From contig DATMBC010000071.1 in NCBI GenBank assembly GCA_035559435.1, forward strand, positions 1-59,456: a DNA stretch of 59,456 nucleotides, read 5' to 3'. The position numbers and the translations under genes were made by a program. This DNA is from a bacterium (GTDB lineage Bacteria > Zixibacteria > MSB-5A5 > WJJR01). Numbering within the stretch: the stretch's first letter is position 1; each line of letters starts with the position of its first letter. The notes below the pieces were generated by a model. The model ran no database searches. It was not told the origin of the DNA and saw nothing but the letters and a program-made list of their open reading frames with translations. Positions 1 through 59,456 of this stretch are shown here, one piece after another.

Positions 1-18
1 CCGCCGGGTTGTTCCCGC

Positions 19-270
19 ATGAACAGACAAATTCTGGTCCGGTTTTACACCAAGCCCGGCTGCCCGCTTTGTGAGGACGCCGAATCGCTGTTGGAAGTTG
101 CGGGGCGTCGTTTCCCGATCGCGATCCAGCCGGTCGACATCCGCCGGGATCCGCGCCTGTTTGCCCTCTATGGCGAGCGCATCCCGGTCCTGGAATTCCC
201 CGATGGCACCCTGCTGGAGCCGCCGGTCACACGGGACCGTCTGACGGCGATTCTGCGCCGCATGGACTGA
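19..270 (+). CDS. Glutaredoxin-like thiol-disulfide protein
   Basis: Small thioredoxin-fold protein of 83 residues that probably acts in the cytoplasm as a thiol-disulfide oxidoreductase. The N-terminal strand is followed by a CPLC active-site motif at residues 15-18 and a helix. An 'IPVLEF' segment with the cis-proline expected to line the thiol-binding groove is at about residues 55-60. The length matches the short glutaredoxin-like (DUF836) family rather than full thioredoxin. The frame is open back to the window edge and no clear ribosome binding site is visible before the ATG, so a slightly longer N-terminus is possible. The HNH gene follows on the same strand after about 80 bases. Its physiological partner cannot be told from the sequence. 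Confidence 0.85.
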   Translation: MNRQILVRFYTKPGCPLCEDAESLLEVAGRRFPIAIQPVDIRRDPRLFALYGERIPVLEFPDGTLLEPPVTRDRLTAILRRMD

Positions 271-350
271 GCCGCGCGCGGCGTTCCCGCCTTGACGCGC
301 CCCGGCGGCGCATTATCTTGACACGAGGTTGTACACGGAGAACGCGCTCC

Positions 351-887
351 ATGGGGCAACGTGGCTTTCACAACGGCAATGGGCTTTCGCGACCGGTTCT
401 GGTGCTCAACCAGAACTATGAGCCGTTGACCGTCTGCCCCGCCCGCCGCGCGGTGGTCCTCGTCTTTCTCGGCAAAGCCGAAATCATCGAATACCTCGAA
501 GGGGGCATGGTCCACAGCGCCCGCGACAGTTTTCCGCTGCCGTCGGTGGTGCGTCTGGGCGTCTACATCTCCCGTCCACAGAAGCGCGTGCTGCTGACCC
601 GGCGCAACATCATCAAGCGTGATGGCCACCGCTGCCAGTACTGCGGCCAATCGCGCACCGCAATGACGGTCGATCATGTCATCCCGAAAAACCGCGGCGG
701 CGAAGAGACCTGGGAAAACCTCGTCTGCGCCTGCGTGCGTTGCAACAACAAGAAGGGGGACCGTACGCCCGAAGAGGCGGCCATGCCCCTGCGCCGACAA
801 CCGCGACGTCCCACCCACATCACATTCATCCAGCGCTTTATCGGCCTGGGCGACCAGCGCTGGAAGCAGTACCTGTTTCTGGATTGA
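351..887 (+). CDS. HNH endonuclease
   Basis: A 178-residue HNH nuclease. Zinc-knuckle cysteines are at residues 95/98 (CQYC) and 128/131 (CVRC). The catalytic 'VDHVIPKNRGG' lies between them at about 107-117 and the closing Asn in 'CNNKKGD' at 131-137. An N-terminal region of about 85 residues with 'VLNQNYEPL' is typical of the stand-alone HNH proteins found in many chromosomes, which are usually not part of a restriction system. The ATG at 351 has a GGAG about 10 bases upstream and is preferred over an in-frame TTG at 318. No methylase or phage gene is adjacent, so a DNA maintenance or repair role is more likely than restriction, but this is inference. Confidence 0.85.
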   Translation: MGQRGFHNGNGLSRPVLVLNQNYEPLTVCPARRAVVLVFLGKAEIIEYLEGGMVHSARDSFPLPSVVRLGVYISRPQKRVLLTRRNIIKRDGHRCQYCGQSRTAMTVDHVIPKNRGGEETWENLVCACVRCNNKKGDRTPEEAAMPLRRQPRRPTHITFIQRFIGLGDQRWKQYLFLD

Positions 888-916
888 CCCACCCGCAGAA
901 ATACGCCGTGCAAGGC

Positions 917-937
917 GGGCAGGTCTCAGACTTGCCC
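917..937. repeat. Hairpin repeat family B (GGGCAGGT...ACCTGCCC type)
   Basis: Imperfect 21-base palindrome. The same core occurs perfectly at 33988-34008 and in a variant form at 59130-59150, so this is a dispersed family. It lies in the gap between the HNH gene and trpS. Confidence 0.65.
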
Positions 938-954
938 CACATATCCCAATCATC

Positions 955-984
955 CGTAGAAGCGGCTGTTGAGCCGCGCTCGGC
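955..984. repeat. Hairpin repeat family A (GCGGCTCTTGAGCCGC type)
   Basis: Copy of a dispersed element with a 'CGTAGAAGCGGCT' start and a palindromic core. Other copies are at 2464-2490 and, inverted and doubled, at 24562-24647. This copy reads GCGGCTGTTGAGCCGC. Confidence 0.7.
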
Positions 985-1047
985 CGTCTGATGACAAAAT
1001 CGCCATTCGGGAGATTGGGCCTCCCAAGGGCGCCATCGTGGCGCCGC

Positions 1048-2028
1048 TTACGCCGGCAAATGCATCGCCCGCCGCACTTCCGTCATCGTGTCGGCGGCGC
1101 GGGCACGGGCCTTGTCGGCGCCGACTTTCAGCGCCTTGTCGAGGGTCGGCTGGTCCTTTTCCAGGGCGGCGCGTCGCTCGCGCACCGGGCGCAACGTGGC
1201 GTTCAGATTGTCCGCCAGACGCATCTTGCAGTCGACACATCCCAATGCCCCGCTGCGGCAGGGTGGCGCGATTTCGGACTCGTGAGTGGGTGTGTAAATT
1301 TTGTGTAATGAATAAACCGGACAGATCTCCGGACGTCCCGGATCGCCTTTGCGCAGTTTGTTGGGGTCGGTGAACATCTTTTTGAGCCGGGCGCGGGTCT
1401 CATCCTCAGAATGCGAGAGCGAAATCTCGTTGTTGTAGGATTTCGACATCTTGCGCCCATCCAGCCCCGGCACCGCCGCAAACGGGGTCAGCAGAGACTG
1501 CGGCTCGGGAAAGACTTCCCCGTAAAGTGAATTGAACCGACGCGCCACCTCGCGGGTGAGCTCGATGTGCGGCAATTGATCCTGCCCGACCGGCACGCCC
1601 CCGGCGCGGTAAACGAGAATGTCGGCCGCCTGCAGCAGGGGATAGCCGAGGAAACCGTAGGAGTCCAGCCCCAGCTCGTTGGCCTTGTCCTTGTAAGAGG
1701 GGACGCGCTCCAGCCACGGGATCGGCGTGATCATGGAAAACAGCAGATGCAGTTCGGCATGCTCTTTGACCTGGGATTGGATAAAGACCGCGGTCCTGGC
1801 GGGGTCCAGGCCGGCAGCGATGTAGTCGATCGCCATCTGCCGGATCCGCTCGGGCAGTTGCGCGGTGTCGTTGTAGTCGGAGGTGAGCGCGTGCCAGTCG
1901 ACGATACAGCAGTACATCTCATGGTCCTGTTGCAGGCGGACCCAGTTTTTGAGCGCGCCTTCGTAATTGCCCAGATGCAGACGTCCGGTCGGCTGCATGC
2001 CCGAAAGGATAATCTTATTGGCTGCCAT
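1048..2028 (-). CDS. trpS: Tryptophanyl-tRNA synthetase with Fe-S-type cysteine motif
   Basis: Charges tRNA-Trp in the cytoplasm (class Ic synthetase). The 326-residue protein has the HIGH-like 'LHLGNY' at 17-22 and 'KMSKS' at 193-197. The ATG at 2028 has an AGGGAG ribosome binding site. The open frame runs 162 codons further upstream, but that part has no family similarity and overlaps repeat DNA. Four cysteines at 236, 257, 264 and 267 give C-x20-C-x6-C-x2-C, very like the C-x22-C-x6-C-x2-C set that binds a [4Fe-4S] cluster near the anticodon-binding region in Thermotoga TrpRS. Cluster binding here is inferred from that spacing. No trp biosynthesis gene or leader peptide is nearby. Confidence 0.96.
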   Translation of the reverse strand: MAANKIILSGMQPTGRLHLGNYEGALKNWVRLQQDHEMYCCIVDWHALTSDYNDTAQLPERIRQMAIDYIAAGLDPARTAVFIQSQVKEHAELHLLFSMITPIPWLERVPSYKDKANELGLDSYGFLGYPLLQAADILVYRAGGVPVGQDQLPHIELTREVARRFNSLYGEVFPEPQSLLTPFAAVPGLDGRKMSKSYNNEISLSHSEDETRARLKKMFTDPNKLRKGDPGRPEICPVYSLHKIYTPTHESEIAPPCRSGALGCVDCKMRLADNLNATLRPVRERRAALEKDQPTLDKALKVGADKARARAADTMTEVRRAMHLPA

Positions 2029-2305
2029 GTTCTCCCTTAAGTCCCGTGAAATCACCATCCGGATCCATCCCGGATCAATCCCGCCAATTAATGCCGCGCG
2101 ACGGTGACCGTCACTGAGTTTCTGGCACGCACCGGTCGCGCGACTAGGGGCTTTCAGGCCCTTGTCCTGCACCCCCACTGACATGACGTACGGGGGGGCG
2201 AGCCTCCCGGCGAGCCGCCACAGCATGATCGCCTTGTTGCATCCATATCCATTCCTTCCCCCTGAACGGATTCGCGAATCGTCGACTGAAGCGCCCACCT
2301 TCAGT

Positions 2306-2333
2306 GGCGGCTCCGCAGGAGCTTCGCCCTCCC
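2306..2333. repeat. Hairpin repeat family D (GGGAGGGCGAGGCTTCCG type), partial
   Basis: One half-element, 'GGCGGCTCCGCAGGAGC' followed by TTCGCCCTCCC. It matches half of the longer inverted elements at 4487-4565 and 32778-32852. Confidence 0.55.
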
Positions 2334-2377
2334 GGCACTGTGCGCTGGTCTCGGCTGCATGCTCAACAAAGATCCTA

Positions 2378-2403
2378 GGACCCGGCAAAGAGCGCCGGGT
2401 CCT
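2378..2403. repeat. Hairpin repeat family C (AGGACCCGGC...GCCGGGTCCT)
   Basis: Ten-base-pair stem with a short AAAGAGC loop, flanked by 'AAAGATCCT'. The same stem, loop content and flank occur at 33892-33930, so it is a dispersed element. Confidence 0.65.
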
Positions 2404-2463
2404 GGACGACGGAACACGGCATTGCGCAGCAGGTCTGGGAGCGGGCCCTGGACACACCAAACC

Positions 2464-2490
2464 CGTAGAAGCGGCTCTTGAGCCGGGTCG
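2464..2490. repeat. Hairpin repeat family A
   Basis: 'CGTAGAAGCGGCTCTTGAGC' copy that continues into CGGGTCGCG. See also 955-984 and 24562-24647. Confidence 0.65.
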
Positions 2491-3230
2491 CGCTCGCCTT
2501 GAAAACGAAGACACCCGTCAGGGATTCGCGCCGGATTGACCAAACGCAGCGCGGCCGTAACCGCGGTACTGCGTGGGATTGGGAGAGGGAGGGACTTACT
2601 TGGACCGTAGATCGGAGCGGATGGAACGTCGATCGTAGAACGGTCACGGCCGCTGCGCCCTGCCGCAGAGGGACCTGCGACCGGACATATGCGCTGCACC
2701 TCCGCAGCACAATCTTCTGAAGACCTGCCTGTCGTTTGAGTCGGGACGGGCCTGCCGCCCCGGTAATGTCGTAAGGCCGGTTCTGCGCCGCATCGAGCCC
2801 CCCAGGGCCCTCGCGCGGCAGACATGCGCAGTTGTTTCCTACCCGGAACTTTGCTCTTGGTTCCAAATGAGGAGAATAAGTTTTGAGTATTTGCGCTGAC
2901 TTCGGTGAAAACGGTGTTCACAGTTCGACCACCTCGCCTCCCTTGGGATGTCCCCATACCTGCTTGCTCTAACCCCTTGATTTTATGGAGTTCAATGGCG
3001 CGTCACTTAATCTGACCGTTTAAGAACAGTTGGCATCTCCCTATCTGTTAGCACCTTGCGCAGGCGTTGTTCACGGATCAAACAGACCTGCGCAACGGCA
3101 GACAACTTGCAATGGCCCATTAACGGCAGGGGAGTGGATCACCGGGTGAGGCGCTCCGACTCCTCGTGGGAGCAAGGCAGGACGAGTGAAGGGAAGCAGG
3201 GATTTCGGTCGCAGAGGGAGGAGTTCGGAG

Positions 3231-4340
3231 ATGTTACCGCAAGCAGGCAACCATCGAATCGCAAACATCCTGTTTGGGATCGCGGTCTTCGCGCTGGCCA
3301 TGGCCCCGTGTGGCCCGGCGTGGGCGCAATTCGCCGGGGGCGGTCTGTCGTCCAACGGCGTCAGCGTCTCGGGGTACTTCGATGTACAGGCGGTCGGACG
3401 CAACGCCGAGCTGGGCAAGAATGACTTCCAGATCGGCCAGTTGGCGGTTGAGTTGTCGTCGGATCTGTCGCGACGGGTGACGGCGGGGATGGAGATCGCC
3501 TACGGTTTCGACGAGAATGTCGCCATCGACGAGGCCTTCGTCGATTGGAACGTTTACCAATGGGATGGCAAGCCGCGGGTCAACCCGCTGGGTACCATCT
3601 CGGCGGGTTTTATGGCGGGGCAGTTTGATGTCCCGTTCGGGCTGGACTGGCGGTCCTATCGCAGTGTCGACCGGCCGCTGGTGTCCATGCCCACGGTCAT
3701 CGCCAACACCCACCGTGGCTGGAACGATCTCGGCGTCGAATTCCACGGCGAGCAGACTTGGGCGAACTGGTCGGTGTTTGCGGTCAACGGCTTCGGCACG
3801 TCGAAGACTCTACGGATGCCGGAGCGGGCCGCGCCGACCGGTTTGGTCGCAGGCGGGAACGATGCCGCCTCCGATGATGTGTTCCCCACCGAGGCCTACG
3901 GCGCGCGCTTCGGGCTGGTGGTCAACGAGCACATCGAGTTCGGAACCTCCTTCGCCGCCGGATACACCGACAACAACGAGCAGGATGAGCGCCTCTTCGG
4001 GTTCGACCTCACCGGCCGGACCGACGAGTTTGAACTGAAGGGAGAGTTCATCAGCCATGAGCGCCACCGGGTCGGCGGGAAGGAAACGGTGTTCGGGTTC
4101 TACGCGCAGGGGATGTACAGCGTCGACGAACACTGGTTTGGCGTGGTGCGCCAGGATGTGTTCAACGCCGACGGCGCGGTGGTGTGGCCGCAGAACGTGG
4201 CGATGACCAACACGCTTCTTTCCACCTCGGCCGGCGCGGGCTACCGCGTCGGCCCCGGCGCGCAGGTGCGCGTTGAGTACCAACTCACCGATGGCGCCAA
4301 CAACGACACGGTGTTCCTCCAGACCGCCGTCGGTTTCTGA
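3231..4340 (+). CDS. Outer-membrane porin-like beta-barrel protein
   Basis: 369-residue exported protein. It has an N-terminal signal peptide (hydrophobic run 'ANILFGIAVFALAMA', cleavage likely after 'AWA'). The rest is amphipathic beta strands with many aromatic-Gly patterns and ends in a C-terminal Phe ('TAVGF'), the usual end of a barrel recognised by the BAM complex. Segments such as 'FDVPFGLDWRSYRS' and 'ANTHRGWNDLGVEF' resemble OprP/phosphate-porin-like or 'porin' annotations in related genomes, but the substrate is unknown. The ATG at 3231 has an AGGGAGGAG ribosome binding site. The open frame can start 45 bases earlier, but that would put a basic tail before the signal peptide. A hairpin terminator candidate follows at 4391. 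Confidence 0.75.
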   Translation: MLPQAGNHRIANILFGIAVFALAMAPCGPAWAQFAGGGLSSNGVSVSGYFDVQAVGRNAELGKNDFQIGQLAVELSSDLSRRVTAGMEIAYGFDENVAIDEAFVDWNVYQWDGKPRVNPLGTISAGFMAGQFDVPFGLDWRSYRSVDRPLVSMPTVIANTHRGWNDLGVEFHGEQTWANWSVFAVNGFGTSKTLRMPERAAPTGLVAGGNDAASDDVFPTEAYGARFGLVVNEHIEFGTSFAAGYTDNNEQDERLFGFDLTGRTDEFELKGEFISHERHRVGGKETVFGFYAQGMYSVDEHWFGVVRQDVFNADGAVVWPQNVAMTNTLLSTSAGAGYRVGPGAQVRVEYQLTDGANNDTVFLQTAVGF

Positions 4341-4390
4341 TCGCACCTCCCCCCATTCGCCGCAGTCGGGCGAATGGTCGCTTCACTCAC

Positions 4391-4420
4391 CCCCCGGTCG
4401 CTCTGCGAGGCGGCCGGGGG
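4391..4420 (+). terminator. Possible terminator after the porin-like gene
   Basis: Eleven-base-pair GC-rich stem (CCCCCGGTCGC / GCGGCCGGGGG, one wobble) with an 8-base loop, followed by only a weak ATTTC tail. A stem-only terminator is plausible. Confidence 0.45.
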
Positions 4421-4486
4421 ATTTCATTGACATACACGGTGTGACGTGGCAGTGAGCGATGGACGGAAAACCCCTTGTCCTGCTCG

Positions 4487-4565
4487 GGGAGGGCGAGGCT
4501 TCCGCCGAGCCTGCCCTTTTTCTGGTCCCTGACAAGAGCAGGCTCCGCAAAGCGTCGCCCTCCCG
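4487..4565. repeat. Hairpin repeat family D, full inverted element
   Basis: Two inverted arms, 4487-4515 and 4536-4565. Each contains a CGAGGCTTCCGCCGAGCCTGC-like or complementary arm and ends in GGGAGGGC/GCCCTCCC. A CTTTTT tract follows the first arm. A third partial arm lies at 4588-4610. The same architecture recurs at 32778-32852 and 46971-47080. The rest of the 4341-4722 gap shows no gene. Confidence 0.7.
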
Positions 4566-4587
4566 TTCGTTACGAAAGTTCCCCATC

Positions 4588-4610
4588 CGGGAGGGCGAAG
4601 CCCGGAGGCG
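4588..4610. repeat. Hairpin repeat family D, partial arm
   Basis: 'CGGGAGGGCGAAGCCCGGAG' single arm directly after the full element at 4487-4565. Confidence 0.5.
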
Positions 4611-4722
4611 TTGAGCCGCCGCGAATGGTGAGCATTCCCGACAGCGATACGCGCATTCGCGCACGGGGGAATCTGAGGCCGCCCATTGCCTGGGCATGGG
4701 TCATTCGACACCCCGAGCCGAT

Positions 4723-5202
4723 TCAGTCGATCTGGCCGCGGATTTCGCCGCTGGGATGCTGGTCGGTGTGCACGTTCACATAGGCGCCGCCCGCGTCGAT
4801 GATCGCGATCAAATCGGAAAGCGGATGCCCGGCCAGCGGACCGGTCAGGTTGGAGGCGGTGATGACACCCTCTGCGAGGACGCCATCGGTGCGTCCCGGG
4901 AGAGTCGGCCCGAGGTAAAGCCCGACCACCACCGGCCCGGCGGTACCGGCCGGTGCGGTGTGGATGTGGGCCGCGCGCACATTCTCGATGTTGGCCACAA
5001 TGAGTTTGTAGGACAATGTGAGGCCATCACCGCTCAACTGAAATTCAGCCTGGCCCTGGGCGAGGGTGGACACCGCGGGCGTTTCCTCATCTCCGGACAG
5101 ATGCGTGCGGAAATTGCGGGGCGGCGCCGCCACCGTGACGGTCGCTGTCAGCCATGCCGCCACTCCGATCGCTGACAAGGCCGTGGCCATGGACTTGCGC
5201 AT
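4723..5202 (-). CDS. Secreted CHRD-domain protein
   Basis: 159-residue exported protein. It has a signal peptide ('ATALSAIGVAAWLTATVTVAA') followed by one CHRD domain spanning nearly all of the mature part. Hallmarks are 'LSGDEETPAVSTLAQGQAEF' near residue 35, 'AAHIHTAPAGTAGPVVV' at about 77-93 and the C-terminal 'NVHTDQHPSGEIRGQI'. CHRD domains occur in bacterial periplasmic or extracellular proteins of unknown function, and the two conserved His-containing segments are present. The ATG at 5202 has a GAGGAGG site 6 bases upstream. The gene stands alone; a strong minus-strand terminator at 5287-5331 separates it from the upstream barrel gene. Confidence 0.9.
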   Translation of the reverse strand: MRKSMATALSAIGVAAWLTATVTVAAPPRNFRTHLSGDEETPAVSTLAQGQAEFQLSGDGLTLSYKLIVANIENVRAAHIHTAPAGTAGPVVVGLYLGPTLPGRTDGVLAEGVITASNLTGPLAGHPLSDLIAIIDAGGAYVNVHTDQHPSGEIRGQID

Positions 5203-5286
5203 GCTTGCCTCCTCTGTGCTCGCTGGTTTGCGGTAACCTGCCGATGGGGCAGGGGACTCGAATAATAGACCCTACCCAAACCGGAC

Positions 5287-5331
5287 AAAAAAAGTTCCGG
5301 CCGGACAACAGCCAGCTGGCTGTCCGGCCGG
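5287..5331 (-). terminator. Rho-independent terminator of the 5352-5966 gene
   Basis: On the minus strand an 11-base-pair stem (CCGGCCGGACA / TGTCCGGCCGG), with an inner AGCCAGCTGGCT palindrome, is followed within 3 bases by seven T residues (plus-strand A at 5287-5293). Confidence 0.85.
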
Positions 5332-5351
5332 ACCCACATCTGACCATTGGG

Positions 5352-5966
5352 CTAATTCATCGTGGCACTGAAGCGCACGGCGACGCTGGGTCCGCTCCAG
5401 TTCTCATCGACATCGGGATCAGGGATCGAGTGCAGGCCGAGCGATCCGGCCACTCCCAGCCCCCAGTTCCGCCCCACCCACCACTCCTTGCCAATGGTGA
5501 GGTCGATGACCACGCCGTTATCGGATTCGAGGTCCATGTCATCGGCCTCCAGAGTGAGCGAGCCGAGTCCGACCGAACCGGATAGATAGACATTGGCGGG
5601 CATAAGATAGTATGTCAGCCCCACGCCAACCGCGCCGAGGGTGAGATCGCCATCGAGTTCGCCCTCGGCATTGCCGACTTCCGCATCCGGGTTGGTCATG
5701 CTCCAGCCGAAGAGGGTCCCGTGGAGCGCGAGATTGGGCGCCACGATGGCCCCGATCGCGAAGTTGAGATCGCCGGCCGGCCCGGAGAATTTGACCTTGG
5801 TGTTCATCGCTTCAATTTCGGTGGAGGCGGCGCCGACGCCCGCCGAGAGCCGCAGGAAGAATCCGTTGAGATGGTCCCGATCCCCCGCCGAGGCGTTCGG
5901 GCTCAGAACGAAGGCCGTCCGAACGGCGGCAAGCCCCCACGGCGCGACACGCGTAATCGGCTTCAT
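5352..5966 (-). CDS. Outer-membrane beta-barrel protein
   Basis: 204-residue protein with a signal-peptide-like N-terminus ('TRVAPWGLAAVRTAFVLSPNASA'). The body is alternating beta strands rich in Gly ('FAIGAIVAPNLALHGTLFGW', 'GVGLTYYLMPANVYLSGSVG', 'IGKEWWVGRNWGLGVAGSLG'), like small OmpA/OprF-type or opacity-like eight-strand barrels. The ATG at 5966 has a GGAGG 8 bases upstream. The longer open frame (to 6230) would add 88 residues of basic, non-homologous sequence and is rejected. The signal sequence is atypical, with Arg in the hydrophobic region, so the export route is inferred from the barrel pattern. Substrate and role are unknown. Confidence 0.7.
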   Translation of the reverse strand: MKPITRVAPWGLAAVRTAFVLSPNASAGDRDHLNGFFLRLSAGVGAASTEIEAMNTKVKFSGPAGDLNFAIGAIVAPNLALHGTLFGWSMTNPDAEVGNAEGELDGDLTLGAVGVGLTYYLMPANVYLSGSVGLGSLTLEADDMDLESDNGVVIDLTIGKEWWVGRNWGLGVAGSLGLHSIPDPDVDENWSGPSVAVRFSATMN

Positions 5967-6133
5967 CGATGGTCCTCCGGATTGGGTTGAAAAGTTGCCG
6001 GCGACTGGCCGGCGTGCGTTGCCGCCATGGTCGCGCAGCAGAGCGGCCGGGGTCAACCACATTTCGAGCGCCGATCTCAGGATTCGGTGGCAATGCCGCG
6101 GACGCGCTCGGCCCCGTGGCGGCGGCGTCCGGG

Positions 6134-6580
6134 CTATTCCGATGTCCACGGCGTGCAGAGCGCGCCGGCTACGCCAGCGGCCGCCCGTGTGCGGATCATC
6201 TGTCCGACCCACTGTTCTGCGTCGTCGCACGAACGGAAGATCCGCACGATACGGGTGCTGTGCGGGGCCATGTCACGGTAGGTCTGGTACATCCGTGCCA
6301 GTCCGAACGCGGTCGGATGCGGCGCCACAATCGCCAGATAGGTGGGCTCTGCGGGCGAATCGTTACTGGCCGCCAGTTCCGCCAATTCGCGCACGTTGCG
6401 ACCGGAGATATATTCAATCCGTTCAACGCTTGAGAGATCAAAGATTTCATGGAATCCACGGTGCTCCGGAAGCGCCCGCACATGCAGTTGGTAATCCCTC
6501 ACATCGTTGCTTCCAAAAGTGCCAAAGGCACGGACGCGAATGATACGGGCGGCGTGGTCGACAGCGAATTTCAGTGGCAT
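6134..6580 (-). CDS. Small STAS/SpoIIAA-like protein, function unknown
   Basis: 148-residue cytoplasmic protein with no signal peptide or membrane segment. The pattern of alternating strands and helices fits the STAS/SpoIIAA-like fold: 'FAVDHAARIIRVRAFGTFGS' at the start, 'FHEIFDLSSVERIEYISGRN' in the middle, and a final helix with 'CDDAEQWVGQMI'. No conserved phospho-Ser can be pointed to. It lies 15 bases downstream of the PAS-domain membrane protein on the same strand and is probably cotranscribed, which would suit a sensory-input/partner pair. That link is inference from position. Confidence 0.6.
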   Translation of the reverse strand: MPLKFAVDHAARIIRVRAFGTFGSNDVRDYQLHVRALPEHRGFHEIFDLSSVERIEYISGRNVRELAELAASNDSPAEPTYLAIVAPHPTAFGLARMYQTYRDMAPHSTRIVRIFRSCDDAEQWVGQMIRTRAAAGVAGALCTPWTSE

Positions 6581-6595
6581 GAGTAAACCCTCCGT

Positions 6596-7408
6596 CTACA
6601 CGGTCTTCGCGCGCGGCAGCGGCCCGGTCCCGTCCGTGGCGCCGCCATCGGCGCGCACGGCCAGCGCGCTGTAGGGGGCGCCGCGGCGTTGCGCCGCCTC
6701 GGCGTGCTTGCGCTCGCTGATGTCCTGAAAAATCGTGATGAAATACCCGCGCCGCGGCGAGAAGGCCTGCACCGCATACCACCGCCGCAACGGCGCGGCA
6801 TAGTCCTCAAACTCCATCGGCTGTCCGGTCAGCGCCACACGGCCGTAGTTGGTGATCCATTGTCGGACCACTTCGTCCATGCCGGGAATGACTTGTGTGA
6901 CGCGTTTACCGATCACATCACCGCGCTTGAGGCCGGTCTGGCGCTCGAAGGCGGGATTGACATCGAGAAACTCGTAGTCGATCGGATAGCCGCGGCCATC
7001 GACCACGACCCGATGGATTGCGAACGCCGCCGGCATCGCGTGGAAGCAGGCACGGCAGTCGATCAGATCCTGCGGAACATTGACCGTCCCGCCGGCATCG
7101 ACCGCGTTCCCCGCTGTCTCATCCGCCTCTGCCGGCACGGAGCGCGGCTCGAACCAGAGCAACCCCAGCACCATGAACAGCGACCCGCACAGCGCCAGCG
7201 TCTCCGGCAACAGTGGCCATTCGTAGCCGCCCCGGCCGCGCAGCAGTTCGGTCATGGTGATGATCCGCCGTGTCGCGCTCAGACTACAGCTGCCCATGAT
7301 GAGCAGCGCCGCGATCCTGTTTTTGGGCGAGGTCATCAGCCGAAATGACAGCAGAACCGCGCAAAATTGCAGGAAGATGGAGAAGCCAACCACAAATCCG
7401 ATGCTCAT
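6596..7408 (-). CDS. Membrane protein with three TM helices and one PAS domain
   Basis: 270 residues. Three hydrophobic segments fill the first 90 residues ('VGFSIFLQFCAVLLSFRLM', 'AALLIMGSCSLSA', 'LALCGSLFMVLGLLWF'). A single PAS domain follows at about 115-235, with 'YEFLDVNPAFERQTGL', 'VIGKRVTQVIPGM' and the closing 'YFITIFQDISERK'. 'DISERK' normally leads into a kinase, GGDEF or other output domain, but here the protein stops about 35 residues later in a low-complexity tail. It is therefore a sensor without its own output. The STAS-like gene follows immediately and may be the partner. Ligand and signal are unknown. Confidence 0.8.
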   Translation of the reverse strand: MSIGFVVGFSIFLQFCAVLLSFRLMTSPKNRIAALLIMGSCSLSATRRIITMTELLRGRGGYEWPLLPETLALCGSLFMVLGLLWFEPRSVPAEADETAGNAVDAGGTVNVPQDLIDCRACFHAMPAAFAIHRVVVDGRGYPIDYEFLDVNPAFERQTGLKRGDVIGKRVTQVIPGMDEVVRQWITNYGRVALTGQPMEFEDYAAPLRRWYAVQAFSPRRGYFITIFQDISERKHAEAAQRRGAPYSALAVRADGGATDGTGPLPRAKTV

Positions 7409-7566
7409 ACTGCCCCCGATGGTGTCGTCCTGGAAGTCGGTTGTCTGTTTTCAGGTTATCGGAATTTTGCCGGAAACCTTACCCGCCTCGGAAAAGGGAG
7501 GCGCGCGACAAACCCGCGGAGTGGGTCGGGGTGCAGGGGAGGGGAGAGATAACGCGACCGCGGCGG

Positions 7567-7923
7567 TCAGGTTACTTCGATCACGGAGTTATAGCCACCG
7601 AATTCGTTTGGCTCCTTGCGTTCGTTGGCGGGATCCTCTTTCCACTCCGAGTCGATCAGGAACTTGTAGCGATACAGCCCGGGCGCCAAATCCAGCCTCA
7701 GCCGCCAGAGGCCATCGGCGTCCCTGGCCATCGACTGCGGCGTCCAGTTATTGAAAGTCCCTGCCAGAGCGACGTCCCTGCCATAGGGAGCATCGAGGAC
7801 GAACGTCACCGGCCTGACCTGGTCGGTTGCCGGTTTTGTGGTCTTGCGCGTGGTCTTCTTCGCCGCCGGGCGGGCCGGCTTGGCGGCGGTCTTGGACTTG
7901 GACGTGGGCTTTTTCGCTGGCAT
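7567..7923 (-). CDS. CBM48/AMPK-type glycogen-binding domain with basic histone-H1-like tail
   Basis: 118 residues in two parts. Residues 1-37 are Lys/Ala/Pro/Thr only ('MPAKKPTSKSKTAAKPARP', then 'AAKKTTRKTTKPA'), like a histone H1/HupB C-terminal tail. Residues about 40-118 form an isoamylase-N/CBM48 module with 'VTFVLDAPYGRDVALAGTFN', 'NWTP', 'LRLDLAPGLYRYKFLIDSEW' and 'DPANERKEPNEFGGYNSVIE'. The conserved Trp and Lys/Asn residues of the glucan-binding face are present. ATG 7923 is chosen because the open frame upstream (to 8019) breaks the basic tail and lacks a ribosome site; GGGGGAT precedes 7923. CBM48 alone suggests alpha-glucan or regulatory binding. The tail suggests nucleic acid or polyanion contact. 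No glycogen gene is nearby. Confidence 0.8.
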   Translation of the reverse strand: MPAKKPTSKSKTAAKPARPAAKKTTRKTTKPATDQVRPVTFVLDAPYGRDVALAGTFNNWTPQSMARDADGLWRLRLDLAPGLYRYKFLIDSEWKEDPANERKEPNEFGGYNSVIEVT

Positions 7924-8162
7924 GATTATCCCCCGGTCCTGGATGCTTCTCGCTTGTTTTTTCTCTCGGGAACCTATGTTCCCTGCCTGCGCATGCCAAC
8001 CAGAATCAGCCACGTCCACGCCGGCTGGCCATCAATCTGACAACTCCCGGGACCGGCATCGGGAGTGTGCGGTCATTTACGAAGCCATAACTGAGTGGGA
8101 GGCAATGCCTTATTAATTCTTTCTTATTTTCGGCTTTACCTGCGGCGCTAATTGCGTTCCCG

Positions 8163-8245
8163 GCTGTTTTCGTCGGCGAAAATAGCGCCGGACAACTATT
8201 TTCGAATTATTTCTATTCCGATAATAATACTTGGGGGCTATTTTC
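8163..8245 (+). promoter_or_regulatory. Candidate operator of the Fic gene (repeated CTATTTTC boxes)
   Basis: An A/T-rich island upstream of the Fic start. A near-perfect palindrome GCTGTTTTCG-N4-CGAAAATAGC lies at 8163-8186, and CTATTTTC boxes at 8196-8203 and 8238-8245. The GAAAATAG at 8178-8185 and the CTATTTTC at 8196-8203 are inverted with a 10-base spacer. Repeated half-sites immediately before a gene whose product ends in a winged-helix domain suggest an autoregulatory operator. Inference only. Confidence 0.4.
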
Positions 8246-8283
8246 ACCCCCGGGCACCGAAATCCAAGAGGGGGGAGGGTGGC

Positions 8284-9438
8284 ATGACAACCAAAACAGC
8301 GGGACAGAGACCGGGACGGATGGTCAAGGCGGGGGAGGGGTACTACGCCTTCGTGCCCGATCCGCCGCCACAGGAGATCGGCTGGACGCCGGCGTTGGTG
8401 CGGGCCCTCTCCGATGCCGACCGTCTGGTGGGCCGTTTGGCCGGCGAGGGCGGTCGGCTGCCCAACCCGCATCTGCTCATCCGGCCCTTTATCGCGCGCG
8501 AGGCGGTGCATTCCAGCCGGATCGAGGGCACACAGGCGACCATCGGCGAGCTATTGGCCTCCGAGGCGGGCGCGGCCATCGAGCGCAGTCCCGATGACCT
8601 GCACGAGGTCGGCAACTACGTGGTCGCGCTCGAATACGGGATCAAGCGGCTGAAGACCCTGCCATTGTCACTGCGGCTGGTGCGCGAACTGCACAAGAAG
8701 CTGATGAGCGGGGTGCGTGGCAACCAGGCCACGCCGGGGGAATTCCGCCGCACGCAGAATTGGATCGGCCCGCCCGGCAGCCGGATCGCCAACGCCACCT
8801 ATGTCCCGCCGCCGCCGCCGGAGATGATGGAGGCGCTCGGCGAGTGGGAGAAATACATGCACCTCACCACCATGCCGCCGCTGGTGCAGATCGCGATCGG
8901 GCACTATCAGTTCGAGGCGATCCATCCGTTCCTCGACGGCAACGGCCGTGTCGGACGGCTGCTGATCACGCTCTTTCTGGTCGAACGCAAGATCCTGCCG
9001 TCACCGCTTCTGTACCTGTCGGCCTTCTTCGAGGCGACACGGCGCGAATACTACGATCGTCTGCGTGGCGTGACCGAGGCGGGCCGCTGGGGCGACTGGG
9101 TCGAGTATTTCCTCAACGGCGTGGCGCGGCAATCGGAGGATGCGCTCAGCCGCGCCGAGCGGATCAACACGCTGTTGGGCGAGTGGCGCAACCGGATCGC
9201 CGGCGCGCCCAGCAAGACGCCGGCGCAACTGCTCGCGCTGTTGGCGGAAAATCCCTTCTGCACGATCAAGGGTGCCGCCGAGCGGCTGGGCGTCGCCTTC
9301 ACCACCGCCCAACGGGCGGTCGAGCGGCTGGAGAAGGAGAAGATTCTCACCCAGACATCGGAATCAAAGCGCGACCGTGTCTACTGCGCGAGGGAGATTC
9401 TCGCCATCCTCGAGGAGCCGCCGCACCTGGGCGGTTGA
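8284..9438 (+). CDS. Fic-domain protein adenylyltransferase with N-terminal autoinhibitory motif and C-terminal winged helix
   Basis: 384-residue enzyme of the SoFic-like group that transfers AMP (or another nucleotide moiety) to a protein hydroxyl. The full Fic motif HPFLDGNGRVGR is at residues 214-225, with the catalytic His214 present. The inhibitory-helix motif 'SSRIEG' at 77-82 fits the class II [ST]xxxE[GN] pattern, with Glu81 expected to block ATP binding. 'YVPPPPPEMM' at 173-182 is the target-dock flap typical of the family. Residues about 320-375 form a winged helix-turn-helix ('TIKGAAERLGVAFTTAQRAV') that could bind DNA. ATG 8284 follows a GGGGGGAGGG ribosome site. An upstream in-frame start at 8152 would read through the operator-like region and is rejected. 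No toxin-antitoxin partner is adjacent; self-inhibition makes one unnecessary. Confidence 0.93.
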   Translation: MTTKTAGQRPGRMVKAGEGYYAFVPDPPPQEIGWTPALVRALSDADRLVGRLAGEGGRLPNPHLLIRPFIAREAVHSSRIEGTQATIGELLASEAGAAIERSPDDLHEVGNYVVALEYGIKRLKTLPLSLRLVRELHKKLMSGVRGNQATPGEFRRTQNWIGPPGSRIANATYVPPPPPEMMEALGEWEKYMHLTTMPPLVQIAIGHYQFEAIHPFLDGNGRVGRLLITLFLVERKILPSPLLYLSAFFEATRREYYDRLRGVTEAGRWGDWVEYFLNGVARQSEDALSRAERINTLLGEWRNRIAGAPSKTPAQLLALLAENPFCTIKGAAERLGVAFTTAQRAVERLEKEKILTQTSESKRDRVYCAREILAILEEPPHLGG

Positions 9439-9536
9439 ACGAATCGTGTCTTCCGCCACCGCCAAGCCGCTTGTGTCGGCTTGCGAACTCCCGTACGTTG
9501 TCCACGGGGCAGCCACCCGCCACCGAAGGGAGACAG

Positions 9537-9971
9537 ATGCCGCAGGCAAAACAGGGCGATACGGTTACGGTGCACTACACCGGCAAGCTGGATGATGGCA
9601 CCATTTTCGACAGTTCCGCCGGCGGCGACCCGCTCGAGGTCACCCTCGGCGCCGGCTTGGTGATTCCCGGATTCGAAAAAGTACTCTTCGGCATGAACGC
9701 CGGCGAGACACGCACCACGCGCATTCCCTGCGAAGAGGCCTATGGCCCGCGCCGTGAAGAGTTGGTGGTGCAGGTGGGACGACACCAGTTGCCCGAAGGC
9801 ATGGAGCCGCAGGTCGGCGAACGGCTGCGATCGGAGCATCCCGACGGCGCCAGTTTCACCGTGGTGGTGACCGCGGTCACGGACGACGCGATCATCGTCG
9901 ACGCCAATCACCCGCTGGCCGGGCAGGCATTGACGTTCGAGATCACGCTGGTCGAGATCCTGGCGGCGTAG
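9537..9971 (+). CDS. FKBP-type peptidyl-prolyl isomerase, SlyD-like
   Basis: 144-residue PPIase and chaperone. The FKBP strand-turn 'VTVHYTGKLDDGTIFDSS' is at the start, 'IPGFEKVLFGMNAGE' in the middle, then an inserted 'IF' chaperone domain (about residues 65-125). The protein ends with 'VDANHPLAGQALTFEITLVE', the signature of SlyD/SlpA-type FKBPs. It lacks the His-rich metal-binding tail of E. coli SlyD. The ATG at 9537 has an AGGGAG site. The frame is open far upstream, but that part is a shadow of the Fic gene. It converges with the DUF5916 gene with only one base between the stop codons. Confidence 0.95.
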   Translation: MPQAKQGDTVTVHYTGKLDDGTIFDSSAGGDPLEVTLGAGLVIPGFEKVLFGMNAGETRTTRIPCEEAYGPRREELVVQVGRHQLPEGMEPQVGERLRSEHPDGASFTVVVTAVTDDAIIVDANHPLAGQALTFEITLVEILAA

Positions 9972-9972
9972 T

Positions 9973-12642
9973 CTACGACACCGGCATCCAATAACTGATC
10001 TTGACGGCGAAGTAGTGGGAGCCCTCGGCCGAGAGCGCCTGCTCCAGCGATTTGAGCCGTACCCGCCGTCCCGGTTCCTCGAACCCGAAACGGTCCTGCT
10101 GCCAGACCAGGTAGAGGGTGCTGCCGGGGCGGAATTCCCAGCGCAACACTGCGTTGCTGCGGAACGATCGCACGCCGAAGTCGTCGGCGCGGAAGTCGAA
10201 GGTGTTTGCGCCGTCGGTGACCACGTAGCGGCCGTCCTCCACTTCGGTCAGGGTCCGTCCCGCGACACCATACTCGCGCAGATCGGTGCGGGCCGGCGCC
10301 GGCAGTTCGCCGAAGCCGCGATACTCGCCGCTGGCGGCAAACGGCTCCGCGTAGCATTCCAGACTCAGATCGGGCGTGAAGTAGCAGTTGAGCCGCAGCT
10401 GCGCCGAAATCTGCGAACGGTAGATATTCCCGAACACGTAGCGGTTGCCGTAGGTCGCCGGATTGCCGGCGTCGTCGGCATCGGGACGCAGGGTCGCCAC
10501 ATACTGACGGGCGTTGACTTCGCGCGAATAGCGCGGCTCAATCGAATACGAGACGCGGCTGCCGATGCGACCGCCCACTTCGAATCCGGCGCTCTGTTCC
10601 CAACTGCCGATGTCGTTGCTGAAGTAGAAGACGAACGCCGACAGCGTCGTGCGGCTGGTGAAGTTGTTGCTTGCCGAGATCTCGGTGAAGATGCCTTGCG
10701 GCGTTCCCGCCAATGGCCCGCCGCGGGTCAGATCGTCGGACTTGCCCGGCCAGTCGTAGCCGACGAAGTATTGCGTCCGCCAGAAGTTGCGGAAGGTCGC
10801 TTCGATGTCCAGTTCGGCGAAGGACAGCATGTGCGAGGGATCGTGCGCGGGCTTCTTCACCGCGGCGAAATTCCAGAAGGAGTTCTGCGAAAGGGTGATC
10901 TCGTAGCTGCGGAAGAGCGGCCCGGGCCGCTGCTCGCGGTAGATGAGATGGCTCCACGCGTCGATGTCGTCGACTTTGCTGACGATGCCGGCGTCGTTGA
11001 GCTCGAACTCCGGCGATTCCACCGAGAAGCCGCCGCCCCAGAGCCAGTGGCGCCCTGAGCGTTTGCCGCCGCGCAGCCCGAAGGCGTACCCCGACAGCGC
11101 GGTCGCGCCCGAGTCGATGCGGACATACCCGGCGTCGGGACGCTGGAAGTAGCGGGCGCTGGATTGCTGCGTGCGCAGGATCGCGCCCTCGCTGCCTTCG
11201 ACACGGCTGAAGCCGGCGAAACCGACGATGTCGTAGGCGCCGCCCTTGAAACGCAGATTCCAGTCGGCGCTCCCTGTAACGGCGCGCCGGCGCAGGAGCG
11301 AAGCCAACGGATCCGCGGCGTCGAGGTCGCGCTCGACCCCGGTCAGAATGATCCCGGCGGTCGACTGGCTGGCGCCGAATTCCTGCTGCAGACGCAACAC
11401 CCCGTAACCGGTGGCGGGCTCGACTTCGATCTCGGCTTCCTGGTCGGTCGACTTGTCATAGGTCCTGGCGTGTTCACGCGCGGTCAGGGCGCTCAGCGCG
11501 CCAATCGACAGGCCGCCGGCGGTGCGCCCGGTGACCTTGGCGGCGCCGAGGATCGTGGCGCTGCCGGGAAAGTCGACATAATCGCCCTCGGCAGGCCCGC
11601 GCGGACGGGCGCCGATGCGGCGGGAGTAGAAGTAGTCTTCACCCTCGACCGAAAAGAGCTGACTGCCTTCAATGAAGAACGGCCGCTTTTCGGAAAAAAC
11701 GGTCTCGTAGGCAGAGAGATTGACCACGGCCGGATCGGCTTCGACCTGTCCGAAATCGGGATTGATGGTCGCGTCCAGGGTCAGGTTCGGCCCCAGACCC
11801 ATCTTCAAATCGGCGCCGACACGCCCATTGAAGTCGCTGCCGTCACCAAACGGGTTGTCTGGGTCGCTCTCCGATTCCAGATGCAGATCGGCGGCCGAAT
11901 AGGGGAGAAGCTCAAGGCGGCGCGAGGGCTGGATGCCACGGATACCGCGCAAATCGCCAAACCACGACGACCACCCCGTCTCGCTTTTCGGCACCGGCAC
12001 CCAGAAGATGTCCTCGTTGCGGGCCGGGATCCAGCGGTTCATGTTCACGCCCCACACCTGCACCTCCTGATCGATGAAGCGCAGTTGCGAGAACGGAATG
12101 CGCATCTCGCAGGTCCAACCCAGCGAGTCGATGGCGGTGCGCGCGTCCCAGACCGGATTGAAGGAGAAATCCTTGTCGTATTCGTGGTCGTAGGAGTGGT
12201 AACGGTCGGTGCGCACCCCCGCGACCGAGACGCCGAAATCGTAGCAGGTCCGGCGGTCGCGATAGGAGTCGATCGAGACGATCAGCTGCTCGGAGTTGCC
12301 GGGATTGTCGCGCCGGTTCAACTCGATGCGCAACGACTCCGGGTGGGCGCAGTGCATGCGCGCCCCGACATAGAGGGCGTCGTCGTCGTAGACAAACCCG
12401 ACCTCGGTGCGATCGCTTGGGGTTGAGCCCTCGTTGGGCTCCTTCTGCACGAAGTCGTCGGCCATCGGGATCTGGCGCCAGAACGCCTCATCGAGACGAC
12501 CGTCGATGCGGACATCGCCTGAGGCAACGCGGGTGGCGGTGAGCGTCTTGCGTTCCTTCGGCGCGCCGTTTTGCGCGGCGGCAACGGTGGCCATGAGGAT
12601 GAGGGCCCCGGCCAGCGGGACCGCCCAGCGCGGCGCTGTCAT
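9973..12642 (-). CDS. DUF5916 outer-membrane protein with CBM9-like N-terminal domain (copy 1)
   Basis: 889-residue exported protein. It has a signal peptide ('WAVPLAGALILMATVAAAQ') and a carbohydrate-binding family 9-like domain at about 35-230 ('RIDGRLDEAFWRQIPMADDF', 'VGFVYDDDALYVGARMHCAH', 'WTCEMRIPFSQLRF'). A long DUF5916 region follows ('TLDATINPDFGQVEADPAVV', 'EKRPFFIEGSQLF', 'YSRRIG'), then a C-terminal half of strand-rich sequence consistent with a large beta-barrel. It is a paralogue of the upstream gene (12736-15198) and shares the core motifs almost word for word. ATG 12642 is preferred to 12666 because it places the signal peptide correctly after GGAG. Role unknown; the order with an ECF sigma/anti-sigma pair suggests regulated uptake or surface interaction. 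Confidence 0.9.
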   Translation of the reverse strand: MTAPRWAVPLAGALILMATVAAAQNGAPKERKTLTATRVASGDVRIDGRLDEAFWRQIPMADDFVQKEPNEGSTPSDRTEVGFVYDDDALYVGARMHCAHPESLRIELNRRDNPGNSEQLIVSIDSYRDRRTCYDFGVSVAGVRTDRYHSYDHEYDKDFSFNPVWDARTAIDSLGWTCEMRIPFSQLRFIDQEVQVWGVNMNRWIPARNEDIFWVPVPKSETGWSSWFGDLRGIRGIQPSRRLELLPYSAADLHLESESDPDNPFGDGSDFNGRVGADLKMGLGPNLTLDATINPDFGQVEADPAVVNLSAYETVFSEKRPFFIEGSQLFSVEGEDYFYSRRIGARPRGPAEGDYVDFPGSATILGAAKVTGRTAGGLSIGALSALTAREHARTYDKSTDQEAEIEVEPATGYGVLRLQQEFGASQSTAGIILTGVERDLDAADPLASLLRRRAVTGSADWNLRFKGGAYDIVGFAGFSRVEGSEGAILRTQQSSARYFQRPDAGYVRIDSGATALSGYAFGLRGGKRSGRHWLWGGGFSVESPEFELNDAGIVSKVDDIDAWSHLIYREQRPGPLFRSYEITLSQNSFWNFAAVKKPAHDPSHMLSFAELDIEATFRNFWRTQYFVGYDWPGKSDDLTRGGPLAGTPQGIFTEISASNNFTSRTTLSAFVFYFSNDIGSWEQSAGFEVGGRIGSRVSYSIEPRYSREVNARQYVATLRPDADDAGNPATYGNRYVFGNIYRSQISAQLRLNCYFTPDLSLECYAEPFAASGEYRGFGELPAPARTDLREYGVAGRTLTEVEDGRYVVTDGANTFDFRADDFGVRSFRSNAVLRWEFRPGSTLYLVWQQDRFGFEEPGRRVRLKSLEQALSAEGSHYFAVKISYWMPVS

Positions 12643-12674
12643 GCGTGATGATCTCCGGGCATACAAATGCCGTG

Positions 12675-12705
12675 TCCCGCAGGTCCCCTCCCGGAACCTG
12701 CGGGA
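12675..12705 (-). other. Hairpin between the two DUF5916 genes
   Basis: Ten-base-pair stem TCCCGCAGGT / ACCTGCGGGA around a 10-base loop. No T-run follows on the minus strand, so this is more likely an mRNA processing or stability element between two cotranscribed genes than a terminator. Confidence 0.4.
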
Positions 12706-12735
12706 TCACGGTGCTCCGAAGCTACGGTCCAATCG

Positions 12736-15198
12736 TTACAGATTCCACCAATAGTTCATCTTGATCATGAAGACGTTGCGCGAACCCAGGTCGAAGAGCT
12801 GATCCATGCCGCGGCGGAAGGAAAACTGCGGCAGTTCGCGGAAATCGTCGCGCGCCTGCGACCAGACCAGAAAGATGGTCGACCCGGGGCGGTACTCCCA
12901 GCGCACCACCACGTTGGCGTTGAAACTCAGAAGCGAGAAGTCCGGATCGCCCGGCGTGCCGTCCAGCGACTGATCCGGCGCGGGCGTGAATGCAAACCCG
13001 CCGTCCCAGTACTTGTAATTGTCGTGCGTGATGTGGGCGATGAACGGCTGGGCGTACAGCTGCACCGACAGCGCGGTGGTGAAGGTGGCGATCCCGCGTA
13101 CGGTCAGGGAAAACTGCTCGGCGTCCTGCTCGGCGAACAGGTATCCGCCGGGGGTGTTCTGGCCGGGCTCGACGGTGGTGATGTAGCGTGACGAATTCCA
13201 ACTGAGAGCGTAGCTGGGGCCGAAGGTGACCTCCAAGTTGGTCGAGGGGCGCACGGTCATGAACAGATCGTAGCTGTTTTGCGCGCCGTCGCGGTCATCC
13301 CCCCAGGAGTAGTTGATGTTGCCGCTGACCGGCTTGCGGTAATCGGTCTCGGCCCAGACCCAGGAGTAGGTGGCGGCCGGCTGCGGCACCATCACCCTTC
13401 TGCCGATTTCGTAGTCGTCGACCCGGCGGGCCGAGCGCTCATGGCCGCCGCCCAGGTACCAGAGGTTCTTGAATTGCATCTGGCCATTCCAGTTGAAGCC
13501 CAGCCCGAGACGGTCACCGGCGTTGTTCCAGTTGTACCAGGAGTTGAAGTTGTTCCAGGTGCGGCTGATCGGCCCCCAACCCTTCTCGGTGCGGTACTGC
13601 AGCCACGACCACCCGCCGACGTAGTCGGCCCGGCGGATGAAACCGAGATCGTTGTAATCGAAGGCGCGGTCGTTGTATTCGAACCCGGTCTCGGCGATGA
13701 CGTGCCGTCCCGACAGCTTCTCCGCCAGCAGCCAGACACCCCAGCCCGGCGCGCGCAGCGCCGGGTCGGTCGCCCCCGCCTGCCCGCGGAACCCGTAACT
13801 GTTCTTTTTGGTCCGCAGCGTCCAGTCCACCGCGCCGGCGTAGGACGGGTTGCGCGTGTCTTTGTAGAGGGACGTCACGGTCAGGCCGACCGACGAGTTG
13901 CCGAGGATGTCTTGCTTGACGCGGGCGATGTTGGCCATGCCGCGCTCGGCGACCCGCTCGCGCAGGACCACGGTGTCGCCCTGGCCATCGGCGCCGTAGT
14001 ACTCGGCGTGCTCATCGGTGGTGATGGCGTTGACCATCGAATACGAGAGCCCGCCGCCGGTCTTGCCGGAGAGTTTGCCGGCGTAGAGAATCGTGGCGGC
14101 CTCCGGACGGCTGATGATCATGTCGTCGGAGGCGGCGCCGGAGGGATAGCGCGGCGCCGCGCCGATGCGCCGGGAGTAGAAGAGATTGAACGGCGTGTCG
14201 AACAGCTGCAGACCCTCGAGGAAGAAGGGGCGTTTCTCCTGATAGAATGTCTCGAAGCGCCCGAGATTGAGCACGGTGCCGTCGGCCTCGACCTGCCCGA
14301 AGTCGGGGTTGATCGTGGCATCCAGCACGGTGTTGGGGGAGAGGGCCCATTTGAAGTCGGCGCCGGCATTCTGCAGCATCTCGCGCCCGTCGGGATTGCC
14401 CGGCTTCTTCGGCTCGGTCTGCACCTTGCTGGTCGTATAGGGCAGAAGCTCCAGGTGCCGCGGCGGGTCGATCTGCCGGATGCCTTTCAGCAGGCCGTAA
14501 CGCGAGACCCCGGTCGCCTCCGAACGGGGGACAAACTGCCAGCGCGTGGTCTCATCGTTGCGCGAGATGTAGCGGATAAAGTCGATGCCCCACTCCTGCT
14601 CCGGCTGAGGCGGAAAGCGCAGGCAGTGGTAGGGGATCTTCATCTCCACCGTCCAGCCATAGGGAATCTCGCGCACTTTCGACTCCCAGACCGCGTCCCA
14701 GGAGTCATCGCTCCAGTTGTTGTTGTAGATGTAAAGATCGCGCTGCACGCCGGAGGCGTTCACGTTGAACGCGTAGGCGGTCTGACGGTCATGGTAGGAG
14801 TCGATCGCCACCTGGACAAAGTCGGCCTCGGTGGAGCGATCGCGGCGGGTGAGGCGACGGCGGATCTCGTGCGGTTTGGAATCGTAACAGACGATGCCCA
14901 CATAGAGCGCTTCGTCGTCGTAGGCGAGACGCACCAGCGTCGACTCGCTGGCCAGCTGGCCTTCCTTGGGCCAGGTCTGCTTGAAGCCGCTGGCCGCGGG
15001 GGCTTCCGCCCAGAACTTTTCATCGAGGAGACCGTCGAGTTTGAACTCGCCGGTGCGGCGCACCGCCATCACTTCGCGCAGCGGATCGGCCTTGATCACG
15101 CTGTCGGCGGCGGGTGGCTCGGCCGCCGCGCCCAGCGAGGCGCCAGGAAGGGCCATCGCCAGAATCAGAATCATCGCCTTGTGTCGCCGCATGGACAT
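12736..15198 (-). CDS. DUF5916 outer-membrane protein with CBM9-like N-terminal domain (copy 2)
   Basis: 820-residue paralogue of the 9973-12642 product. It has a signal peptide ('AMILILAMALPGASLGAAAE') and a CBM9-like sandwich at about 50-240 ('FKLDGLLDEKFWAEAPAASG', 'VRLAYDDEALYVGIVCYDSK', 'WTVEMKIPYHCLRFP'). The DUF5916 region has 'VLDATINPDFGQVEADGTVL', 'EKRPFFLEGLQLFDTPFNLF' and 'YSRRIG', then many aromatic beta strands. It ends 'IKMNYWWNL', compared with 'VKISYWMPVS' in copy 1. Two starts are possible: 15198 with AAGGG 6 bases upstream, or 15192 with GAGG 7 bases upstream. It lies about 330 bases downstream of the sigma/FecR pair and 93 bases upstream of copy 1, all on the minus strand. 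Confidence 0.9.
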   Translation of the reverse strand: MSMRRHKAMILILAMALPGASLGAAAEPPAADSVIKADPLREVMAVRRTGEFKLDGLLDEKFWAEAPAASGFKQTWPKEGQLASESTLVRLAYDDEALYVGIVCYDSKPHEIRRRLTRRDRSTEADFVQVAIDSYHDRQTAYAFNVNASGVQRDLYIYNNNWSDDSWDAVWESKVREIPYGWTVEMKIPYHCLRFPPQPEQEWGIDFIRYISRNDETTRWQFVPRSEATGVSRYGLLKGIRQIDPPRHLELLPYTTSKVQTEPKKPGNPDGREMLQNAGADFKWALSPNTVLDATINPDFGQVEADGTVLNLGRFETFYQEKRPFFLEGLQLFDTPFNLFYSRRIGAAPRYPSGAASDDMIISRPEAATILYAGKLSGKTGGGLSYSMVNAITTDEHAEYYGADGQGDTVVLRERVAERGMANIARVKQDILGNSSVGLTVTSLYKDTRNPSYAGAVDWTLRTKKNSYGFRGQAGATDPALRAPGWGVWLLAEKLSGRHVIAETGFEYNDRAFDYNDLGFIRRADYVGGWSWLQYRTEKGWGPISRTWNNFNSWYNWNNAGDRLGLGFNWNGQMQFKNLWYLGGGHERSARRVDDYEIGRRVMVPQPAATYSWVWAETDYRKPVSGNINYSWGDDRDGAQNSYDLFMTVRPSTNLEVTFGPSYALSWNSSRYITTVEPGQNTPGGYLFAEQDAEQFSLTVRGIATFTTALSVQLYAQPFIAHITHDNYKYWDGGFAFTPAPDQSLDGTPGDPDFSLLSFNANVVVRWEYRPGSTIFLVWSQARDDFRELPQFSFRRGMDQLFDLGSRNVFMIKMNYWWNL

Positions 15199-15525
15199 AC
15201 CTCACCCTTCCCGGTGGCACGCGCCCCTGATCCGAAGTGGTTGACGCACGATGGCGTCCGGTGGGACTCAGGTCCGGCGTGCTCCGCTTCCAGACCGCCG
15301 GTCATCTTCTGTTATTCAGCAAAGTTCAATCGCTGACGTTGTCGCGCGTCCCTCCCATGGTCGCGATCGTTCTCACCCGATTGGACGAGTGACGTGCGGT
15401 TCGGTTAGTCGCGGCCATCTGGTGGAGGCGAAAATCTCCCCTGCGATTCCGCACCCCGCGGCGAGAGGACGCCGCGTTGACACTCAGAGTACGGCCGCCT
15501 CCGGCGAAAGTTTCGCGCGGGAAGA
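15199..15525. other. Intergenic region upstream of the DUF5916 pair
   Basis: About 330 bases between the FecR-like gene and the first DUF5916 gene. It should contain a promoter read leftward if the sigma factor controls the DUF5916 genes. I see no family repeat, terminator or confident promoter in it. Confidence 0.4.
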
Positions 15526-16557
15526 TCAGGTGCGCGCGGCCGGCCCGACCGGCGGTCGGGCGTCGACGGAAGACACGGTGCAGGAGGCCAGGCAGGGAAT
15601 GAACTCAGAGCGGGCAAACTGCGAACCCCAGACATCCAGCATGCTCTGATCCAGCGCCAGGACACCCTCGCGGGTCACACCCGGCGGCGGCGGCAACAGT
15701 TGCGCCATGCGGTCGTAGACCAGCCCGCGGTTGGCTTTCGCCACCCGCGGCAGCAGTTGCCAGAGCGTGAAGACCTCGCACATGTTCGATTCGCGCAACA
15801 CGGTCTCGAGATCGGCGACATGTCCGCCCTCAAAATCGAACCGGGCGAGCGCGGCGCGGAACGCGTCCGAAGCGCCGCCGAAATAGGGTGTGCCCGGCGC
15901 CTCGCCGGGACGGGTCTCACAGACCGCGCCCGACGGCACGCGCATCTCGCGGCCGGCGTGACGCACCGCCACCCAGCCGGAGTTGACACACAGATGGCTG
16001 CGTCCGGAGGCGTCGACCGTCAACGTGTACGCGGATCCCAGATCAATGATCGTGGCCGATGGCGTCTCGATGGCAAACACGCGCGGCGTGGTCAGGCCGA
16101 CCGCATGAATCGTGCCATGGGTCAACGACAATCGCTGGTCGGACGGGCGGGTGCGGACCAGACGGAGGCGCGAATTCGGCGCCATCTGCACACAGCCGTG
16201 CTGGTTGACCTCGATCAACGCCGCCGAGGTGTCGTCGGTGACGATCGCGTGACCTTCGCCGGTGGTCACGACACCGTGGACGGCGGTCTCATCCAGGCGC
16301 GGCGCGCCGGCCAGCGGGGCGACATGCCAGGCGATCACCGGCTCGCCGGGACGTTCGGCGCCGCCAAACACCGCGATCAGCCAGCAGGCCGCCGCCGCCA
16401 GAGGCATCATCGTCAGGATCTCGATCAGTCCCTCGTGACGGCGCGGCGGGGGAGAGGCGGGGGCCTGACGGTAGCGACCCAGCAGCGTCTCCAGACGCCG
16501 CACTTCCGGGTCTTCCGAACCTGAGCCGTCCCACAGGTAATCATCGTTGGGCGTCAT
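15526..16557 (-). CDS. FecR-like anti-sigma factor
   Basis: 343-residue single-pass inner-membrane protein. A cytoplasmic N-terminus of about 45 residues could hold the sigma factor. One TM segment follows ('ILTMMPLAAAACWLIAVFGG', about 46-66), then a periplasmic FecR domain at about 85-220 ('VVTTGEGHAIVTD', 'CVQMAPNSRLRLVR', 'LSLTHGTIHAV', 'ATIIDLGSAYTLTVDASGRS'). The C-terminal 120 residues are of unknown type. The start at 16557 overlaps the sigma-factor stop as ATGA (16554-16557), which indicates translational coupling; the start three codons earlier is less likely. Classical FecR relays a signal from an outer-membrane transducer. Here the nearest outer-membrane proteins are the two DUF5916 proteins downstream. 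Confidence 0.85.
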   Translation of the reverse strand: MTPNDDYLWDGSGSEDPEVRRLETLLGRYRQAPASPPPRRHEGLIEILTMMPLAAAACWLIAVFGGAERPGEPVIAWHVAPLAGAPRLDETAVHGVVTTGEGHAIVTDDTSAALIEVNQHGCVQMAPNSRLRLVRTRPSDQRLSLTHGTIHAVGLTTPRVFAIETPSATIIDLGSAYTLTVDASGRSHLCVNSGWVAVRHAGREMRVPSGAVCETRPGEAPGTPYFGGASDAFRAALARFDFEGGHVADLETVLRESNMCEVFTLWQLLPRVAKANRGLVYDRMAQLLPPPPGVTREGVLALDQSMLDVWGSQFARSEFIPCLASCTVSSVDARPPVGPAART

Positions 16558-17087
16558 TTCGTCCATCCCAGTTTTTCGCGCAGCATTTGCATGCCACGGT
16601 GCAGATTGACCCGGACCGAGCCGGGTGTCAGGCCGGTGCGTTCGGCAATCTCCGGACCGGTCATGCCTTCCACCAGACGCAGGACCAGCGTCTCACGGTA
16701 GGCCTCCGGCAGCGATCGCACCAACAGCAGCACATGCGCCGCCTCGGCATCCTCCTGCGAGCGCGGGTCCGGCGCGGTTTCTTCGATCAACTCGACATCC
16801 TCGCGTCTTTGACGGTGATAGTCGTTGGCGCGGTTGCGGGCGATCGTCGCCAGCCAGCCGCCGAACGATTCCGGCTCGCGCAACGACGGCAGGCGCTCCA
16901 CCACCGCCACAAAGACATCCTGCGCCAGATCGTCAACCTCGCCGCGCGGCACGCGCGCCAGAAGCAGCCCATGCACCATCGGGGAAAAGTCGCGATGCAA
17001 TCGGGCCATCGCAGCCTCGTCGCCGCGTTGGGCCCGCACCACCAGCGCCGCCACGTCGGTTGTGCCCCTGGCGGCTGTCATCTTCAT
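16554..17087 (-). CDS. ECF-subfamily RNA polymerase sigma factor
   Basis: 177-residue sigma-70 family factor with only regions 2 and 4. Region 2 spans about 15-95, with 'DDLAQDVFVAVVERLPSLRE' and 'FGGWLATIARNRANDYHRQR'. Region 4 spans about 115-170, with 'LPEAYRETLVLRLVEGMTGP' and the helix-turn-helix 'IAERTGLTPGSVRVNLHRGM'. Spacing and length fit the ECF group. The ATG at 17087 (followed by ATG at 17081) gives a normal-length protein. The open frame reaches 17441, but the extension is low-complexity and lies in the divergent promoter region. It is coupled to the FecR-like gene by a 4-base overlap. Target promoters are unknown. Confidence 0.93.
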   Translation of the reverse strand: MKMTAARGTTDVAALVVRAQRGDEAAMARLHRDFSPMVHGLLLARVPRGEVDDLAQDVFVAVVERLPSLREPESFGGWLATIARNRANDYHRQRREDVELIEETAPDPRSQEDAEAAHVLLLVRSLPEAYRETLVLRLVEGMTGPEIAERTGLTPGSVRVNLHRGMQMLREKLGWTK

Positions 17088-17367
17088 CCGGTGAAGTTGG
17101 CCCACAGGCCAAGTCAGGTCAATGACGCTCTCCATGGCCGCCATCCGCGTTGACTTACGCGACAGTGGAAAAGACGCCCCCGCGGCCATCAGCGTTAGCG
17201 TGACTGATCCAACCTGTGGGGTCCGTCCCATACTCCGACGCCCCTCGACGGCCCCCTCGGGCAGGAATAGGCCGGGCAGGGGGGACAGGGGGGAGAACCG
17301 CCGGCTTAAGCATCGCTGTCCCAAGGCATTCCGTTCGTGCGTTGAAGGGCCCCCTGCCCGCGGTCTG

Positions 17368-17383
17368 TGGCATGGGGGTTGCA
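17368..17383 (+). promoter_or_regulatory. Sigma-54 promoter of the pilin-like gene
   Basis: TGGCATGGGGGTTGCA matches the -24/-12 consensus (TGGCACGNNNNTTGCW) at 15 of 16 constrained or free positions, with the invariant GG and GC correctly spaced. It ends 48 bases before the ATG at 17432 and leaves room for a start site near 17395. Pilin genes are classic sigma-54 targets. An enhancer for a PilR-like activator should lie upstream, in the 17088-17367 gap between the divergent genes, where I could not define a site. Confidence 0.75.
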
Positions 17384-17431
17384 TGTTAGCCGGGGGCGGA
17401 GAAGTCACCCAAGTCGGAGAGGATAACGGCC

Positions 17432-17959
17432 ATGAATTCATTGAACAGGCGCATCAACGATCAGCGGGGCATCTCGATCATGGAGATGATGATAGTCGTG
17501 GTCATGATAGGAATTCTGGCGTCGCTGGCCGTCCCCTCGTTCCTGGAACAGATGCCGCGGCTGGAGACCAAGTCGCAGGTGCGCGAACTGGTCGGCAAAC
17601 TGCGCGAGGCGCGCTCGCTGGCGGTCGCCCACAAGACGCCGGCCGGGATCTGCTTCGACGGGTCCGCCAACACCTGGACCGTCTTTCTGGACAACAACCC
17701 GCAGAATGCCACGCACAACACCGGCGACTCGGTGCTGGCGACCGGATCGCTGGGCGGACGCGTGGTGATGACATCGAACACTTTCAGCAACCATGATGTG
17801 ATCTTCAATCCGGACGGCTCCTGCCTCGAGTCCGGCGTCGTCTGGCTGGCGGCCGAGGATGCCAGCACCGGATATACCATCGATGTGCTCGCCTCGACCG
17901 GACGGGTCAAACTGGTCGAAGGATACGTCTCCGCCAGCCGCAGCATCCTGACGCAGTAA
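17432..17959 (+). CDS. Type IV pilin-like prepilin (GspH/pseudopilin type)
   Basis: 175 residues. The N-terminus has the class III signal 'QRGISIMEMMIVVVMIGILA': cleavage after Gly13 by prepilin peptidase leaves Ile at mature +1 and Glu at +5, followed by the hydrophobic alpha1 helix. The middle ('LVGKLREARSLAVAHKTPAG') resembles the GspH/FimT pseudopilin domain, and the C-terminal part is a beta-rich head. It could be a minor pilin or a type II secretion pseudopilin. No pil or gsp assembly genes are in the window. GGAGAGG precedes the start by 8 bases. A sigma-54 promoter and a terminator flank it, so it is a single-gene unit. Confidence 0.88.
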   Translation: MNSLNRRINDQRGISIMEMMIVVVMIGILASLAVPSFLEQMPRLETKSQVRELVGKLREARSLAVAHKTPAGICFDGSANTWTVFLDNNPQNATHNTGDSVLATGSLGGRVVMTSNTFSNHDVIFNPDGSCLESGVVWLAAEDASTGYTIDVLASTGRVKLVEGYVSASRSILTQ

Positions 17960-17984
17960 CCCCTGGCATCATAGGGTCGGGTTC

Positions 17985-18018
17985 GGCCGCCATCCTCGGA
18001 TGCCGGCCTTCTTTTTCC
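17985..18018 (+). terminator. Terminator of the pilin-like gene
   Basis: Stem GGCCGCCATCC / GGATGCCGGCC with one mismatch and a very short loop, followed by TTCTTTTTCC. Confidence 0.7.
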
Positions 18019-18543
18019 CCGTCGCCACAAACGGAACAAGGGCGGCCTTGACGACCGCCCCTATTCGTTCACCCACGGTACCAACCACCACCCGGAGAGG
18101 GAGGGTGCAACGCTTGCCCCCACAAGACCAGTCTTCCGGAAAACGCAGACGGGGATCTGCGCTCCCGGCGAAAGATTTAGCAAATTGAAGGCCGCGCCCG
18201 TACTATAAAGTTGTCAATCAATCGAGAGGCAATACCTGCTGTTCTCACAGAGGGTTAGCGCGTCAGTCCGCAGGGAACCAGAGCGTCTGTGAAGTGGGTT
18301 CACGATCTGGGAGTCAGAAAGTCATGGGATTTCCCTACAGGCTCTCGGGAGTTAGCGCAGCCGCTCCCGGCCGATCACTTCCGAGAATATACATTATGTC
18401 AGATTATCCGCAGCCCGTAACGGGTAACCAAGGATTGACGCTAAATACTGGCGGCACTCGCAGTTGGGTCTTGCCATCCACTGCCGTCGCGACGATTTTC
18501 GGAAAACGCTCTGCTCTATACGGCGGATTGGGGGTCTGCTTTC
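18019..18543. other. Gap upstream of the amidohydrolase gene
   Basis: About 525 bases with moderate A/T content and no convincing gene on either strand. The segment around 18200-18225 ('TATAAAGTTGTC') is promoter-like but unsupported. I see no member of the hairpin repeat families. Confidence 0.4.
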
Positions 18544-19461
18544 ATGGAAGTTGTTGACGCGCATATACATTTCATCTCGCACAACTATCTGCGTCTTCTC
18601 ACTCAGCAACGTGAGCACTACAGCGACCTGGAAACATTCATCGCCGAACAGGCCCAGCGCCATCACTTCGAGCCCCCGCCCCAGGACCCGGTCCGTTTGG
18701 CCGACCGCTGGGTCATCGAGCTGGACCGTCACAACGTTACCCGCGCCACCGTCATTTCGATGATCCCCGGCGATGAGGTCTCGGTGGGCGCGGCGTTGCG
18801 TGTCTATCCCGACCGGTTCATCGGGGTCGCCACGGTCAATCCGTATCTGCCGGTGGCCGAGGAACTGGTCGAGCACGCCGCCACTGAATGGGGTTTTCGC
18901 GGAATCATGCTGTATCCGTCGATGACCCGTTGTTCGGTGGCCTCGGAGCGGCTGTATCCAATCTATCGCGTCGCCCGCAAGCACCATATGGTGGTCTACG
19001 TCCACATGGGCCGGTTGCGGCTGGCGGCCCGGCGCTGGTGGGGCTTGCCCGATGTCTATGACTGGCGCTATGCCAACCCGGCTGACCTGCATCAGCCGGC
19101 GACGGATTTCCCGACCCTGCCGTTTGTTGTACTGAGTTTCGGCAGCGGCACCCTGCCGCAGTTGCTGAAACTCGGCCTGCAGTGCCCGAATGTGTATGTC
19201 GACACATCGTCCTCGAACAACTGGCTTTTGGATCAATCGGAATTCCGCGATCTGCAGCATGCCTTTGAAAAGACGCTGGAGGTGTTCGGTCCCGGACGGG
19301 TCCTGTTCGGGAGCGATTCCGATTTCTTCCCGCGCGGGTGGCGTCTGCCGGTCTTCAACGAACAGCGCGAGATTCTCGAGCGGCTGCGACTGTCGGACCA
19401 TGCCCGTGAGGCGATTCTGGGCGGTAATCTGCGCTCGCTGTTCGGTCTGGACACCGCGTAA
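18544..19461 (+). CDS. Amidohydrolase_2-family metal-dependent hydrolase
   Basis: 305-residue TIM-barrel hydrolase. The metal-binding 'DAHIHF' is at residues 5-10. A central His ('VVYVHMG') lies near 155-161. The catalytic Asp is in 'VLFGSDSDFFPRG' near 258-270, and 'ILGGNLRSLFGL' closes the barrel as usual in the family. This group includes decarboxylases such as ACMSD and many enzymes of unknown substrate. 'DTSSSNNWLL' and 'FRGIMLYPSMTRC' are typical of the latter. It has no signal peptide. The gene stands alone and is followed by a good terminator. Substrate unknown. Confidence 0.85.
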   Translation: MEVVDAHIHFISHNYLRLLTQQREHYSDLETFIAEQAQRHHFEPPPQDPVRLADRWVIELDRHNVTRATVISMIPGDEVSVGAALRVYPDRFIGVATVNPYLPVAEELVEHAATEWGFRGIMLYPSMTRCSVASERLYPIYRVARKHHMVVYVHMGRLRLAARRWWGLPDVYDWRYANPADLHQPATDFPTLPFVVLSFGSGTLPQLLKLGLQCPNVYVDTSSSNNWLLDQSEFRDLQHAFEKTLEVFGPGRVLFGSDSDFFPRGWRLPVFNEQREILERLRLSDHAREAILGGNLRSLFGLDTA

Positions 19462-19562
19462 TCGATCGGTCTTGCTCAATCCTTGACCAAGGTCAGGGCC
19501 ACCCCCGCCAACGCTGTGGATTCCCCGCCTCCGCGCGAACAGCAGCATCGTCATAGTGAGAA

Positions 19563-19610
19563 GGCCCGATCTGCTGCAGGCAGACCGGGCCGACGAAGCA
19601 CTCTCTTTTT
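19563..19610 (+). terminator. Terminator of the amidohydrolase gene
   Basis: Twelve-base-pair stem GGCCCGATCTGC / GCAGACCGGGCC (one mismatch, 5-base loop), then CTCTCTTTTT nine bases later. Confidence 0.65.
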
Positions 19611-19660
19611 AACCGCGGGCAACCGGTGTCCCGTCGCCGTTGCCTGCGTCTCCCCTGCTT

Positions 19661-19795
19661 CTAATCCTCCGCCACGAGCGCAAACTCGGTTTTCGGCGCG
19701 CCGCAATTCGGGCATTGGTCGGGCAGGGGCTGGCCGAGGTCGGGCCACATTTCACCGCAGACCAGACACCGCCACATGATTTCCATCTCGCCCAT
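19661..19795 (-). CDS. Rubredoxin-like mini-protein (44 residues)
   Basis: A very short gene with two Cys pairs: 'CLVCG' near residues 10-14 and 'CPNCGAP' near 28-34. This is the spacing of the iron-binding knuckles of rubredoxin-like domains, as at the C-terminus of rubrerythrin. The protein (MGEMEIMWRC... through LVAED) is essentially only that knuckle pair. It begins 6 bases after the DUF1801 stop on the same strand, so it is probably cotranscribed with it. It may bind Fe or Zn; electron transfer to an unknown partner is possible. The coding reading is supported by the intact Cys pairs. The ribosome site is weak, so translation may be coupled to the upstream gene. Confidence 0.75.
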   Translation of the reverse strand: MGEMEIMWRCLVCGEMWPDLGQPLPDQCPNCGAPKTEFALVAED

Positions 19796-19801
19796 TCGCG
19801 C

Positions 19802-20221
19802 TTACGCCTTCGCTTTCTTCTTCATCCGTGAAACACTCTCGCGGATCAGGGTTTTCAACGACGGCAGGTGAATATCCGCCAGGCGCTTCACATAGAGGCA
19901 GCCCTTGCCGCTTTTGTATTTGCCGAGGGTCGCCAGCGCCTTCGAATCGCCCTCGAGACAGCCGGTGATATAGAAGCTGATCTCGGTTTTGCGGGGCGAA
20001 AATCCGGTCAGGAACCAGTCGCCCTCGCGTCCGCTGGCGTACTTGTAACGGTAGTCGCCGAAGCCGATGATCGATGAGCCCCACATCTTCGGTTCCGACT
20101 TCGTGATCTGACGCATGATGTCCACCAGCGCCAGGCAGTCGGCGCGTGTCTGCTCGTCGGCGATGCCGTTGAGGAACTTCGCGACACTGGCGTCGGTCTT
20201 TTTGGTTTTCAGTTCGGCCAT
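19802..20221 (-). CDS. DUF1801 domain protein
   Basis: 139-residue cytoplasmic protein of the YdhG/DUF1801 family. Characteristic elements are 'LVDIMRQITKSEPKMWGSSI' followed by 'IGFGDYRYKYASGREGDWFL', 'GFSPRKTEISFYI' and 'GKYKSGKGCLYVKRLADIHL'. The structure is known for the family but the molecular function is not. The ATG at 20221 has GGAGAC 6 bases upstream and is favoured over 20239. The basic C-terminus 'RMKKKAKA' is common. Two more DUF1801 domains occur in the 26314-27165 protein. Confidence 0.88.
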   Translation of the reverse strand: MAELKTKKTDASVAKFLNGIADEQTRADCLALVDIMRQITKSEPKMWGSSIIGFGDYRYKYASGREGDWFLTGFSPRKTEISFYITGCLEGDSKALATLGKYKSGKGCLYVKRLADIHLPSLKTLIRESVSRMKKKAKA

Positions 20222-20276
20222 GCTGTCTCCGTATGGCAAACGTCGTTGAGCGGTTGCGCTTTCGCGGTTGGACCTC

Positions 20277-20966
20277 TCAGGGCGCCAGAATGATCGTCAG
20301 ACCATCGTAACCTTTTACGCCGACAGTCTGCATGGTGCTGGCGGTCAGGCCGCGTTCCCGAAGGATTTCATGGAGCCGCCGGACGCCGCGCACGCGCGGG
20401 TCGTCGTTGTTCGGATCGGCGAGCGCTCCGCCGCGGACGACATTGTCGACGATGATCAGTGCGCCCGGGCGGGCCAGGCGCAGCGACGCGTCGAGGTAGC
20501 CCGGGATGCTCTCCTTGTCGGCGTCGACGAAGATCAGATCAAACGGTCCCTCCCCCTGCACGGCCAATCGCGCCAGACCCTCGAGTGCGGGGCCGAGACG
20601 CACCTCGACACGATCGCCCAGTCCGGCGCGCGCCAGGTTGGCGGTGGCGATGGCAGCATGTTTGGCATCGATTTCCAACGTGACCATACGTCCACCGTCC
20701 GGCAGGGCGCGCCCCAGCCAGATGGCGCTGTACCCGCCCAAGGTGCCGATCTCGAGAATCCGCCGCGCGCCGATGGCCCGTGCCAGCAGATGCAGGAGGC
20801 GTCCCTGCATCGGCGACACACCGATCGCCGGGAGTCCAGCCGCGGCGCTGTCCTGCAAGGCGGCATCAAGCGCCTGATCCGACGGCGCCAGCATGCCCTC
20901 CAGATAGCGGTCGACGGCGGTCCAGAGATCGTGGGTGGCCTCGGGCGGTGATTGATGGAGTTCCAT
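20277..20966 (-). CDS. SAM-dependent O-methyltransferase (caffeoyl-CoA OMT-like)
   Basis: 229-residue class I methyltransferase of the Methyltransf_3 family. Motif I is 'RILEIGTLGGYSAIWLGRAL' near 69-88, the acidic residue ending strand 2 is in 'MVTLEID', and the metal/substrate region 'FDLIFVDADKESIPGYL' is near 143-159. 'IIVDNVVRGG' supplies a further metal-ligand Asp-Asn pair. It probably methylates a catechol-type hydroxyl on a small molecule using a divalent cation. The substrate cannot be told, and there is no biosynthetic cluster beside it. Confidence 0.9.
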   Translation of the reverse strand: MELHQSPPEATHDLWTAVDRYLEGMLAPSDQALDAALQDSAAAGLPAIGVSPMQGRLLHLLARAIGARRILEIGTLGGYSAIWLGRALPDGGRMVTLEIDAKHAAIATANLARAGLGDRVEVRLGPALEGLARLAVQGEGPFDLIFVDADKESIPGYLDASLRLARPGALIIVDNVVRGGALADPNNDDPRVRGVRRLHEILRERGLTASTMQTVGVKGYDGLTIILAP

Positions 20967-21189
20967 CGGGGTGGGGTGTCTCCGCTCTAAGTTGATCAGA
21001 CGGGCATCAGAGTCGCTTTAACTACGCAGGAAACCGCAGCAAGATCATCCACTTTCTCGCTCTTCGCCACCTTATCTGCCGGGCCACCAGTTACGCCAGA
21101 GCCATCAAAAGCCGGGAGGAACAGCCCTTGCGGTTACGAGGGCGACAACGGCACGTACCGCGGGGCGGGCCAAGCTCCCCCTTCGTCGG

Positions 21190-21522
21190 TCAAGCGGCGG
21201 CCTGCGGATCCCCGCCCGGGGTTTCCTTCTCGACCACCACCGTCAATTCCGTGGCGATCGCCCCCAAAGCGACAAGGATGGACACAATCGGCGCCACGAG
21301 GATGCCGACCGCGCCGATGGCCCCGGCGGCCAGCGCCGGCAAATCGACCAGGACTTTGCCGTCCTTGTTCTTGACGATCACCCGGCGGATCTTGCCTTCG
21401 GCGCGCACCTTTTCAAAGACTTTCCTCAGTTCCTCGCCGACCTGCTCGGCGGCGTCCTTGAAGCCCGCCTTCAATTCGCTGCCGCTGATTTTGAATTCTT
21501 CCTGACGTGACGTCTCGGTCAT
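21190..21522 (-). CDS. DUF4342 domain protein
   Basis: 110 residues. The N-terminal half is amphipathic helical ('SELKAGFKDAAEQVGEELRK'), then 'EGKIRRVIVKNKDGKVLVDL' and a C-terminal hydrophobic Ala/Gly/Ile/Val-rich stretch ('LAAGAIGAVGILVAPIVSIL') that may associate with membranes. This is the DUF4342 layout; function unknown. ATG 21522 has GAGGTG 7 bases upstream; the longer frame to 21585 is not supported. It precedes no obvious partner; the flavoprotein gene is upstream on the same strand, 84 bases away. Confidence 0.8.
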   Translation of the reverse strand: MTETSRQEEFKISGSELKAGFKDAAEQVGEELRKVFEKVRAEGKIRRVIVKNKDGKVLVDLPALAAGAIGAVGILVAPIVSILVALGAIATELTVVVEKETPGGDPQAAA

Positions 21523-21605
21523 GGCACACCTCGCGGTTGACTGTTCCAATAATCTGTCGGTATCGGATCGGGCCGCACAAGTCAAACCGGCCGGGCGGCC
21601 GTGTC

Positions 21606-22727
21606 CTAAACGAGCCGCAGTCGGCGGGCGACCGCCCAGGCCAGATACTTCTTGTACGTGAGTTTGCCTTCGACGACCGCGGCGAATCGCTGCGCCGCCG
21701 CCGGATCGCCGCAGAATGTCTGTCGGAAGAAGCGCGGCGCCGTATGAAACAGTCGCGCCATGCGCAGCGAGTCGCGCAGTTCCGGCAGGATCGACACGGC
21801 GCAGCGACGACGGTAATCGCGCCCGGCCTCATCGTCGGTGGAGCGCAGCAGTGACAGTGCCGCCAGTTGTCCGGAGTGGATGGCGTGGGTGATGCCCTCG
21901 CCGGTGAACGCATCGACAAACCCCGCCGCGTCCCCGGCGGCGAGGATCCGTCCGCGGTCCAGGACGCGTCGGAAGCCGCCCACCGGCAGCGGATGCCCCC
22001 GCGGCGCGATCAAGGCGGCCGGGAGTCTCAGGTGATTCCAAAAGTCGCGATAGTGCGCGCGCAACGAGCCCGCCGATGCGCGTCGTCCTCCGATGCCCAC
22101 AACCAGATACGGCCCATGATGCAGCACCCAGCCGTAGCCATACGGAATCCGGCCGAATTCGAGCCGTGCGGTCCCCGGCATAACCTCCAATGGCGCGGCG
22201 TATTCGACCGGCAAACGTTGCTCGAGGGCAACGCCGAATCGCCCGGGCGGGTCGGGAGCGCGGAGCGCACGAATCAGGCCTGAGTTCGCGCCGGCGCAGA
22301 GGATCACGCCGCCGGCCCAGACCGCTCCGGCGGTCGTCATCAGATTGATCCCGGCGCCGTCGCGCTGGACGGCGGTAACCTTGGCCGTCAGCAGCGCCGC
22401 CCCGGCCGATTCGGCCGCCGCGATCAGATGCGCATCAAAGATTGCGCGATCGACAAAGACACCCAGTCCCTCCGGCGCCACGTAGCGGACGCCCCGGGTT
22501 CCGTCGCGCAAGTCGACCGTATCGAAGCGGTGTTCAATGACATCCTCGCCGAGCGGGAACTCCAGCATGCGCAGGGCGCGATGGGCCACCCAGCCGCCGC
22601 AGAGCTTTGGGCGCGGCAGCGGCTGCTTCTCGATGATCACCGCACGCGCGCCTCCCCGCACGGCCGAAAGCGCCGCGCTCGCGCCGGCGGGCCCGGCTCC
22701 GATGATGGCGATGTCGTATCGGTTCAT
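21606..22727 (-). CDS. Geranylgeranyl reductase-family flavoprotein
   Basis: 373-residue FAD enzyme. The N-terminal Rossmann motif 'IIGAGPAGASAALSAVRGG' is followed by the Glu in 'AVIIEKQPLPRPKLCGGWVA' that binds ribose. The GD motif 'RILAAGDAAGFVDAFTGEGI' sits near 265-285, and 'GYGWVLHHGPYLVVGIGG' is the substrate-domain strand seen in GGR/ChlP-like reductases. Members reduce double bonds of isoprenoid chains in lipids, quinones or chlorophyll. Related flavoprotein monooxygenases such as FixC and halogenases share the fold. An isoprenoid synthase (IspA) exists elsewhere in the window, but no direct operon link does. Confidence 0.85.
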   Translation of the reverse strand: MNRYDIAIIGAGPAGASAALSAVRGGARAVIIEKQPLPRPKLCGGWVAHRALRMLEFPLGEDVIEHRFDTVDLRDGTRGVRYVAPEGLGVFVDRAIFDAHLIAAAESAGAALLTAKVTAVQRDGAGINLMTTAGAVWAGGVILCAGANSGLIRALRAPDPPGRFGVALEQRLPVEYAAPLEVMPGTARLEFGRIPYGYGWVLHHGPYLVVGIGGRRASAGSLRAHYRDFWNHLRLPAALIAPRGHPLPVGGFRRVLDRGRILAAGDAAGFVDAFTGEGITHAIHSGQLAALSLLRSTDDEAGRDYRRRCAVSILPELRDSLRMARLFHTAPRFFRQTFCGDPAAAQRFAAVVEGKLTYKKYLAWAVARRLRLV

Positions 22728-22956
22728 ACGTCTACCCGTGGCGCAAGATACTCCACGCGACCGGATGATGCCGTAGACGAATCATCCGCCATGCGCGGAT
22801 GGAACGCATGCAATCGCATTTGCCAGAAGTCGATACGGGAGTTCGTTCAATGTCTGCTTTAGGATGGGCACTTTTCCGCCGCCGAATTGTAAAAGAAATA
22901 TCCGTCCATCTGGCAGCCCGCATCAATCCTGTTCCATATCCGGAAGGAGGACGACC

Positions 22957-23634
22957 ATGACGTGCAAGGCACTCTCACTATCGTCGGTGATGCTCGCATT
23001 GGCCATGATCGCGGCCGGCTGCGGCGGTGGCACCGAACAAACCGCGAGCGCCCCCGGGCAGACGCAATCGGCGACCCAATCCAAACCCAAATCCAGCGCG
23101 GTGCAAACTGTCAGCGTTCCATCGGGGACGATGCTCACTGTGGCGCTGGATCAGCAACTGCGCACCGACACGCACAAAAGCGGCGACGCCTTCAGCGCCC
23201 GCACCACCGAGGCGCTAATGGTTGATCGCCTGACGGTCTTCCCCGCCGGCGCAATGGTGCAGGGTCGGCTGGAGAATGTCGAGGAGCCGCATCGCACGGC
23301 TGGCAAGGCGAAGATGACTCTGGTCTTTGAATCGATCACCGACGCCAGGGGCAAGACCTACGCCATTGAGGCCCGGAAGATTGTCCTCGAAGGCGAGGGC
23401 GACAAGATCAGCGACGAGGAGAAAATCGCCGGCGGCGCGGTCATCGGCGGCATCATCGGCGCGCTCACCAGCAAGGACAAAGCGAAGGGCGCGGCGACCG
23501 GCGCGGTGGTCGGAGGCGCGGCCGGCGGCGCGATTGCGCTGGCCACCAAGGGGCAGCAGCTCGAACTGCCCGCAGGTCAGCGGTTCGCCGTCGAACTGAT
23601 GCGCTCGTTCGATGCGCAGGTCGCGGCCAGATAA
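22957..23634 (+). CDS. Lipoprotein with glycine-zipper segment
   Basis: 225 residues. A lipobox signal peptide ('LALAMIAAGC', modified Cys near 22) anchors it to a membrane. A Gln/Ser/Thr linker and a beta-rich domain follow ('SVPSGTMLTVALDQQLRTDT', 'AGAMVQGRLENVEEPHRTAG', 'KMTLVFESITDARGKTYAIE'). At about 163-200 there is a glycine zipper ('GGAVIGGIIGALTS', 'GAATGAVVGGAAGGAIAL') likely to insert in the membrane, and a short tail. AAGGAGG lies 8 bases before ATG 22957, and the upstream frame is ignored. A strong terminator follows. Probably an envelope-associated protein; no specific function. Confidence 0.82.
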   Translation: MTCKALSLSSVMLALAMIAAGCGGGTEQTASAPGQTQSATQSKPKSSAVQTVSVPSGTMLTVALDQQLRTDTHKSGDAFSARTTEALMVDRLTVFPAGAMVQGRLENVEEPHRTAGKAKMTLVFESITDARGKTYAIEARKIVLEGEGDKISDEEKIAGGAVIGGIIGALTSKDKAKGAATGAVVGGAAGGAIALATKGQQLELPAGQRFAVELMRSFDAQVAAR

Positions 23635-23657
23635 GTCACCATGATCGCTTGTTGTGC

Positions 23658-23694
23658 GAGACTGCCCTCCATGCGCGGGGGGGCAGTCTCTTTT
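23658..23694 (+). terminator. Rho-independent terminator of the glycine-zipper lipoprotein gene
   Basis: GAGACTGCC / GGCAGTCTC stem (9 base pairs) around a GC-rich loop, with TTTT directly after. It could also act on the opposite strand. Confidence 0.85.
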
Positions 23695-24227
23695 CCGGAC
23701 TCCAGTACTCGCATTGCGAGGCGGGTTTTCACGCGGCCGGGTTGGCAACGATGCGTGTCCGAACCAGCGCCCTGACCAGACATGCCGTCAGGGGTCTGGC
23801 GGCGGTAAAGTGGATTGATCCTTCCCGTTGGAGTAGCCCACAGCAGATCGGCATGAGCACGCATCGCCTTCGGGCTCATTACAAAGGCACGGCAGTGGTT
23901 GGCAATGGGGCACAGGCACCAATCCCGCCATTCAGATTGAGGGTCGGAATCCGGAATTCTCCATTCTCTTATTCGTTGTAGACCGCCGGAGGCCCGTCCG
24001 GGTTCACAAACTCCCAAGACTGGCGCGTCGGATCTCTTTGCCAAAACGACAGATAGCGAGACAGATGCCGTCGGGAGGGAAAAGCGAAAAAAAATTGCGC
24101 CCGATGGAACCGGTAAAACCAGACAGCTTTATATACACATGCGAGCCGCCGGCAGGGCGCCGGCGGGAGCAGCAGTACTCTGGCCCTCCATTGGAGGAGG
24201 CCACTTCAACGTTAAGGAGGTTGTGGT
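23695..24227. other. Gap with long leader of the next gene
   Basis: No gene on either strand is convincing. From 24085 the sequence turns A/T-rich (A-run at 24090, TTTATATACAC at 24130-24140) and is promoter-like. From 24145 to 24205 two nested inverted repeats ('GCCGCCGGCAGGGCGCCGGC' and GGCCCTCCATTGGAGGAGGCC-like) suggest a structured 5' leader before the strong ribosome site at 24214-24220. Confidence 0.45.
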
Positions 24228-24497
24228 ATGACCAGCACCACGGCAACTACTGCGGCCTTCAGTGTCGAGGTCGCGCACTTCTCGGACATCGATCGTCCCG
24301 GTGTCTGGGTGGACCAGAATGACGGGAAGCTGTATCGCATCTTCCCGGGTTCGCTTCAACCGGGGCACTCGCCGTTGATCGACGTTCCCACGGCCCGCAA
24401 CCTAATCCTGGTGGACGCGGATCCGGCGGCGCTGTACGAGAAGGTACGGATGGTCTGCTCCAACCACAACATTCGCGTCCAGCCCTACGAGCCCTGA
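24228..24497 (+). CDS. Small protein of unknown function with very strong ribosome binding site
   Basis: 89 residues, soluble, no signal peptide, no Cys pair ('CSN' only). The sequence 'FSVEVAHFSDIDRPGVWVDQ', then 'NDGKLYRIFPGSL', with a conserved-looking 'PTARNLILVDADPAALYEKV', does not match a family I know. It has a perfect AAGGAGG 7 bases before the ATG, its own A/T-rich upstream region and a strong terminator behind, so it is a real and possibly abundant single-gene unit. Alternating strands and helices would fit a small alpha/beta fold. Confidence 0.7.
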   Translation: MTSTTATTAAFSVEVAHFSDIDRPGVWVDQNDGKLYRIFPGSLQPGHSPLIDVPTARNLILVDADPAALYEKVRMVCSNHNIRVQPYEP

Positions 24498-24524
24498 GGC
24501 AATCGTAGGTTAGATCGGATTGGC

Positions 24525-24566
24525 ATCGTACGGCCCCGCGCGCCCATCGCGCCGGGGCCGTGCGAT
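24525..24566 (+). terminator. Terminator of the 24228-24497 gene
   Basis: Fourteen-base-pair stem ATCGTACGGCCCCG / CGGGGCCGTGCGAT (one wobble), loop GCGCCCATCGC region, ending in ATTTG. The T-run is short, but the stem is very stable. Confidence 0.65.
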
Positions 24567-24647
24567 TTGCGGCTCAAGAGCCGCTTCCACGTTCGAATGG
24601 TTGAGCGATTTGCCGCTCAAGAACCGCTTCTACGATCTGATGGTTGA
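24562..24647. repeat. Two tandem copies of hairpin repeat family A (43 bases each)
   Basis: Copy 1 is 24562-24604 and copy 2 is 24605-24647. Each reads GCGATTTGC(G/C)GCTCAAG, AACCGCTTC or AGCCGCTTC, and ends in ATGGTTGA. They are a 43-base direct repeat with about 85 percent identity by eye. Copy 2 supplies the stop codon and last codons of the DUF4386 gene at 24617. Confidence 0.8.
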
Positions 24648-25333
24648 GTGTCCGGCCGGGTTGGTCGGAATCCAACGTAGAGGAGGCCGACGGTGAGCGC
24701 CACCTCGCCGAGCAGGATCGGGAAGGCGTATTTGGAGAGAAGCGTCCCCGCCGTCGGCGCGAAGATGCCGAGGAACGACAGGATCATATAGGCAAGCCCG
24801 TTCAGGATCAGCCAGATGCCCAGAAACCGCGGCAGGAATCCCGACCGATAGACCAAAGCGCCCAACGGCAACAGCCACAGCCCCCAACTGAACTCGGAGA
24901 GGATCGCACTTTTGCCCACCAGGTGCAGGCAGAGGGCCGCCATGATCTCCCGCTGTGCCGGATCGAGCGTGGCCAAAAACCCTTCCCCGTGCGCCATCTC
25001 CAACGCGCCGAATTGCAACAGCAGAGTGACCAGCCCCTGCGGCAAGTGGACGAGGACCACCAGCGCCATCAACGCCGCCAACACATGATGCACATGCTTC
25101 AGCAACTGGTAGAGCAGCAGCGCCACCAGCATGAACACCACCATCGAGACCTGCCCGACCACCAGGTCGATCCGCAACATCGTCGCATGGTCGAGGATAC
25201 TCTCGGTCGTCGCGGCGGCATCTCCGGGGACGATCACGGCGCCGCGGACATACATGAGACTGAACACCCCGCCGATGACAAGCAGCAGGTATAACACCCC
25301 GGCCAGCCGTGCGATTTGCTTCGTTGAGTCCAT
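24617..25333 (-). CDS. DUF4386 integral membrane protein
   Basis: 238-residue membrane protein with about six hydrophobic segments: 'ARLAGVLYLLLVIGGVFSLM' at the start, then 'QVSMVVFMLVALLLYQLL', 'ALMALVVLVHLPQGLVTLLL', 'LCLHLVGKSAILSEFSWGLW', 'FLGIWLILNGLAYMILSFLG' and 'PILLGEVALTVGLLYVGF'. The N-terminal 'RLAGVLYL' and 'GLW..P.G.L..RS..LPR.LG' (here 'WLLPLGALVYRSGFLPRFLG') are DUF4386 signatures; function unknown. The C-terminal tail 'PDTQPSDRRSGS' is encoded by a copy of a dispersed hairpin repeat, so the original stop was probably replaced by repeat insertion. Confidence 0.85.
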   Translation of the reverse strand: MDSTKQIARLAGVLYLLLVIGGVFSLMYVRGAVIVPGDAAATTESILDHATMLRIDLVVGQVSMVVFMLVALLLYQLLKHVHHVLAALMALVVLVHLPQGLVTLLLQFGALEMAHGEGFLATLDPAQREIMAALCLHLVGKSAILSEFSWGLWLLPLGALVYRSGFLPRFLGIWLILNGLAYMILSFLGIFAPTAGTLLSKYAFPILLGEVALTVGLLYVGFRPTRPDTQPSDRRSGS

Positions 25334-25554
25334 CAGGTCCCCGCAGGTTGGAGTTGGACCTCATACGGCGTCCCCGGTGGACATGTTTCGTTTGCGTAGG
25401 GGATATTGACAGTCGACGTCCGCTGATCCGGCGCGGATTGGAGACACCGAGCGTTCGACACTGCGCAGGGAAGCCGCCGGCGTCATCGTCATCCCAAGTC
25501 GGCGGCTCCCGGCCGTCTTGGAATCGTTGGCGCTCTCCCCCGCCGGTCGGGCGC

Positions 25555-26052
25555 TCACGTCTTGCGCATCCACACACCCCAGGTCACCGGCCCGGCCACT
25601 TCATCGCTGACCGGCGTGCCCGCCAGCTTCAGCGCCAGCTTGATCTGACCGTGGTGGTATCCCTCATGCCAGATCATGTGCTGCAGCAGCAGGATCGGGT
25701 GATCGTAGTGCATCGCCATGGCCTGCTGTGCCTCCACCCGCCCGCGGACCGCCTCACGCACCGCCGCGGCGCTTTCCGCCAGCATCCGCGCGATCCGTTC
25801 CACATCGGTGTCATGCACCCACTCGTTCGCGGGCAGTTCGCGCGCGCATTCGGGCGCGTCCTCGGCCACAAACACCAGTCGCACATAATGCATGTGGGTG
25901 AACAATTCCGCCACCGTCGGCCCCTCCACCGTCGCCCGCGCCGCCAAGCCGCCCGTCGGAATTGCCCGCAGCAGATTGACCAGGATTCGATTGTTACGGT
26001 CCCAGGAGTCGAGAAGGAGGTCGAGCAGATGGTCGGGGGATGGGGTTGGCAT
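25555..26052 (-). CDS. DinB-family protein
   Basis: 165-residue four-helix protein of the DinB/YfiT superfamily. A first helix 'LLDLLLDSWDRNNRILVNLL' is followed by 'TVAELFTHMHYVRLVF', whose His is the first metal ligand. The C-terminal 'LLQHMIWHEGYHHGQIKLAL' carries the HxxxH(H)-type ligands. Such proteins are typically metal-dependent, and many use bacillithiol, glutathione or mycothiol; others have no known activity. ATG 26052 is chosen because AGGAG lies 6 bases upstream; longer starts at 26073 and 26085 remain possible. There is no SOS box that I can see. Confidence 0.87.
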   Translation of the reverse strand: MPTPSPDHLLDLLLDSWDRNNRILVNLLRAIPTGGLAARATVEGPTVAELFTHMHYVRLVFVAEDAPECARELPANEWVHDTDVERIARMLAESAAAVREAVRGRVEAQQAMAMHYDHPILLLQHMIWHEGYHHGQIKLALKLAGTPVSDEVAGPVTWGVWMRKT

Positions 26053-26126
26053 GGGCTGCTCCTCTCGGCTCATTTCGTTGGCCAAGGCCCGTGGTGTGGA
26101 AACTCGGCATGGGGTGGAGACGGCTT

Positions 26127-26217
26127 TGTGTCGCCCTTACAGGGCTTTCTCTGTGTGTCTGGCCAACCCAGGGCTCACGCCCTGGGCCAAGGTACTTTCA
26201 CGCCTCCGGGGTTCTGA
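26127..26217. repeat. Hairpin repeat family H (CCCAGGGCTCACGCCCTGGG)
   Basis: About 90 bases of repeat DNA with a perfect CCCAGGGC-N4-GCCCTGGG palindrome at 26167-26186. Flanks are 'TGTCGCCCTTACAGGGC' and 'AAGGTACTTTCACGCCTCCG'. I recall very similar palindromic sequences from other bacterial genomes; only one copy is in this window. Confidence 0.55.
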
Positions 26218-26313
26218 CGTGAGGGATCTATTCCCTGTGCGCATTACGGTCTGTGACCTTTCGCCCCTGTGTCAATTCGAAGCATCAGAAGCGTACGCCA
26301 TGTGCGTCCGCCC

Positions 26314-27165
26314 CTATGCCCCCCAGCCCGGCAGGGCGGCGGCTTGCTTGATCCAGGCGGTCAACTGGGCGTCATCGAAATCGTCCTCGTGGATGTCGAT
26401 CCAGCGTGCTTCGGGGCCTGAGCCGCCGGGCGGGACCGGTTGCAGCGATGCGCCCCGGAAGAAGGTCACCTTGACATAGCGCGTGAAGACATGAAACGAC
26501 AGAAACCAGCCCTGCCCGGCAATGCCATAGAACGGGGAGTTCCACCGTACCGCCTTGCGCACGCCGGGGACATGACGATCGATGAGGGCATCGAGACGCC
26601 TACCGATCTCGCGCTTCCAGCCAGGCATGGCGGCGATATAGGCGCGCACCGGCGCGGCGCCGTCGGCTTTGGCGATCTGCGGATTGCCGCCCGTGAGCAG
26701 GCGCGGCCGCTTCACGGTGCGTTGAGACTTCGTTTTCTCGAGCGTCAATTGTGAGTTGGCGGCCAACGCCGCTTTCACCAGCGCCTTGAAAGCGCGCGCA
26801 TCGACCCTCTCCCCTTCGCGGATATCGATCGCCCGGCGTGCATTGCCATCCAGACTGGCGTTGAACAAGCCGGCCGGGTCGGGGAGACTGGCGCCGCGCG
26901 CAAACGTCAGCTTGACGACCTGCTTGTAGGTCTCGCCGGTGCAGACGATCCCGTGATGCGACCAGACAGGCACGCCCATCGGGTTGCTGGGCTTCTTCCA
27001 CTTTCGCTCTTCGATCATCTCCGGGTCGGCCGCGAGGATCAGCGCCCGCATGCGAGCCAGAGTCTCCTCGCGCCAATCCCCGCGGACGGCGGCCTTCCTG
27101 CCGGTCCGTCTGGCGTCAGTTTTCCCTGCGACAGTCGCCGTCCTCTTGTGAGACTTGCCAGCCAT
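26314..27165 (-). CDS. Protein with two tandem DUF1801 domains
   Basis: 283 residues. After a Lys/Arg/Thr-rich start ('MAGKSHKRTATVAGKTDARR'), domain 1 (about 30-140) has 'PMGVPVWSHHGIVCTGETYK' and 'VVKLTFARGASLPDP', with 'FNASLDGNARRAIDIREGER'. Domain 2 (about 165-280) has 'AYIAAMPGWKREIGRRLDAL', 'VRKAVRWNSPFYGIAGQGWF' and 'YVKVTFFRGASLQPV'. Both carry the 'KLTF.RGASL'-type strand, so this is an internal duplication of the DUF1801 fold. Function unknown. ATG 27165 is preceded by GGGGAGAG. The upstream fused VOC gene ends 60 bases away. Confidence 0.86.
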   Translation of the reverse strand: MAGKSHKRTATVAGKTDARRTGRKAAVRGDWREETLARMRALILAADPEMIEERKWKKPSNPMGVPVWSHHGIVCTGETYKQVVKLTFARGASLPDPAGLFNASLDGNARRAIDIREGERVDARAFKALVKAALAANSQLTLEKTKSQRTVKRPRLLTGGNPQIAKADGAAPVRAYIAAMPGWKREIGRRLDALIDRHVPGVRKAVRWNSPFYGIAGQGWFLSFHVFTRYVKVTFFRGASLQPVPPGGSGPEARWIDIHEDDFDDAQLTAWIKQAAALPGWGA

Positions 27166-27225
27166 TGTGCTCTCCCCGGCGAATACCATTACACCAAGAT
27201 GGTGCGTGCAAAGAGCGCACACGCC

Positions 27226-28206
27226 CTACTTCTGCCAGAGGCCGAACTGCAGATCGCCGAGGAAATAGATCGCCCAGGTGCCGGTGTCGCCCTGTTGGGT
27301 CGGACCATAGGCGACCACGCCGCCGGCCGCCTCGGCGTCCTTGATGGCCTTGGCGATGTCGGCAACTTCCAGATAGGTGCGGATGATCGGTTGCTCATGC
27401 TCGGCCAGCGGCGCGCGCACGCCGATCAAACTCCCGTCGGCCGCCTTCGCTACCCGCGCCGCGCCGAGATCGGCCACCGGCGGACCGAAGGACAATCGAT
27501 GAACCCGCTCCAGCGCCGCGCACTGAGCGGCAACGTCACGGCAAACGATCTCCAGATAATGGACACGCATATTCGACTCTCCCCTCTGTGCCGGCCCTAC
27601 GTCCTCCCGGATGGCGCGCAACTTTGTCCACACTTCGGCGGTCTCCGGCTGCGACGACGCGCAAATGAAGACACAGTTCCCGACGGGCATGACGGAGCGC
27701 CAGACCTGAATCTCCATCCGCAGGGTCTGTTCCCTGCCGGTGGTGAATGGCTCGATCCATTTCAATTTACCGTTGTAGGCCGTGACCTCTTCGCCGCCGG
27801 CGCGCTTTTGCGGCGGCGTCGCGGCGTCGACAACAGACATTGTGAACCGGGTCACGTCGAGGACCTTCCCTTTGGACTCGGCCACCGCCTGGGCCAGCCC
27901 GCGGTAGTAGGTCAAAAGCTGGGTCTCCAGCGTGTGTGCATCGGTCGGCTGGTCTCCCGGCAACCAGAAAAGCAGCGCATAGGAGAAGAACGTCGCGGAG
28001 TCGGCGTTCATCCATCCCGGCGCAAAGCGCAATTCTTCGAGGCCGCTCCACTTCATGTCCGGCGCAAACGACGGCGGCAGCGGTATTGTCTCTTTCGCCC
28101 AGCCATCCGGTGTGGGCACAGCAAAAGGCAATTCCGCCGCCTCCTGCGCAAACGCCGCAGCGGCGAGGAGCATGCTGGCAAACAGGACACTGATTCGTGG
28201 CTTCAT
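27226..28206 (-). CDS. Exported protein fused in frame to a VOC (glyoxalase-like) domain
   Basis: 326 residues. Residues 1-20 are a signal peptide ('MKPRISVLFASMLLAAAAFA'). About 21-210 form an unknown domain ('LPFAVPTPDGWAKETIPLPP', 'FTMSVVDAATPPQK', 'RMEIQVWRSVMPVGNCVFIC'). Residues 213-326 are a complete VOC domain ('MRVHYLEIVCRDVAAQCAAL', 'AEHEQPIIRTYLEVADIAKA', 'GTWAIYFLGDLQFGLWQ'). VOC proteins of this type are normally free cytoplasmic proteins of about 114 residues. An internal ATG at 27570 with its own ribosome-site-like AGAGGGGAGAG would give exactly that protein. The fusion may come from loss of a stop codon between two genes, or both forms may be made. Confidence 0.8.
   Translation of the reverse strand: MKPRISVLFASMLLAAAAFAQEAAELPFAVPTPDGWAKETIPLPPSFAPDMKWSGLEELRFAPGWMNADSATFFSYALLFWLPGDQPTDAHTLETQLLTYYRGLAQAVAESKGKVLDVTRFTMSVVDAATPPQKRAGGEEVTAYNGKLKWIEPFTTGREQTLRMEIQVWRSVMPVGNCVFICASSQPETAEVWTKLRAIREDVGPAQRGESNMRVHYLEIVCRDVAAQCAALERVHRLSFGPPVADLGAARVAKAADGSLIGVRAPLAEHEQPIIRTYLEVADIAKAIKDAEAAGGVVAYGPTQQGDTGTWAIYFLGDLQFGLWQK
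27577..27586 (-). promoter_or_regulatory. Internal ribosome-binding-site-like sequence before the VOC part
   Basis: GAGGGGAGAG on the minus strand ends 6 bases before an in-frame ATG (27568-27570) that begins the VOC domain exactly at its first strand. Confidence 0.5.
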
Positions 28207-28221
28207 CTATCCATTCCAGAC

Positions 28222-28246
28222 GGGTGGCCCTGACCTTCGTCAGGGC
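28222..28246. repeat. Hairpin repeat family G (GGTGGCCCTGA...TCAGGGC type)
   Basis: GCCCTGA / TCAGGGC stem with 6-base loop, preceded by CGGGTG. More copies are at 28930-28965, 29228-29258 and inside the long repeats 29284-29387 and 29439-29537. The rest of the 28207-28528 gap shows no gene. Confidence 0.6.
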
Positions 28247-28528
28247 AGGCCTGAGTCACTTGCCGGGTGCCCCTCCGCTCGCGGTGGGAGTCCTTGGATG
28301 CGGGAATCTACAACGGAACCGCCTGAACCTGCAATGGCGCTTCTCCTAGTCCCTGATCGGCGTTCAAACTCGAACACTCCTAATCCGATGGAGCGGCAAC
28401 CAACTCGCGCTCGGCCGGATTTATGGTGGCAGTCCGTATGGTGCGCGCGCTCTTTGCACGTACCGCTTTCTGTGCGCAAACTTCGTCGCGGACGGCGTGA
28501 TGGTTTCAGCATCCTCGCGGGCGTCGAA

Positions 28529-28897
28529 TTACCGGGCGCGTTCCTGGATGAAGCGGATGCAATTGCCGTCTGGATCCTTCACATACATCTCGCGGTTCCC
28601 CCAGGACTGATCGACGGGTCCCGAATCAATCACGACATTCCTGGCGAGCAGTTCTTTGTGCATCGCATCGACGTTTTCGACCGCCAGGTAAACCACGCCG
28701 CCAGACACGCCATCGCCCGGGAAGGACGACAGGTGCAGCCACACGCCCTCGCGCTCGATGACCATGTAACAGGGGTCGGCGCCCGCAAGATCGGGACGCA
28801 TGGCCTGCCGCAACCGGAAACCCAGCTGGTGGCAGTAGAACTGTTCCGCTGCGGCGGAGCCGCTGACATGCAGGACGGGCACAACGTACTTCAGCAC
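28529..28897 (-). CDS. VOC-family (glyoxalase/bleomycin-resistance fold) protein
   Basis: 122-residue cytoplasmic protein of two betaalphabetabetabeta modules. The first strand 'YVVPVLHVSGSAAAEQFYCH' is followed by 'LGFRLRQAMRPDLAGADPCY'. The second module is 'VVYLAVENVDAMHKELLARN', and the last strands are 'REMYVKDPDGNCIRFIQ', the usual C-terminal signature with 'DPDGN'. It resembles bleomycin/fosfomycin-type binding proteins and small glyoxalases, but no activity can be assigned. The stop lies in a repeat-rich stretch; the gene itself is intact. Confidence 0.9.
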   Translation of the reverse strand: MLKYVVPVLHVSGSAAAEQFYCHQLGFRLRQAMRPDLAGADPCYMVIEREGVWLHLSSFPGDGVSGGVVYLAVENVDAMHKELLARNVVIDSGPVDQSWGNREMYVKDPDGNCIRFIQERAR

Positions 28898-28929
28898 ACG
28901 TCTCTCGATTCTGATTCCACTGATGGCGG

Positions 28930-28965
28930 GGTGGCCCTGATGCGCTTTCTCGCAGGATCAGGGCC
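28930..28965. repeat. Hairpin repeat family G
   Basis: GGCCCTGATGC...GGATCAGGGCC arms, preceded by GGGGTG. Confidence 0.55.
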
Positions 28966-29227
28966 TGCTCAGGACCTTCCTGTCACGCCGAAATCTATCA
29001 TCAAGCGCATCCATCCGCAACGGCACATTCCCATAGCCCGTCCGCGCCCTCGCGCTCGACCACAACCATTCGCATGGATCGCTGACCAGTCCGCGGGTTA
29101 CCGGATTTCATTCAATGTAGTCTACCGCCTTGGCAACGGTGTCCCAATTGTAAAGATTCCGGTCGTACCCCCCACCGGCTTGCCAGAGGCGATGCACCAC
29201 TCGCTTTCCCTGGCGCGCTGTAATGAC

Positions 29228-29258
29228 GGGTGGCCCTGACGCGCTCTTTGCGTCAGGG
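29228..29258. repeat. Hairpin repeat family G, perfect arm pair
   Basis: CCCTGACGC / GCGTCAGGG 9-base-pair perfect stem with a GCTCTTT loop, preceded by CGGGTGG. Confidence 0.65.
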
Positions 29259-29283
29259 TTTACTCTGTCCCGCTGGGCTCCGC

Positions 29284-29387
29284 GAGTTGGCGCATAGGCA
29301 ACACGAATTGGTGATGGTCATCCCCATACTGGTCGCTGCGGGCTTTGGCAAGCCCTGATCCTGCGGGAAAGCGCGTCAGGGCCACCC
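29284..29387. repeat. Long direct repeat, copy 1 (about 100 bases)
   Basis: Starts GAGTTGGCGCATAGGCAACA and ends CGCGTCAGGGCCACCC. Copy 2 is 29439-29537 with most bases matching (GAGCTGGCGCATACGCAACA start). Both contain a GCTGCGGGCTT-N-GGC-AGCCCTGAT hairpin and end in the family G arm. Confidence 0.75.
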
Positions 29388-29438
29388 CTGGGGTTTGTGG
29401 CGCAGAATCAGCGCCCGGGATCAGGGCCACCCTGCCGC

Positions 29439-29537
29439 GAGCTGGCGCATACGCAACACGACTCGATGATGGTCCTCCCATGCTGGTCGCTGCGGGCTTA
29501 GGCGAGCCCTGATGCAAAAGGCGCATCAGGGCCACCC
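29439..29537. repeat. Long direct repeat, copy 2 (about 100 bases)
   Basis: See copy 1 at 29284-29387. A 99-codon minus-strand open frame across both copies is a by-product of this repetition. Confidence 0.75.
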
Positions 29538-29565
29538 GCCGCTCTGACATCTGTCTCATTATCGC

Positions 29566-30552
29566 TTAGGTAATCCTTATTCTTCCACCAGGCTCATCTG
29601 GCCACTCGAGCTTCGGGATCATCGGTTCGAGCTCGTTGAGCCATCTGTTAATAAATCTTGCCCGGAAAGGCGAAAAAACATATCTGCTCGCTCGACAAGC
29701 AGTCCGCTTGTTGATGTGTCGCTTAAAGAATGTATCGCACGACGCAAAGCCTACAGGGCCACCCCATGATGCCAGAAACGTAAATCGGGAAGAGAGCGGA
29801 AGCGTAATCTGCGCGCCCGAGCTATCGAAGTCACCCTTCCACTTACCTGTTTCTCCTCCGATATCGACTATCGCGACCGGGTTGTCCGAAGTCAGAAACT
29901 GAAGATCGTCTCTTGCATCGATGATCGTGTGATCCATCGAGGCAATCTGCTTAGCGAGCTGAGGCAGCAACTTAAAGTATAGACTCATTGCGGCTCCCGG
30001 GTTCAAGCTAATTGTGTAGTTGTCTCGATTGAGAAACCATTTCCGGAGCTCTTCAGGGTCCATGCCGCCAAGCTCGAACCCCTGTGACTGGAATTCAGCA
30101 ATCTTTTGTCGCCACTTAATTGGATCCTTTGCCGCTTTGTACACAACCTTGTCAATGAAACTCTTCCCAAACCCAAAGAAGATATCTCTCAGTGCAGCAG
30201 TCCGGTAGTGCATACTCGCCACAAATAGCGACAGCGATGCGTACTCTTCTGCTCTCGGCGTGCGGCGGTCCTCGACTATTGCACGGATAATAGGGGCAGC
30301 GATATCCTCTAATTTCCTCAAGTGTTCTTCGAATACGTTGTGTTCCTCACCGTCCACATCCTTAGCACGATAGAAATGCTTGATGACGGAAGCGTCATTG
30401 GGGTGTATTGGGATTGGCTCTCCACCGCCGCGCTCGTATCGCCACAACATTCCATCCGCTCGCTCACCACCGTTCGTGAAGTTGGCAAGGTAGAACCGTG
30501 GAATGACGTGATGTCGATTCTTCTCGAGAAAGCGATCCGGAATCTCAACCAT
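29566..30552 (-). CDS. DUF4238 protein (low-GC, accessory)
   Basis: 328-residue soluble protein. The DUF4238 N-terminal signature 'NRHHVIPRFYLANFTNGGER' is near residues 12-31, 'LWRYERGGGEPIPI' is close behind, and 'LQFLTSDNPVAI' is near 215-226. Function unknown. Base composition differs from the neighbours: two lines counted by hand gave 50 and 53 percent G+C, against over 60 percent around. It sits between repeat-dense gaps, which suggests recent acquisition. The ATG at 30552 is preferred; the ribosome site is weak and a family E hairpin lies 18 bases upstream, so expression may be low or read from the repeat flank. No mobile element is visible. Confidence 0.8.
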   Translation of the reverse strand: MVEIPDRFLEKNRHHVIPRFYLANFTNGGERADGMLWRYERGGGEPIPIHPNDASVIKHFYRAKDVDGEEHNVFEEHLRKLEDIAAPIIRAIVEDRRTPRAEEYASLSLFVASMHYRTAALRDIFFGFGKSFIDKVVYKAAKDPIKWRQKIAEFQSQGFELGGMDPEELRKWFLNRDNYTISLNPGAAMSLYFKLLPQLAKQIASMDHTIIDARDDLQFLTSDNPVAIVDIGGETGKWKGDFDSSGAQITLPLSSRFTFLASWGGPVGFASCDTFFKRHINKRTACRASRYVFSPFRARFINRWLNELEPMIPKLEWPDEPGGRIRIT

Positions 30553-30569
30553 ATGCTTTCGTGAACCAC

Positions 30570-30612
30570 AAAGATTGCTTCGTCGCTTCGCTTCTCGCAA
30601 TGACGATCAGGC
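30570..30612. repeat. Hairpin repeat family E (AAAGATTGCTTCGTCG...CTCGCAATGACG)
   Basis: Inverted ends ATTGC(TTCG) and (CTC)GCAATGAC with a short loop. Further copies are at 30760-30803, 40346-40407, 40411-40459 and, inverted, 40483-40552. Confidence 0.75.
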
Positions 30613-30699
30613 GGTCATTCCAGCCACACCCAGACGCACTACGTCTCCGTTTACTGCGTCAGTACGGTGGCGACATAGAGGTTGATGCAGCTCTCGTAG

Positions 30700-30724
30700 G
30701 GTGGGTGCGCTCTTTGCACCCACC
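30700..30724. repeat. Hairpin GGTGGGTGC / GCACCCACC
   Basis: Nine-base-pair stem around GCTCTTT, the same loop as the family G arm at 29228. A degraded relative is at about 28441-28466. Confidence 0.5.
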
Positions 30725-30759
30725 GTTTTCGCTCTTCACATGCCGCCGATCGGGTTAAC

Positions 30760-30803
30760 AAAGATTGCTTCGTCGCTGCGCTCCTCGCAATGACGATCAG
30801 GCG
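30760..30803. repeat. Hairpin repeat family E
   Basis: Near-identical to 30570-30612, including the GATCAGGCG end. It abuts the aldehyde dehydrogenase stop codon (30805). Confidence 0.75.
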
Positions 30804-30804
30804 T

Positions 30805-32262
30805 TTACTCAAGGCCCACCCATACTGTCTTCAATTCCGTGTACTGCTCCAGCGCGGCGGCGCCGAGGTCGCGGCCGTAGCCGCTGCTTTTGTAGCCGCC
30901 GAACGGGGCGGCGGCGTCATAGAGGTTGATGCAGTTGATCCAGACGGTGCCCGCCTGGAGACGCGCGGCGGTGCGGTGGGCGCGGGCGATGTCGCGGGTG
31001 TAGACCGCGGCGGCGAGACCATAGGGGCTGGCGTTGGCCAGCGCCGCCGCCTCCTCTTCCTCATCGAAACGCATCACCGCCAACACCGGCCCGAAGATCT
31101 CCTCGCGGGCGATGGCCATGTCATCCGTGACCTCATCGAATACCGTTGGCTCTACGAAGTACCCAGCAAACCCTTCGGCTCGCTTTCCGCCGGTCACAAG
31201 CTTGGCACTCTCCATCTTCCCCTCGTCGATGTAGCGGAGGACACGGTTCATCTGCGTTTCGGAAACAAGCGCGCCCATGCGGGTCTTGGGATTGAAGGGA
31301 TCGCCGGGGGCATAGCGGGCCGCCTTGGCGATGACCCCCTCGAGCACCTGATCGTGAATCTTTGACGAGACAATCAGCCGCGACCCGGCGGCGCAGACTT
31401 CGCCTTTGCCATAGAAGATGCCGACCAATGCGCCGCGAATGGCCTGCTCGATGTCGGCGTCGGCGAAGACGATGTTTGCCGATTTGCCTCCCAATTCGAG
31501 CGAGACCCGTTTGAGCGTGGCCGCGGCACGCGCGCCGATCTCGCGTCCAACCTCGGTCGAGCCGGTGAAGGCGATCTTGGCGACCAGCGGATGATCGACG
31601 AGGGCCCGTCCGGCGGTCGGCCCGAATCCATTGACGACATTGAGCACACCGGGCGGGAAGCCCGCCTTCTCGGCGGCGTCGGCGACCTCGAGCGCGGTGA
31701 GCGGAGTTTGCTCGGCCGGCTTGAGGACTAAAGTGTTGCCGCAGGCCAGCGCCGGGGCGAGTTTCCAGGCGCACATCAAAATCGGGAAATTCCACGGGAT
31801 GATCGCGCCGACCACCCCGACCGGCTCGCGGCGGGTGTAGACAAACTGCGGCCCGGCGACCGGGATGGTCGCCCCTTCGATCTTGTCGGCCCAGCCGGCG
31901 AAGTAACGGAAAACGCCGATCGCCTGATGCAGGTCAATCTTCGATTCGAAGACCGGCTTGCCATTGTCGATGGTCTCGAGATTGATCAGCCGCTCGGCCC
32001 GCCTTTCCAGTTCATCGGCCAGTTTCCAGAGCAGCATCCCACGGGCGGCGGCGGACAGTGTCCCCCAAGGGCCTTTGTGCAATGCATCATGTGCCGCTTT
32101 AACCGCCCTGTCGATATCGGCGGCATCCCCCTCGGCGACTTCGCAGTAGGGCTGGGCGGTGATCGGGCAGATGTCGGTGAAGGTCTTGCCGGATTGCGCC
32201 GGGGTCCAGGCACCATTGATGTAAAGATCAGTGAACTGGGGCTTGAGCAGTGGCAAAGTCAT
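30805..32262 (-). CDS. NAD(P)+-dependent aldehyde dehydrogenase
   Basis: 485-residue enzyme of the class 1/2-like ALDH superfamily, oxidising an aldehyde to the acid. The catalytic Cys290 sits in 'GEVCAAGSR', the general base Glu256 in 'LELGGKS', the Asn158 that stabilises the oxyanion in 'IIPWNFP', and the cofactor Lys181 in 'KPAEQTP'. The C-terminal 'PFGGYKSSGYGRDLGAAALE' is typical of betaine-aldehyde/retinal-type ALDHs. The substrate cannot be fixed. It stands as a single gene between repeat-rich gaps; the enoyl-CoA hydratase is next on the same strand after 0.7 kb, so cotranscription is unlikely. Confidence 0.96.
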   Translation of the reverse strand: MTLPLLKPQFTDLYINGAWTPAQSGKTFTDICPITAQPYCEVAEGDAADIDRAVKAAHDALHKGPWGTLSAAARGMLLWKLADELERRAERLINLETIDNGKPVFESKIDLHQAIGVFRYFAGWADKIEGATIPVAGPQFVYTRREPVGVVGAIIPWNFPILMCAWKLAPALACGNTLVLKPAEQTPLTALEVADAAEKAGFPPGVLNVVNGFGPTAGRALVDHPLVAKIAFTGSTEVGREIGARAAATLKRVSLELGGKSANIVFADADIEQAIRGALVGIFYGKGEVCAAGSRLIVSSKIHDQVLEGVIAKAARYAPGDPFNPKTRMGALVSETQMNRVLRYIDEGKMESAKLVTGGKRAEGFAGYFVEPTVFDEVTDDMAIAREEIFGPVLAVMRFDEEEEAAALANASPYGLAAAVYTRDIARAHRTAARLQAGTVWINCINLYDAAAPFGGYKSSGYGRDLGAAALEQYTELKTVWVGLE

Positions 32263-32357
32263 GCGCCGTCCTTGTCGGTCGAGGTGGGCGGCAATGGCCG
32301 CGGTGGTGTTCGGGATTATTTACACTCAGAGGCGGGCAAATGCAATCATCTTGCGGC

Positions 32358-32416
32358 GAGTGCCCTCACCCGTTTTGCCTTCGGCAAAACGACCTCCCCC
32401 AGAGGGGGAGGTGAAC
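32358..32416. repeat. Hairpin repeat family F (GTTTTGCCTTCGGCAAAACG)
   Basis: GTTTTGCC / GGCAAAAC stem with a TTC loop and flanks GCCCTCACCC and GACCTCCCCCAGAGGGGGAG, a second hairpin. Second copy 32481-32538, third inverted copy 32644-32704. Confidence 0.7.
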
Positions 32417-32480
32417 TTTCCGTATCGAACGAATTCATGTTGAATGGTAGTGCGTCCGCCTCGCTGGACGCAGGCGACGC

Positions 32481-32538
32481 GAGTGCCCCTACTCGTTTTG
32501 CCTTCGGCAATACGACCTCGACGAGCGGGGAGGTGAAC
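32481..32538. repeat. Hairpin repeat family F, diverged copy
   Basis: CGTTTTGCCTTCGGCAATACG core, then GACCTCGACGAGCGGGGAGG. See 32358-32416. Confidence 0.65.
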
Positions 32539-32643
32539 AAGCGTTTCTCTTGAAACTGGAGGGGGCCGGGGGATGAAAGTCTGCATAACTTCAGCGTCGT
32601 CGATATTTCATCCAATGAATTAACCGGACGAAGTACACGGAAT

Positions 32644-32704
32644 GTTCACCTCTCCCTTTGGGAGAGGTCGATTCCGCCGTCAGACGGAATCGGGTGAGGG
32701 GACC
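32644..32704. repeat. Hairpin repeat family F, inverted copy
   Basis: GTTCACCTCTCCCTTTGGGA, then GAGGTCGATTCCGCCGTCAG and CGGAATCGGGTGAGGG. It is the reverse orientation, with a different central hairpin (ATTCCG / CGGAAT). Confidence 0.65.
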
Positions 32705-32777
32705 CGGCGCGATTTACGATTGGCGATTTGCGATTGTTGGATCAGGAGACGGCCGCGTGTACACAGACGACGGATAA

Positions 32778-32852
32778 GAGCAGGCTCGGCGGAAGCCTCG
32801 CCCTCCCCTTCTGCGCATTTGCATCGGGAGGGCAAGGCTTTGCCGGGCCTGC
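32778..32852. repeat. Hairpin repeat family D, full inverted element
   Basis: Left arm 32778-32807 and right arm 32826-32852 are inverted copies, GAGCAGGCTCGGCGGAAGCC and GGGAGGGCAAGGCTTTGCCG as their starts, with TTT after the right arm. Same layout as 4487-4565. Confidence 0.7.
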
Positions 32853-32866
32853 TTTCCTGCCGCGGA

Positions 32867-32893
32867 CACACGGGCCTAAAGGCCTGTGCCACC
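32867..32893. repeat. Hairpin repeat family J (CACACGGGCCT / AGGCCTGTG)
   Basis: Near-perfect palindrome followed by CCACCCCT. Around it (32710-32740 and 32900-32948) is AATCG-type low-complexity sequence (GATTTGCGATTG, CAATCGACAATCG). The 32263-32948 gap thus consists almost entirely of repeats. Confidence 0.55.
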
Positions 32894-32948
32894 CCTACAC
32901 GTCATCAATCACTTCAATCGACAATCGAAAATCGTCAATCGCCAATCG

Positions 32949-33737
32949 TCAGACGCCCGCGAACTTCGGGACCCGCTTCTCCACATACGCGGCCAGGCCT
33001 TCCTTGGCGTCCTGCGATTGGAACAGTTGCTGTTGCAGTTCGCGCTCGATCGCCAATCCCTCGGAGAACGGCACTTCGCAGCCGGAGCAGACAGCACGCT
33101 TGATCCGTCCGACCGCCTTGGCGGCCTTGGCCGGCGGGACAAACTGGCGGGCATAGATCAGCACGTTGTCCATGAACTCGTCGCGGTCGTAGATGTGATT
33201 GACGATGCCGAAGTCGAGCGCTTCCTCAAACGAGAAGGTCTGGCCGGTGCACATCATCTCGATGGCGCGGGCCTTTCCCACCAGCCGTCCGAGACGCTGG
33301 GTGCCGCCGGTGCCGGGAAGCACGCCGAGGGTGACTTCGGGCAGACCGATCTTGCCGCCCTCTTTCTTGGCAATGCGGATGTCGGCGGCCATGGCGATTT
33401 CCAGCCCGCCGCCCACGGTGTGGCCGTTGAGCGCGGCGATCACGAGCTTGGGTGTCTGCTCGAGTCGGTTGAGCGTTTCGTTGGCGTGCAGGCAGAAGTA
33501 GTACTTGAACTGCGGCGTGACCTCGGTGAGCATGCGGATGTTGGCGCCGGCGGAGAAGAACTTGTCGCCGTCGCCGGTCAGCACGATCACATGCACATTA
33601 TCGTCGAAACGCGCCCGAAGGATGGCCTCATCCAGCTGCCGCATCATTTCGTAGGTGTAGGTGTTGGCCGGCGGATCGGACATGGTCAGAATCGCGATGC
33701 CGTCCTGAGCGTCGTATTTGATCAACTGCTTTTCCAT
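32949..33737 (-). CDS. Enoyl-CoA hydratase/isomerase (crotonase family)
   Basis: 262-residue crotonase. The oxyanion-hole segment '[11 protein letters not shown]' is near 60-70, '[20 protein letters not shown]' near 102-121 carries the first catalytic Glu, and '[18 protein letters not shown]' near 132-149 the second Glu. Both acids are present, consistent with hydratase activity on 2-enoyl-CoA in beta-oxidation or a related pathway. An unusual C-terminal 'CSGCEVPF' carries two Cys. An acyl-CoA ligase at 41572 could supply substrate. No thiolase or acyl-CoA dehydrogenase is in the window. Confidence 0.94.
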
Positions 33738-33835
33738 TCTCGTTCCTCCCTAGAGCCAGACGGTGTCGAATCATGAGCGAAATACTATACAATCACGCCA
33801 ATTAACCGCGCGCGGGCAGGGCTGTCAATGGGGGC

Positions 33836-33855
33836 AAGGGGCTGACAGCCCCTTG
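33836..33855. repeat. Hairpin repeat family I (CAAGGGCTGACAGCCCCTTG)
   Basis: Short palindrome. Related sequence is at 35274-35291 and in part at 56755-56782. Confidence 0.5.
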
Positions 33856-33891
33856 GCCGGTGGATCAGAGCACTGCCTCGCCTCCCGTCAT

Positions 33892-33924
33892 CCCAGGACC
33901 CTGCGCTCTTGGCCGGGTCCTGGG
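33892..33924. repeat. Hairpin repeat family C
   Basis: CCCAGGACC / GGTCCTGGG arms with a GCGCTCTTGGC loop and an ATCTTTG flank, the inverted counterpart of 2370-2405. Confidence 0.65.
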
Positions 33925-33987
33925 ATCTTTGTCGCGGTCACGATGGCGCAGGTGGTCAACCTGTGCTCCGCAGGCAAGAAGAGCAAA

Positions 33988-34008
33988 GGGCAGGTCTCAG
34001 ACCTGCCC
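33988..34008. repeat. Hairpin repeat family B, perfect copy
   Basis: Perfect palindrome GGGCAGGT-CTCAG-ACCTGCCC. On the minus strand it is followed by TTTGCTCTTCTTGCC, the same pyrimidine-rich flank as at 59115-59129. The remaining 33738-34124 gap shows no gene. Confidence 0.7.
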
Positions 34009-34124
34009 TACGATTGAAAGATGTGGATGCAATCGAACACGGCAGCCATCTGATTTTGCCCGACGAATGCGCCGGATGGCGCGTATAAGGCACGGGTCGG
34101 TCAACCGGGTCGTTGCCGCTTGCC

Positions 34125-35267
34125 ATGCGATATTACCTCCCCCTTGCCATTGTGCTGGTGCTCTTGCCGACTGTGACGGCGCAGGCGGAGAATGCCACGC
34201 GTTTCAGCAACGCCGTGACGCAACCGGGTGGGTCGTTTTCTGTCGACATCCTGATCGAGAACGATGTCATCCTGGGCGGGCTGACGGTGCCGTTTCGCTG
34301 GTCCACTCCGGATCTTGTCCTCGATTCGGTCAGGCCGCGTCCGGAGCGCTGGGAAGGGATCATGAAGTCCATCCCGGGTGTGCCCAATGTCCCGGAGCGG
34401 TATTCCACCTTCACGCTGATCACTTCGCTCATTCCCGGCGAGGTGGGCTGGGTCCCGGTCGGGGATGGGCCGGTGGCGACCCTCTATTTCCATGTCGATC
34501 CCGGCGCCTTCGATCAGTACGCCTTCATCGACTCAGTCTACCAGGTGCTCAATGATCAGCCGATACGCTGGGTGAACTGGTCGAGCTACACCGGCGGGCT
34601 GATTGCGCCGTCGGTGTATCCCGGACGGATCACCATCGGCGACCCGGAGGCGGTGTCCATCGGTGTTTCACCCACGGCGATCACGGTCAGGGCTGAGACC
34701 GGCGATGCCGATCCGGCGGCGCGGAGTCTGAATATCTTTTCCGTCGGCGGGATTGAGGTCGATTGGGGCGCATCGTGGTCGTCGGACTGGCTTGAACTGA
34801 CGCCGGCGGTGGGCAAGACACCGGCCTTTCCGACCATGTATGCCGACCCGTTCTTCCTGCTGCCGGGCATCTATCAGGACACCATCGTCATCACCGCGCC
34901 GCTGGCGGACAATTCGCCGCTTCTGGTGCCGGTGGTCTTCACGGTCGACACCGCCACGCCTGAGCCCCCATCGGGATTCGACTTTCGCTTGTTGCAAAGC
35001 CGTCCCAGCCCCTATGTCACCTACACCGATCCGGAGACCGCGATCCCGTTCGTACTGGAAGAGCCGGCGCATGTGCGGATCGAGATCTTCGACATCCTCG
35101 GACGGCCGGTGCGCACGCTGGCCGCGGGGGAGTTTGGCGCCGGGGAGTCGAGCGTGGTGTGGGATGGACGCGACGCGCGTGGACGGCCGGTGGCCTCGGG
35201 GCATTACCTCTGCCGCATGACCACAACGCAGGGCGAGATGTCGCGGGTGATTGTGCTGATTCGGTAA
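34125..35267 (+). CDS. Secreted protein with BACON-like domain and FlgD-type C-terminal Ig/sorting domain
   Basis: 380 residues. It has a signal peptide ('YYLPLAIVLVLLPTVTAQA') and an N-terminal domain of cohesin-like strands ('SFSVDILIENDVILGGLTVP', 'GPVATLYFHVDPGAF'). A middle domain, about 180-280, resembles a BACON Ig module ('SWSSDWLELTPAVGKTPAFP', 'LLPGIYQDTIVIT'). A C-terminal FlgD Ig-like domain follows ('PSPYVTYTDPETAIPFVLEE', 'VRIEIFDILGRPVRTLAAGE', 'VVWDGRDARGRPVASGHYLC'). The last type often acts as a T9SS-like outer-membrane sorting tail in FCB relatives. ATG 34125 follows no strong ribosome site; a TTG at 34113 is less likely because the signal peptide starts at 34125. Likely surface-exposed; function unknown. 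Confidence 0.88.
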   Translation: MRYYLPLAIVLVLLPTVTAQAENATRFSNAVTQPGGSFSVDILIENDVILGGLTVPFRWSTPDLVLDSVRPRPERWEGIMKSIPGVPNVPERYSTFTLITSLIPGEVGWVPVGDGPVATLYFHVDPGAFDQYAFIDSVYQVLNDQPIRWVNWSSYTGGLIAPSVYPGRITIGDPEAVSIGVSPTAITVRAETGDADPAARSLNIFSVGGIEVDWGASWSSDWLELTPAVGKTPAFPTMYADPFFLLPGIYQDTIVITAPLADNSPLLVPVVFTVDTATPEPPSGFDFRLLQSRPSPYVTYTDPETAIPFVLEEPAHVRIEIFDILGRPVRTLAAGEFGAGESSVVWDGRDARGRPVASGHYLCRMTTTQGEMSRVIVLIR

Positions 35268-35273
35268 AATACA

Positions 35274-35291
35274 AGGGGCTGAAAGCCCCCT
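35274..35291 (+). terminator. Hairpin after the sorting-domain protein (repeat family I copy)
   Basis: AGGGGCT / AGCCCCCT stem with GAA loop 6 bases after the stop codon, followed by CTCTCC. Probably acts as terminator although it is a member of a dispersed repeat family. Confidence 0.5.
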
Positions 35292-35413
35292 CTCCGGCAT
35301 TGCGAGTTGCCTGAATAGCTCCTCGCAATGTCGTCCCGAGTCCGGAGGGCAGGGAATCTGCTTCGTGTGACCAGGCGCAAGCATCCTCCACCCGCGCCAA
35401 CATTTCATTGCCA

Positions 35414-35803
35414 TTACAACGGCTGGCGGCCACGGAAGCCGGCTTCGATCTCGTGCCAGAACTCGATCGACTTCTCCCCCATCCGCCAGCAGAGGAAGAC
35501 TTCGCGGTTCTCGCGCAGGTGCGGGAAGTCGATCAGGCCGGCTTGCACGTCCTTGATCAGGATGCCTTTGTCCTCCAGGTCGCTCATCAGCCGTGTGATG
35601 GCATCGGAGATGACCAGGATCTCGGCGGTGGCGGCGCTGCCGCCGTTGCCGGGGGCGCGCTCGTGGATTGATTCGAGCGCGGCCTGATGCGCGGCCAGTT
35701 CGGCGCCGAGCGCATGAATCCGCTCAAAGACCGACAACACATGCGGCAGGAGGGCGTTGGCCTCCGCAACGGTGAAGTGCTTCTGGAACTGGTGCTCGGG
35801 CAT
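35414..35803 (-). CDS. DUF2203 protein
   Basis: 129-residue cytoplasmic protein: 'HFTVAEANALLPHVLSVFER', then a long helical stretch, 'LEDKGILIKDVQAGLIDFPH' and 'REVFLCWRMGEKSIEFWHEI', all features of DUF2203 (YdeP/Rv-like small proteins). Function unknown. ATG 35803 has no strong ribosome site, but a longer open frame to 35851 is less like the family. It lies 76 bases downstream of the GlcD-like gene on the same strand, perhaps one transcript. Confidence 0.85.
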   Translation of the reverse strand: MPEHQFQKHFTVAEANALLPHVLSVFERIHALGAELAAHQAALESIHERAPGNGGSAATAEILVISDAITRLMSDLEDKGILIKDVQAGLIDFPHLRENREVFLCWRMGEKSIEFWHEIEAGFRGRQPL

Positions 35804-35878
35804 GCGATGGCTTTCGTGCGTGCGCGCGCGTCGCGTCCAGGTCGCGATCATTGGCGACGGCGGCGGCCTTGTGGGTCC

Positions 35879-37276
35879 CTACGCATCGGGGAAGACTTTC
35901 CCCGGATTCAATATACCATCGGGATCGAACGCGCGCTTGAGCCGTTTCATCAAATCCAGCTCCGTCGGCGAAAGGGCGATCGGCATGTAGTGCTTCTGGA
36001 CCCAGCCGATGCCGTGCTCGCCGGAGATGGTCCCGCCCATGGCGACCACCCGTTCGAACAGTTCGGTGATCGCCCCGGGGAGCCGTCCCTCCCACTCGGC
36101 GTCGTTTAAATCCATCTTAAGAATGTTCACGTGCAGGTTGCCGTCGCCGGCGTGCCCGTAGGTGATCGCGGTGAGCCGGTGCTTGGCGCAGATTGTGCGC
36201 ACCACGCGCACCAGCTCGGGGAGTTTGGCGCGCGGCACCACGGTGTCCTCTTCCTTGTAGACCGAGACCGACTTGACCGCCTCGCCGATGCCGCGCCGCA
36301 TCTGCCAGATGTCGGCGACCTTCTGCGGATCATCGGCGACCAGCGCATCGCGCGCGCCCTCGTTGAGGCAGATTTCGCCGACCTGCTCGGCGTCGCGCTC
36401 CAGCAACGCGCGGTCGTTGCCATCCAGTTCCAGAAGCAGGTGCGCCTCGGCGTCGGACTGCGGGAACGACTTTCCGAATTTCTGCTCGGCGCAACGCACC
36501 GCCGCGCCTTCAAGGTACTCGGCGGCCGAGGGGGACAGACGCGCCATGAAGATCTTGGTCAGCGCGCGCGCCGCCGCCTCGCCATCGTCGAAGGGGCAGA
36601 CGATCATGATGCGTTCCTTCGGCAGCGGGATGAGCTTCAACGTGATCTCGGTGACGATGGCCAGGGTGCCTTCGGAGCCGACCAGCAGCTGGGCGAGGTT
36701 GTAGCCGGTGACATTCTTGAGCAATTTGCCGCCCCAGCGGATGAGGTCGCCGTTGGAGAGCACGGCCTCGACGCCGAGCACATAGTCCTTGGTGACGCCG
36801 TACTTGAGCGCGCGCGGCCCGCCGGCGCACTCGGCGACATTGCCGCCGATAAAGCAGGATCCGCGCGAGGCGGGATCGGGAGGATAGAAAAGCCCCTTCG
36901 CCTCGACTGTCTCCTGCAACACCTGCGTGATCACCCCCGGCTGGACGACCGCGACAAGGTTTTCGGTGTCGACCTCCAGGATCTGATTCATCTTCGCCAG
37001 CGAGAGGCAGACGCCGCCATGGACCGGCAATGCCCCGCCGGAAAGCCCGGTTCCGGCGCCGCGCGGCGTGACCGGCAGTTGGCGCGCGGCGCAGTGTGTC
37101 ATGATCGCCCGCACCTGCGCGGTGGTGCGCGGCAGCACCACCACCTCGGGCGGGAAGGACAGATCCTCGGTCTCATCGGACCCATGAATGTCCAGATCGG
37201 CCCGGTCGGTAAGCACCAAGTCGTCGCCGCAGATGGCGCGGAGGGCATCGAGATCAGATTGGTTGATTCGAGTCAT
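35879..37276 (-). CDS. FAD-dependent 2-hydroxyacid oxidase/dehydrogenase, GlcD-like
   Basis: 465 residues of the vanillyl-alcohol-oxidase/PCMH superfamily. The FAD-binding half has 'LPVTPRGAGTGLSGGALPVH' and 'FIGGNVAECAGGPRALKYGV'. The C-terminal FAD-oxidase_C half has 'AITYGHAGDGNLHVNILKMD', carrying the catalytic His, and 'GGTISGEHGIGWVQKHYM'. It probably oxidises glycolate or D-lactate to the keto acid. The partner subunits GlcE and GlcF are absent here, so it acts as a single-chain D-LDH-type enzyme or has distant partners. ATG 37276 lies 4 bases after the stop of the DUF1648 gene, so translation is probably coupled. Confidence 0.93.
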   Translation of the reverse strand: MTRINQSDLDALRAICGDDLVLTDRADLDIHGSDETEDLSFPPEVVVLPRTTAQVRAIMTHCAARQLPVTPRGAGTGLSGGALPVHGGVCLSLAKMNQILEVDTENLVAVVQPGVITQVLQETVEAKGLFYPPDPASRGSCFIGGNVAECAGGPRALKYGVTKDYVLGVEAVLSNGDLIRWGGKLLKNVTGYNLAQLLVGSEGTLAIVTEITLKLIPLPKERIMIVCPFDDGEAAARALTKIFMARLSPSAAEYLEGAAVRCAEQKFGKSFPQSDAEAHLLLELDGNDRALLERDAEQVGEICLNEGARDALVADDPQKVADIWQMRRGIGEAVKSVSVYKEEDTVVPRAKLPELVRVVRTICAKHRLTAITYGHAGDGNLHVNILKMDLNDAEWEGRLPGAITELFERVVAMGGTISGEHGIGWVQKHYMPIALSPTELDLMKRLKRAFDPDGILNPGKVFPDA

Positions 37277-37280
37277 ATCA

Positions 37281-37841
37281 TCAGGGGAGGCGGGCGGAGA
37301 TGCCCGAGGTGACAGTTTGGCGCCCGGCCATCGTTTTCGCCTCATCCGCGGCGCGGGCAATGCGGTTGAGGTAGTAGATCGCCAGCGCCAGCGGCGCGGT
37401 GACCAGCAGGACGATCAGCGGCCACGGGGTCCTCAACGCGGCGCCGGTGGCGATCATCAGCGTGAACAGATTCAGTCCGCCCATCAGGATGCCGATGCAG
37501 ACGAAGATCGCCAGCATCATCTCGCGCATGAGATCATGCAGACGGGCGCGCGCCGCAGGTGGCAGCAGCGCGATCTCGGCTTTGCGTGGCACGTTGTAGG
37601 CGCCGGGAAACTTCAAGAGCACGATGCAGAGGATCGCCATGACGGTCGCGGTGATCGGCCCGACCCACATCTCCCAGCCGCCGCGCTCGGACCAACGGTC
37701 GGGATTGCCGGACAGATCGAAATGCACCGGCACCCGCCGCGGCAACGCGTCATAAAATGCCAGCGGCAGGAGCCACTGGCCTATGGTCAACGCAATCAGC
37801 AGAACAAAGAGAACCCTACCGAGGCCGGATTGCGGAATCAT
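37281..37841 (-). CDS. DUF1648-domain membrane protein
   Basis: 186-residue integral membrane protein. The first helix 'VLFVLLIALTIGQWLLPLAF' is followed by the DUF1648 signature 'ALPRRVPVHFDLSGNPDRWS'. Hydrophobic segments follow at 'WVGPITATVMAILCIVLLKF', 'MLAIFVCIGILMGGLNLFTL' and 'PWPLIVLLVTAPLALAIYYL'. The family includes SdpI-like immunity proteins, but the role here is not known. ATG 37841 is favoured over 37901, since the extension lacks similarity. It lies directly before the GlcD-like gene (4-base spacing), possibly coupled to it by translation only. Confidence 0.82.
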   Translation of the reverse strand: MIPQSGLGRVLFVLLIALTIGQWLLPLAFYDALPRRVPVHFDLSGNPDRWSERGGWEMWVGPITATVMAILCIVLLKFPGAYNVPRKAEIALLPPAARARLHDLMREMMLAIFVCIGILMGGLNLFTLMIATGAALRTPWPLIVLLVTAPLALAIYYLNRIARAADEAKTMAGRQTVTSGISARLP

Positions 37842-37939
37842 ATGAACGCTGTCCTGCGCCTTTCCTGCCTGACACACCGTCGCCCGGTCACCCGCGGTCA
37901 TTCCCGCTTAAAGCCGCGGGGATGACGGACGGCAGACGG

Positions 37940-38437
37940 CTACATCGCGAAGTCGCCGTGCTTCTGAAGGTGGGCGATCAATCCGCCGTCGGCGAGGATC
38001 CTCGTCATGATCGGCGGCAGGGGCTGGAAACGCCGCTCGAGGCCGTTGGTCTCATCGCGCAGGATGCCGGCGGCGAAATCGATGGCCAGCGTGTCCCCCT
38101 CGGCGATCCCATCGGTGTCGACCTCGATGCAGGGCAGGCCGTTGTTGATCGCGTTGCGGAAGAAGATCCGCGCGAACGATTTGGCCAGCACCGCGCGGGC
38201 GCCGGAGAGTTTGATGATCACCGCCGCCTGTTCGCGCGAGGAACCCATGCCAAAGTTGTTGCCAGCGACGACAAAGTCTCCCGGCTTGACCCCGGCGGCG
38301 TAGTCTTCGCGGGCATCGCAGAGCGTATGCTTGACCAGTTCCGGCATGTTCGACAGCAAATGGACATAGCGTCCGGGGAAAATCAGGTCGGTGGAAATGT
38401 CATCGCCGAAAATCCAGGCGCGTCCCTTGTCGCTCAT
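37940..38437 (-). CDS. leuD: 3-isopropylmalate/homoaconitate hydro-lyase small subunit
   Basis: 165-residue swivel-domain subunit. 'WIFGDDISTDLIFPGRYVHL' and 'GDFVVAGNNFGMGSSREQAA' are the LeuD motifs; the latter provides the substrate-binding loop. It works with the adjacent large subunit, whose stop overlaps this start by the ATGA tetranucleotide (38434-38437), so expression is coupled. The short length is typical of archaeal-type LeuD rather than the about 200-residue E. coli form. With no leuA or leuB in the window, the pair may also act on 2,3-dimethylmalate or a related acid. Confidence 0.93.
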   Translation of the reverse strand: MSDKGRAWIFGDDISTDLIFPGRYVHLLSNMPELVKHTLCDAREDYAAGVKPGDFVVAGNNFGMGSSREQAAVIIKLSGARAVLAKSFARIFFRNAINNGLPCIEVDTDGIAEGDTLAIDFAAGILRDETNGLERRFQPLPPIMTRILADGGLIAHLQKHGDFAM

Positions 38438-39696
38438 GAGATCACCTCGCGGGGGTCGGTAATGACGCCGGTGAGCGCCGAGGCGGCGCAGGTGGCCGGC
38501 GACGCCAGGTAGATGAAGGCCTCGGGATTGCCCATCCGTCCCTTGAAATTGCGGTTCATGGTCGACAGGCAGTTTTCGCCGGACCCGAGAATGCCGGTCT
38601 GAATACCGGGGCAGGCGCCGCAGCCCGGCGAATTGACCAGCCCGCCGGCGCGGATGATCGTCTCCCAGACTCCTTCGCGCAGGCCATCGAGATAGACGGA
38701 GCGCGACGCGGGTGTGGCGACCAGCCGGGTGCCTTTGGCGACCTTATTGCCCTTGAGGATCGCGGCGATCTCGCGGAAGTCCTCGATCCGGCCGTTGGTG
38801 CAGGTGCCGAGGTAAATCTGATGGACCCGCAACCCCTTGACCTTCCGGTCGGTGACGCCGACGACGTTGTCGACGTTGTGCGGCATGGCGATCTGCGGCT
38901 CGAGCGTGGCGCAATCGACGGTCATCTCAAAGACGCACGGCGCATCGCGGTCGCCGGCCAGCGGGGTGTAGTCCTGCGGACGGCCATGCGCTGCGAGGTA
39001 TTCCTGCGTGCGCGCATCGGAGGCACACAATCCGCACTTGCCGCCCGCTTCGACCGCCATGTTCGGCAGGACCGCGCGATCGGGCACGCCCCATGCGTCG
39101 ATGGCGGTGCCGACAAACTCCATCGAACGGTAGGTGGCGCCGTCGACGCCGATCCTGCCGACGATGTGCAGCATGACATCCTTCGAGTAGACACCCTTGG
39201 GCAGTTTACCGTTGATGACAAAGCGCATCGTCTCGGGGACCTTAAGCCAGGTTTTGGAGAGGTACATCGCCACCGCGACATCGGTGGAGCCCATGCCGGT
39301 GGCCAACGCCGCCATGGTGCCCCCCATGCAGGTGTGCGAGTCGCCGCCGATGATGATATCCCCCGGCTTGGCGTAACGCTCCATGACGATCTGATGGCTG
39401 ATGCCTTCGCCGACGTCGATTAATTCGACATTCCACTCGGCGGCGAAGTCGCGGATGGTCTTCTGCTCGTTGGCCGACTGGACCGTCGACGAGGGCGAGG
39501 CATGATCAAGGAAGAAGCGCACCTTGTCGGGCTGCTTGAAACCCCGGAAGCCGAGTTTCTGCAATTGCGTAATCGCCAGCGGACCGGAGAGGTCATGGGC
39601 GAAGATCTGATCGACGGGCACCATGACCAGCTGCCCGGGACGGACCGTCTCCCCCACCTTGGCGGCAATAATCTTTTCAACCAGCGTCATTGGCAT
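38434..39696 (-). CDS. leuC: 3-isopropylmalate/homoaconitate hydro-lyase large subunit
   Basis: 420-residue aconitase-fold subunit of the archaeal LeuC/HacA type, which interconverts 2- and 3-isopropylmalate or a homologous acid. [4Fe-4S] ligands are the Cys in 'YLGTCTNGR' and the two in 'SPGCGACPG'. Substrate-binding 'IIGGDSHTCMGGTMAALATG' and 'VFEMTVDCATLEPQIAMPHN' are present. GGAG lies 7-8 bases before ATG 39696; a second ATG three codons in is possible. Its stop overlaps leuD. It may serve leucine biosynthesis if the other genes are elsewhere. Confidence 0.94.
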   Translation of the reverse strand: MPMTLVEKIIAAKVGETVRPGQLVMVPVDQIFAHDLSGPLAITQLQKLGFRGFKQPDKVRFFLDHASPSSTVQSANEQKTIRDFAAEWNVELIDVGEGISHQIVMERYAKPGDIIIGGDSHTCMGGTMAALATGMGSTDVAVAMYLSKTWLKVPETMRFVINGKLPKGVYSKDVMLHIVGRIGVDGATYRSMEFVGTAIDAWGVPDRAVLPNMAVEAGGKCGLCASDARTQEYLAAHGRPQDYTPLAGDRDAPCVFEMTVDCATLEPQIAMPHNVDNVVGVTDRKVKGLRVHQIYLGTCTNGRIEDFREIAAILKGNKVAKGTRLVATPASRSVYLDGLREGVWETIIRAGGLVNSPGCGACPGIQTGILGSGENCLSTMNRNFKGRMGNPEAFIYLASPATCAASALTGVITDPREVIS

Positions 39697-39776
39697 GCGT
39701 GATCTCCTGCGCCCCGCGATGAGTTACGGCGGGACCGGGCAGTATAATGGCGCGCGTCGCGGCGATCCAAGCGCTT

Positions 39777-40286
39777 TCAGACGGCGGTGGCGTCGGGTGT
39801 CTGTTCGGGCAGCGCGCGAATCCGCGCGGCGGCGCGTTCGAACAGGGCGGCATTCTGTTTGAAGGCGCGCCACTCGGTCGCGCCGCTGGTGACGCCCAGG
39901 AGAATGGTAAGTCCGCCCAGCGCCCAATGCAGCCAGGGTGTCATCTGGCCGAAGAGCACACCACCGGCGACAATCAAAGTCGCGGTGGCCAGAAGCGGCA
40001 GCCAGTGGCCCAAACGGGTCACGCGGCGTTTGATTGCCTGCGCCTCGACGGCGTAGTCCTCCCCCAGTTCGTATTTGGCGGCCGCGCGCACCATGGCGGT
40101 GCGCATGCCGATGAAGTAGTAGGTGATCATCACCTGCGCCAGCGCATACAGGAAGGTCGAGACCATCCCCATGAGGTAATGCGTCTCCCAGGTGAACAGC
40201 CGCGGCGCGGCGTAGCCGATGATCGCGGCGGCGCTCATCCCGGCCAGGCCGAGCCACTTGGCGACGATGAGGAGGAAGGCAAGCAT
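39777..40286 (-). CDS. Small integral membrane protein, function unknown
   Basis: 169 residues with four TM segments: 'MLAFLLIVAKWLGLAGMSAA', 'HYLMGMVSTFLYALAQVMIT', 'WLPLLATATLIVAGGVLFG' and 'HWALGGLTILLGVT'. A charged cytoplasmic loop ('YELGEDYAVEAQAIKRRVTR') separates the second and third. No domain recognised. It is intact and in normal context, 80 bases upstream of leuC on the same strand; whether it is cotranscribed with leuCD is open. The upstream gap (40287-40622) is repeat DNA. Confidence 0.7.
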   Translation of the reverse strand: MLAFLLIVAKWLGLAGMSAAAIIGYAAPRLFTWETHYLMGMVSTFLYALAQVMITYYFIGMRTAMVRAAAKYELGEDYAVEAQAIKRRVTRLGHWLPLLATATLIVAGGVLFGQMTPWLHWALGGLTILLGVTSGATEWRAFKQNAALFERAAARIRALPEQTPDATAV

Positions 40287-40345
40287 GGAGTCAGGCGATG
40301 GAGTGTATCGCGATGGCGGAAGGCGTGTCTGGACGCTGCCGCGCT

Positions 40346-40407
40346 AAAAAAGATTGCTTCGTCGGTCCGATCCGCCTTCGGCGGATCGTTCCTCCTCGCA
40401 ATGACGG
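40346..40407. repeat. Hairpin repeat family E with inner GATCCGCC/GGCGGATC hairpin
   Basis: Same ends as 30570-30612, but with an inserted GATCCGCCTTCGGCGGATC palindrome in the loop. Confidence 0.75.
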
Positions 40408-40410
40408 ATG

Positions 40411-40459
40411 GAATTGCGTGAAGCTTCTCGGAGAGACCGTCCCTCCTCGCAATGACGGT
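40411..40459. repeat. Hairpin repeat family E, diverged left end
   Basis: ATTGCGTGAAGCTTCTC to CTCCTCGCAATGACGG. It shares its right end with 40346-40407. Confidence 0.65.
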
Positions 40460-40482
40460 GGCGGCTGATATAGTTCACGCAT

Positions 40483-40552
40483 CGTCATTGCGAGGAGGAG
40501 TTCGCATGAGGCGGACGACGACGCCTGTCCGCCGCGGCGGAAAGCAATCTTT
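40483..40552. repeat. Hairpin repeat family E, inverted copy
   Basis: CGTCATTGCGAGGAGG to CGGAAAGCAATCTTT, with a GCGGACGACGACGCCTGTCC-type loop. Opposite orientation to the two copies just before it, so 40346-40552 forms a large inverted repeat structure. Confidence 0.7.
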
Positions 40553-40622
40553 GTTCCTCCCCCCGGCGCGAACGGTTGTCTGAGCACATGCCTCAAGGTC
40601 ACTCCAACGCCAGCGCCGTGCG

Positions 40623-41135
40623 CTACTTCCCCACCGCGCGGTAGGTCATCGTGCTCAGTTCCACCGGACGGAAGCCCGGGATCATGCGCGCCAACCCGGC
40701 CACCAGGGTACCGGGGGCATCGGGACGCACCCGGATCGACCATTCCTTCCACTCGCCGTCGAAGGAGACCACCCACTGTCCTTCCTGCCAGCGCATCAGG
40801 CCGTTGACCGACGGATAAGATTTCTCGGTCCAGCGCACGGCGTAGATGCTGTCGCCGGCGACCGGCATCACCTGGCCGCTGCCGCGTGAGATGGCGGCGC
40901 CCTTGTCGGCGTTGACCAGCACGCGTCGGATCGCCAACCCCTTGCCGCTGCTGTCCGGCGCGAATTGCAGGGTGTCGGAGTAGTTCACCTGGAAAAACAG
41001 CCCGTTGCCGACCCAGTGCGAGGTTTTTCCGCCGGCAAAATACTGCAGCGGGTTGGTGCGGAACAAGTCGACGGTCTGCGCGCCGCACGGCGCGGCCAGA
41101 CCGAGCACGACGAGGATGGCGGCCAGCCACTTCAC
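40623..41135 (-). CDS. Exported protein of unknown function
   Basis: 170 residues. A clear signal peptide ('WLAAILVVLGLAAPCGAQ') is followed by a compact beta-rich domain with six Trp residues ('HWVGNGLFFQVNYSDTLQFA', 'YAVRWTEKSYPSVNGLMRWQ', 'WVVSFDGEWKEWSIRVRPDA'). The mature part has no Cys pair. No family recognised. It lies 2 bases downstream of the YjbQ stop, so it is cotranscribed with it and with the acyl-CoA ligase upstream. Confidence 0.75.
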   Translation of the reverse strand: MKWLAAILVVLGLAAPCGAQTVDLFRTNPLQYFAGGKTSHWVGNGLFFQVNYSDTLQFAPDSSGKGLAIRRVLVNADKGAAISRGSGQVMPVAGDSIYAVRWTEKSYPSVNGLMRWQEGQWVVSFDGEWKEWSIRVRPDAPGTLVAGLARMIPGFRPVELSTMTYRAVGK

Positions 41136-41137
41136 GT

Positions 41138-41554
41138 TTACTCTCCCATGATCTGCACGCGCACCTGACGGTCGCGCGGCCGGTTGTCGAATTCCAGAAA
41201 CACAATCTGCTGCCAGGTGCCGCGTGCCACTTTCCCTTCAGACACCGCGGCGGTAAACGATGTTCCCACCAAAGTCGAGCGCAGGTGGGCATATCCGTTG
41301 CCGTCGCCCCAGGTCTGATCATGCGCGTAGGGCACTCCGGCGGGCACCAGACGATTCATCAACGCCGGCCAGTCGCGCAACAGACCGGGCTCATGCTCAA
41401 TGGTTGATACCGCGGCGGTCGAGCCGACGGCGCAGACCACGACGATGCCGTTGCGGATTTTGCTCTTCCCCACCGCCGCTTCGACATCGGCGGTCAGATC
41501 GATGATATCGCCGTCCCCGCGCGTGTGAAACTTGAGAATGTGGGAGTGGACCAT
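41138..41554 (-). CDS. YjbQ/UPF0047 family protein
   Basis: 138-residue small beta/alpha protein of the UPF0047 family (thiamin-phosphate-synthase-like activity has been reported for E. coli YjbQ). Conserved features are 'FHTRGDGDIIDLTADV' near 9-24, 'VGSTAAVSTIEHEPGLLRDW' near 43-62, and the signature 'GDGNGYAHLRSTLVGTSF' near 83-100, with the His-containing metal/substrate site. It is cotranscribed with the acyl-CoA ligase (17 bases upstream) and the exported protein (2 bases downstream). The mix does not reveal a pathway. Confidence 0.93.
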   Translation of the reverse strand: MVHSHILKFHTRGDGDIIDLTADVEAAVGKSKIRNGIVVVCAVGSTAAVSTIEHEPGLLRDWPALMNRLVPAGVPYAHDQTWGDGNGYAHLRSTLVGTSFTAAVSEGKVARGTWQQIVFLEFDNRPRDRQVRVQIMGE

Positions 41555-41571
41555 GGGTGCCTCGCGGACCC

Positions 41572-43302
41572 TCAGACGGCATCCGCCGTCTGGGTTCGTT
41601 CCGGCGCGCCGTCGGACGGCGAGGTCGCCAGTTGTTGCAACGCCAGGGCGCGTTTGATCTTGCGGGTCGATGTCTTCTCGAAGGGGTCATCGCGCATGGT
41701 CCACTCCACGATCCGTTTGTAGGGCGCCATGCCTTCGCAGGCCCCCTTGACCGCCGCGGCCATCGCCGCCTGCAGGGACTGACGGTCACGCACCGCCTCC
41801 GGCTGGAAGGCCGCCAGCCATTCGCGGTCGGGCACCACGATCGCCCCCACCAACTCGCCGGTCTTGCCGGAGCGCTTGATCCCGTAGACCATCGATTCCG
41901 CGACACCCGGCTGGGCGTTGAGCACCGATTCGATCTCCTCCGGATAGATGTTTTTGCCCGCGCCGGAAATGATGACATTCTTCGAGCGTCCCACCACATG
42001 GATATGTCCGTCGGGATCCAGCCAGCCGAGATCGCCGGTAAGCAGCCAGCCATCGCGCAGCACGGCGGCGGTGTCCTCGGGACGGTTCCAGTATCCGGCC
42101 ATCACCATCGGGCCGCGCACGGCCAGCTCGCCGATGCCATCGGCGTCGGGCTCGCGCACTTTCACTTCGACGCCCGGCAACGCCGGGCCGACGGTGTCAT
42201 AGCGGTGATGACCCGGCCGATTGACCGACACCACGGGCGCGGCTTCGGAAAGGCCATACCCCTGCAGAATCGGGATGCCGAACACATCGAAAAACTCACT
42301 GACCTCGGCGGGCAGCGCCGCGCCGCCGGAGACGACCAGCCGCAACGACGCCAGCCCCGCTTTCCTCCGCGCCCCGCGGAAGAGCATCTGGCCGCCGCGT
42401 TTCCAGCCGAGGCGATGGCCCAGACGCACCATGCCGGCGATGGCATTGAACAGTCCGCGCCGCACGGGTGAGGCCTCCTCCACCTTGCGCGCGATCGCGT
42501 TGCGCATCTTTTCGTACAGCAGCGGCACCGCCAGAATCACGGTCGCCTGGTTGGCGCGCAGGTCATCGAGAATCTCATTGGATTTCAGACTGCGGGCATA
42601 GGCCACCTGCGCCCCGATCGAGAGCGGATAGAGGAAACCGGCGGTCGATTCGAAGGCGTGGTGGATCGGCAGGACCGACAGGAGCACATCCGAATGCTCC
42701 AGAAGCCGCATCTCCTGAATCGCCATGATGTCGGTGACGATGTTGGCGTGGGTGAGCATCACGCCCTTGCTGTAGCCGGTGGTCCCCGAGGTGAAGATCA
42801 AGGTCGCCAGCGACCGCGGGTCGATCGGCGGCGGCGTCGGGATGTCGCCATCGGCGGCAGCGAATCCCGGCCAGATGTTCGCCAGCTCAACCACACGGGT
42901 CTTGACGGTGGGGGAATCGAGATAGGCGGAGCGGGTATCGACAATCAACAGCGCGGCGTCGGCATCATGGAGGATGCCGGTGACTTCCACCGGCGTCAGC
43001 ATCGGGTCCAGCGGCACCGCGGTGGCGCCCGACCAGTGCACCGCCAGGTAGGCGATGGCGAAGGCGAAGCGGTCGCCATGGCGGATCGCCACGCGCACAC
43101 CGGGTCCGGCGCCGTGGTCGGCCAGACGCGCCGCCAGGGCCGCGACGGCCGGAAAGAGCGCGCCATAAGTCACCGGCGCAAATCGGGCATCGACCCAGCG
43201 CCACAACGCCGGCTGGTTCCGCCATTTCCCGGCCGCTTCGGCGAGGAAGGCGGGAATGCTGACAACCGGACGGTCGAGGAACCGTGACTCGGACTGCGAC
43301 AT
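41572..43302 (-). CDS. AMP-forming acyl-CoA synthetase (long-chain fatty acid-CoA ligase-like)
   Basis: 576-residue ANL-superfamily enzyme that adenylates a carboxylic acid and transfers it to CoA. The P-loop 'LIFTSGTTGYSKGVMLTHAN' is near 169-188, 'LQGYGLSEAAPVVSVNRPG' in the middle, and 'GWLLTGDLGWLDPDGHIHVV' with the hinge 'GRSKNVIISGAGKNIYPEEI' follow. The C-terminal catalytic Lys lies in 'FEKTSTRKIKR'. Length and motifs fit long-chain fatty acyl-CoA ligases. ATG 43302 is used; the open frame to 43341 is not supported. It is the first gene of a three-gene unit with yjbQ and the exported protein. Confidence 0.94.
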   Translation of the reverse strand: MSQSESRFLDRPVVSIPAFLAEAAGKWRNQPALWRWVDARFAPVTYGALFPAVAALAARLADHGAGPGVRVAIRHGDRFAFAIAYLAVHWSGATAVPLDPMLTPVEVTGILHDADAALLIVDTRSAYLDSPTVKTRVVELANIWPGFAAADGDIPTPPPIDPRSLATLIFTSGTTGYSKGVMLTHANIVTDIMAIQEMRLLEHSDVLLSVLPIHHAFESTAGFLYPLSIGAQVAYARSLKSNEILDDLRANQATVILAVPLLYEKMRNAIARKVEEASPVRRGLFNAIAGMVRLGHRLGWKRGGQMLFRGARRKAGLASLRLVVSGGAALPAEVSEFFDVFGIPILQGYGLSEAAPVVSVNRPGHHRYDTVGPALPGVEVKVREPDADGIGELAVRGPMVMAGYWNRPEDTAAVLRDGWLLTGDLGWLDPDGHIHVVGRSKNVIISGAGKNIYPEEIESVLNAQPGVAESMVYGIKRSGKTGELVGAIVVPDREWLAAFQPEAVRDRQSLQAAMAAAVKGACEGMAPYKRIVEWTMRDDPFEKTSTRKIKRALALQQLATSPSDGAPERTQTADAV

Positions 43303-43339
43303 CGACTCATTATACCGCCCGCGCCCGTTTCGGTCACCC

Positions 43340-43371
43340 AAAAACAGAGCGGGCGCACCCGGTGCGCCCGC
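43340..43371 (-). terminator. Terminator of the HDOD gene
   Basis: Perfect 11-base-pair stem GCGGGCGCACC / GGTGCGCCCGC with a single-base centre (so the inner pairs open as loop). On the minus strand the next bases are TCTGTTTTTGGG. Confidence 0.75.
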
Positions 43372-43395
43372 GTCCTGTCTTCGGGGAATGGCGGC

Positions 43396-44670
43396 TTAGC
43401 GGTTGGCCAGTTGCTCGACCCGCCGCTTGACTTTTTCGTCGATGTTGAGAATCTGCGCCCGATCGTGGTAGGGCACCACCTCGAACTTGCCGAGCAGCTT
43501 CATTTCGGTCAGCACCGCCGAGATGTTGACCACGGCGTTTTCGATCATGCGCATCGATTCGACCAGACGGCCGTCGGGGTCCTCAAACTGTCCGCGACGC
43601 ACCGCCATCTCGACCAGTTCCGAATGCCCCATGATCGTGGTGGTGGCGTTGTTGATGTAGTGCGAGAAGGTCGCGCAAATGGCATCGAGAACCTGGTGGA
43701 TCAACTCTTCGCGCGAAGCGACCGGCGCTTCAAGGAGCAATTGCTCCAGCTCGCCGTAACTCTCGCGCAGACACTGGTTGGCGTTGCGCAGAATGTCGAG
43801 TTCGCTGCCGATGTCAACCTGGAGAATGCCGCCCATCTCATGGAGGGCCTCGACGGCGCTGCGGCTGGCAAAGGTCAGATCGATCGGGTGCAGACCCAGC
43901 GCGGTGAGGATGCGGTTTTTGCTTTCGACCCGGCGGCGGGTGAGCGGCACGCGCGGCTCGCAGCCCATCTGACTGATTCGGTCGGCCAGCGCGGTGACAA
44001 ACGCCAGGCGCTCATCATCGGGGACGCCGCGAACGGCCAGGCCGCGGTCATGGTGACGGCGCACGGCGTCGCAGATCGGCTCGGGCACGCCCTGTGTCTG
44101 GCACCACCAGGATCCCGCCTCGGCATGGTCGATGCCGAAACGGTCGTTTTCGTGCGGCGCCCAATCCTCGCTGGGCAGCTCGCTTTTCAGGAAACTGCGA
44201 TAGGACTCGCCGAAGACATGCCCCATCAGCAGCAAACCGACATCATGGAGCAATCCGGCGGCGAAGGCCTCCTGCGGCGGCTGGCAGCCGCAGCGCTCGG
44301 CCAGCATCTGCGCATTGAGCGCGGTCTCAATCGAGTGCCGCCAGAACTGGGTGATATCAAGCACCTGCGCCGGTTCGGGACGGACAAAGGCCTCGCGCAC
44401 GCAGGCGGCCAACAGCGCGGCGCGCACCGAGCGGAAGCCGAGACGGTCGATCGCGTCGGGAATGTTGCGCAACGGAGTGGTCAGTTCACGGCTGGGCGCG
44501 CACAGCCGCAGAACCATGGTGGCGGTCTGATGCTCGGCGGTCAGACGGCAGATAAACTCACGTTGTCCGTCTGCGTTCTCCTCGAAACGCAGGCACTCCA
44601 ATGCGACCTCCGGCAACGAGTACAGCTCGTTGAGTCGGAGAATCCTCTCGCGCACCGACAGACCGGGCAT
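43396..44670 (-). CDS. HDOD-domain protein with C-terminal histidine-kinase-like dimerisation segment
   Basis: 424 residues. An HDOD output domain spans about 10-240, with 'LLHDVGLLLMGHVFGE' (His142-Asp143), 'HAEAGSWWCQTQGVPEPICD' and 'VTALADRISQMG'. Residues about 325-395 resemble a HisKA dimerisation domain: 'ATFSHYINNATTTIMGHSEL' has His337 where kinases have the phospho-acceptor (compare 'HDINNMLGAILGRAQL' in the kinase at 49139-50356), but there is no ATPase domain. It may be a phosphorelay or scaffold partner, with a cyclic-nucleotide or signal-dependent HDOD. ATG 44670 is used, with AGGAGA 12 bases upstream. It lies 175 bases downstream of the exonuclease gene. Confidence 0.85.
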   Translation of the reverse strand: MPGLSVRERILRLNELYSLPEVALECLRFEENADGQREFICRLTAEHQTATMVLRLCAPSRELTTPLRNIPDAIDRLGFRSVRAALLAACVREAFVRPEPAQVLDITQFWRHSIETALNAQMLAERCGCQPPQEAFAAGLLHDVGLLLMGHVFGESYRSFLKSELPSEDWAPHENDRFGIDHAEAGSWWCQTQGVPEPICDAVRRHHDRGLAVRGVPDDERLAFVTALADRISQMGCEPRVPLTRRRVESKNRILTALGLHPIDLTFASRSAVEALHEMGGILQVDIGSELDILRNANQCLRESYGELEQLLLEAPVASREELIHQVLDAICATFSHYINNATTTIMGHSELVEMAVRRGQFEDPDGRLVESMRMIENAVVNISAVLTEMKLLGKFEVVPYHDRAQILNIDEKVKRRVEQLANR

Positions 44671-44845
44671 GGGCAGTATTAATCTCCTCGGACGGGGCAC
44701 GGCGTATCGGCCAAATATGCCCTATCACTATCAAGTTATCGGCGCGAGCGGGAGGGAACTTCAGAGGGAAATAATCGAACAGAAAACGGCGGATTCATGG
44801 AGCGCCGGTTTAACGGACAACCCTATCATGCTATCCCGCAGCGCT

Positions 44846-46090
44846 TTACGATGCGCGCAATTTGCGGCGGAGGCGTGTTTGACGCTGGAGCAGGCGCTCA
44901 CGCGGCCCCGCGGCGCTCAGATCGCCGGTGGCGGCGCGGAATTCCAGCCCGGTCAGCGCCTTGTCGACTATCGCCAGTGCGCCCCGGTAGTCGCGGCGGC
45001 GATGTTCGAGATGTTTGGCCAGTTCTTCGGCGATGGAGACATCCTGCGGCGTCGCTGCCGCCGCCTGCTCCCACTCGCGGTGGGCGGTCTCGTATTCGCG
45101 TTCGCGTTTGAGGATCAGCCCACGCAGACGATGGATGGCGGCGCGTTCGACGGCGTCATTGACCCGCGACGCCGCCTCTTCCAGCGCGCGGAGCGCGGGC
45201 TGGTGCGCGCGGTGGCGATACCAGAAGCGCGCCAGCGCCTGCAAGTCGGCGGCGGAGTCGAGGCCGGGTCGCTGCGGCTGGGTCCGCTCATTCAGCCAGA
45301 GCGCATAGACAAACAGCGAGACCACATCGAGGCGGTTGTGCTCGAAGACCGCATGCAGACGCGGGCTGAAACCCTGGCGCAGGTATTCGAAGTACACCTC
45401 CGGCACCTCGGCGCCGGGGAGGTCCTCGATCCGGGCGATGCGCAGCAGCGACTCCTCCACCTGCGCCAGCGAGCAATTGGGCAGACGGTGCTTGAACAGG
45501 GCGCGTGTCGGCCAGAGCAAATCCAGGTGCGGCAATTCGCGAAACTCCGAATCGATGCGCCAGAAGTTGAACCGTCCTTCCAACAGCGGCAGGTCAAACG
45601 CTGCGCCGTTGTATGTGACCAGCGCCGCGGCGCTCTCGAAGCGCGCGGCCAGTTCATCAAGCGCGCCCGCCTCATCGGCGAGATCGGGAAGGAAATACTG
45701 ATCGACGACAAACACGGCGCCGTCGAAGCGCCCCACGGCAATCAGGAAAGCGACTGTGCCGGCGCCGCCGGCCAGGCCGGTGGTCTCGCAGTCAACAAAG
45801 AGACACTCGGTCAGCGGACACTGACGATCCGGCGCCGACAACGGCACACGCAAGCCCGCGGCGGCCGCGCGTTGGCAGAGATCCTCCACCCAGGTTTCGC
45901 CCCATGGCTCGCGCGGTGTATAGCCGATCCGTCGCTGCCAGAACCGTCCGCGCCGCGCCACGACCTCGCGGGCATCGACCGATTCCGGGCCGATGATGGG
46001 CGCCGGTGTCGGCGCGCGCTCCGGCAGCGCCAGATGCGCCGCGATCCGCGCCAGTTTCGCCTGCAGTTCACCGGGACCGGGGTTGTTCAT
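44846..46090 (-). CDS. RNase H-like DEDD 3'-5' exonuclease (YprB-type) with TPR-like C-terminus
   Basis: 414 residues. The exonuclease domain (about 85-265) shows Exo I 'CLFVDCETTGLAGGAGTVAF', Exo II 'LVTYNGAAFDLPLLEGRFNF', and Exo III 'FEHNRLDVVSLFVYALWLNE', placing it in the YprB_RNaseH_like group of DnaQ-fold nucleases. The C-terminal 130 residues are helical and repeat-like ('WYRHRAHQPALRALEEAASR', 'YETAHREWEQAAAATPQDVS'), like TPR. Start 46090 overlaps the HEAT gene stop by 23 bases, so it is in one operon with the HEAT and GGDDxY genes. Family members are thought to process nucleic acids; the substrate is unknown. Confidence 0.92.
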   Translation of the reverse strand: MNNPGPGELQAKLARIAAHLALPERAPTPAPIIGPESVDAREVVARRGRFWQRRIGYTPREPWGETWVEDLCQRAAAAGLRVPLSAPDRQCPLTECLFVDCETTGLAGGAGTVAFLIAVGRFDGAVFVVDQYFLPDLADEAGALDELAARFESAAALVTYNGAAFDLPLLEGRFNFWRIDSEFRELPHLDLLWPTRALFKHRLPNCSLAQVEESLLRIARIEDLPGAEVPEVYFEYLRQGFSPRLHAVFEHNRLDVVSLFVYALWLNERTQPQRPGLDSAADLQALARFWYRHRAHQPALRALEEAASRVNDAVERAAIHRLRGLILKREREYETAHREWEQAAAATPQDVSIAEELAKHLEHRRRDYRGALAIVDKALTGLEFRAATGDLSAAGPRERLLQRQTRLRRKLRAS

Positions 46091-47132
46091 GCTGTTTCTC
46101 GAGCACGATCTGTTCGAAGCGGGCGATCTGCGCCAGCACAAACGGATCGGTTTCCTTCGCCTTCAGTTTCGCGATGGCCTTGGCCGATTCCAGCGGCCCC
46201 TTCTGCGACAACCCCTCCACGGCAAAACCGCGCCGCTTTGGATCGGGATCATCCAGAAGTTTCCGCAGCCATTGGCGCGACTCCGGGTCGCCGGTGGCGC
46301 CGAGCGCGACAATGACATCGGGGGTAGTTGTGATCCCATCGGGGAGCGCGACGGTCTGGTCATGCTGCGCGAGGGCGCGGATGGCGGCCTGACGCACGCC
46401 GTAGAATTCGTCATTCAACGCCCGGAACAGGACCCGCGTGGCGGCGGTGTCGGGCAGATACCCCAACGCCACCGCGCAACTCTTACGCACGTCACTGTCG
46501 GCGTCGGATTCCAGCGCCGCGATCAATGGCGCCAGCGCGCGTCGGTCGGCGGTCTTGCCGAGGGCGGTGGCCACCTGCGAACGGACGCTGTATTCCGGAT
46601 GATCAAGATGCGCCAAAAGCGGCATCACCGCGGCCGTGTCCTTGATCCGTTCCAGACAACGGGCGGCATTGCGCGGCGCATCCTCGCCGGCCGAATCGAG
46701 ATAAGGGACGATGAATGGTGTGGCGACCGTCCCCATCTTTTCGAAGATCTCGGCCAGCCGCAACCGTTCACGGGCGTCGACGGTAAACAGATAGCGCGAC
46801 AGCCATCGCGCCCCCGTCTGCCCCATTTGCGCCAGCGAGTCCTTGGCCGGTTCGACATATGAGGCGTAACGGACATTCCCCTCGCTGGCCCAGCGGAACA
46901 GACGCGCCACGCGGGCGGAGTCGGTTTCGGCCAGAATGGTTTGTGGGGCGAAGGCGATAAACGACATCAGGAGCAGGCTCGACAGTCCGATGCGGCGGAT
47001 CGCCCTCCCGTTGCCTGCGACTTGGTCTTGTTGATCCGGCGCGCAAAAAAGCAGGCTCGGCAGAAGCGCTGCCCTCCCCTGGCTTGGGAGATTGCTGCGC
47101 CGTTGGCGAGATGGCGTGAGCGAGTTGTTCAT
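46068..47132 (-). CDS. HEAT-repeat protein with repeat-derived signal region
   Basis: 354 residues. About 70-330 form about seven HEAT/PBS-type helical repeats ('MPLLAHLDHPEYSVRSQVAT', 'LAPLIAALESDADSDVRKSC', 'LFRALNDEFYGVRQAAIRAL', 'RQWLRKLLDDPDPKRRGFAV'), usual for protein-protein scaffolds. The N-terminus 'GRAALLPSLLF' and 'GRAIRRIGLSSLLLMSFIAF' is encoded by two arms of repeat family D. The second supplies the positive and hydrophobic parts of the signal peptide ending 'TILA'. Start 47132 overlaps the upstream stop as ATGA; a start nearer the signal peptide is possible. It is coupled with the exonuclease gene by overlap. Confidence 0.83.
   Translation of the reverse strand: MNNSLTPSRQRRSNLPSQGRAALLPSLLFCAPDQQDQVAGNGRAIRRIGLSSLLLMSFIAFAPQTILAETDSARVARLFRWASEGNVRYASYVEPAKDSLAQMGQTGARWLSRYLFTVDARERLRLAEIFEKMGTVATPFIVPYLDSAGEDAPRNAARCLERIKDTAAVMPLLAHLDHPEYSVRSQVATALGKTADRRALAPLIAALESDADSDVRKSCAVALGYLPDTAATRVLFRALNDEFYGVRQAAIRALAQHDQTVALPDGITTTPDVIVALGATGDPESRQWLRKLLDDPDPKRRGFAVEGLSQKGPLESAKAIAKLKAKETDPFVLAQIARFEQIVLEKQHEQPRSR
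46971..47010. repeat. Hairpin repeat family D arm inside the HEAT gene
   Basis: GAGCAGGCTCGACAG then GCGGCGGATCGCCCTCCCG. Its right half matches the perfect palindrome at 59060-59093. It encodes the signal-peptide N-region of the HEAT protein. Confidence 0.65.
47045..47080. repeat. Hairpin repeat family D arm inside the HEAT gene
   Basis: A6 tract, then GCAGGCTCGGCAGAAGCGCT and GCCCTCCCCT. On the minus strand a GGCAG / CTGCC stem and T6 follow, so it also looks terminator-like although it lies in the coding region. Confidence 0.65.
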
Positions 47133-49039
47133 GGGGTCACCTTGCGCAGCCAGGTGGAGTCGGCATCGACGCCGACGCCCCACAGCGAGCGTGACAGCCA
47201 GATGCGGCGGTCCCGCCCCGGACCGATGTAACGGTCGGCGCCGTCGAGATCGAGAAACAGGCCGATCGAGCCATAATCGCGGCGGGGATTGCCATACCCC
47301 TGGGTGTTGATGGTGTCGCGCGCGTTGTAGGTGTCATCGCCGGAGCCGTCGATCAGCACACCGACGCCGTTGGCCGAGCCGGCTGCCTGCGACAGGTCGC
47401 TGCAGGTGTAGCGGTCGTTGCCGGACGCGTCGATCAGATACCCCTGCGACCAGTCATGCCCGCACCCTTGCGAGACTCCCTTGGAGGCATACATGTCATC
47501 GCCCCGGCGGTCGAAGAGACAACCGGCCGACATGTGCGCCCCGGCGCCCTGCGCGTATTGATACGACGAATACTGATCGTTGCCGCCGGCATCATAGAGG
47601 CCGCCAAACGCCCACCAATATGCGCTTCCCTGCCCGAAGATGTCGGTGACATAGAGGTCATGCCCGCCCAGATCGAAGAGCAGTCCGACGCCGCCGGAGA
47701 AATACGGCCGGGCGCCATAGCCGAAGCCCTGCGAGAGCGAATAGTTCCGGTCGGCGTACTGGAGTGTCGCCTGATACTTGCCGCCGGCAAAATAGCTGTC
47801 GTTGCCGCCGTCATCCATCAGCACACCGACGCCGGCGGCAAAGCCGAAACCCTGCGCGTACATGGCGGCATTGCAGCGGTCGTTCCCCTCGCCCGCATCG
47901 AAAAAGAGCCCCATCCCCCAGGCCCCGGCACCCTGCGTGAAGGCATCGCCCTCGTAGACGTCACGTCCGCCGAGATCATACAACGCTCCGACACCGAACC
48001 AGCCGGCGCCCAGCGTGAAGTTGCCGCCGCGGTATGTGTCATCGCCGCCGACATCGATCAAAAGCCCCAGATTCCAGAAGCCGCAACCCAGATCGAGTCC
48101 ATCCGGCGCCTGGTAAAGATCATCGCCGGACCAATCGACTACCACGCGGGCGCGCCCGGGTGTCATCGGCGCCAGCTCGTAGACATCGTCGCCGCCGGGA
48201 TCGATAATCGCCACCGGACTGCCGGTGTAGGTATCCTTGCCGGCGGTGCCGATCACGACATCGCCGACGGCGGTGCGCAGAATCTGCATCTTCCCCGGCG
48301 CGCCGCCTTCGGGAGGCAGCGGCGCCTGGGTGGGCAGGCTGAGCACCCGTTCATCGACGGCGAAGGCCATCGCCATGATGTTGTCCCACCAGCGCACACG
48401 GCCGGCATAGGCGAGGATATGGGCGGCCAGAGTGTCGCGCGCCTTCTGCAGCGAGTCGATGGTCTCGGCCGCGGCGGTGTTGATCGATTCCTCTTCCGTG
48501 GCCAGTTCGACAGCGTCGGTCAGAAACAAGTGACGGTCGCGCTCCGGGATTTCCGCCAGGATTCGTTCAATACGCGTGCTGTCGGCGCAGGCGGCCAATG
48601 TCGCCGACAGCCAGTTGAGCCAGTAGATCGAAAGCCCCGTCTTGGCCGCGTTGGGTATCGCCACCGGGCCGGAAGCCAGACGGGTCTCGCCGAAAATCTG
48701 GAGCAGCTTGACCGAGACGTCACGGGCGCGCAGACGGATGTGACGGGCCTCGTTCTCGCCGCGAATGGCGCGGTCGGCGACAATCGACTGCATGATCTGA
48801 GGCATCGAGGTTGGCTGGGCCATCGCCTGATCGACTGTCTTCAGCCGCCAGGGATCGACCTTCACATAGTCGGTGCGCAGCGAGAGGTCCTGCGGCAAGA
48901 CACGAATGTAGGAGAGCGCTTCGCCGACAGCCGCCTCGGGCCAGGGCCAGAGACCGGAATCGGGGGGCTGCGCCTGGGCTGTGAGCGCCAGGGCGAGCAC
49001 GAGACATGCAGCGGCAAACCCGCGCGGGAGGTAGATCAT
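47129..49039 (-). CDS. Exported protein with about twelve GGDDxY repeats (beta-solenoid candidate)
   Basis: 636 residues. It has a signal peptide ('GFAAACLVLALALTAQAQ') and a helical domain at about 30-240. About twelve repeats of roughly 26 residues follow (about 264-620). The shared pattern is [GS]G[DN]DxY, a variable stretch, QGxG, a variable stretch and GxLxD. Examples are 'GGDDTYRGGNFTLGAGWFGV', 'GGNDQYSSYQYAQGAGAHMS' and 'SGDDTYNARDTINTQGYGNP'. One long repeat near 411-455 has a 20-residue insert. Regular Gly/Asp turns suggest a beta-solenoid with possible Ca2+ sites, as in RTX proteins, but the repeat is not the RTX nonapeptide. The family is not recognised. Its stop overlaps the HEAT start (ATGA). 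Confidence 0.85.
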   Translation of the reverse strand: MIYLPRGFAAACLVLALALTAQAQPPDSGLWPWPEAAVGEALSYIRVLPQDLSLRTDYVKVDPWRLKTVDQAMAQPTSMPQIMQSIVADRAIRGENEARHIRLRARDVSVKLLQIFGETRLASGPVAIPNAAKTGLSIYWLNWLSATLAACADSTRIERILAEIPERDRHLFLTDAVELATEEESINTAAAETIDSLQKARDTLAAHILAYAGRVRWWDNIMAMAFAVDERVLSLPTQAPLPPEGGAPGKMQILRTAVGDVVIGTAGKDTYTGSPVAIIDPGGDDVYELAPMTPGRARVVVDWSGDDLYQAPDGLDLGCGFWNLGLLIDVGGDDTYRGGNFTLGAGWFGVGALYDLGGRDVYEGDAFTQGAGAWGMGLFFDAGEGNDRCNAAMYAQGFGFAAGVGVLMDDGGNDSYFAGGKYQATLQYADRNYSLSQGFGYGARPYFSGGVGLLFDLGGHDLYVTDIFGQGSAYWWAFGGLYDAGGNDQYSSYQYAQGAGAHMSAGCLFDRRGDDMYASKGVSQGCGHDWSQGYLIDASGNDRYTCSDLSQAAGSANGVGVLIDGSGDDTYNARDTINTQGYGNPRRDYGSIGLFLDLDGADRYIGPGRDRRIWLSRSLWGVGVDADSTWLRKVTP

Positions 49040-49091
49040 GCCGCTTCAATAACCAACGACCGGGGCTTCGTCAATCGCTTTGCGGCCACAG

Positions 49092-49120
49092 AAAAGCCCA
49101 CCGGAGCGTGTCCGGCGGGC
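49092..49120 (-). terminator. Terminator of the hybrid kinase gene
   Basis: Minus strand: GCCCGCCGGA / TCCGGTGGGC stem (one wobble) with a 5-base loop, then TTTTC. It separates the sensor operon from the GGDDxY operon. Confidence 0.6.
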
Positions 49121-49138
49121 GTGAAGTTTAGCGGAGGA

Positions 49139-50356
49139 TCAAACCGGGCGTCGCAGGGCGATGTCGGCAATGGCCTTGCGGATCTGTTCCAGACGGAAGG
49201 GCTTGGGCAGGATCATGTCCACACCCGCGCCTTCCAGTTGCTCCTTGGTGATCTGCGCGCCCCAGCCGGAGATGACGATGACCGGCAAGGGCGGAGTGAG
49301 CTGACGGGCGCGACGGGCCACATCCCAGCCGTTGACACCCGGCATGCCCAGATCGGTGATCACCACATCAAAGTCTTTGTCCTCCATTGCCACGATCGCC
49401 GCGGCGCCGGCATCACAGGTGTGGACCTCGTGGCCCACCTCGCGCAGCGCTTCGCCGATCACATCGAGAATGGTGGCGTCGTCGTCAACCAACAGAACCC
49501 GTCGCCGCGCGCTGTCGACGGAGACCTCGCGCACCGGCGGCGGCGCCACGCCGGTGTCGGGCGTGTGGGGCAGTGTGACCGTGAAACGGCTGCCATGGCC
49601 GAGCACTGACTCGACCTGCACATCGCCGCCATGACGCTTGACCACGCCATAGACCACCGCCAGCCCCAGCCCGGTGCCCTCTTCGCCTTTGGTCGTGAAG
49701 AAGGGCGAAAAGACATGTTGCGCCTGTTCGGCAGTCATCCCCACGCCCTCGTCGATGACCTCCAGTTGACAGAGGCCATCGCGTCGGCCGGTGAGCAGCG
49801 TGAGCGGGCCGCCGCCCGGCATGGCGTCGAGGGCATTGAAGATCATGTTGGCGACGGCGTCGACCAGTTCGGAGCGCACACCGCTGACGGTGACATTGTC
49901 GGACAGATGGGTGTCGATGGTGTAAAAGATGCCGCGCTCCTGCGCCTGCGATTCCCAGCGGTAACGGGTCACCTGCATGGCGTCGCCGATGACGTCGTTG
50001 AGGTTGACCGTCTGCATGTCGGTGCGGTGGCCCTGACGGGTGAAATCCTGCAGGCGCTTGACCGTCTCCCCCGCCTGCAGGACAATCATTTCGATGTGCT
50101 CGACATGACGCTTGATCTCGTCGACGTCGGATTTCATCCGCACCAGCTGGGCTCGTCCGAGGATGGCGCCGAGCATGTTGTTGATGTCGTGGATGACGCC
50201 GGAGGCCATCTCGCCCAGGATGCGCAGTTTTTCGGCGCGCTCCATGTCGGCGGCGGAGAGGGTGCGTGGATCGGCGCCCCGCGGGCCGGCGGACCCCCAC
50301 AACGGGGCCCCGGCGGAGGGCCGGGTCTCACGGACGGTGGAATCTTCGGTCGGCAT
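49139..50356 (-). CDS. Hybrid histidine kinase (no sensor domain) with C-terminal receiver
   Basis: 405-residue cytoplasmic kinase. After about 35 Pro/Gly/Ala-rich residues there is a DHp domain with His56 in 'SGVIHDINNMLGAILGRAQL'. The HATPase has N174 ('NMIFNALDAMP'), 'DEGVG' at 202-206 and 'TTKGEEGTGLGL' at 221-232. A receiver domain (about 285-400) has DDD at 291-293, phospho-acceptor Asp335 ('VVITDLGMPG') and Lys385. There is no sensory module. It starts 19 bases after the triple-GAF gene, which has the missing half (see that entry). ATG 50356 is used. The receiver may take the phosphate from His56 or pass it on; no separate response regulator is in the window. Confidence 0.93.
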   Translation of the reverse strand: MPTEDSTVRETRPSAGAPLWGSAGPRGADPRTLSAADMERAEKLRILGEMASGVIHDINNMLGAILGRAQLVRMKSDVDEIKRHVEHIEMIVLQAGETVKRLQDFTRQGHRTDMQTVNLNDVIGDAMQVTRYRWESQAQERGIFYTIDTHLSDNVTVSGVRSELVDAVANMIFNALDAMPGGGPLTLLTGRRDGLCQLEVIDEGVGMTAEQAQHVFSPFFTTKGEEGTGLGLAVVYGVVKRHGGDVQVESVLGHGSRFTVTLPHTPDTGVAPPPVREVSVDSARRRVLLVDDDATILDVIGEALREVGHEVHTCDAGAAAIVAMEDKDFDVVITDLGMPGVNGWDVARRARQLTPPLPVIVISGWGAQITKEQLEGAGVDMILPKPFRLEQIRKAIADIALRRPV

Positions 50357-50375
50357 GAATCGTCTTCGCTTCCCT

Positions 50376-52319
50376 TTACAGGGCGCCCACCGGCGCCTTT
50401 CGTCCGGCGGCGGCCGTCGCGTGACGACGGGCGGCGTCGGCCAACGAGGCCGGACGGACAAAATCGGTTTCGGACGCCGGCGCCGATTCGGCCGGACGGG
50501 TCCAACTCCATCGCTCGCGCGGAATGAGCGCGCCCTCATCACCGGCGCGGATGGCCGCCTCCTGCAGAATCTCCATCAACGTCGTATGGATGCGCGTGGC
50601 GGAACGCTCGATGCTGCCCAGATAACGGGAGACCTCCGGCGAGACATCCGCCTGCTTGAGACGGATCAACTCCGCCGAGCCGATGATCGTGGTCAGTGGA
50701 TTGACCACTTCACGGCTCCAGGCCTTGAGACGTTCACTCAGCGCGTCGGCCGGCGTTGCGGCGCCGGATTCGCCGCGATCCAGACTCCACTTGCGGCAGA
50801 GAGCATCGGCCAGTTTGCCCAGCACCATGCGCGAGCCGGCGTCCAGATGCGCCCGGTCGGGATGACGCCGCTCGATGACGTCGATCACCCCCAGCGGCAT
50901 GCCGTTGCGGTGAATCGGCACCAAACAGCCGGTCTTCATCCGCCGGTCCATGGCCAGCGCGGCTTCGGAATCGTCCATGACCGCTTCGGGATCGCCTTGG
51001 TTGACCGTCAACGTGCGGCGGCTCTCCAACGCCCAGCGGTGCCAGGGCAACTGAGCCAGCGGCACCTGACGCGGACGGTCGGGGTCGGCGATGCGTCCCG
51101 ACGCCCCCACCTCGGAAAGCGATTGCATGCGGTCATCGAGACGATAGACGCGGATGCCGGTGGCGTCGACCATGCCGGCGGCGGCGTTGATGAGCGATGC
51201 GTCATCGTCGGCCGCGTCGGAGCCCGCATGTCCGAGAAAGGCCAGTAGCTGTTCCTGACGCTGCCGGCGGCGTGTTTCGTTCAACAGGCAGAACCACGGC
51301 GCGAGATGCGCGGCAACGGTCTCGAGCAGACCGACGGCGGTTTCGTCGAATTGGCCGGGCTGACGGTGCGCCAGCGTCAGGGTGCCGGTCACACGGCGGC
51401 CATCGCGCACCGGCACGATCAACCGCGAGCGCATGCCCAACCGACGCTCCCACGGCCACGGCTGCGTGTCGTCATCGTTGCCCTCGTCGTCGGCCATGTC
51501 GAGATCGGGCGTGATCACGGCGCGCCCGGTGTCCAGCACACGGCGCAGCGCCGCGCCGGTCACCGGCCAGCCATGGCGGCTTTCGGTGACGCGTTGCGAG
51601 TCGGCGAGCATCGACACACGATCTTCATGGGCGCGCGAGTCGCCCAAGGAGGAGATGGAGAGGTAATCGTAGGCGATAATGCCCTTCAGCGCCTGATCAA
51701 TGACCGACGGCGCCGCTTCCAGACGTCGCGCCGGCAAGAGTTGCGGCATGGCGTCGGCCAGACGGGCGGCGAGAATGCCGCGGTCGCCGTGCTCGATCAC
51801 TTCGCACCATTGGGAGAGGTGGCGCGCCACCAACGCCGCGGCGGCGATCCAATCCGACGGCGCGGGGCGGCGCGGATTTTGCACGAGCAGGATGCCGTAG
51901 ACATGGTCCCCGTCGCGCAACGGCAGAGTGACCAGCGGCGTGTCGCCGGCGCCATGCACCAGCGCCAGCGGCTCCGACTGCGAGGCCCACCAGGCCAATT
52001 CGGCCATCAGGCCGGTATGCTCCGGCGCGGGCGCAGTGAGCGCAGCGGCGTCAACTCCGGCGACGCCGAGACGACGCACCTGGCGGCGGCGCAGACTGAT
52101 TTTGTAAACGTACGCGCAGTCGGCGTCGACATCGCGCCGAAAGACTCCGGCCAGATGAAGCAGCATGGCATCCAGCGAACTGTCGGCGGTCAACTCATGC
52201 GCCAGATCGTTCCAGAGACGGTGGCCATTACGGCGGTTCTGTCCGCCGCCTTTGCGCCACAATCCCGCCAGCGCCGCCAGAGCGGCCGCCGGTGCGGTCC
52301 ATGCGAGGATTGTGTCCAT
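50376..52319 (-). CDS. Triple-GAF sensor protein with degenerate (His-less) kinase dimerisation segment
   Basis: 647 residues. One N-terminal TM helix ('ILAWTAPAAALAALAGLW') is followed by three GAF-like modules (about 35-180, 190-370, 380-545). The typical 'VPVRDGRRVTGTLTLAHRQP' and 'VPIHRNGMPLGVIDVIERRH' strands are present. At about 565-635 a HisKA-like helical pair has 'SREVVNPLTTIIGSAELIRL', which aligns with 'AHEINNPLTAIIGYAEL' of kinases but has Arg in place of His. There is no HATPase. It cannot be a kinase alone. ATG 52319 is preferred to 52322 because of GGAGG 7 bases upstream. It is followed after 19 bases by the catalytic kinase. Confidence 0.88.
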   Translation of the reverse strand: MDTILAWTAPAAALAALAGLWRKGGGQNRRNGHRLWNDLAHELTADSSLDAMLLHLAGVFRRDVDADCAYVYKISLRRRQVRRLGVAGVDAAALTAPAPEHTGLMAELAWWASQSEPLALVHGAGDTPLVTLPLRDGDHVYGILLVQNPRRPAPSDWIAAAALVARHLSQWCEVIEHGDRGILAARLADAMPQLLPARRLEAAPSVIDQALKGIIAYDYLSISSLGDSRAHEDRVSMLADSQRVTESRHGWPVTGAALRRVLDTGRAVITPDLDMADDEGNDDDTQPWPWERRLGMRSRLIVPVRDGRRVTGTLTLAHRQPGQFDETAVGLLETVAAHLAPWFCLLNETRRRQRQEQLLAFLGHAGSDAADDDASLINAAAGMVDATGIRVYRLDDRMQSLSEVGASGRIADPDRPRQVPLAQLPWHRWALESRRTLTVNQGDPEAVMDDSEAALAMDRRMKTGCLVPIHRNGMPLGVIDVIERRHPDRAHLDAGSRMVLGKLADALCRKWSLDRGESGAATPADALSERLKAWSREVVNPLTTIIGSAELIRLKQADVSPEVSRYLGSIERSATRIHTTLMEILQEAAIRAGDEGALIPRERWSWTRPAESAPASETDFVRPASLADAARRHATAAAGRKAPVGAL

Positions 52320-52817
52320 CATACCCCCTCCAACACTCATGCCCTCCGTGGCAATGCGCAGCGCGCCGGTCACAACGGTAACGTCCCAGACCGGGTTCAC
52401 GGGGAGGAGCGCGAACATCTCATGTCCTGTCACTGCGCGTTTCGGTGTTTGGTCCGTGAGGGTCCATCCGGCAGGGCCGGATGCGACGCGACTTCATGAT
52501 GGAAACCGCGAACGTGGGGCTGCTCCCCATACCGCTCATCTATAAAGTCGGCTGCGCAAGCGAAACCTTAACAAGCAATTACGACCCGCAAGCGGGAAGT
52601 TTCCCTCACAAGCGATTTGCGGCTAACAAGTTGAGTGTATGCAAGAACCTGCAATGCCAATCCGCCGTACGCACATTCGGCGTAGACACCGCTTTCGAGC
52701 CGCGCCAGTGATCGCGCAGAGGACCGAGGGGCGGAAAGCCGCTTGCACCGTCGATGAAGATGACGAGCACCCGCGCGCGGCGCTTGAGGGCCGTGCGCCG
52801 GTGACGGGCGCAAGCCG
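52320..52817. other. Intergenic region between rnhC and the triple-GAF gene
   Basis: About 500 bases. A/T-rich around 52530-52620 ('ATCTATAAAGTCGG' region). Read on the minus strand, a TATAGAT box at about 52540-52550 may be the -10 of the GAF promoter, but the -35 is unclear. A GTGACGG / CCGTCAC stem lies at 52801-52821 around the rnhC stop. No gene recognised. Confidence 0.4.
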
Positions 52818-53474
52818 TCACCCGCGCGGGATCTTGTAGAAATTCTTGAAATGGGTTTTCACCAGACGGGCGAGAACTTCGAGGCCGTGCGATTTGGCAA
52901 TCTGCGCAGCGGCGACATCGACCGGGGCGCCGGCGCCTTTGGGCAGCGTGACGCCGTACTCCCGGCCGAGAGCCTGCAGGCGACGCAGAAACTCGGCACG
53001 GGCCAGCACCGAGGCGGCGGCCACCGCAATGTCGGCTTCGCCGCGCGGCATCTGCACCAAACGCACCTGCCGTCCCTTCTCGAACAAGGCGCGCTCAATG
53101 AGCGACTCATCGCCAAACTGGTCGGCGATGACGATGTCGACCGCGACTTGCTCGAGCAGGTTTTCGATCGCGCGCGCATGCCCCCAGGCCAGCATGCGGT
53201 TCAGGTTGCGGAATTTGCCGTAGAGTTCGTTGTATTTCTCAGGTCCGATGGCCACCACGCTGTGCGGGATGCCGGCCTCGCGGATCTGCGCCGCCAGCCT
53301 GGCGGCGCGTCCATCGGAGAGCTTTTTCGAATCGGTGATGCCCCAGTCGGCGAGGAGAACGCCCTGGGCGAAGTCGCAGGCAACCGCGGCGATGACCAGC
53401 GGTCCGAAGAAGTCGCCCTTGCCCGACTCATCGGTGCCGGCGCGCCGTCCCGCCGGCGCCGGCCCGGGCGCCAG
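52818..53474 (-). CDS. rnhC: Ribonuclease HIII core, start codon not canonical
   Basis: RNase HIII-type enzyme that cuts RNA in RNA-DNA hybrids. Catalytic acids: Asp-Glu of 'GTDESGKGDFFGPLVIAAV' (Asp codon at 53430-53432), Asp in 'VDIVIADQFGDESLI', and Glu in 'PRGEADIAVAAASVLARAEF'. Reading this frame up from 52818, no ATG, GTG or TTG occurs between the GTG at 53256-53258, which is inside the fold, and a TGA near 53690. The real start must be rarer (CTG at 53472-53474 or 53517-53519, both after poor ribosome sites), or there is a frameshift or error. The shown start is the CTG nearest the core. The usual N-terminal TBP-like domain of RNase HIII is not seen. The upstream gene overlaps the open frame. 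Confidence 0.7.
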   Translation of the reverse strand: MAPGPAPAGRRAGTDESGKGDFFGPLVIAAVACDFAQGVLLADWGITDSKKLSDGRAARLAAQIREAGIPHSVVAIGPEKYNELYGKFRNLNRMLAWGHARAIENLLEQVAVDIVIADQFGDESLIERALFEKGRQVRLVQMPRGEADIAVAAASVLARAEFLRRLQALGREYGVTLPKGAGAPVDVAAAQIAKSHGLEVLARLVKTHFKNFYKIPRG

Positions 53475-53499
53475 GGAGAGTTGCTCGGCGTCGGTCCGT

Positions 53500-54207
53500 T
53501 TATTGACCGGGCGCGGCAGAACCGGTCCCCCCGGTGGTGTCGGCGGGCGGATCGAAATCCACCGACATGATGATCGCCTTGGCTTCCTCGTTGACGGTGC
53601 GGTAGATCTCGCGCTCGCAGGTGAAGTGCAGCAGATACACCAGATCCCCGCGCTTGGCCAGATACAGATCGCCCAGCAGGGCGTCCTCTTTCAGTTTGTA
53701 CTCGTCCTTCGCCCGGTTGTAGAGCTGGACCTCGTAGTCCTGGCGAAAGTGCATCGCCAACGCTTTCTGGCCGTCGATGGTGATCGGCCCCTGCTCGACA
53801 AACTGGCCTTTGATCAGAATCGGAAAGGCCTTGGCCAGATCCTTGCGCGTGGCGCGCTTGCTTTTGCGGTCGGCCAGTTCGGCGGCGTAGGCCTCCAGCG
53901 GCATCGCGGAGGTGTCGACGTAGACGCCGATGATCGGCATGGTGAACTTCTCTTCATTGTCGAGATAGTCGGTGGGGACATTGACGCTTTTCTGCGTGAG
54001 GACAAATCGCGTCCCGCGCGGCTTGCCGGCTTCCTCGTCGTCGATCTTGCCGAACTTCCAATTGTCATACTTTTCCATCGTGAAGCCATAGAGCGCATCG
54101 CGGTAGAAGTTCCCCGCGGCGGTGCCGGTGGGACGATTCTCCCCCGCCGCCGCCACGGACACCAACAGCGCTATCGATAGCATCGCCCCAAGGCGCGGTC
54201 CTGACAT
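53500..54207 (-). CDS. Exported protein of unknown function
   Basis: 235 residues. The signal peptide is 'GAMLSIALLVSVAAAGE'. Then comes a beta-rich domain with 'DALYGFTMEKYDNWKFGKID', 'FTMPIIGVYVDTSAMPLEAY', 'ITIDGQKALAMHFRQDYEVQ' and a final Thr/Gly/Pro tail. The 'GFTMEKYDNW' start and 'KGQFVE...I.GQKAL.M.F' middle are reminiscent of PsbP/DUF1795-like periplasmic proteins, but this is weak. GAGGAGG lies 6 bases before ATG 54207. Its 3' end overlaps the frame of rnhC by up to 20 bases if rnhC starts at 53519. Confidence 0.75.
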   Translation of the reverse strand: MSGPRLGAMLSIALLVSVAAAGENRPTGTAAGNFYRDALYGFTMEKYDNWKFGKIDDEEAGKPRGTRFVLTQKSVNVPTDYLDNEEKFTMPIIGVYVDTSAMPLEAYAAELADRKSKRATRKDLAKAFPILIKGQFVEQGPITIDGQKALAMHFRQDYEVQLYNRAKDEYKLKEDALLGDLYLAKRGDLVYLLHFTCEREIYRTVNEEAKAIIMSVDFDPPADTTGGTGSAAPGQ

Positions 54208-54677
54208 GCGATCCTCCTCTCCGGCAGTGGTACACGATAACCGAAGCGGGCGCGCTTGCCAAGTCTGAGAGTGAGGCGGGATGACACGATCGCGAGGGCA
54301 AAAAATCAGGGCCGGGGGGTGATGGAGTTGGGATCGGCCACGCTCGGGAGGGTCAGTAGCGAGCGCAGGACATCATCCCCGGCCCATATCGTTACAGCAT
54401 GCAAGCCCGTCCTTTGTTCCCGAACGAGATTGCCGCTTGTCAGTCTCTGTCTACATTTATTGATCCATTGGCATAAACAACGCTGCGTCGATTCTGTTTC
54501 CTGCCGCCGTGGGACGATCGGCCCCGATTGGCGACACTGGCAGAGAGAGCAAACGGCGTACCGCGTCCTCCCTCACGTATTAGTTACGATGAAATACCGA
54601 ACTCGTTAGCAGATAATGCGTTGAAAATTTGGTCTTCGCGGAAGGATGCAGCGGTTTGCAGAGCTTCGGCAACCGAG
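54208..54677. other. Intergenic region, no feature recognised
   Basis: About 470 bases between the exported-protein gene and nadK. G+C is lower than the neighbours in 54400-54620. Open frames of up to 117 codons lack ribosome sites and domain similarity. I see no repeat-family member and no tRNA-like structure. Confidence 0.4.
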
Positions 54678-55547
54678 CTATGGCCGCGACTCGCCCGGAC
54701 CCAGACCCCAGTGGAGTTTTTCGCGCAGAACCCGCAAAAACGAGCGCCCAGGGAAGTTGATGAGACGGGCCGGGAAGGGGGCACGGGCAATTTCGACGGT
54801 CGCTCCCGTCGCCAGTTTGCGTGTCCACTGCCCGTCGACTGTCAGCATCGCCTCGCCGGCGACCGCGCGGACCGTGACGCTGAGTCGATCATCGGCGCCG
54901 AAGACCATGGGACGCTGGGCCAGCGTATGCGGCGAAATCGGCGCCATCAGGAAGCCCTGCATCGTCGGCAACAGAATCGGCCCGCCCACCGAGAGGGCAT
55001 AGGCGGTCGATCCGGTCGGGGTGGCGACAATCAGACCATCGCCGGCGATCTCGCTTAGGAAGTCGCCGTTGAGGTGCACGTGGAGGTGGATGATCCGGGC
55101 GATGCCGCCCTTGTCGATCACGATGTCATTGAGGGCCGCCCAGTGATGCTTGCCGCCCTCCGGCTCGCGCACCTCGAGCATGAACCGCTCCTCGATGATA
55201 TACTGCCCGGCGGCCACCCGGTCGAGGGCCTGCTCCGCTTCCTCAGGCGAGGCCACCGTGAGGAAGCCCAGCGTGCCCAAATTGATGCCGAGGACCGGTG
55301 TGCCGGCCTCGCAGACTGCCCGCGCTGCGGTGAGAATCGTGCCATCGCCGCCCAGCGAAAGCAGCAGGTCTATCTTGCCGGTGAATCGTCCTTCGGGGAT
55401 CGATTGGAAGTCGGGCGTACGGGCCGCCTGGACGCGTTCGCAGGCCGTGATCGGCCAGCCCCGGGCGTCCGCCCAACGTTCCACCCGCCGCAGAACCTCC
55501 TCGGCGTTGGGACGCAGGGTATTGACGATCAGGCCGAGTCGTTTCAT
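54678..55547 (-). CDS. nadK: NAD kinase
   Basis: 289-residue NAD+ kinase, which makes NADP+ from NAD+ using ATP or polyphosphate in the cytoplasm. The GGDGT motif is at residues 66-70 ('LLLSLGGDGTILTAARAV'), 'INLGTLGFLT' follows near 90, and the adenine-binding 'ATPTGSTAYALSVGGPILLP' near 180-200. 'ALNDIVIDKG' provides the conserved Asn-Asp. ATG 55547 with AAGGAAG upstream is chosen; the longer frame overlaps the ispA stop. It lies 10 bases downstream of ispA, matching the usual ispA-nadK order in many bacterial cofactor operons. Confidence 0.97.
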   Translation of the reverse strand: MKRLGLIVNTLRPNAEEVLRRVERWADARGWPITACERVQAARTPDFQSIPEGRFTGKIDLLLSLGGDGTILTAARAVCEAGTPVLGINLGTLGFLTVASPEEAEQALDRVAAGQYIIEERFMLEVREPEGGKHHWAALNDIVIDKGGIARIIHLHVHLNGDFLSEIAGDGLIVATPTGSTAYALSVGGPILLPTMQGFLMAPISPHTLAQRPMVFGADDRLSVTVRAVAGEAMLTVDGQWTRKLATGATVEIARAPFPARLINFPGRSFLRVLREKLHWGLGPGESRP

Positions 55548-55557
55548 CCCATCTTCC

Positions 55558-56466
55558 TTATCGGTCGCGGGCGATGATGAAATCGGCGACGGCGGCCAAA
55601 AGCGCCGGATCGCCGTGGAATCCGGACAACGCGGCTTTGGCCTCCTCGACCAGCGCGGCGGCGCGTCGGCGCGAGGCCTCCAAGCCAATGGCGGCCGGGT
55701 AGGTCACTTTCTGGTGCTTCAAGTCGGAGCCGGTCGGCTTGCCCAGTTTCTCTGCCGGCTCGGTCAACTCGAGGATGTCGTCGATGATCTGGAAGGCCAG
55801 CCCCAGCGCATCGCCAAAGCGCCTCAGAGGCGCCAGGTCAGGATGCTCCAGCGCGCGGCCGGTCATGACGCCGCCGGCCAACAGACTGGCGGTGATCAGC
55901 CGACCCGTCTTGCGCTGGTGGATCGCGCGCACCAGTTCCTCGGTGGGAGTCTTCCCTTCCGCCTCGAGATCGGCCATCTGGCCATCGGCCATCCCTTCCG
56001 GGCCGACCGCGTGAGCCAAGAGCCGGATGATCTCCGCTCCCCCTTCACGGCCCAGGATTTCGAACGCCAGCGCCTGCAAGGCATCACCGGCCAGGACCGC
56101 GGTGGCCTCATCGAACGCAACGTGGACGGTCGGACGGCCGCGGCGTTGGTCATCGTCGTCCATGCAGGGCAGATCGTCGTGGATGAGCGAGTAGGTGTGC
56201 AGCATCTCGATGGCGGCCGCCACCGGATAGATGGCGGGCCGATCGCCGCCCAGCGACCGGTGGCCGGCCAGGCAGAGGATCGGGCGGAGCCGCTTGGCGG
56301 GCGCCAGCACCGCGTGACGCATGGCATCAAACAACCGCGGCGACGCGCCCGGCGGACAGGTCAGGATACGCGCCAGCTCGGCTTCAAGATGCTGCTGCTC
56401 GGCGCGCCAGAAGGTCAGCAGCGCGGTCGCGGGGCCCACATGCGCCTCAGAGGATGAGCCGCTCAT
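55558..56466 (-). CDS. ispA: Polyprenyl (farnesyl/geranylgeranyl) diphosphate synthase
   Basis: 302-residue trans-isoprenyl diphosphate synthase that condenses IPP with allylic diphosphates. The first Asp-rich motif is 'DDLPCMDDDD' near 97-106, and the second 'IIDDILELTE' has Glu at its last position instead of the common Asp. 'GKPTGSDLKHQKVTYPA' is the typical following loop. Two residues upstream of the first motif are not bulky aromatics ('LHTYSLIHDDL'), consistent with FPP or GGPP chain length. Start 56466 overlaps the xseB stop (ATGA), so the genes are coupled. The open frame upstream of 56466 is a shadow of xseB. Confidence 0.95.
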   Translation of the reverse strand: MSGSSSEAHVGPATALLTFWRAEQQHLEAELARILTCPPGASPRLFDAMRHAVLAPAKRLRPILCLAGHRSLGGDRPAIYPVAAAIEMLHTYSLIHDDLPCMDDDDQRRGRPTVHVAFDEATAVLAGDALQALAFEILGREGGAEIIRLLAHAVGPEGMADGQMADLEAEGKTPTEELVRAIHQRKTGRLITASLLAGGVMTGRALEHPDLAPLRRFGDALGLAFQIIDDILELTEPAEKLGKPTGSDLKHQKVTYPAAIGLEASRRRAAALVEEAKAALSGFHGDPALLAAVADFIIARDR

Positions 56467-56690
56467 GCGCCTCCGGCATCGGCGTCGTCGCGGGCGCTCA
56501 GCTTCTCGATCTTCTCCCGGGCCGCGCCGAGTTTCTCGTTGCAAAACTTCACCAGCGTCATCCCCTCGGTGTAGAGCTCCAGCGACTCCTCCAAGGCGAC
56601 ATCGCCGCTTTCAAGACGGGCGACGATCTCCTCCAGACGTTCGAAGGCCTGCTCGAATTTCTCCGGCGGGGCGGATTTCGGCTTGTTCAT
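56463..56690 (-). CDS. xseB: Exodeoxyribonuclease VII small subunit
   Basis: 75-residue helical subunit of ExoVII. 'KFEQAFERLEEIVARLESGD' and 'ALEESLELYTEGMTLVKFCN' form the conserved two-helix core that binds XseA. ATG 56690 is chosen over 56732 because it leaves a normal length. The gap to xseA (56802) is 111 bases and carries a repeat-family-I-like GGGGCTGACAG sequence (56755-56782). The 3' end overlaps ispA by 4 bases. Confidence 0.95.
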   Translation of the reverse strand: MNKPKSAPPEKFEQAFERLEEIVARLESGDVALEESLELYTEGMTLVKFCNEKLGAAREKIEKLSARDDADAGGA

Positions 56691-56801
56691 GGAGACATGG
56701 TAGCAGATTGGCGCGGGCCGAGACAATGGCATTCACGCGCGCCGCGCGCGCGGGCAGCAAGGGGCTGACAGAGCGCTGTCGTGCGATGCAACGGGATCGT
56801 G

Positions 56802-58028
56802 CTATTCGGCAATCGACCGGATGGTCCCGCCGGCGAGGGTGGTGACGAGACGATCACCGGCGCGGACTGTCGCCGGGTCGCGCAGGGCCGCCGGGTCGCC
56901 CTCGCGGCGGGTGATCGAATACCCGCGCTGCAGAACCTGTTCGGGCGAGAGCGCCTGCAGACGTCCCTGCAAGCTCGCCACCCGCTGCGTGTGGTGGCGC
57001 ATTTCCTGCTCGAGGGTTCGCATCAGACGCAGCGCGGTCTCATCGACACGCTGCGACCACTGCAGGAACAGATCGGCGGGGCGGCGCAGCGCATGCGACA
57101 TGGTGAGCCGCTCGAGACGCTGGGCGCGTGTCTGCAACAGTCGGTCGATGGCGCGTTCCAACCGCCGGCTGAGTGTCGGCATCTGCTCGCGCGCCCGCAC
57201 CCAACCCTCGGTCACCATCTGCGCCGCCATGGTCGGGGTGGCGGCGCGCAGGTCGGCGACAAAGTCGGCAATGGTGAAGTCCACCTCGTGGCCGACCGCC
57301 GAGATCACCGGCAGGCGCGACGCATGGATGGCGCGCGCCACCATCTCCTCGTTGAACGGCCAGAGGTCCTCCAGCGAGCCGCCGCCGCGTCCGACGATCA
57401 GCACATCGATGTCCGCGCGGGCATTGAGCGCTTCGATGCCGGCCACGATGTCTTCCCGGGCTCCTTCGCCCTGCACCTTGGCGGGGTGCAGGACGACTTC
57501 AAGCGCGGGAAAGCGGGCGGCAACGGTGCGGCGGATGTCCTGGATGACCGCGCCGGTCGGCGATGTGACCACACCCACCCGCAGCGGATAGGCCGGGATG
57601 GGCCGTTTGCGCGCCTCGTCGAAGAGTCCCTCGCGGAGGAGTTTCTCCTTCAGTTTCTGGAAAGCGACTTCCAGCGGGCCGATCCCAATGGCGGTGATCT
57701 GGGTGATGACCAACTGATAGCCGCCACGCGGGGCATAGACACTCACATGGCCATAGGCGCGCACCCGCAACCCGGCGTCGGGCTTGAAGTCGAGCCGCAC
57801 GGTGTTCTTCCAGATGACGCAATCGAGGACCGCGTTTTCGTCTTTGATTGTCAGGTACCGGTGACCGGAGGCGGCCAGCGTGGACTTGGAGATTTCCCCT
57901 TCGACCCAGACTTCCCCGACGGTGTCGGCGAGAATCTGTTTGATTAACGCGGTCAGTTCGGTGACGGAGTAGACCCGATCGGTCTGTGTCACCAGAGGGA
58001 GAAAGCCGCTGGAGGAGGAGTTGAGCAT
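56802..58028 (-). CDS. xseA: Exodeoxyribonuclease VII large subunit
   Basis: 408-residue catalytic subunit of ExoVII, which degrades single-stranded DNA bidirectionally to oligonucleotides. An N-terminal OB-fold spans about 20-115 ('VWVEGEISKSTLAASGHRYL', 'TIKDENAVLDCVIWKN'). The nuclease domain contains 'VGVVTSPTGAVIQDIRRTVA', 'DVLIVGRGGGSLEDLWPFNE' and 'ISAVGHEVDFTIADFVADLR', the classical XseA motifs. A coiled-coil tail (about 280-380) binds XseB. It begins 46 bases downstream of folD and has the usual length. Part of the folD-xseA-xseB-ispA-nadK run. Confidence 0.97.
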   Translation of the reverse strand: MLNSSSSGFLPLVTQTDRVYSVTELTALIKQILADTVGEVWVEGEISKSTLAASGHRYLTIKDENAVLDCVIWKNTVRLDFKPDAGLRVRAYGHVSVYAPRGGYQLVITQITAIGIGPLEVAFQKLKEKLLREGLFDEARKRPIPAYPLRVGVVTSPTGAVIQDIRRTVAARFPALEVVLHPAKVQGEGAREDIVAGIEALNARADIDVLIVGRGGGSLEDLWPFNEEMVARAIHASRLPVISAVGHEVDFTIADFVADLRAATPTMAAQMVTEGWVRAREQMPTLSRRLERAIDRLLQTRAQRLERLTMSHALRRPADLFLQWSQRVDETALRLMRTLEQEMRHHTQRVASLQGRLQALSPEQVLQRGYSITRREGDPAALRDPATVRAGDRLVTTLAGGTIRSIAE

Positions 58029-58073
58029 GGTTGGATGCCGAAAGGTCGCGCCGGGGCCGGATGCGCCCCCGTT

Positions 58074-58955
58074 CTACTTTGTCTGCAACTCGGCCGCCAG
58101 GACGGTGTTCTGCATCAGCATCGCCACGGTCATCGGGCCGACGCCGCCGGGGACCGGAGTGATCGCGCCGGCGACCTCCGCCACCGAGGGATAATGCGCA
58201 TCGCCCACCAGGCGGTATCCTTTTTTCGCCGACGGGTCCTCCACGCGGTTGATGCCGACATCGATCACCGTCGCGCCGGGTTTGACCATGTCGCCTCGGA
58301 CCATCTCGGGTTGGCCCATGGCCAAGATCAGGATGTCGGCGCGGCGGGTGTGCGCGGCCAGATCGCGGGTGCGGCTGTGGCAGAGCGTCACGGTCCCGTC
58401 GCCGCCCTTGCCCTTGCGTGAGAGCAGAATCGACAACGGTCGTCCGACGATGTTGCCCCGACCCAGCACCACGACTTCGGCTCCGGCAATCGGAACGTTT
58501 GAGCGGGTGAGCAATTCGAGAATGCCCGCGGGTGTGCAGGGCAAAAGCGCGCCGCCGCCCAGCGTCATCACGCCCACGTTGTACGGATGAAATCCATCGA
58601 TGTCCTTGCGCGGATCGATCAAGTCGACCAGCGCCGCCTCATCGAGTCCCCGGGGGAGCGGCGACTGGATGATGTAACCGTGGAGGTCGGCGCGGGCGTT
58701 GAGTTCGCGCACCAGCGCCGCCAGTTCCGCCTGCGAAGTGGTCGCCGGGCGCGCGATGATTTCGGAGCCCATGCCCAGTTCCTCGGCGGCCTTCTTTTTC
58801 GAGCTGACGTATACGGCCGAGGCGGGATCATCGCCGACCAGCACTGCGGCCAGACGCGGGGTGATGCCGCGCGCTTTCAGGGCGTTGATGCGGGGAATCA
58901 GATCGGCGCGGATGTCGGCGGCGATCGCCTTTCCGTCAATGATGCGGGCGCTCAT
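58074..58955 (-). CDS. folD: Methylenetetrahydrofolate dehydrogenase/cyclohydrolase
   Basis: 293-residue bifunctional enzyme that interconverts 5,10-methylene-, methenyl- and 10-formyl-THF in the cytoplasm. 'LAAVLVGDDPASAVYVSSKK' near 35-54 carries the catalytic Tyr and Lys (YxxxK). 'GYIIQSPLPRGLDEAALVDL' and 'DIDGFHPYNVG' follow, and the NADP site is 'VVVLGRGNIVGRPLSILLSR'. 'ITPVPGGVGPMTVAMLMQNT' is the C-terminal signature. A slight deviation is 'IQSPLPRGL' where the common form is 'VQLPLP'. In line with xseA and, further upstream, ymdB. Confidence 0.97.
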   Translation of the reverse strand: MSARIIDGKAIAADIRADLIPRINALKARGITPRLAAVLVGDDPASAVYVSSKKKAAEELGMGSEIIARPATTSQAELAALVRELNARADLHGYIIQSPLPRGLDEAALVDLIDPRKDIDGFHPYNVGVMTLGGGALLPCTPAGILELLTRSNVPIAGAEVVVLGRGNIVGRPLSILLSRKGKGGDGTVTLCHSRTRDLAAHTRRADILILAMGQPEMVRGDMVKPGATVIDVGINRVEDPSAKKGYRLVGDAHYPSVAEVAGAITPVPGGVGPMTVAMLMQNTVLAAELQTK

Positions 58956-59059
58956 GCGCGGAATAAATCGCCCCGTCGGAGCGAAGGCCAGCGGGAATCG
59001 CGCGCGTGTAAGCGCACGCCGGGCCGGGTCGCAAGAGTTGCAGGCGCGGCAGACCTCAA

Positions 59060-59093
59060 GGGAGGGCGATCCGCCGCGGCGGATCGCCCTCCC
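59060..59093. repeat. Hairpin repeat family D, perfect 34-base palindrome
   Basis: Two 17-base arms without a spacer, starting GGGAGGGCGATCCGCCG. It lies between folD and the ymdB-like gene, which has a second hairpin directly behind its stop. Confidence 0.75.
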
Positions 59094-59129
59094 TATTACT
59101 TCACATGCCGTGGGTCGGAAGAAGATAAA

Positions 59130-59150
59130 GGGCAGGTTGCGAACCTGCCC
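59130..59150 (-). repeat. Hairpin repeat family B directly behind a stop codon
   Basis: GGGCAGGTT / AACCTGCCC stem adjacent to the TGA at 59151-59153. On the minus strand it is followed by TTTATCTTCTTCC, so it could serve as the ymdB terminator. Confidence 0.65.
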
Positions 59151-59456
59151 TCACACGTCGTTGGGAGAGACTGGGCGCGGCTCGGTCTCGCCCACCTGGC
59201 GTTCGGGCAGACCGAAGTACTCGCGCACGGTCTGTGCGCCGTCGTAGGCGCACTGGAAGCGTTCGATTGACAGCGCGCGTCCGGAGCGTTCGTCGACGTC
59301 GACCACGCAGCCGCACATGCGCACATCCCCCTCGGCCATCTCGAACTTGTGCGGCATGCCGGTCATGAAACGGGCGATGGCGATCTCGGGCTTGGCCCAG
59401 AGGACCGAATCGTGCGGGCCGGTCATGCCGGCGTCGGTGAGGTAAGCAGTCCCCTG
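59151..59456 (-). CDS. YmdB-type (TIGR00282) metallophosphoesterase, C-terminus only
   Basis: The gene runs off the right edge of the window; 102 residues are visible. Reading in from the edge, 'GTAYLTDAGMTGPHDSVLWA' is the C-terminal signature of the TIGR00282 family (YmdB, a 2',3'-cyclic nucleotide 2'-phosphodiesterase; compare 'GTAYITDVGMTGPYD'). 'FMTGMPHKFEMAEGDVRMCG' and 'VDVDERSGRALSIERF' follow. The His that completes the dimetal site in the 'T.A.HVQTAD' motif lies beyond the edge. The order ymdB, folD, xseA, xseB, ispA, nadK resembles conserved neighbourhoods in many bacteria. An ATG at 59426 is internal. Confidence 0.88.
   Translation of the reverse strand, partial: QGTAYLTDAGMTGPHDSVLWAKPEIAIARFMTGMPHKFEMAEGDVRMCGCVVDVDERSGRALSIERFQCAYDGAQTVREYFGLPERQVGETEPRPVSPNDV

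Follow-up and report, generated by a model that had tools for sequence, protein, structure and literature searches.

An exported domain fused in frame to a VOC domain from a family with many exported members, with a candidate internal start codon at the joint

That bacteria can draw separate products from internal, in-frame start codons is established (PMC10327210; PMC11005335). In the RpnL/RpnS system a single frame contains an internal start at the edge of its C-terminal domain (PMC10327210), an arrangement that recurs in the contig studied here (all 59,456 nt of which are hereafter called the window; it is one of the 106 contigs of a 3.0 Mb draft genome). The short Rpn product has been demonstrated and is an antitoxin, whereas the short product of the window is predicted and would differ from the long one in its location. 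The N-terminal proteoform pairs of Salmonella have in-frame alternative starts in a Shine-Dalgarno (SD)-like context, as in the window, and some of the short forms come without the signal peptide or lipoprotein leader and possibly have a different location (PMC11005335). Those pairs were mapped by ribosome profiling of one species (PMC11005335), whereas the argument made here runs across phyla and has a whole domain as the leader. Among the open-access papers listed, none describes an exported family of VOC proteins that retains an internal start, and none of those on dual location by internal starts, or on exported or lipoprotein VOC proteins, deals with the VOC family described below.

The frame in question runs uninterrupted on the minus strand from 28206 to 27226 and encodes 326 amino acids plus a stop, which bears out the first-pass annotation in describing an in-frame fusion of an exported protein to a complete VOC domain of 114 residues. 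All of its parts lie on that strand. Residues 1-20 (28147..28206) form a signal-peptide-like start, the N-terminus reading MKPRISVLFASMLLAAAAFAQ, which was scored as exported by our home-made rule (a start codon plus a hydrophobic core), with a possible cleavage site, picked by eye, at AFA/QE. The exported domain proper (residues 21-203; 27598..28146), as defined in a 27-member alignment and tentatively of Mog1/PsbP-like fold, is followed by a linker of nine residues, GPAQRGESN (204-212; 27571..27597), and then by the VOC domain, assigned by profile similarity (27226..27570; 114 amino acids plus stop). The joint thus reads LRAIREDV-GPAQRGESN-MRVHYLEIV with no stop in between, and its Met is encoded by an in-frame ATG (27568..27570), a possible start for a short VOC product at a position where start codons are common among exported relatives. 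As had also been proposed, this ATG is preceded by a ribosome-site-like stretch: the purine-rich GAGGGGAGAG (27577-27586) lies 7-16 bases upstream of it. The locus therefore has both the in-frame start and the SD-like site at a domain boundary that are looked for in a gene within a gene. A promoter and terminator scan returned no promoters and one terminator-like site, at 27099 on the opposite strand, fewer than in shuffled sequence. The window also contains a second, separate VOC gene on the same strand (28529-28897), 322 bases upstream of the fusion, which matches Pfam Glyoxalase_7 at 1.3e-16 and, weakly and far under the cut-off, NCBIfam bleomycin-binding models.

VOC proteins make up a large and well-known superfamily. 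The VOC half of the window matches Pfam glyoxalase models only below their cut-offs, and 7 of the 60 family members that we aligned reach Pfam Glyoxalase at 0.001 or better. Searches of the PDB with family profiles matched Rv0577 of Mycobacterium tuberculosis (PDB 3oxh) at 2e-10 and 3.1e-19, the latter placing the C-terminal half within the superfamily. Rv0577, both of whose domains align, gave the best PDB sequence match and is the nearest VOC protein with a solved structure; it has two VOC domains per chain and no fused exported domain, whereas the window has one VOC domain. A model of the whole fusion, of low confidence (mean pLDDT 47.7), gives alternating strands and helices in the VOC half, where the superfamily would have paired beta-alpha-beta-beta-beta modules, and was too poor to be used for a structure search.

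The first-pass annotation had taken the VOC half to be naturally cytoplasmic, a premise that the family tells against: the four nearest relatives of this half bear export leaders, and 32 of the 60 members look exported by the same home-made rule. The alignment (60 rows, 114 columns) comprises the window, three relatives from its class, the two relatives L009 and L010, and 19 and 35 further rows from other phyla, the 35 from L010's phylum including six that were fetched separately; second copies of one place, two partial matches from L010's phylum and weak matches in three genomes (G001, G004, G104) were left out. The VOC domain of the window is 83, 76, 76 and 74% identical to those of L009, L010, L019 and L039, respectively, and in each of these, the only rows at least 74% identical, an export leader stands immediately before the same residue. 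The likeness extends to the position of the export element, directly before the same Met; the difference is that a leader of about 30-45 residues in these relatives is replaced in the window by an exported protein of 200 residues. By our own reading, the leaders of the family include lipoprotein-like ones in L002, L004, L010, L019, L022 and L025, ones with twin arginines and a later Cys in L031, L032, L057 and L065, and Sec-like ones in L003, L042 and L059. On a tree built from 114 columns for 60 rows, many forks of which do not resolve, the export label changes at least 12 times, with 7 of the changes forced by well-supported branches, and the VOC domain of the window groups with the four leader-bearing relatives and with L041 and L052, which are without a leader.

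Several details of these leaders are recorded for their own sake. In L031, L032, L057, L065 and L123, a twin-arginine leader is followed by a Cys, as if the protein were exported folded and then lipidated. In L009 and L039, the position of the lipobox Cys is held by Tyr or Trp (LLTGY, LAAGW), and a lipoprotein leader may there have turned into a plain signal or an anchor. Upstream of the lipoprotein-like VOC gene of L010 lies a second VOC-like sequence spread over two frames (L010:2511-2899 and 2896-3366), whose stop codon is overlapped by the GTG taken as the lipoprotein start.

The exported half belongs to a family that Pfam and NCBIfam models do not recognise. No Pfam model matched the domain of the window at an E-value of 1, the best NCBIfam match stood at 0.14, and across the 27 rows of its alignment (which excludes L091, with a TAG near the domain end, and L100, a fragment) no Pfam or NCBIfam family matched more than two. 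Those 27 rows share 15 invariant residues. Searches of PDB sequences gave nothing convincing, the best match being to a ribosomal protein at 0.013 with three rows and at 0.19 with 27. In a single-sequence model of the domain (mean pLDDT 55), strands and helices follow one another as they do in the Mog1/PsbP group, and in a structural comparison with this low-confidence model the first 24 matches were mostly to that group, with Z scores of 6.3-8.3 over 104-134 residues. The best of them had a Z of 8.3 and an rmsd of 3.3 over 104 aligned residues, although a Z near 8 can reflect a common arrangement, and the best Foldseek E-value was 0.015. The Mog1/PsbP-like fold groups PsbP, DcrB and DUF1795/Eag proteins. 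The exported domain shares with that fold the modelled order of its elements but no sequence match, and its assignment there is tentative.

Relatives of the exported domain are joined to a variety of partners, including a PQQ-type propeller in L093 (Pfam 2.8e-10; a like sequence occurs in L092), DUF5829 in L094 (676-2724, minus strand; Pfam 6.4e-37), where no Met lies near the joint, and, on its N-terminal side, a PDZ domain in L078. To judge from these sequences, the domain is a module prone to fusion with other exported parts, and a genuine fusion in the window is the more plausible for it. In L091 (1501-2028 and on) the exported domain has an in-frame TAG close to its end, followed by a PQQ-like propeller as in L093; either the gene is broken or the sequence contains an error. 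An apparent fusion to an M19 peptidase in L099 was set aside, as it shares 349 identical bases with L100 from the same genome (G810). Past that identical stretch one of the two enters the M19 peptidase and the other stops, which reflects either a duplication and fusion of recent date or a join made during assembly.

Whether orthologues of the fusion are two genes had been posed as a check, and in the other genomes examined the halves are separate. A search of 146 genomes, the window's own included, with the whole protein gave matches in 8, and the window's own genome was the single one in which both halves were covered. Within the class, the VOC profile had hits in 5 of 132 genomes at 1e-10, counting the window's own; it had hits in at least 19 of 347 in the phylum of L009, Acidobacteriota, at 1e-15, and in at least 37 of 343 in that of L010, Planctomycetota, at 1e-25. 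The exported-domain profile had hits in 2 of the 132 (own included), at least 5 of the 347 and at least 21 of the 343. The counts for the two phyla are lower bounds, as many genomes had their first-look candidates scored only in part. The loci of 28 further frames with the exported domain, including some 1.5 kb of flank to either side as far as the contig reached, contained no frame that matched the VOC profile at 1e-3, and 23 of the 28 finish within 20 residues of the domain end. The nine genomes that carry both families never have the two genes side by side, but on different contigs or megabases apart. The two families do share genomes more commonly than expected (6 shared genomes from 37 and 21 in 343, Fisher p 0.017; 3 from 19 and 5 in 347, p 0.0013), figures for which the overlaps were counted by hand and genome size was uncontrolled, and which were given no weight as evidence. 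A plasmid collection searched with the VOC domain gave no matches, viral contigs searched with both profiles gave no relative, and one scan of genome contigs yielded two VOC relatives, L009 and L010. Single-chain fusions throughout the lineage, which would have made this an ordinary domain architecture, were sought and not found, and as far as these sequences go the fusion is lineage-specific.

The fusion is known from one draft genome, and the true genome might instead have two genes, divided by a stop or a frameshift, the open frame being the product of an error in assembly or sequencing. Four of the 11 codons ahead of ATG 27570 are a single substitution away from a stop, and the apparent fusion in L099 may itself be such an artefact. 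Against this, the joint sits mid-contig, at 27.6 of 59.5 kb, with both halves complete, and the SN that precedes the VOC Met is common to the window, L009 and L010. All three thirds of the window also fit the composition of the genome, with a GC content of 0.628-0.654 and a mean tetranucleotide correlation of 0.922-0.927 with it (L009 and L010, for contrast, gave 0.727 and 0.586), and contamination of the contig was rejected on these figures. The reference for them was 12 further stretches of the genome out of 14 retrieved; L101 and L102, shorter than the rest, were omitted. We regard such an error as improbable. The proposal that a stop codon was lost between two genes stood as a possibility, but the sequence singles out no codon for it: because 4 of 11 codons are near-stops, it does not choose between stop loss in tandem genes and a larger rearrangement as the origin of the joint.

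Whether the internal ATG matters was approached through the family. Among the 32 exported rows the first codon of the domain is ATG in 21, GTG in 3, TTG in 1 and another codon in 7, so that a start codon is kept at this position in 25, the window included (29 of 38 with six rows added). Where the first residue is Leu it is written TTG in 3 of 6 cases, against 10.7% in the remainder of the domain (p 0.019), and where it is Val it is GTG in 4 of 5, against 45.7% (p 0.14). On branches this short a kept Met is by itself weak evidence. The pairing to the anti-SD before the 25 kept codons, with a mean of -7.26 kcal/mol, is like that before the starts of 20 non-exported rows (-7.81; p 0.51) and is stronger than that before 429 other internal ATG, GTG or TTG codons (-4.25; p 9e-7), and the purines of the kept rows peak at -12 to -7. 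In the window itself the SD-like pairing beats about 95% of the synonymous recodings of the linker (z -1.80, p 0.048), and 199 of 200 shuffled sequences fold more stably than the mRNA at the joint. Taken alone these figures are weak; they gain weight from the comparison across the family, in which the clade-averaged result is not significant.

The same recoding test, applied to the kept rows after thinning at 70% identity to 15, gave a mean z of -1.15 (p 6.9e-5 to 8.5e-5 against controls), where 235 internal start codons averaged 0.12, 746 other codons 0.05 and 210 leader positions 0.23. Moving the test point by -1 to +3 codons, from where the same stretch can still be reached, gave -0.38 to -0.96, and the other shifts tried gave -0.14 to 0.42. 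When averaged over seven clades (L040, L045, L053, L056 and L062 are kept rows outside them), the signal was -0.66 and not significant (t -1.18). The strongest clades were the twin-arginine rows (-2.12) and L022/L025 (-2.16, near-copies) and the weakest was a single row, L049 (+2.26), while the window's own clade was mixed (L001 -1.71, L009 -4.67, L019 -1.16, L010 +1.71, L039 +1.82). With the added rows included, 21 of 29 rows were negative and the mean z was -0.74. The kept rows that run against the trend include L049, L116 (+2.93), L039, L010 and L053. Exported rows without a start codon are purine-rich too, and the pairing energies of kept and lost rows did not differ significantly (p 0.26). 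The suggestion in the first-pass annotation that two products are made from one frame was therefore upheld in part: it has in its favour the start codons and SD-like stretches kept in the family, and against it the clade-averaged test. Internal initiation is likely in some members of the family, and the site of the window is a predicted one.

Our preferred reading, to which we give a probability of about 0.5, is that the frame encodes an exported VOC protein with an entire exported domain standing in for its leader, probably together with a cytosolic VOC protein started at ATG 27570. A whole exported protein would have taken the place of a VOC export leader, and the full-length product, begun at 28206 and exported through its own signal peptide, would carry the VOC domain out of the cytoplasm, as the lipoprotein and Sec leaders would in the nearest relatives. 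The start codon and ribosome site of the VOC domain would have been retained at the joint, and a second product of 114 amino acids that stays in the cytosol is probable for that reason. We infer export of this product, the folding of both halves, the use of the internal start and any VOC function, as well as the way in which the genes were joined.

It is possible, if on balance doubtful, that the gene yields the full-length, exported two-domain protein alone, and that the ATG and purine run are relics of the start of a VOC gene, persisting because each lineage acquired export recently. The clade-averaged test and the comparison of kept with lost rows, neither of them significant, are in keeping with this, and the fusion in L094 indicates that fusions without an internal start occur. 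Relics would sit less easily with the thinned rows, which exceed their codon controls, with the purine peak, or with the Tat-lipoprotein rows L032, L057 and L065, which differ in their linkers and yet retain the start codon and SD-like run. We consider very improbable the converse, that the short VOC protein alone matters and that the joined frame arose by the recent loss of a stop codon and gives a long product that is useless or degraded. The intact SD-like site and ATG and the weakly structured mRNA at the joint would suit it, but the four nearest relatives export their VOC domains, and the exported half retains its signal peptide with no stop or frameshift, as well as 15 of 15 invariant family residues (an agreement that is true by the definition of invariant).

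For the fusion gene of the window, annotation would list a single product. The analysis has also brought out an exported domain family that Pfam and NCBIfam models leave unrecognised, and that is fused to varied exported partners. Tentatively, the possibility extends to the VOC family as a whole, in which a single gene may supply both the inside and the outside of the cell across at least three phyla, lipoprotein, Tat-lipoprotein, Sec and whole-domain leaders having perhaps been gained and lost repeatedly in front of a kept start and ribosome site. If the internal start is used, the family would be a natural series in which one protein reaches two compartments by several export routes, and it would allow the gain of a leader before an existing start to be tested.
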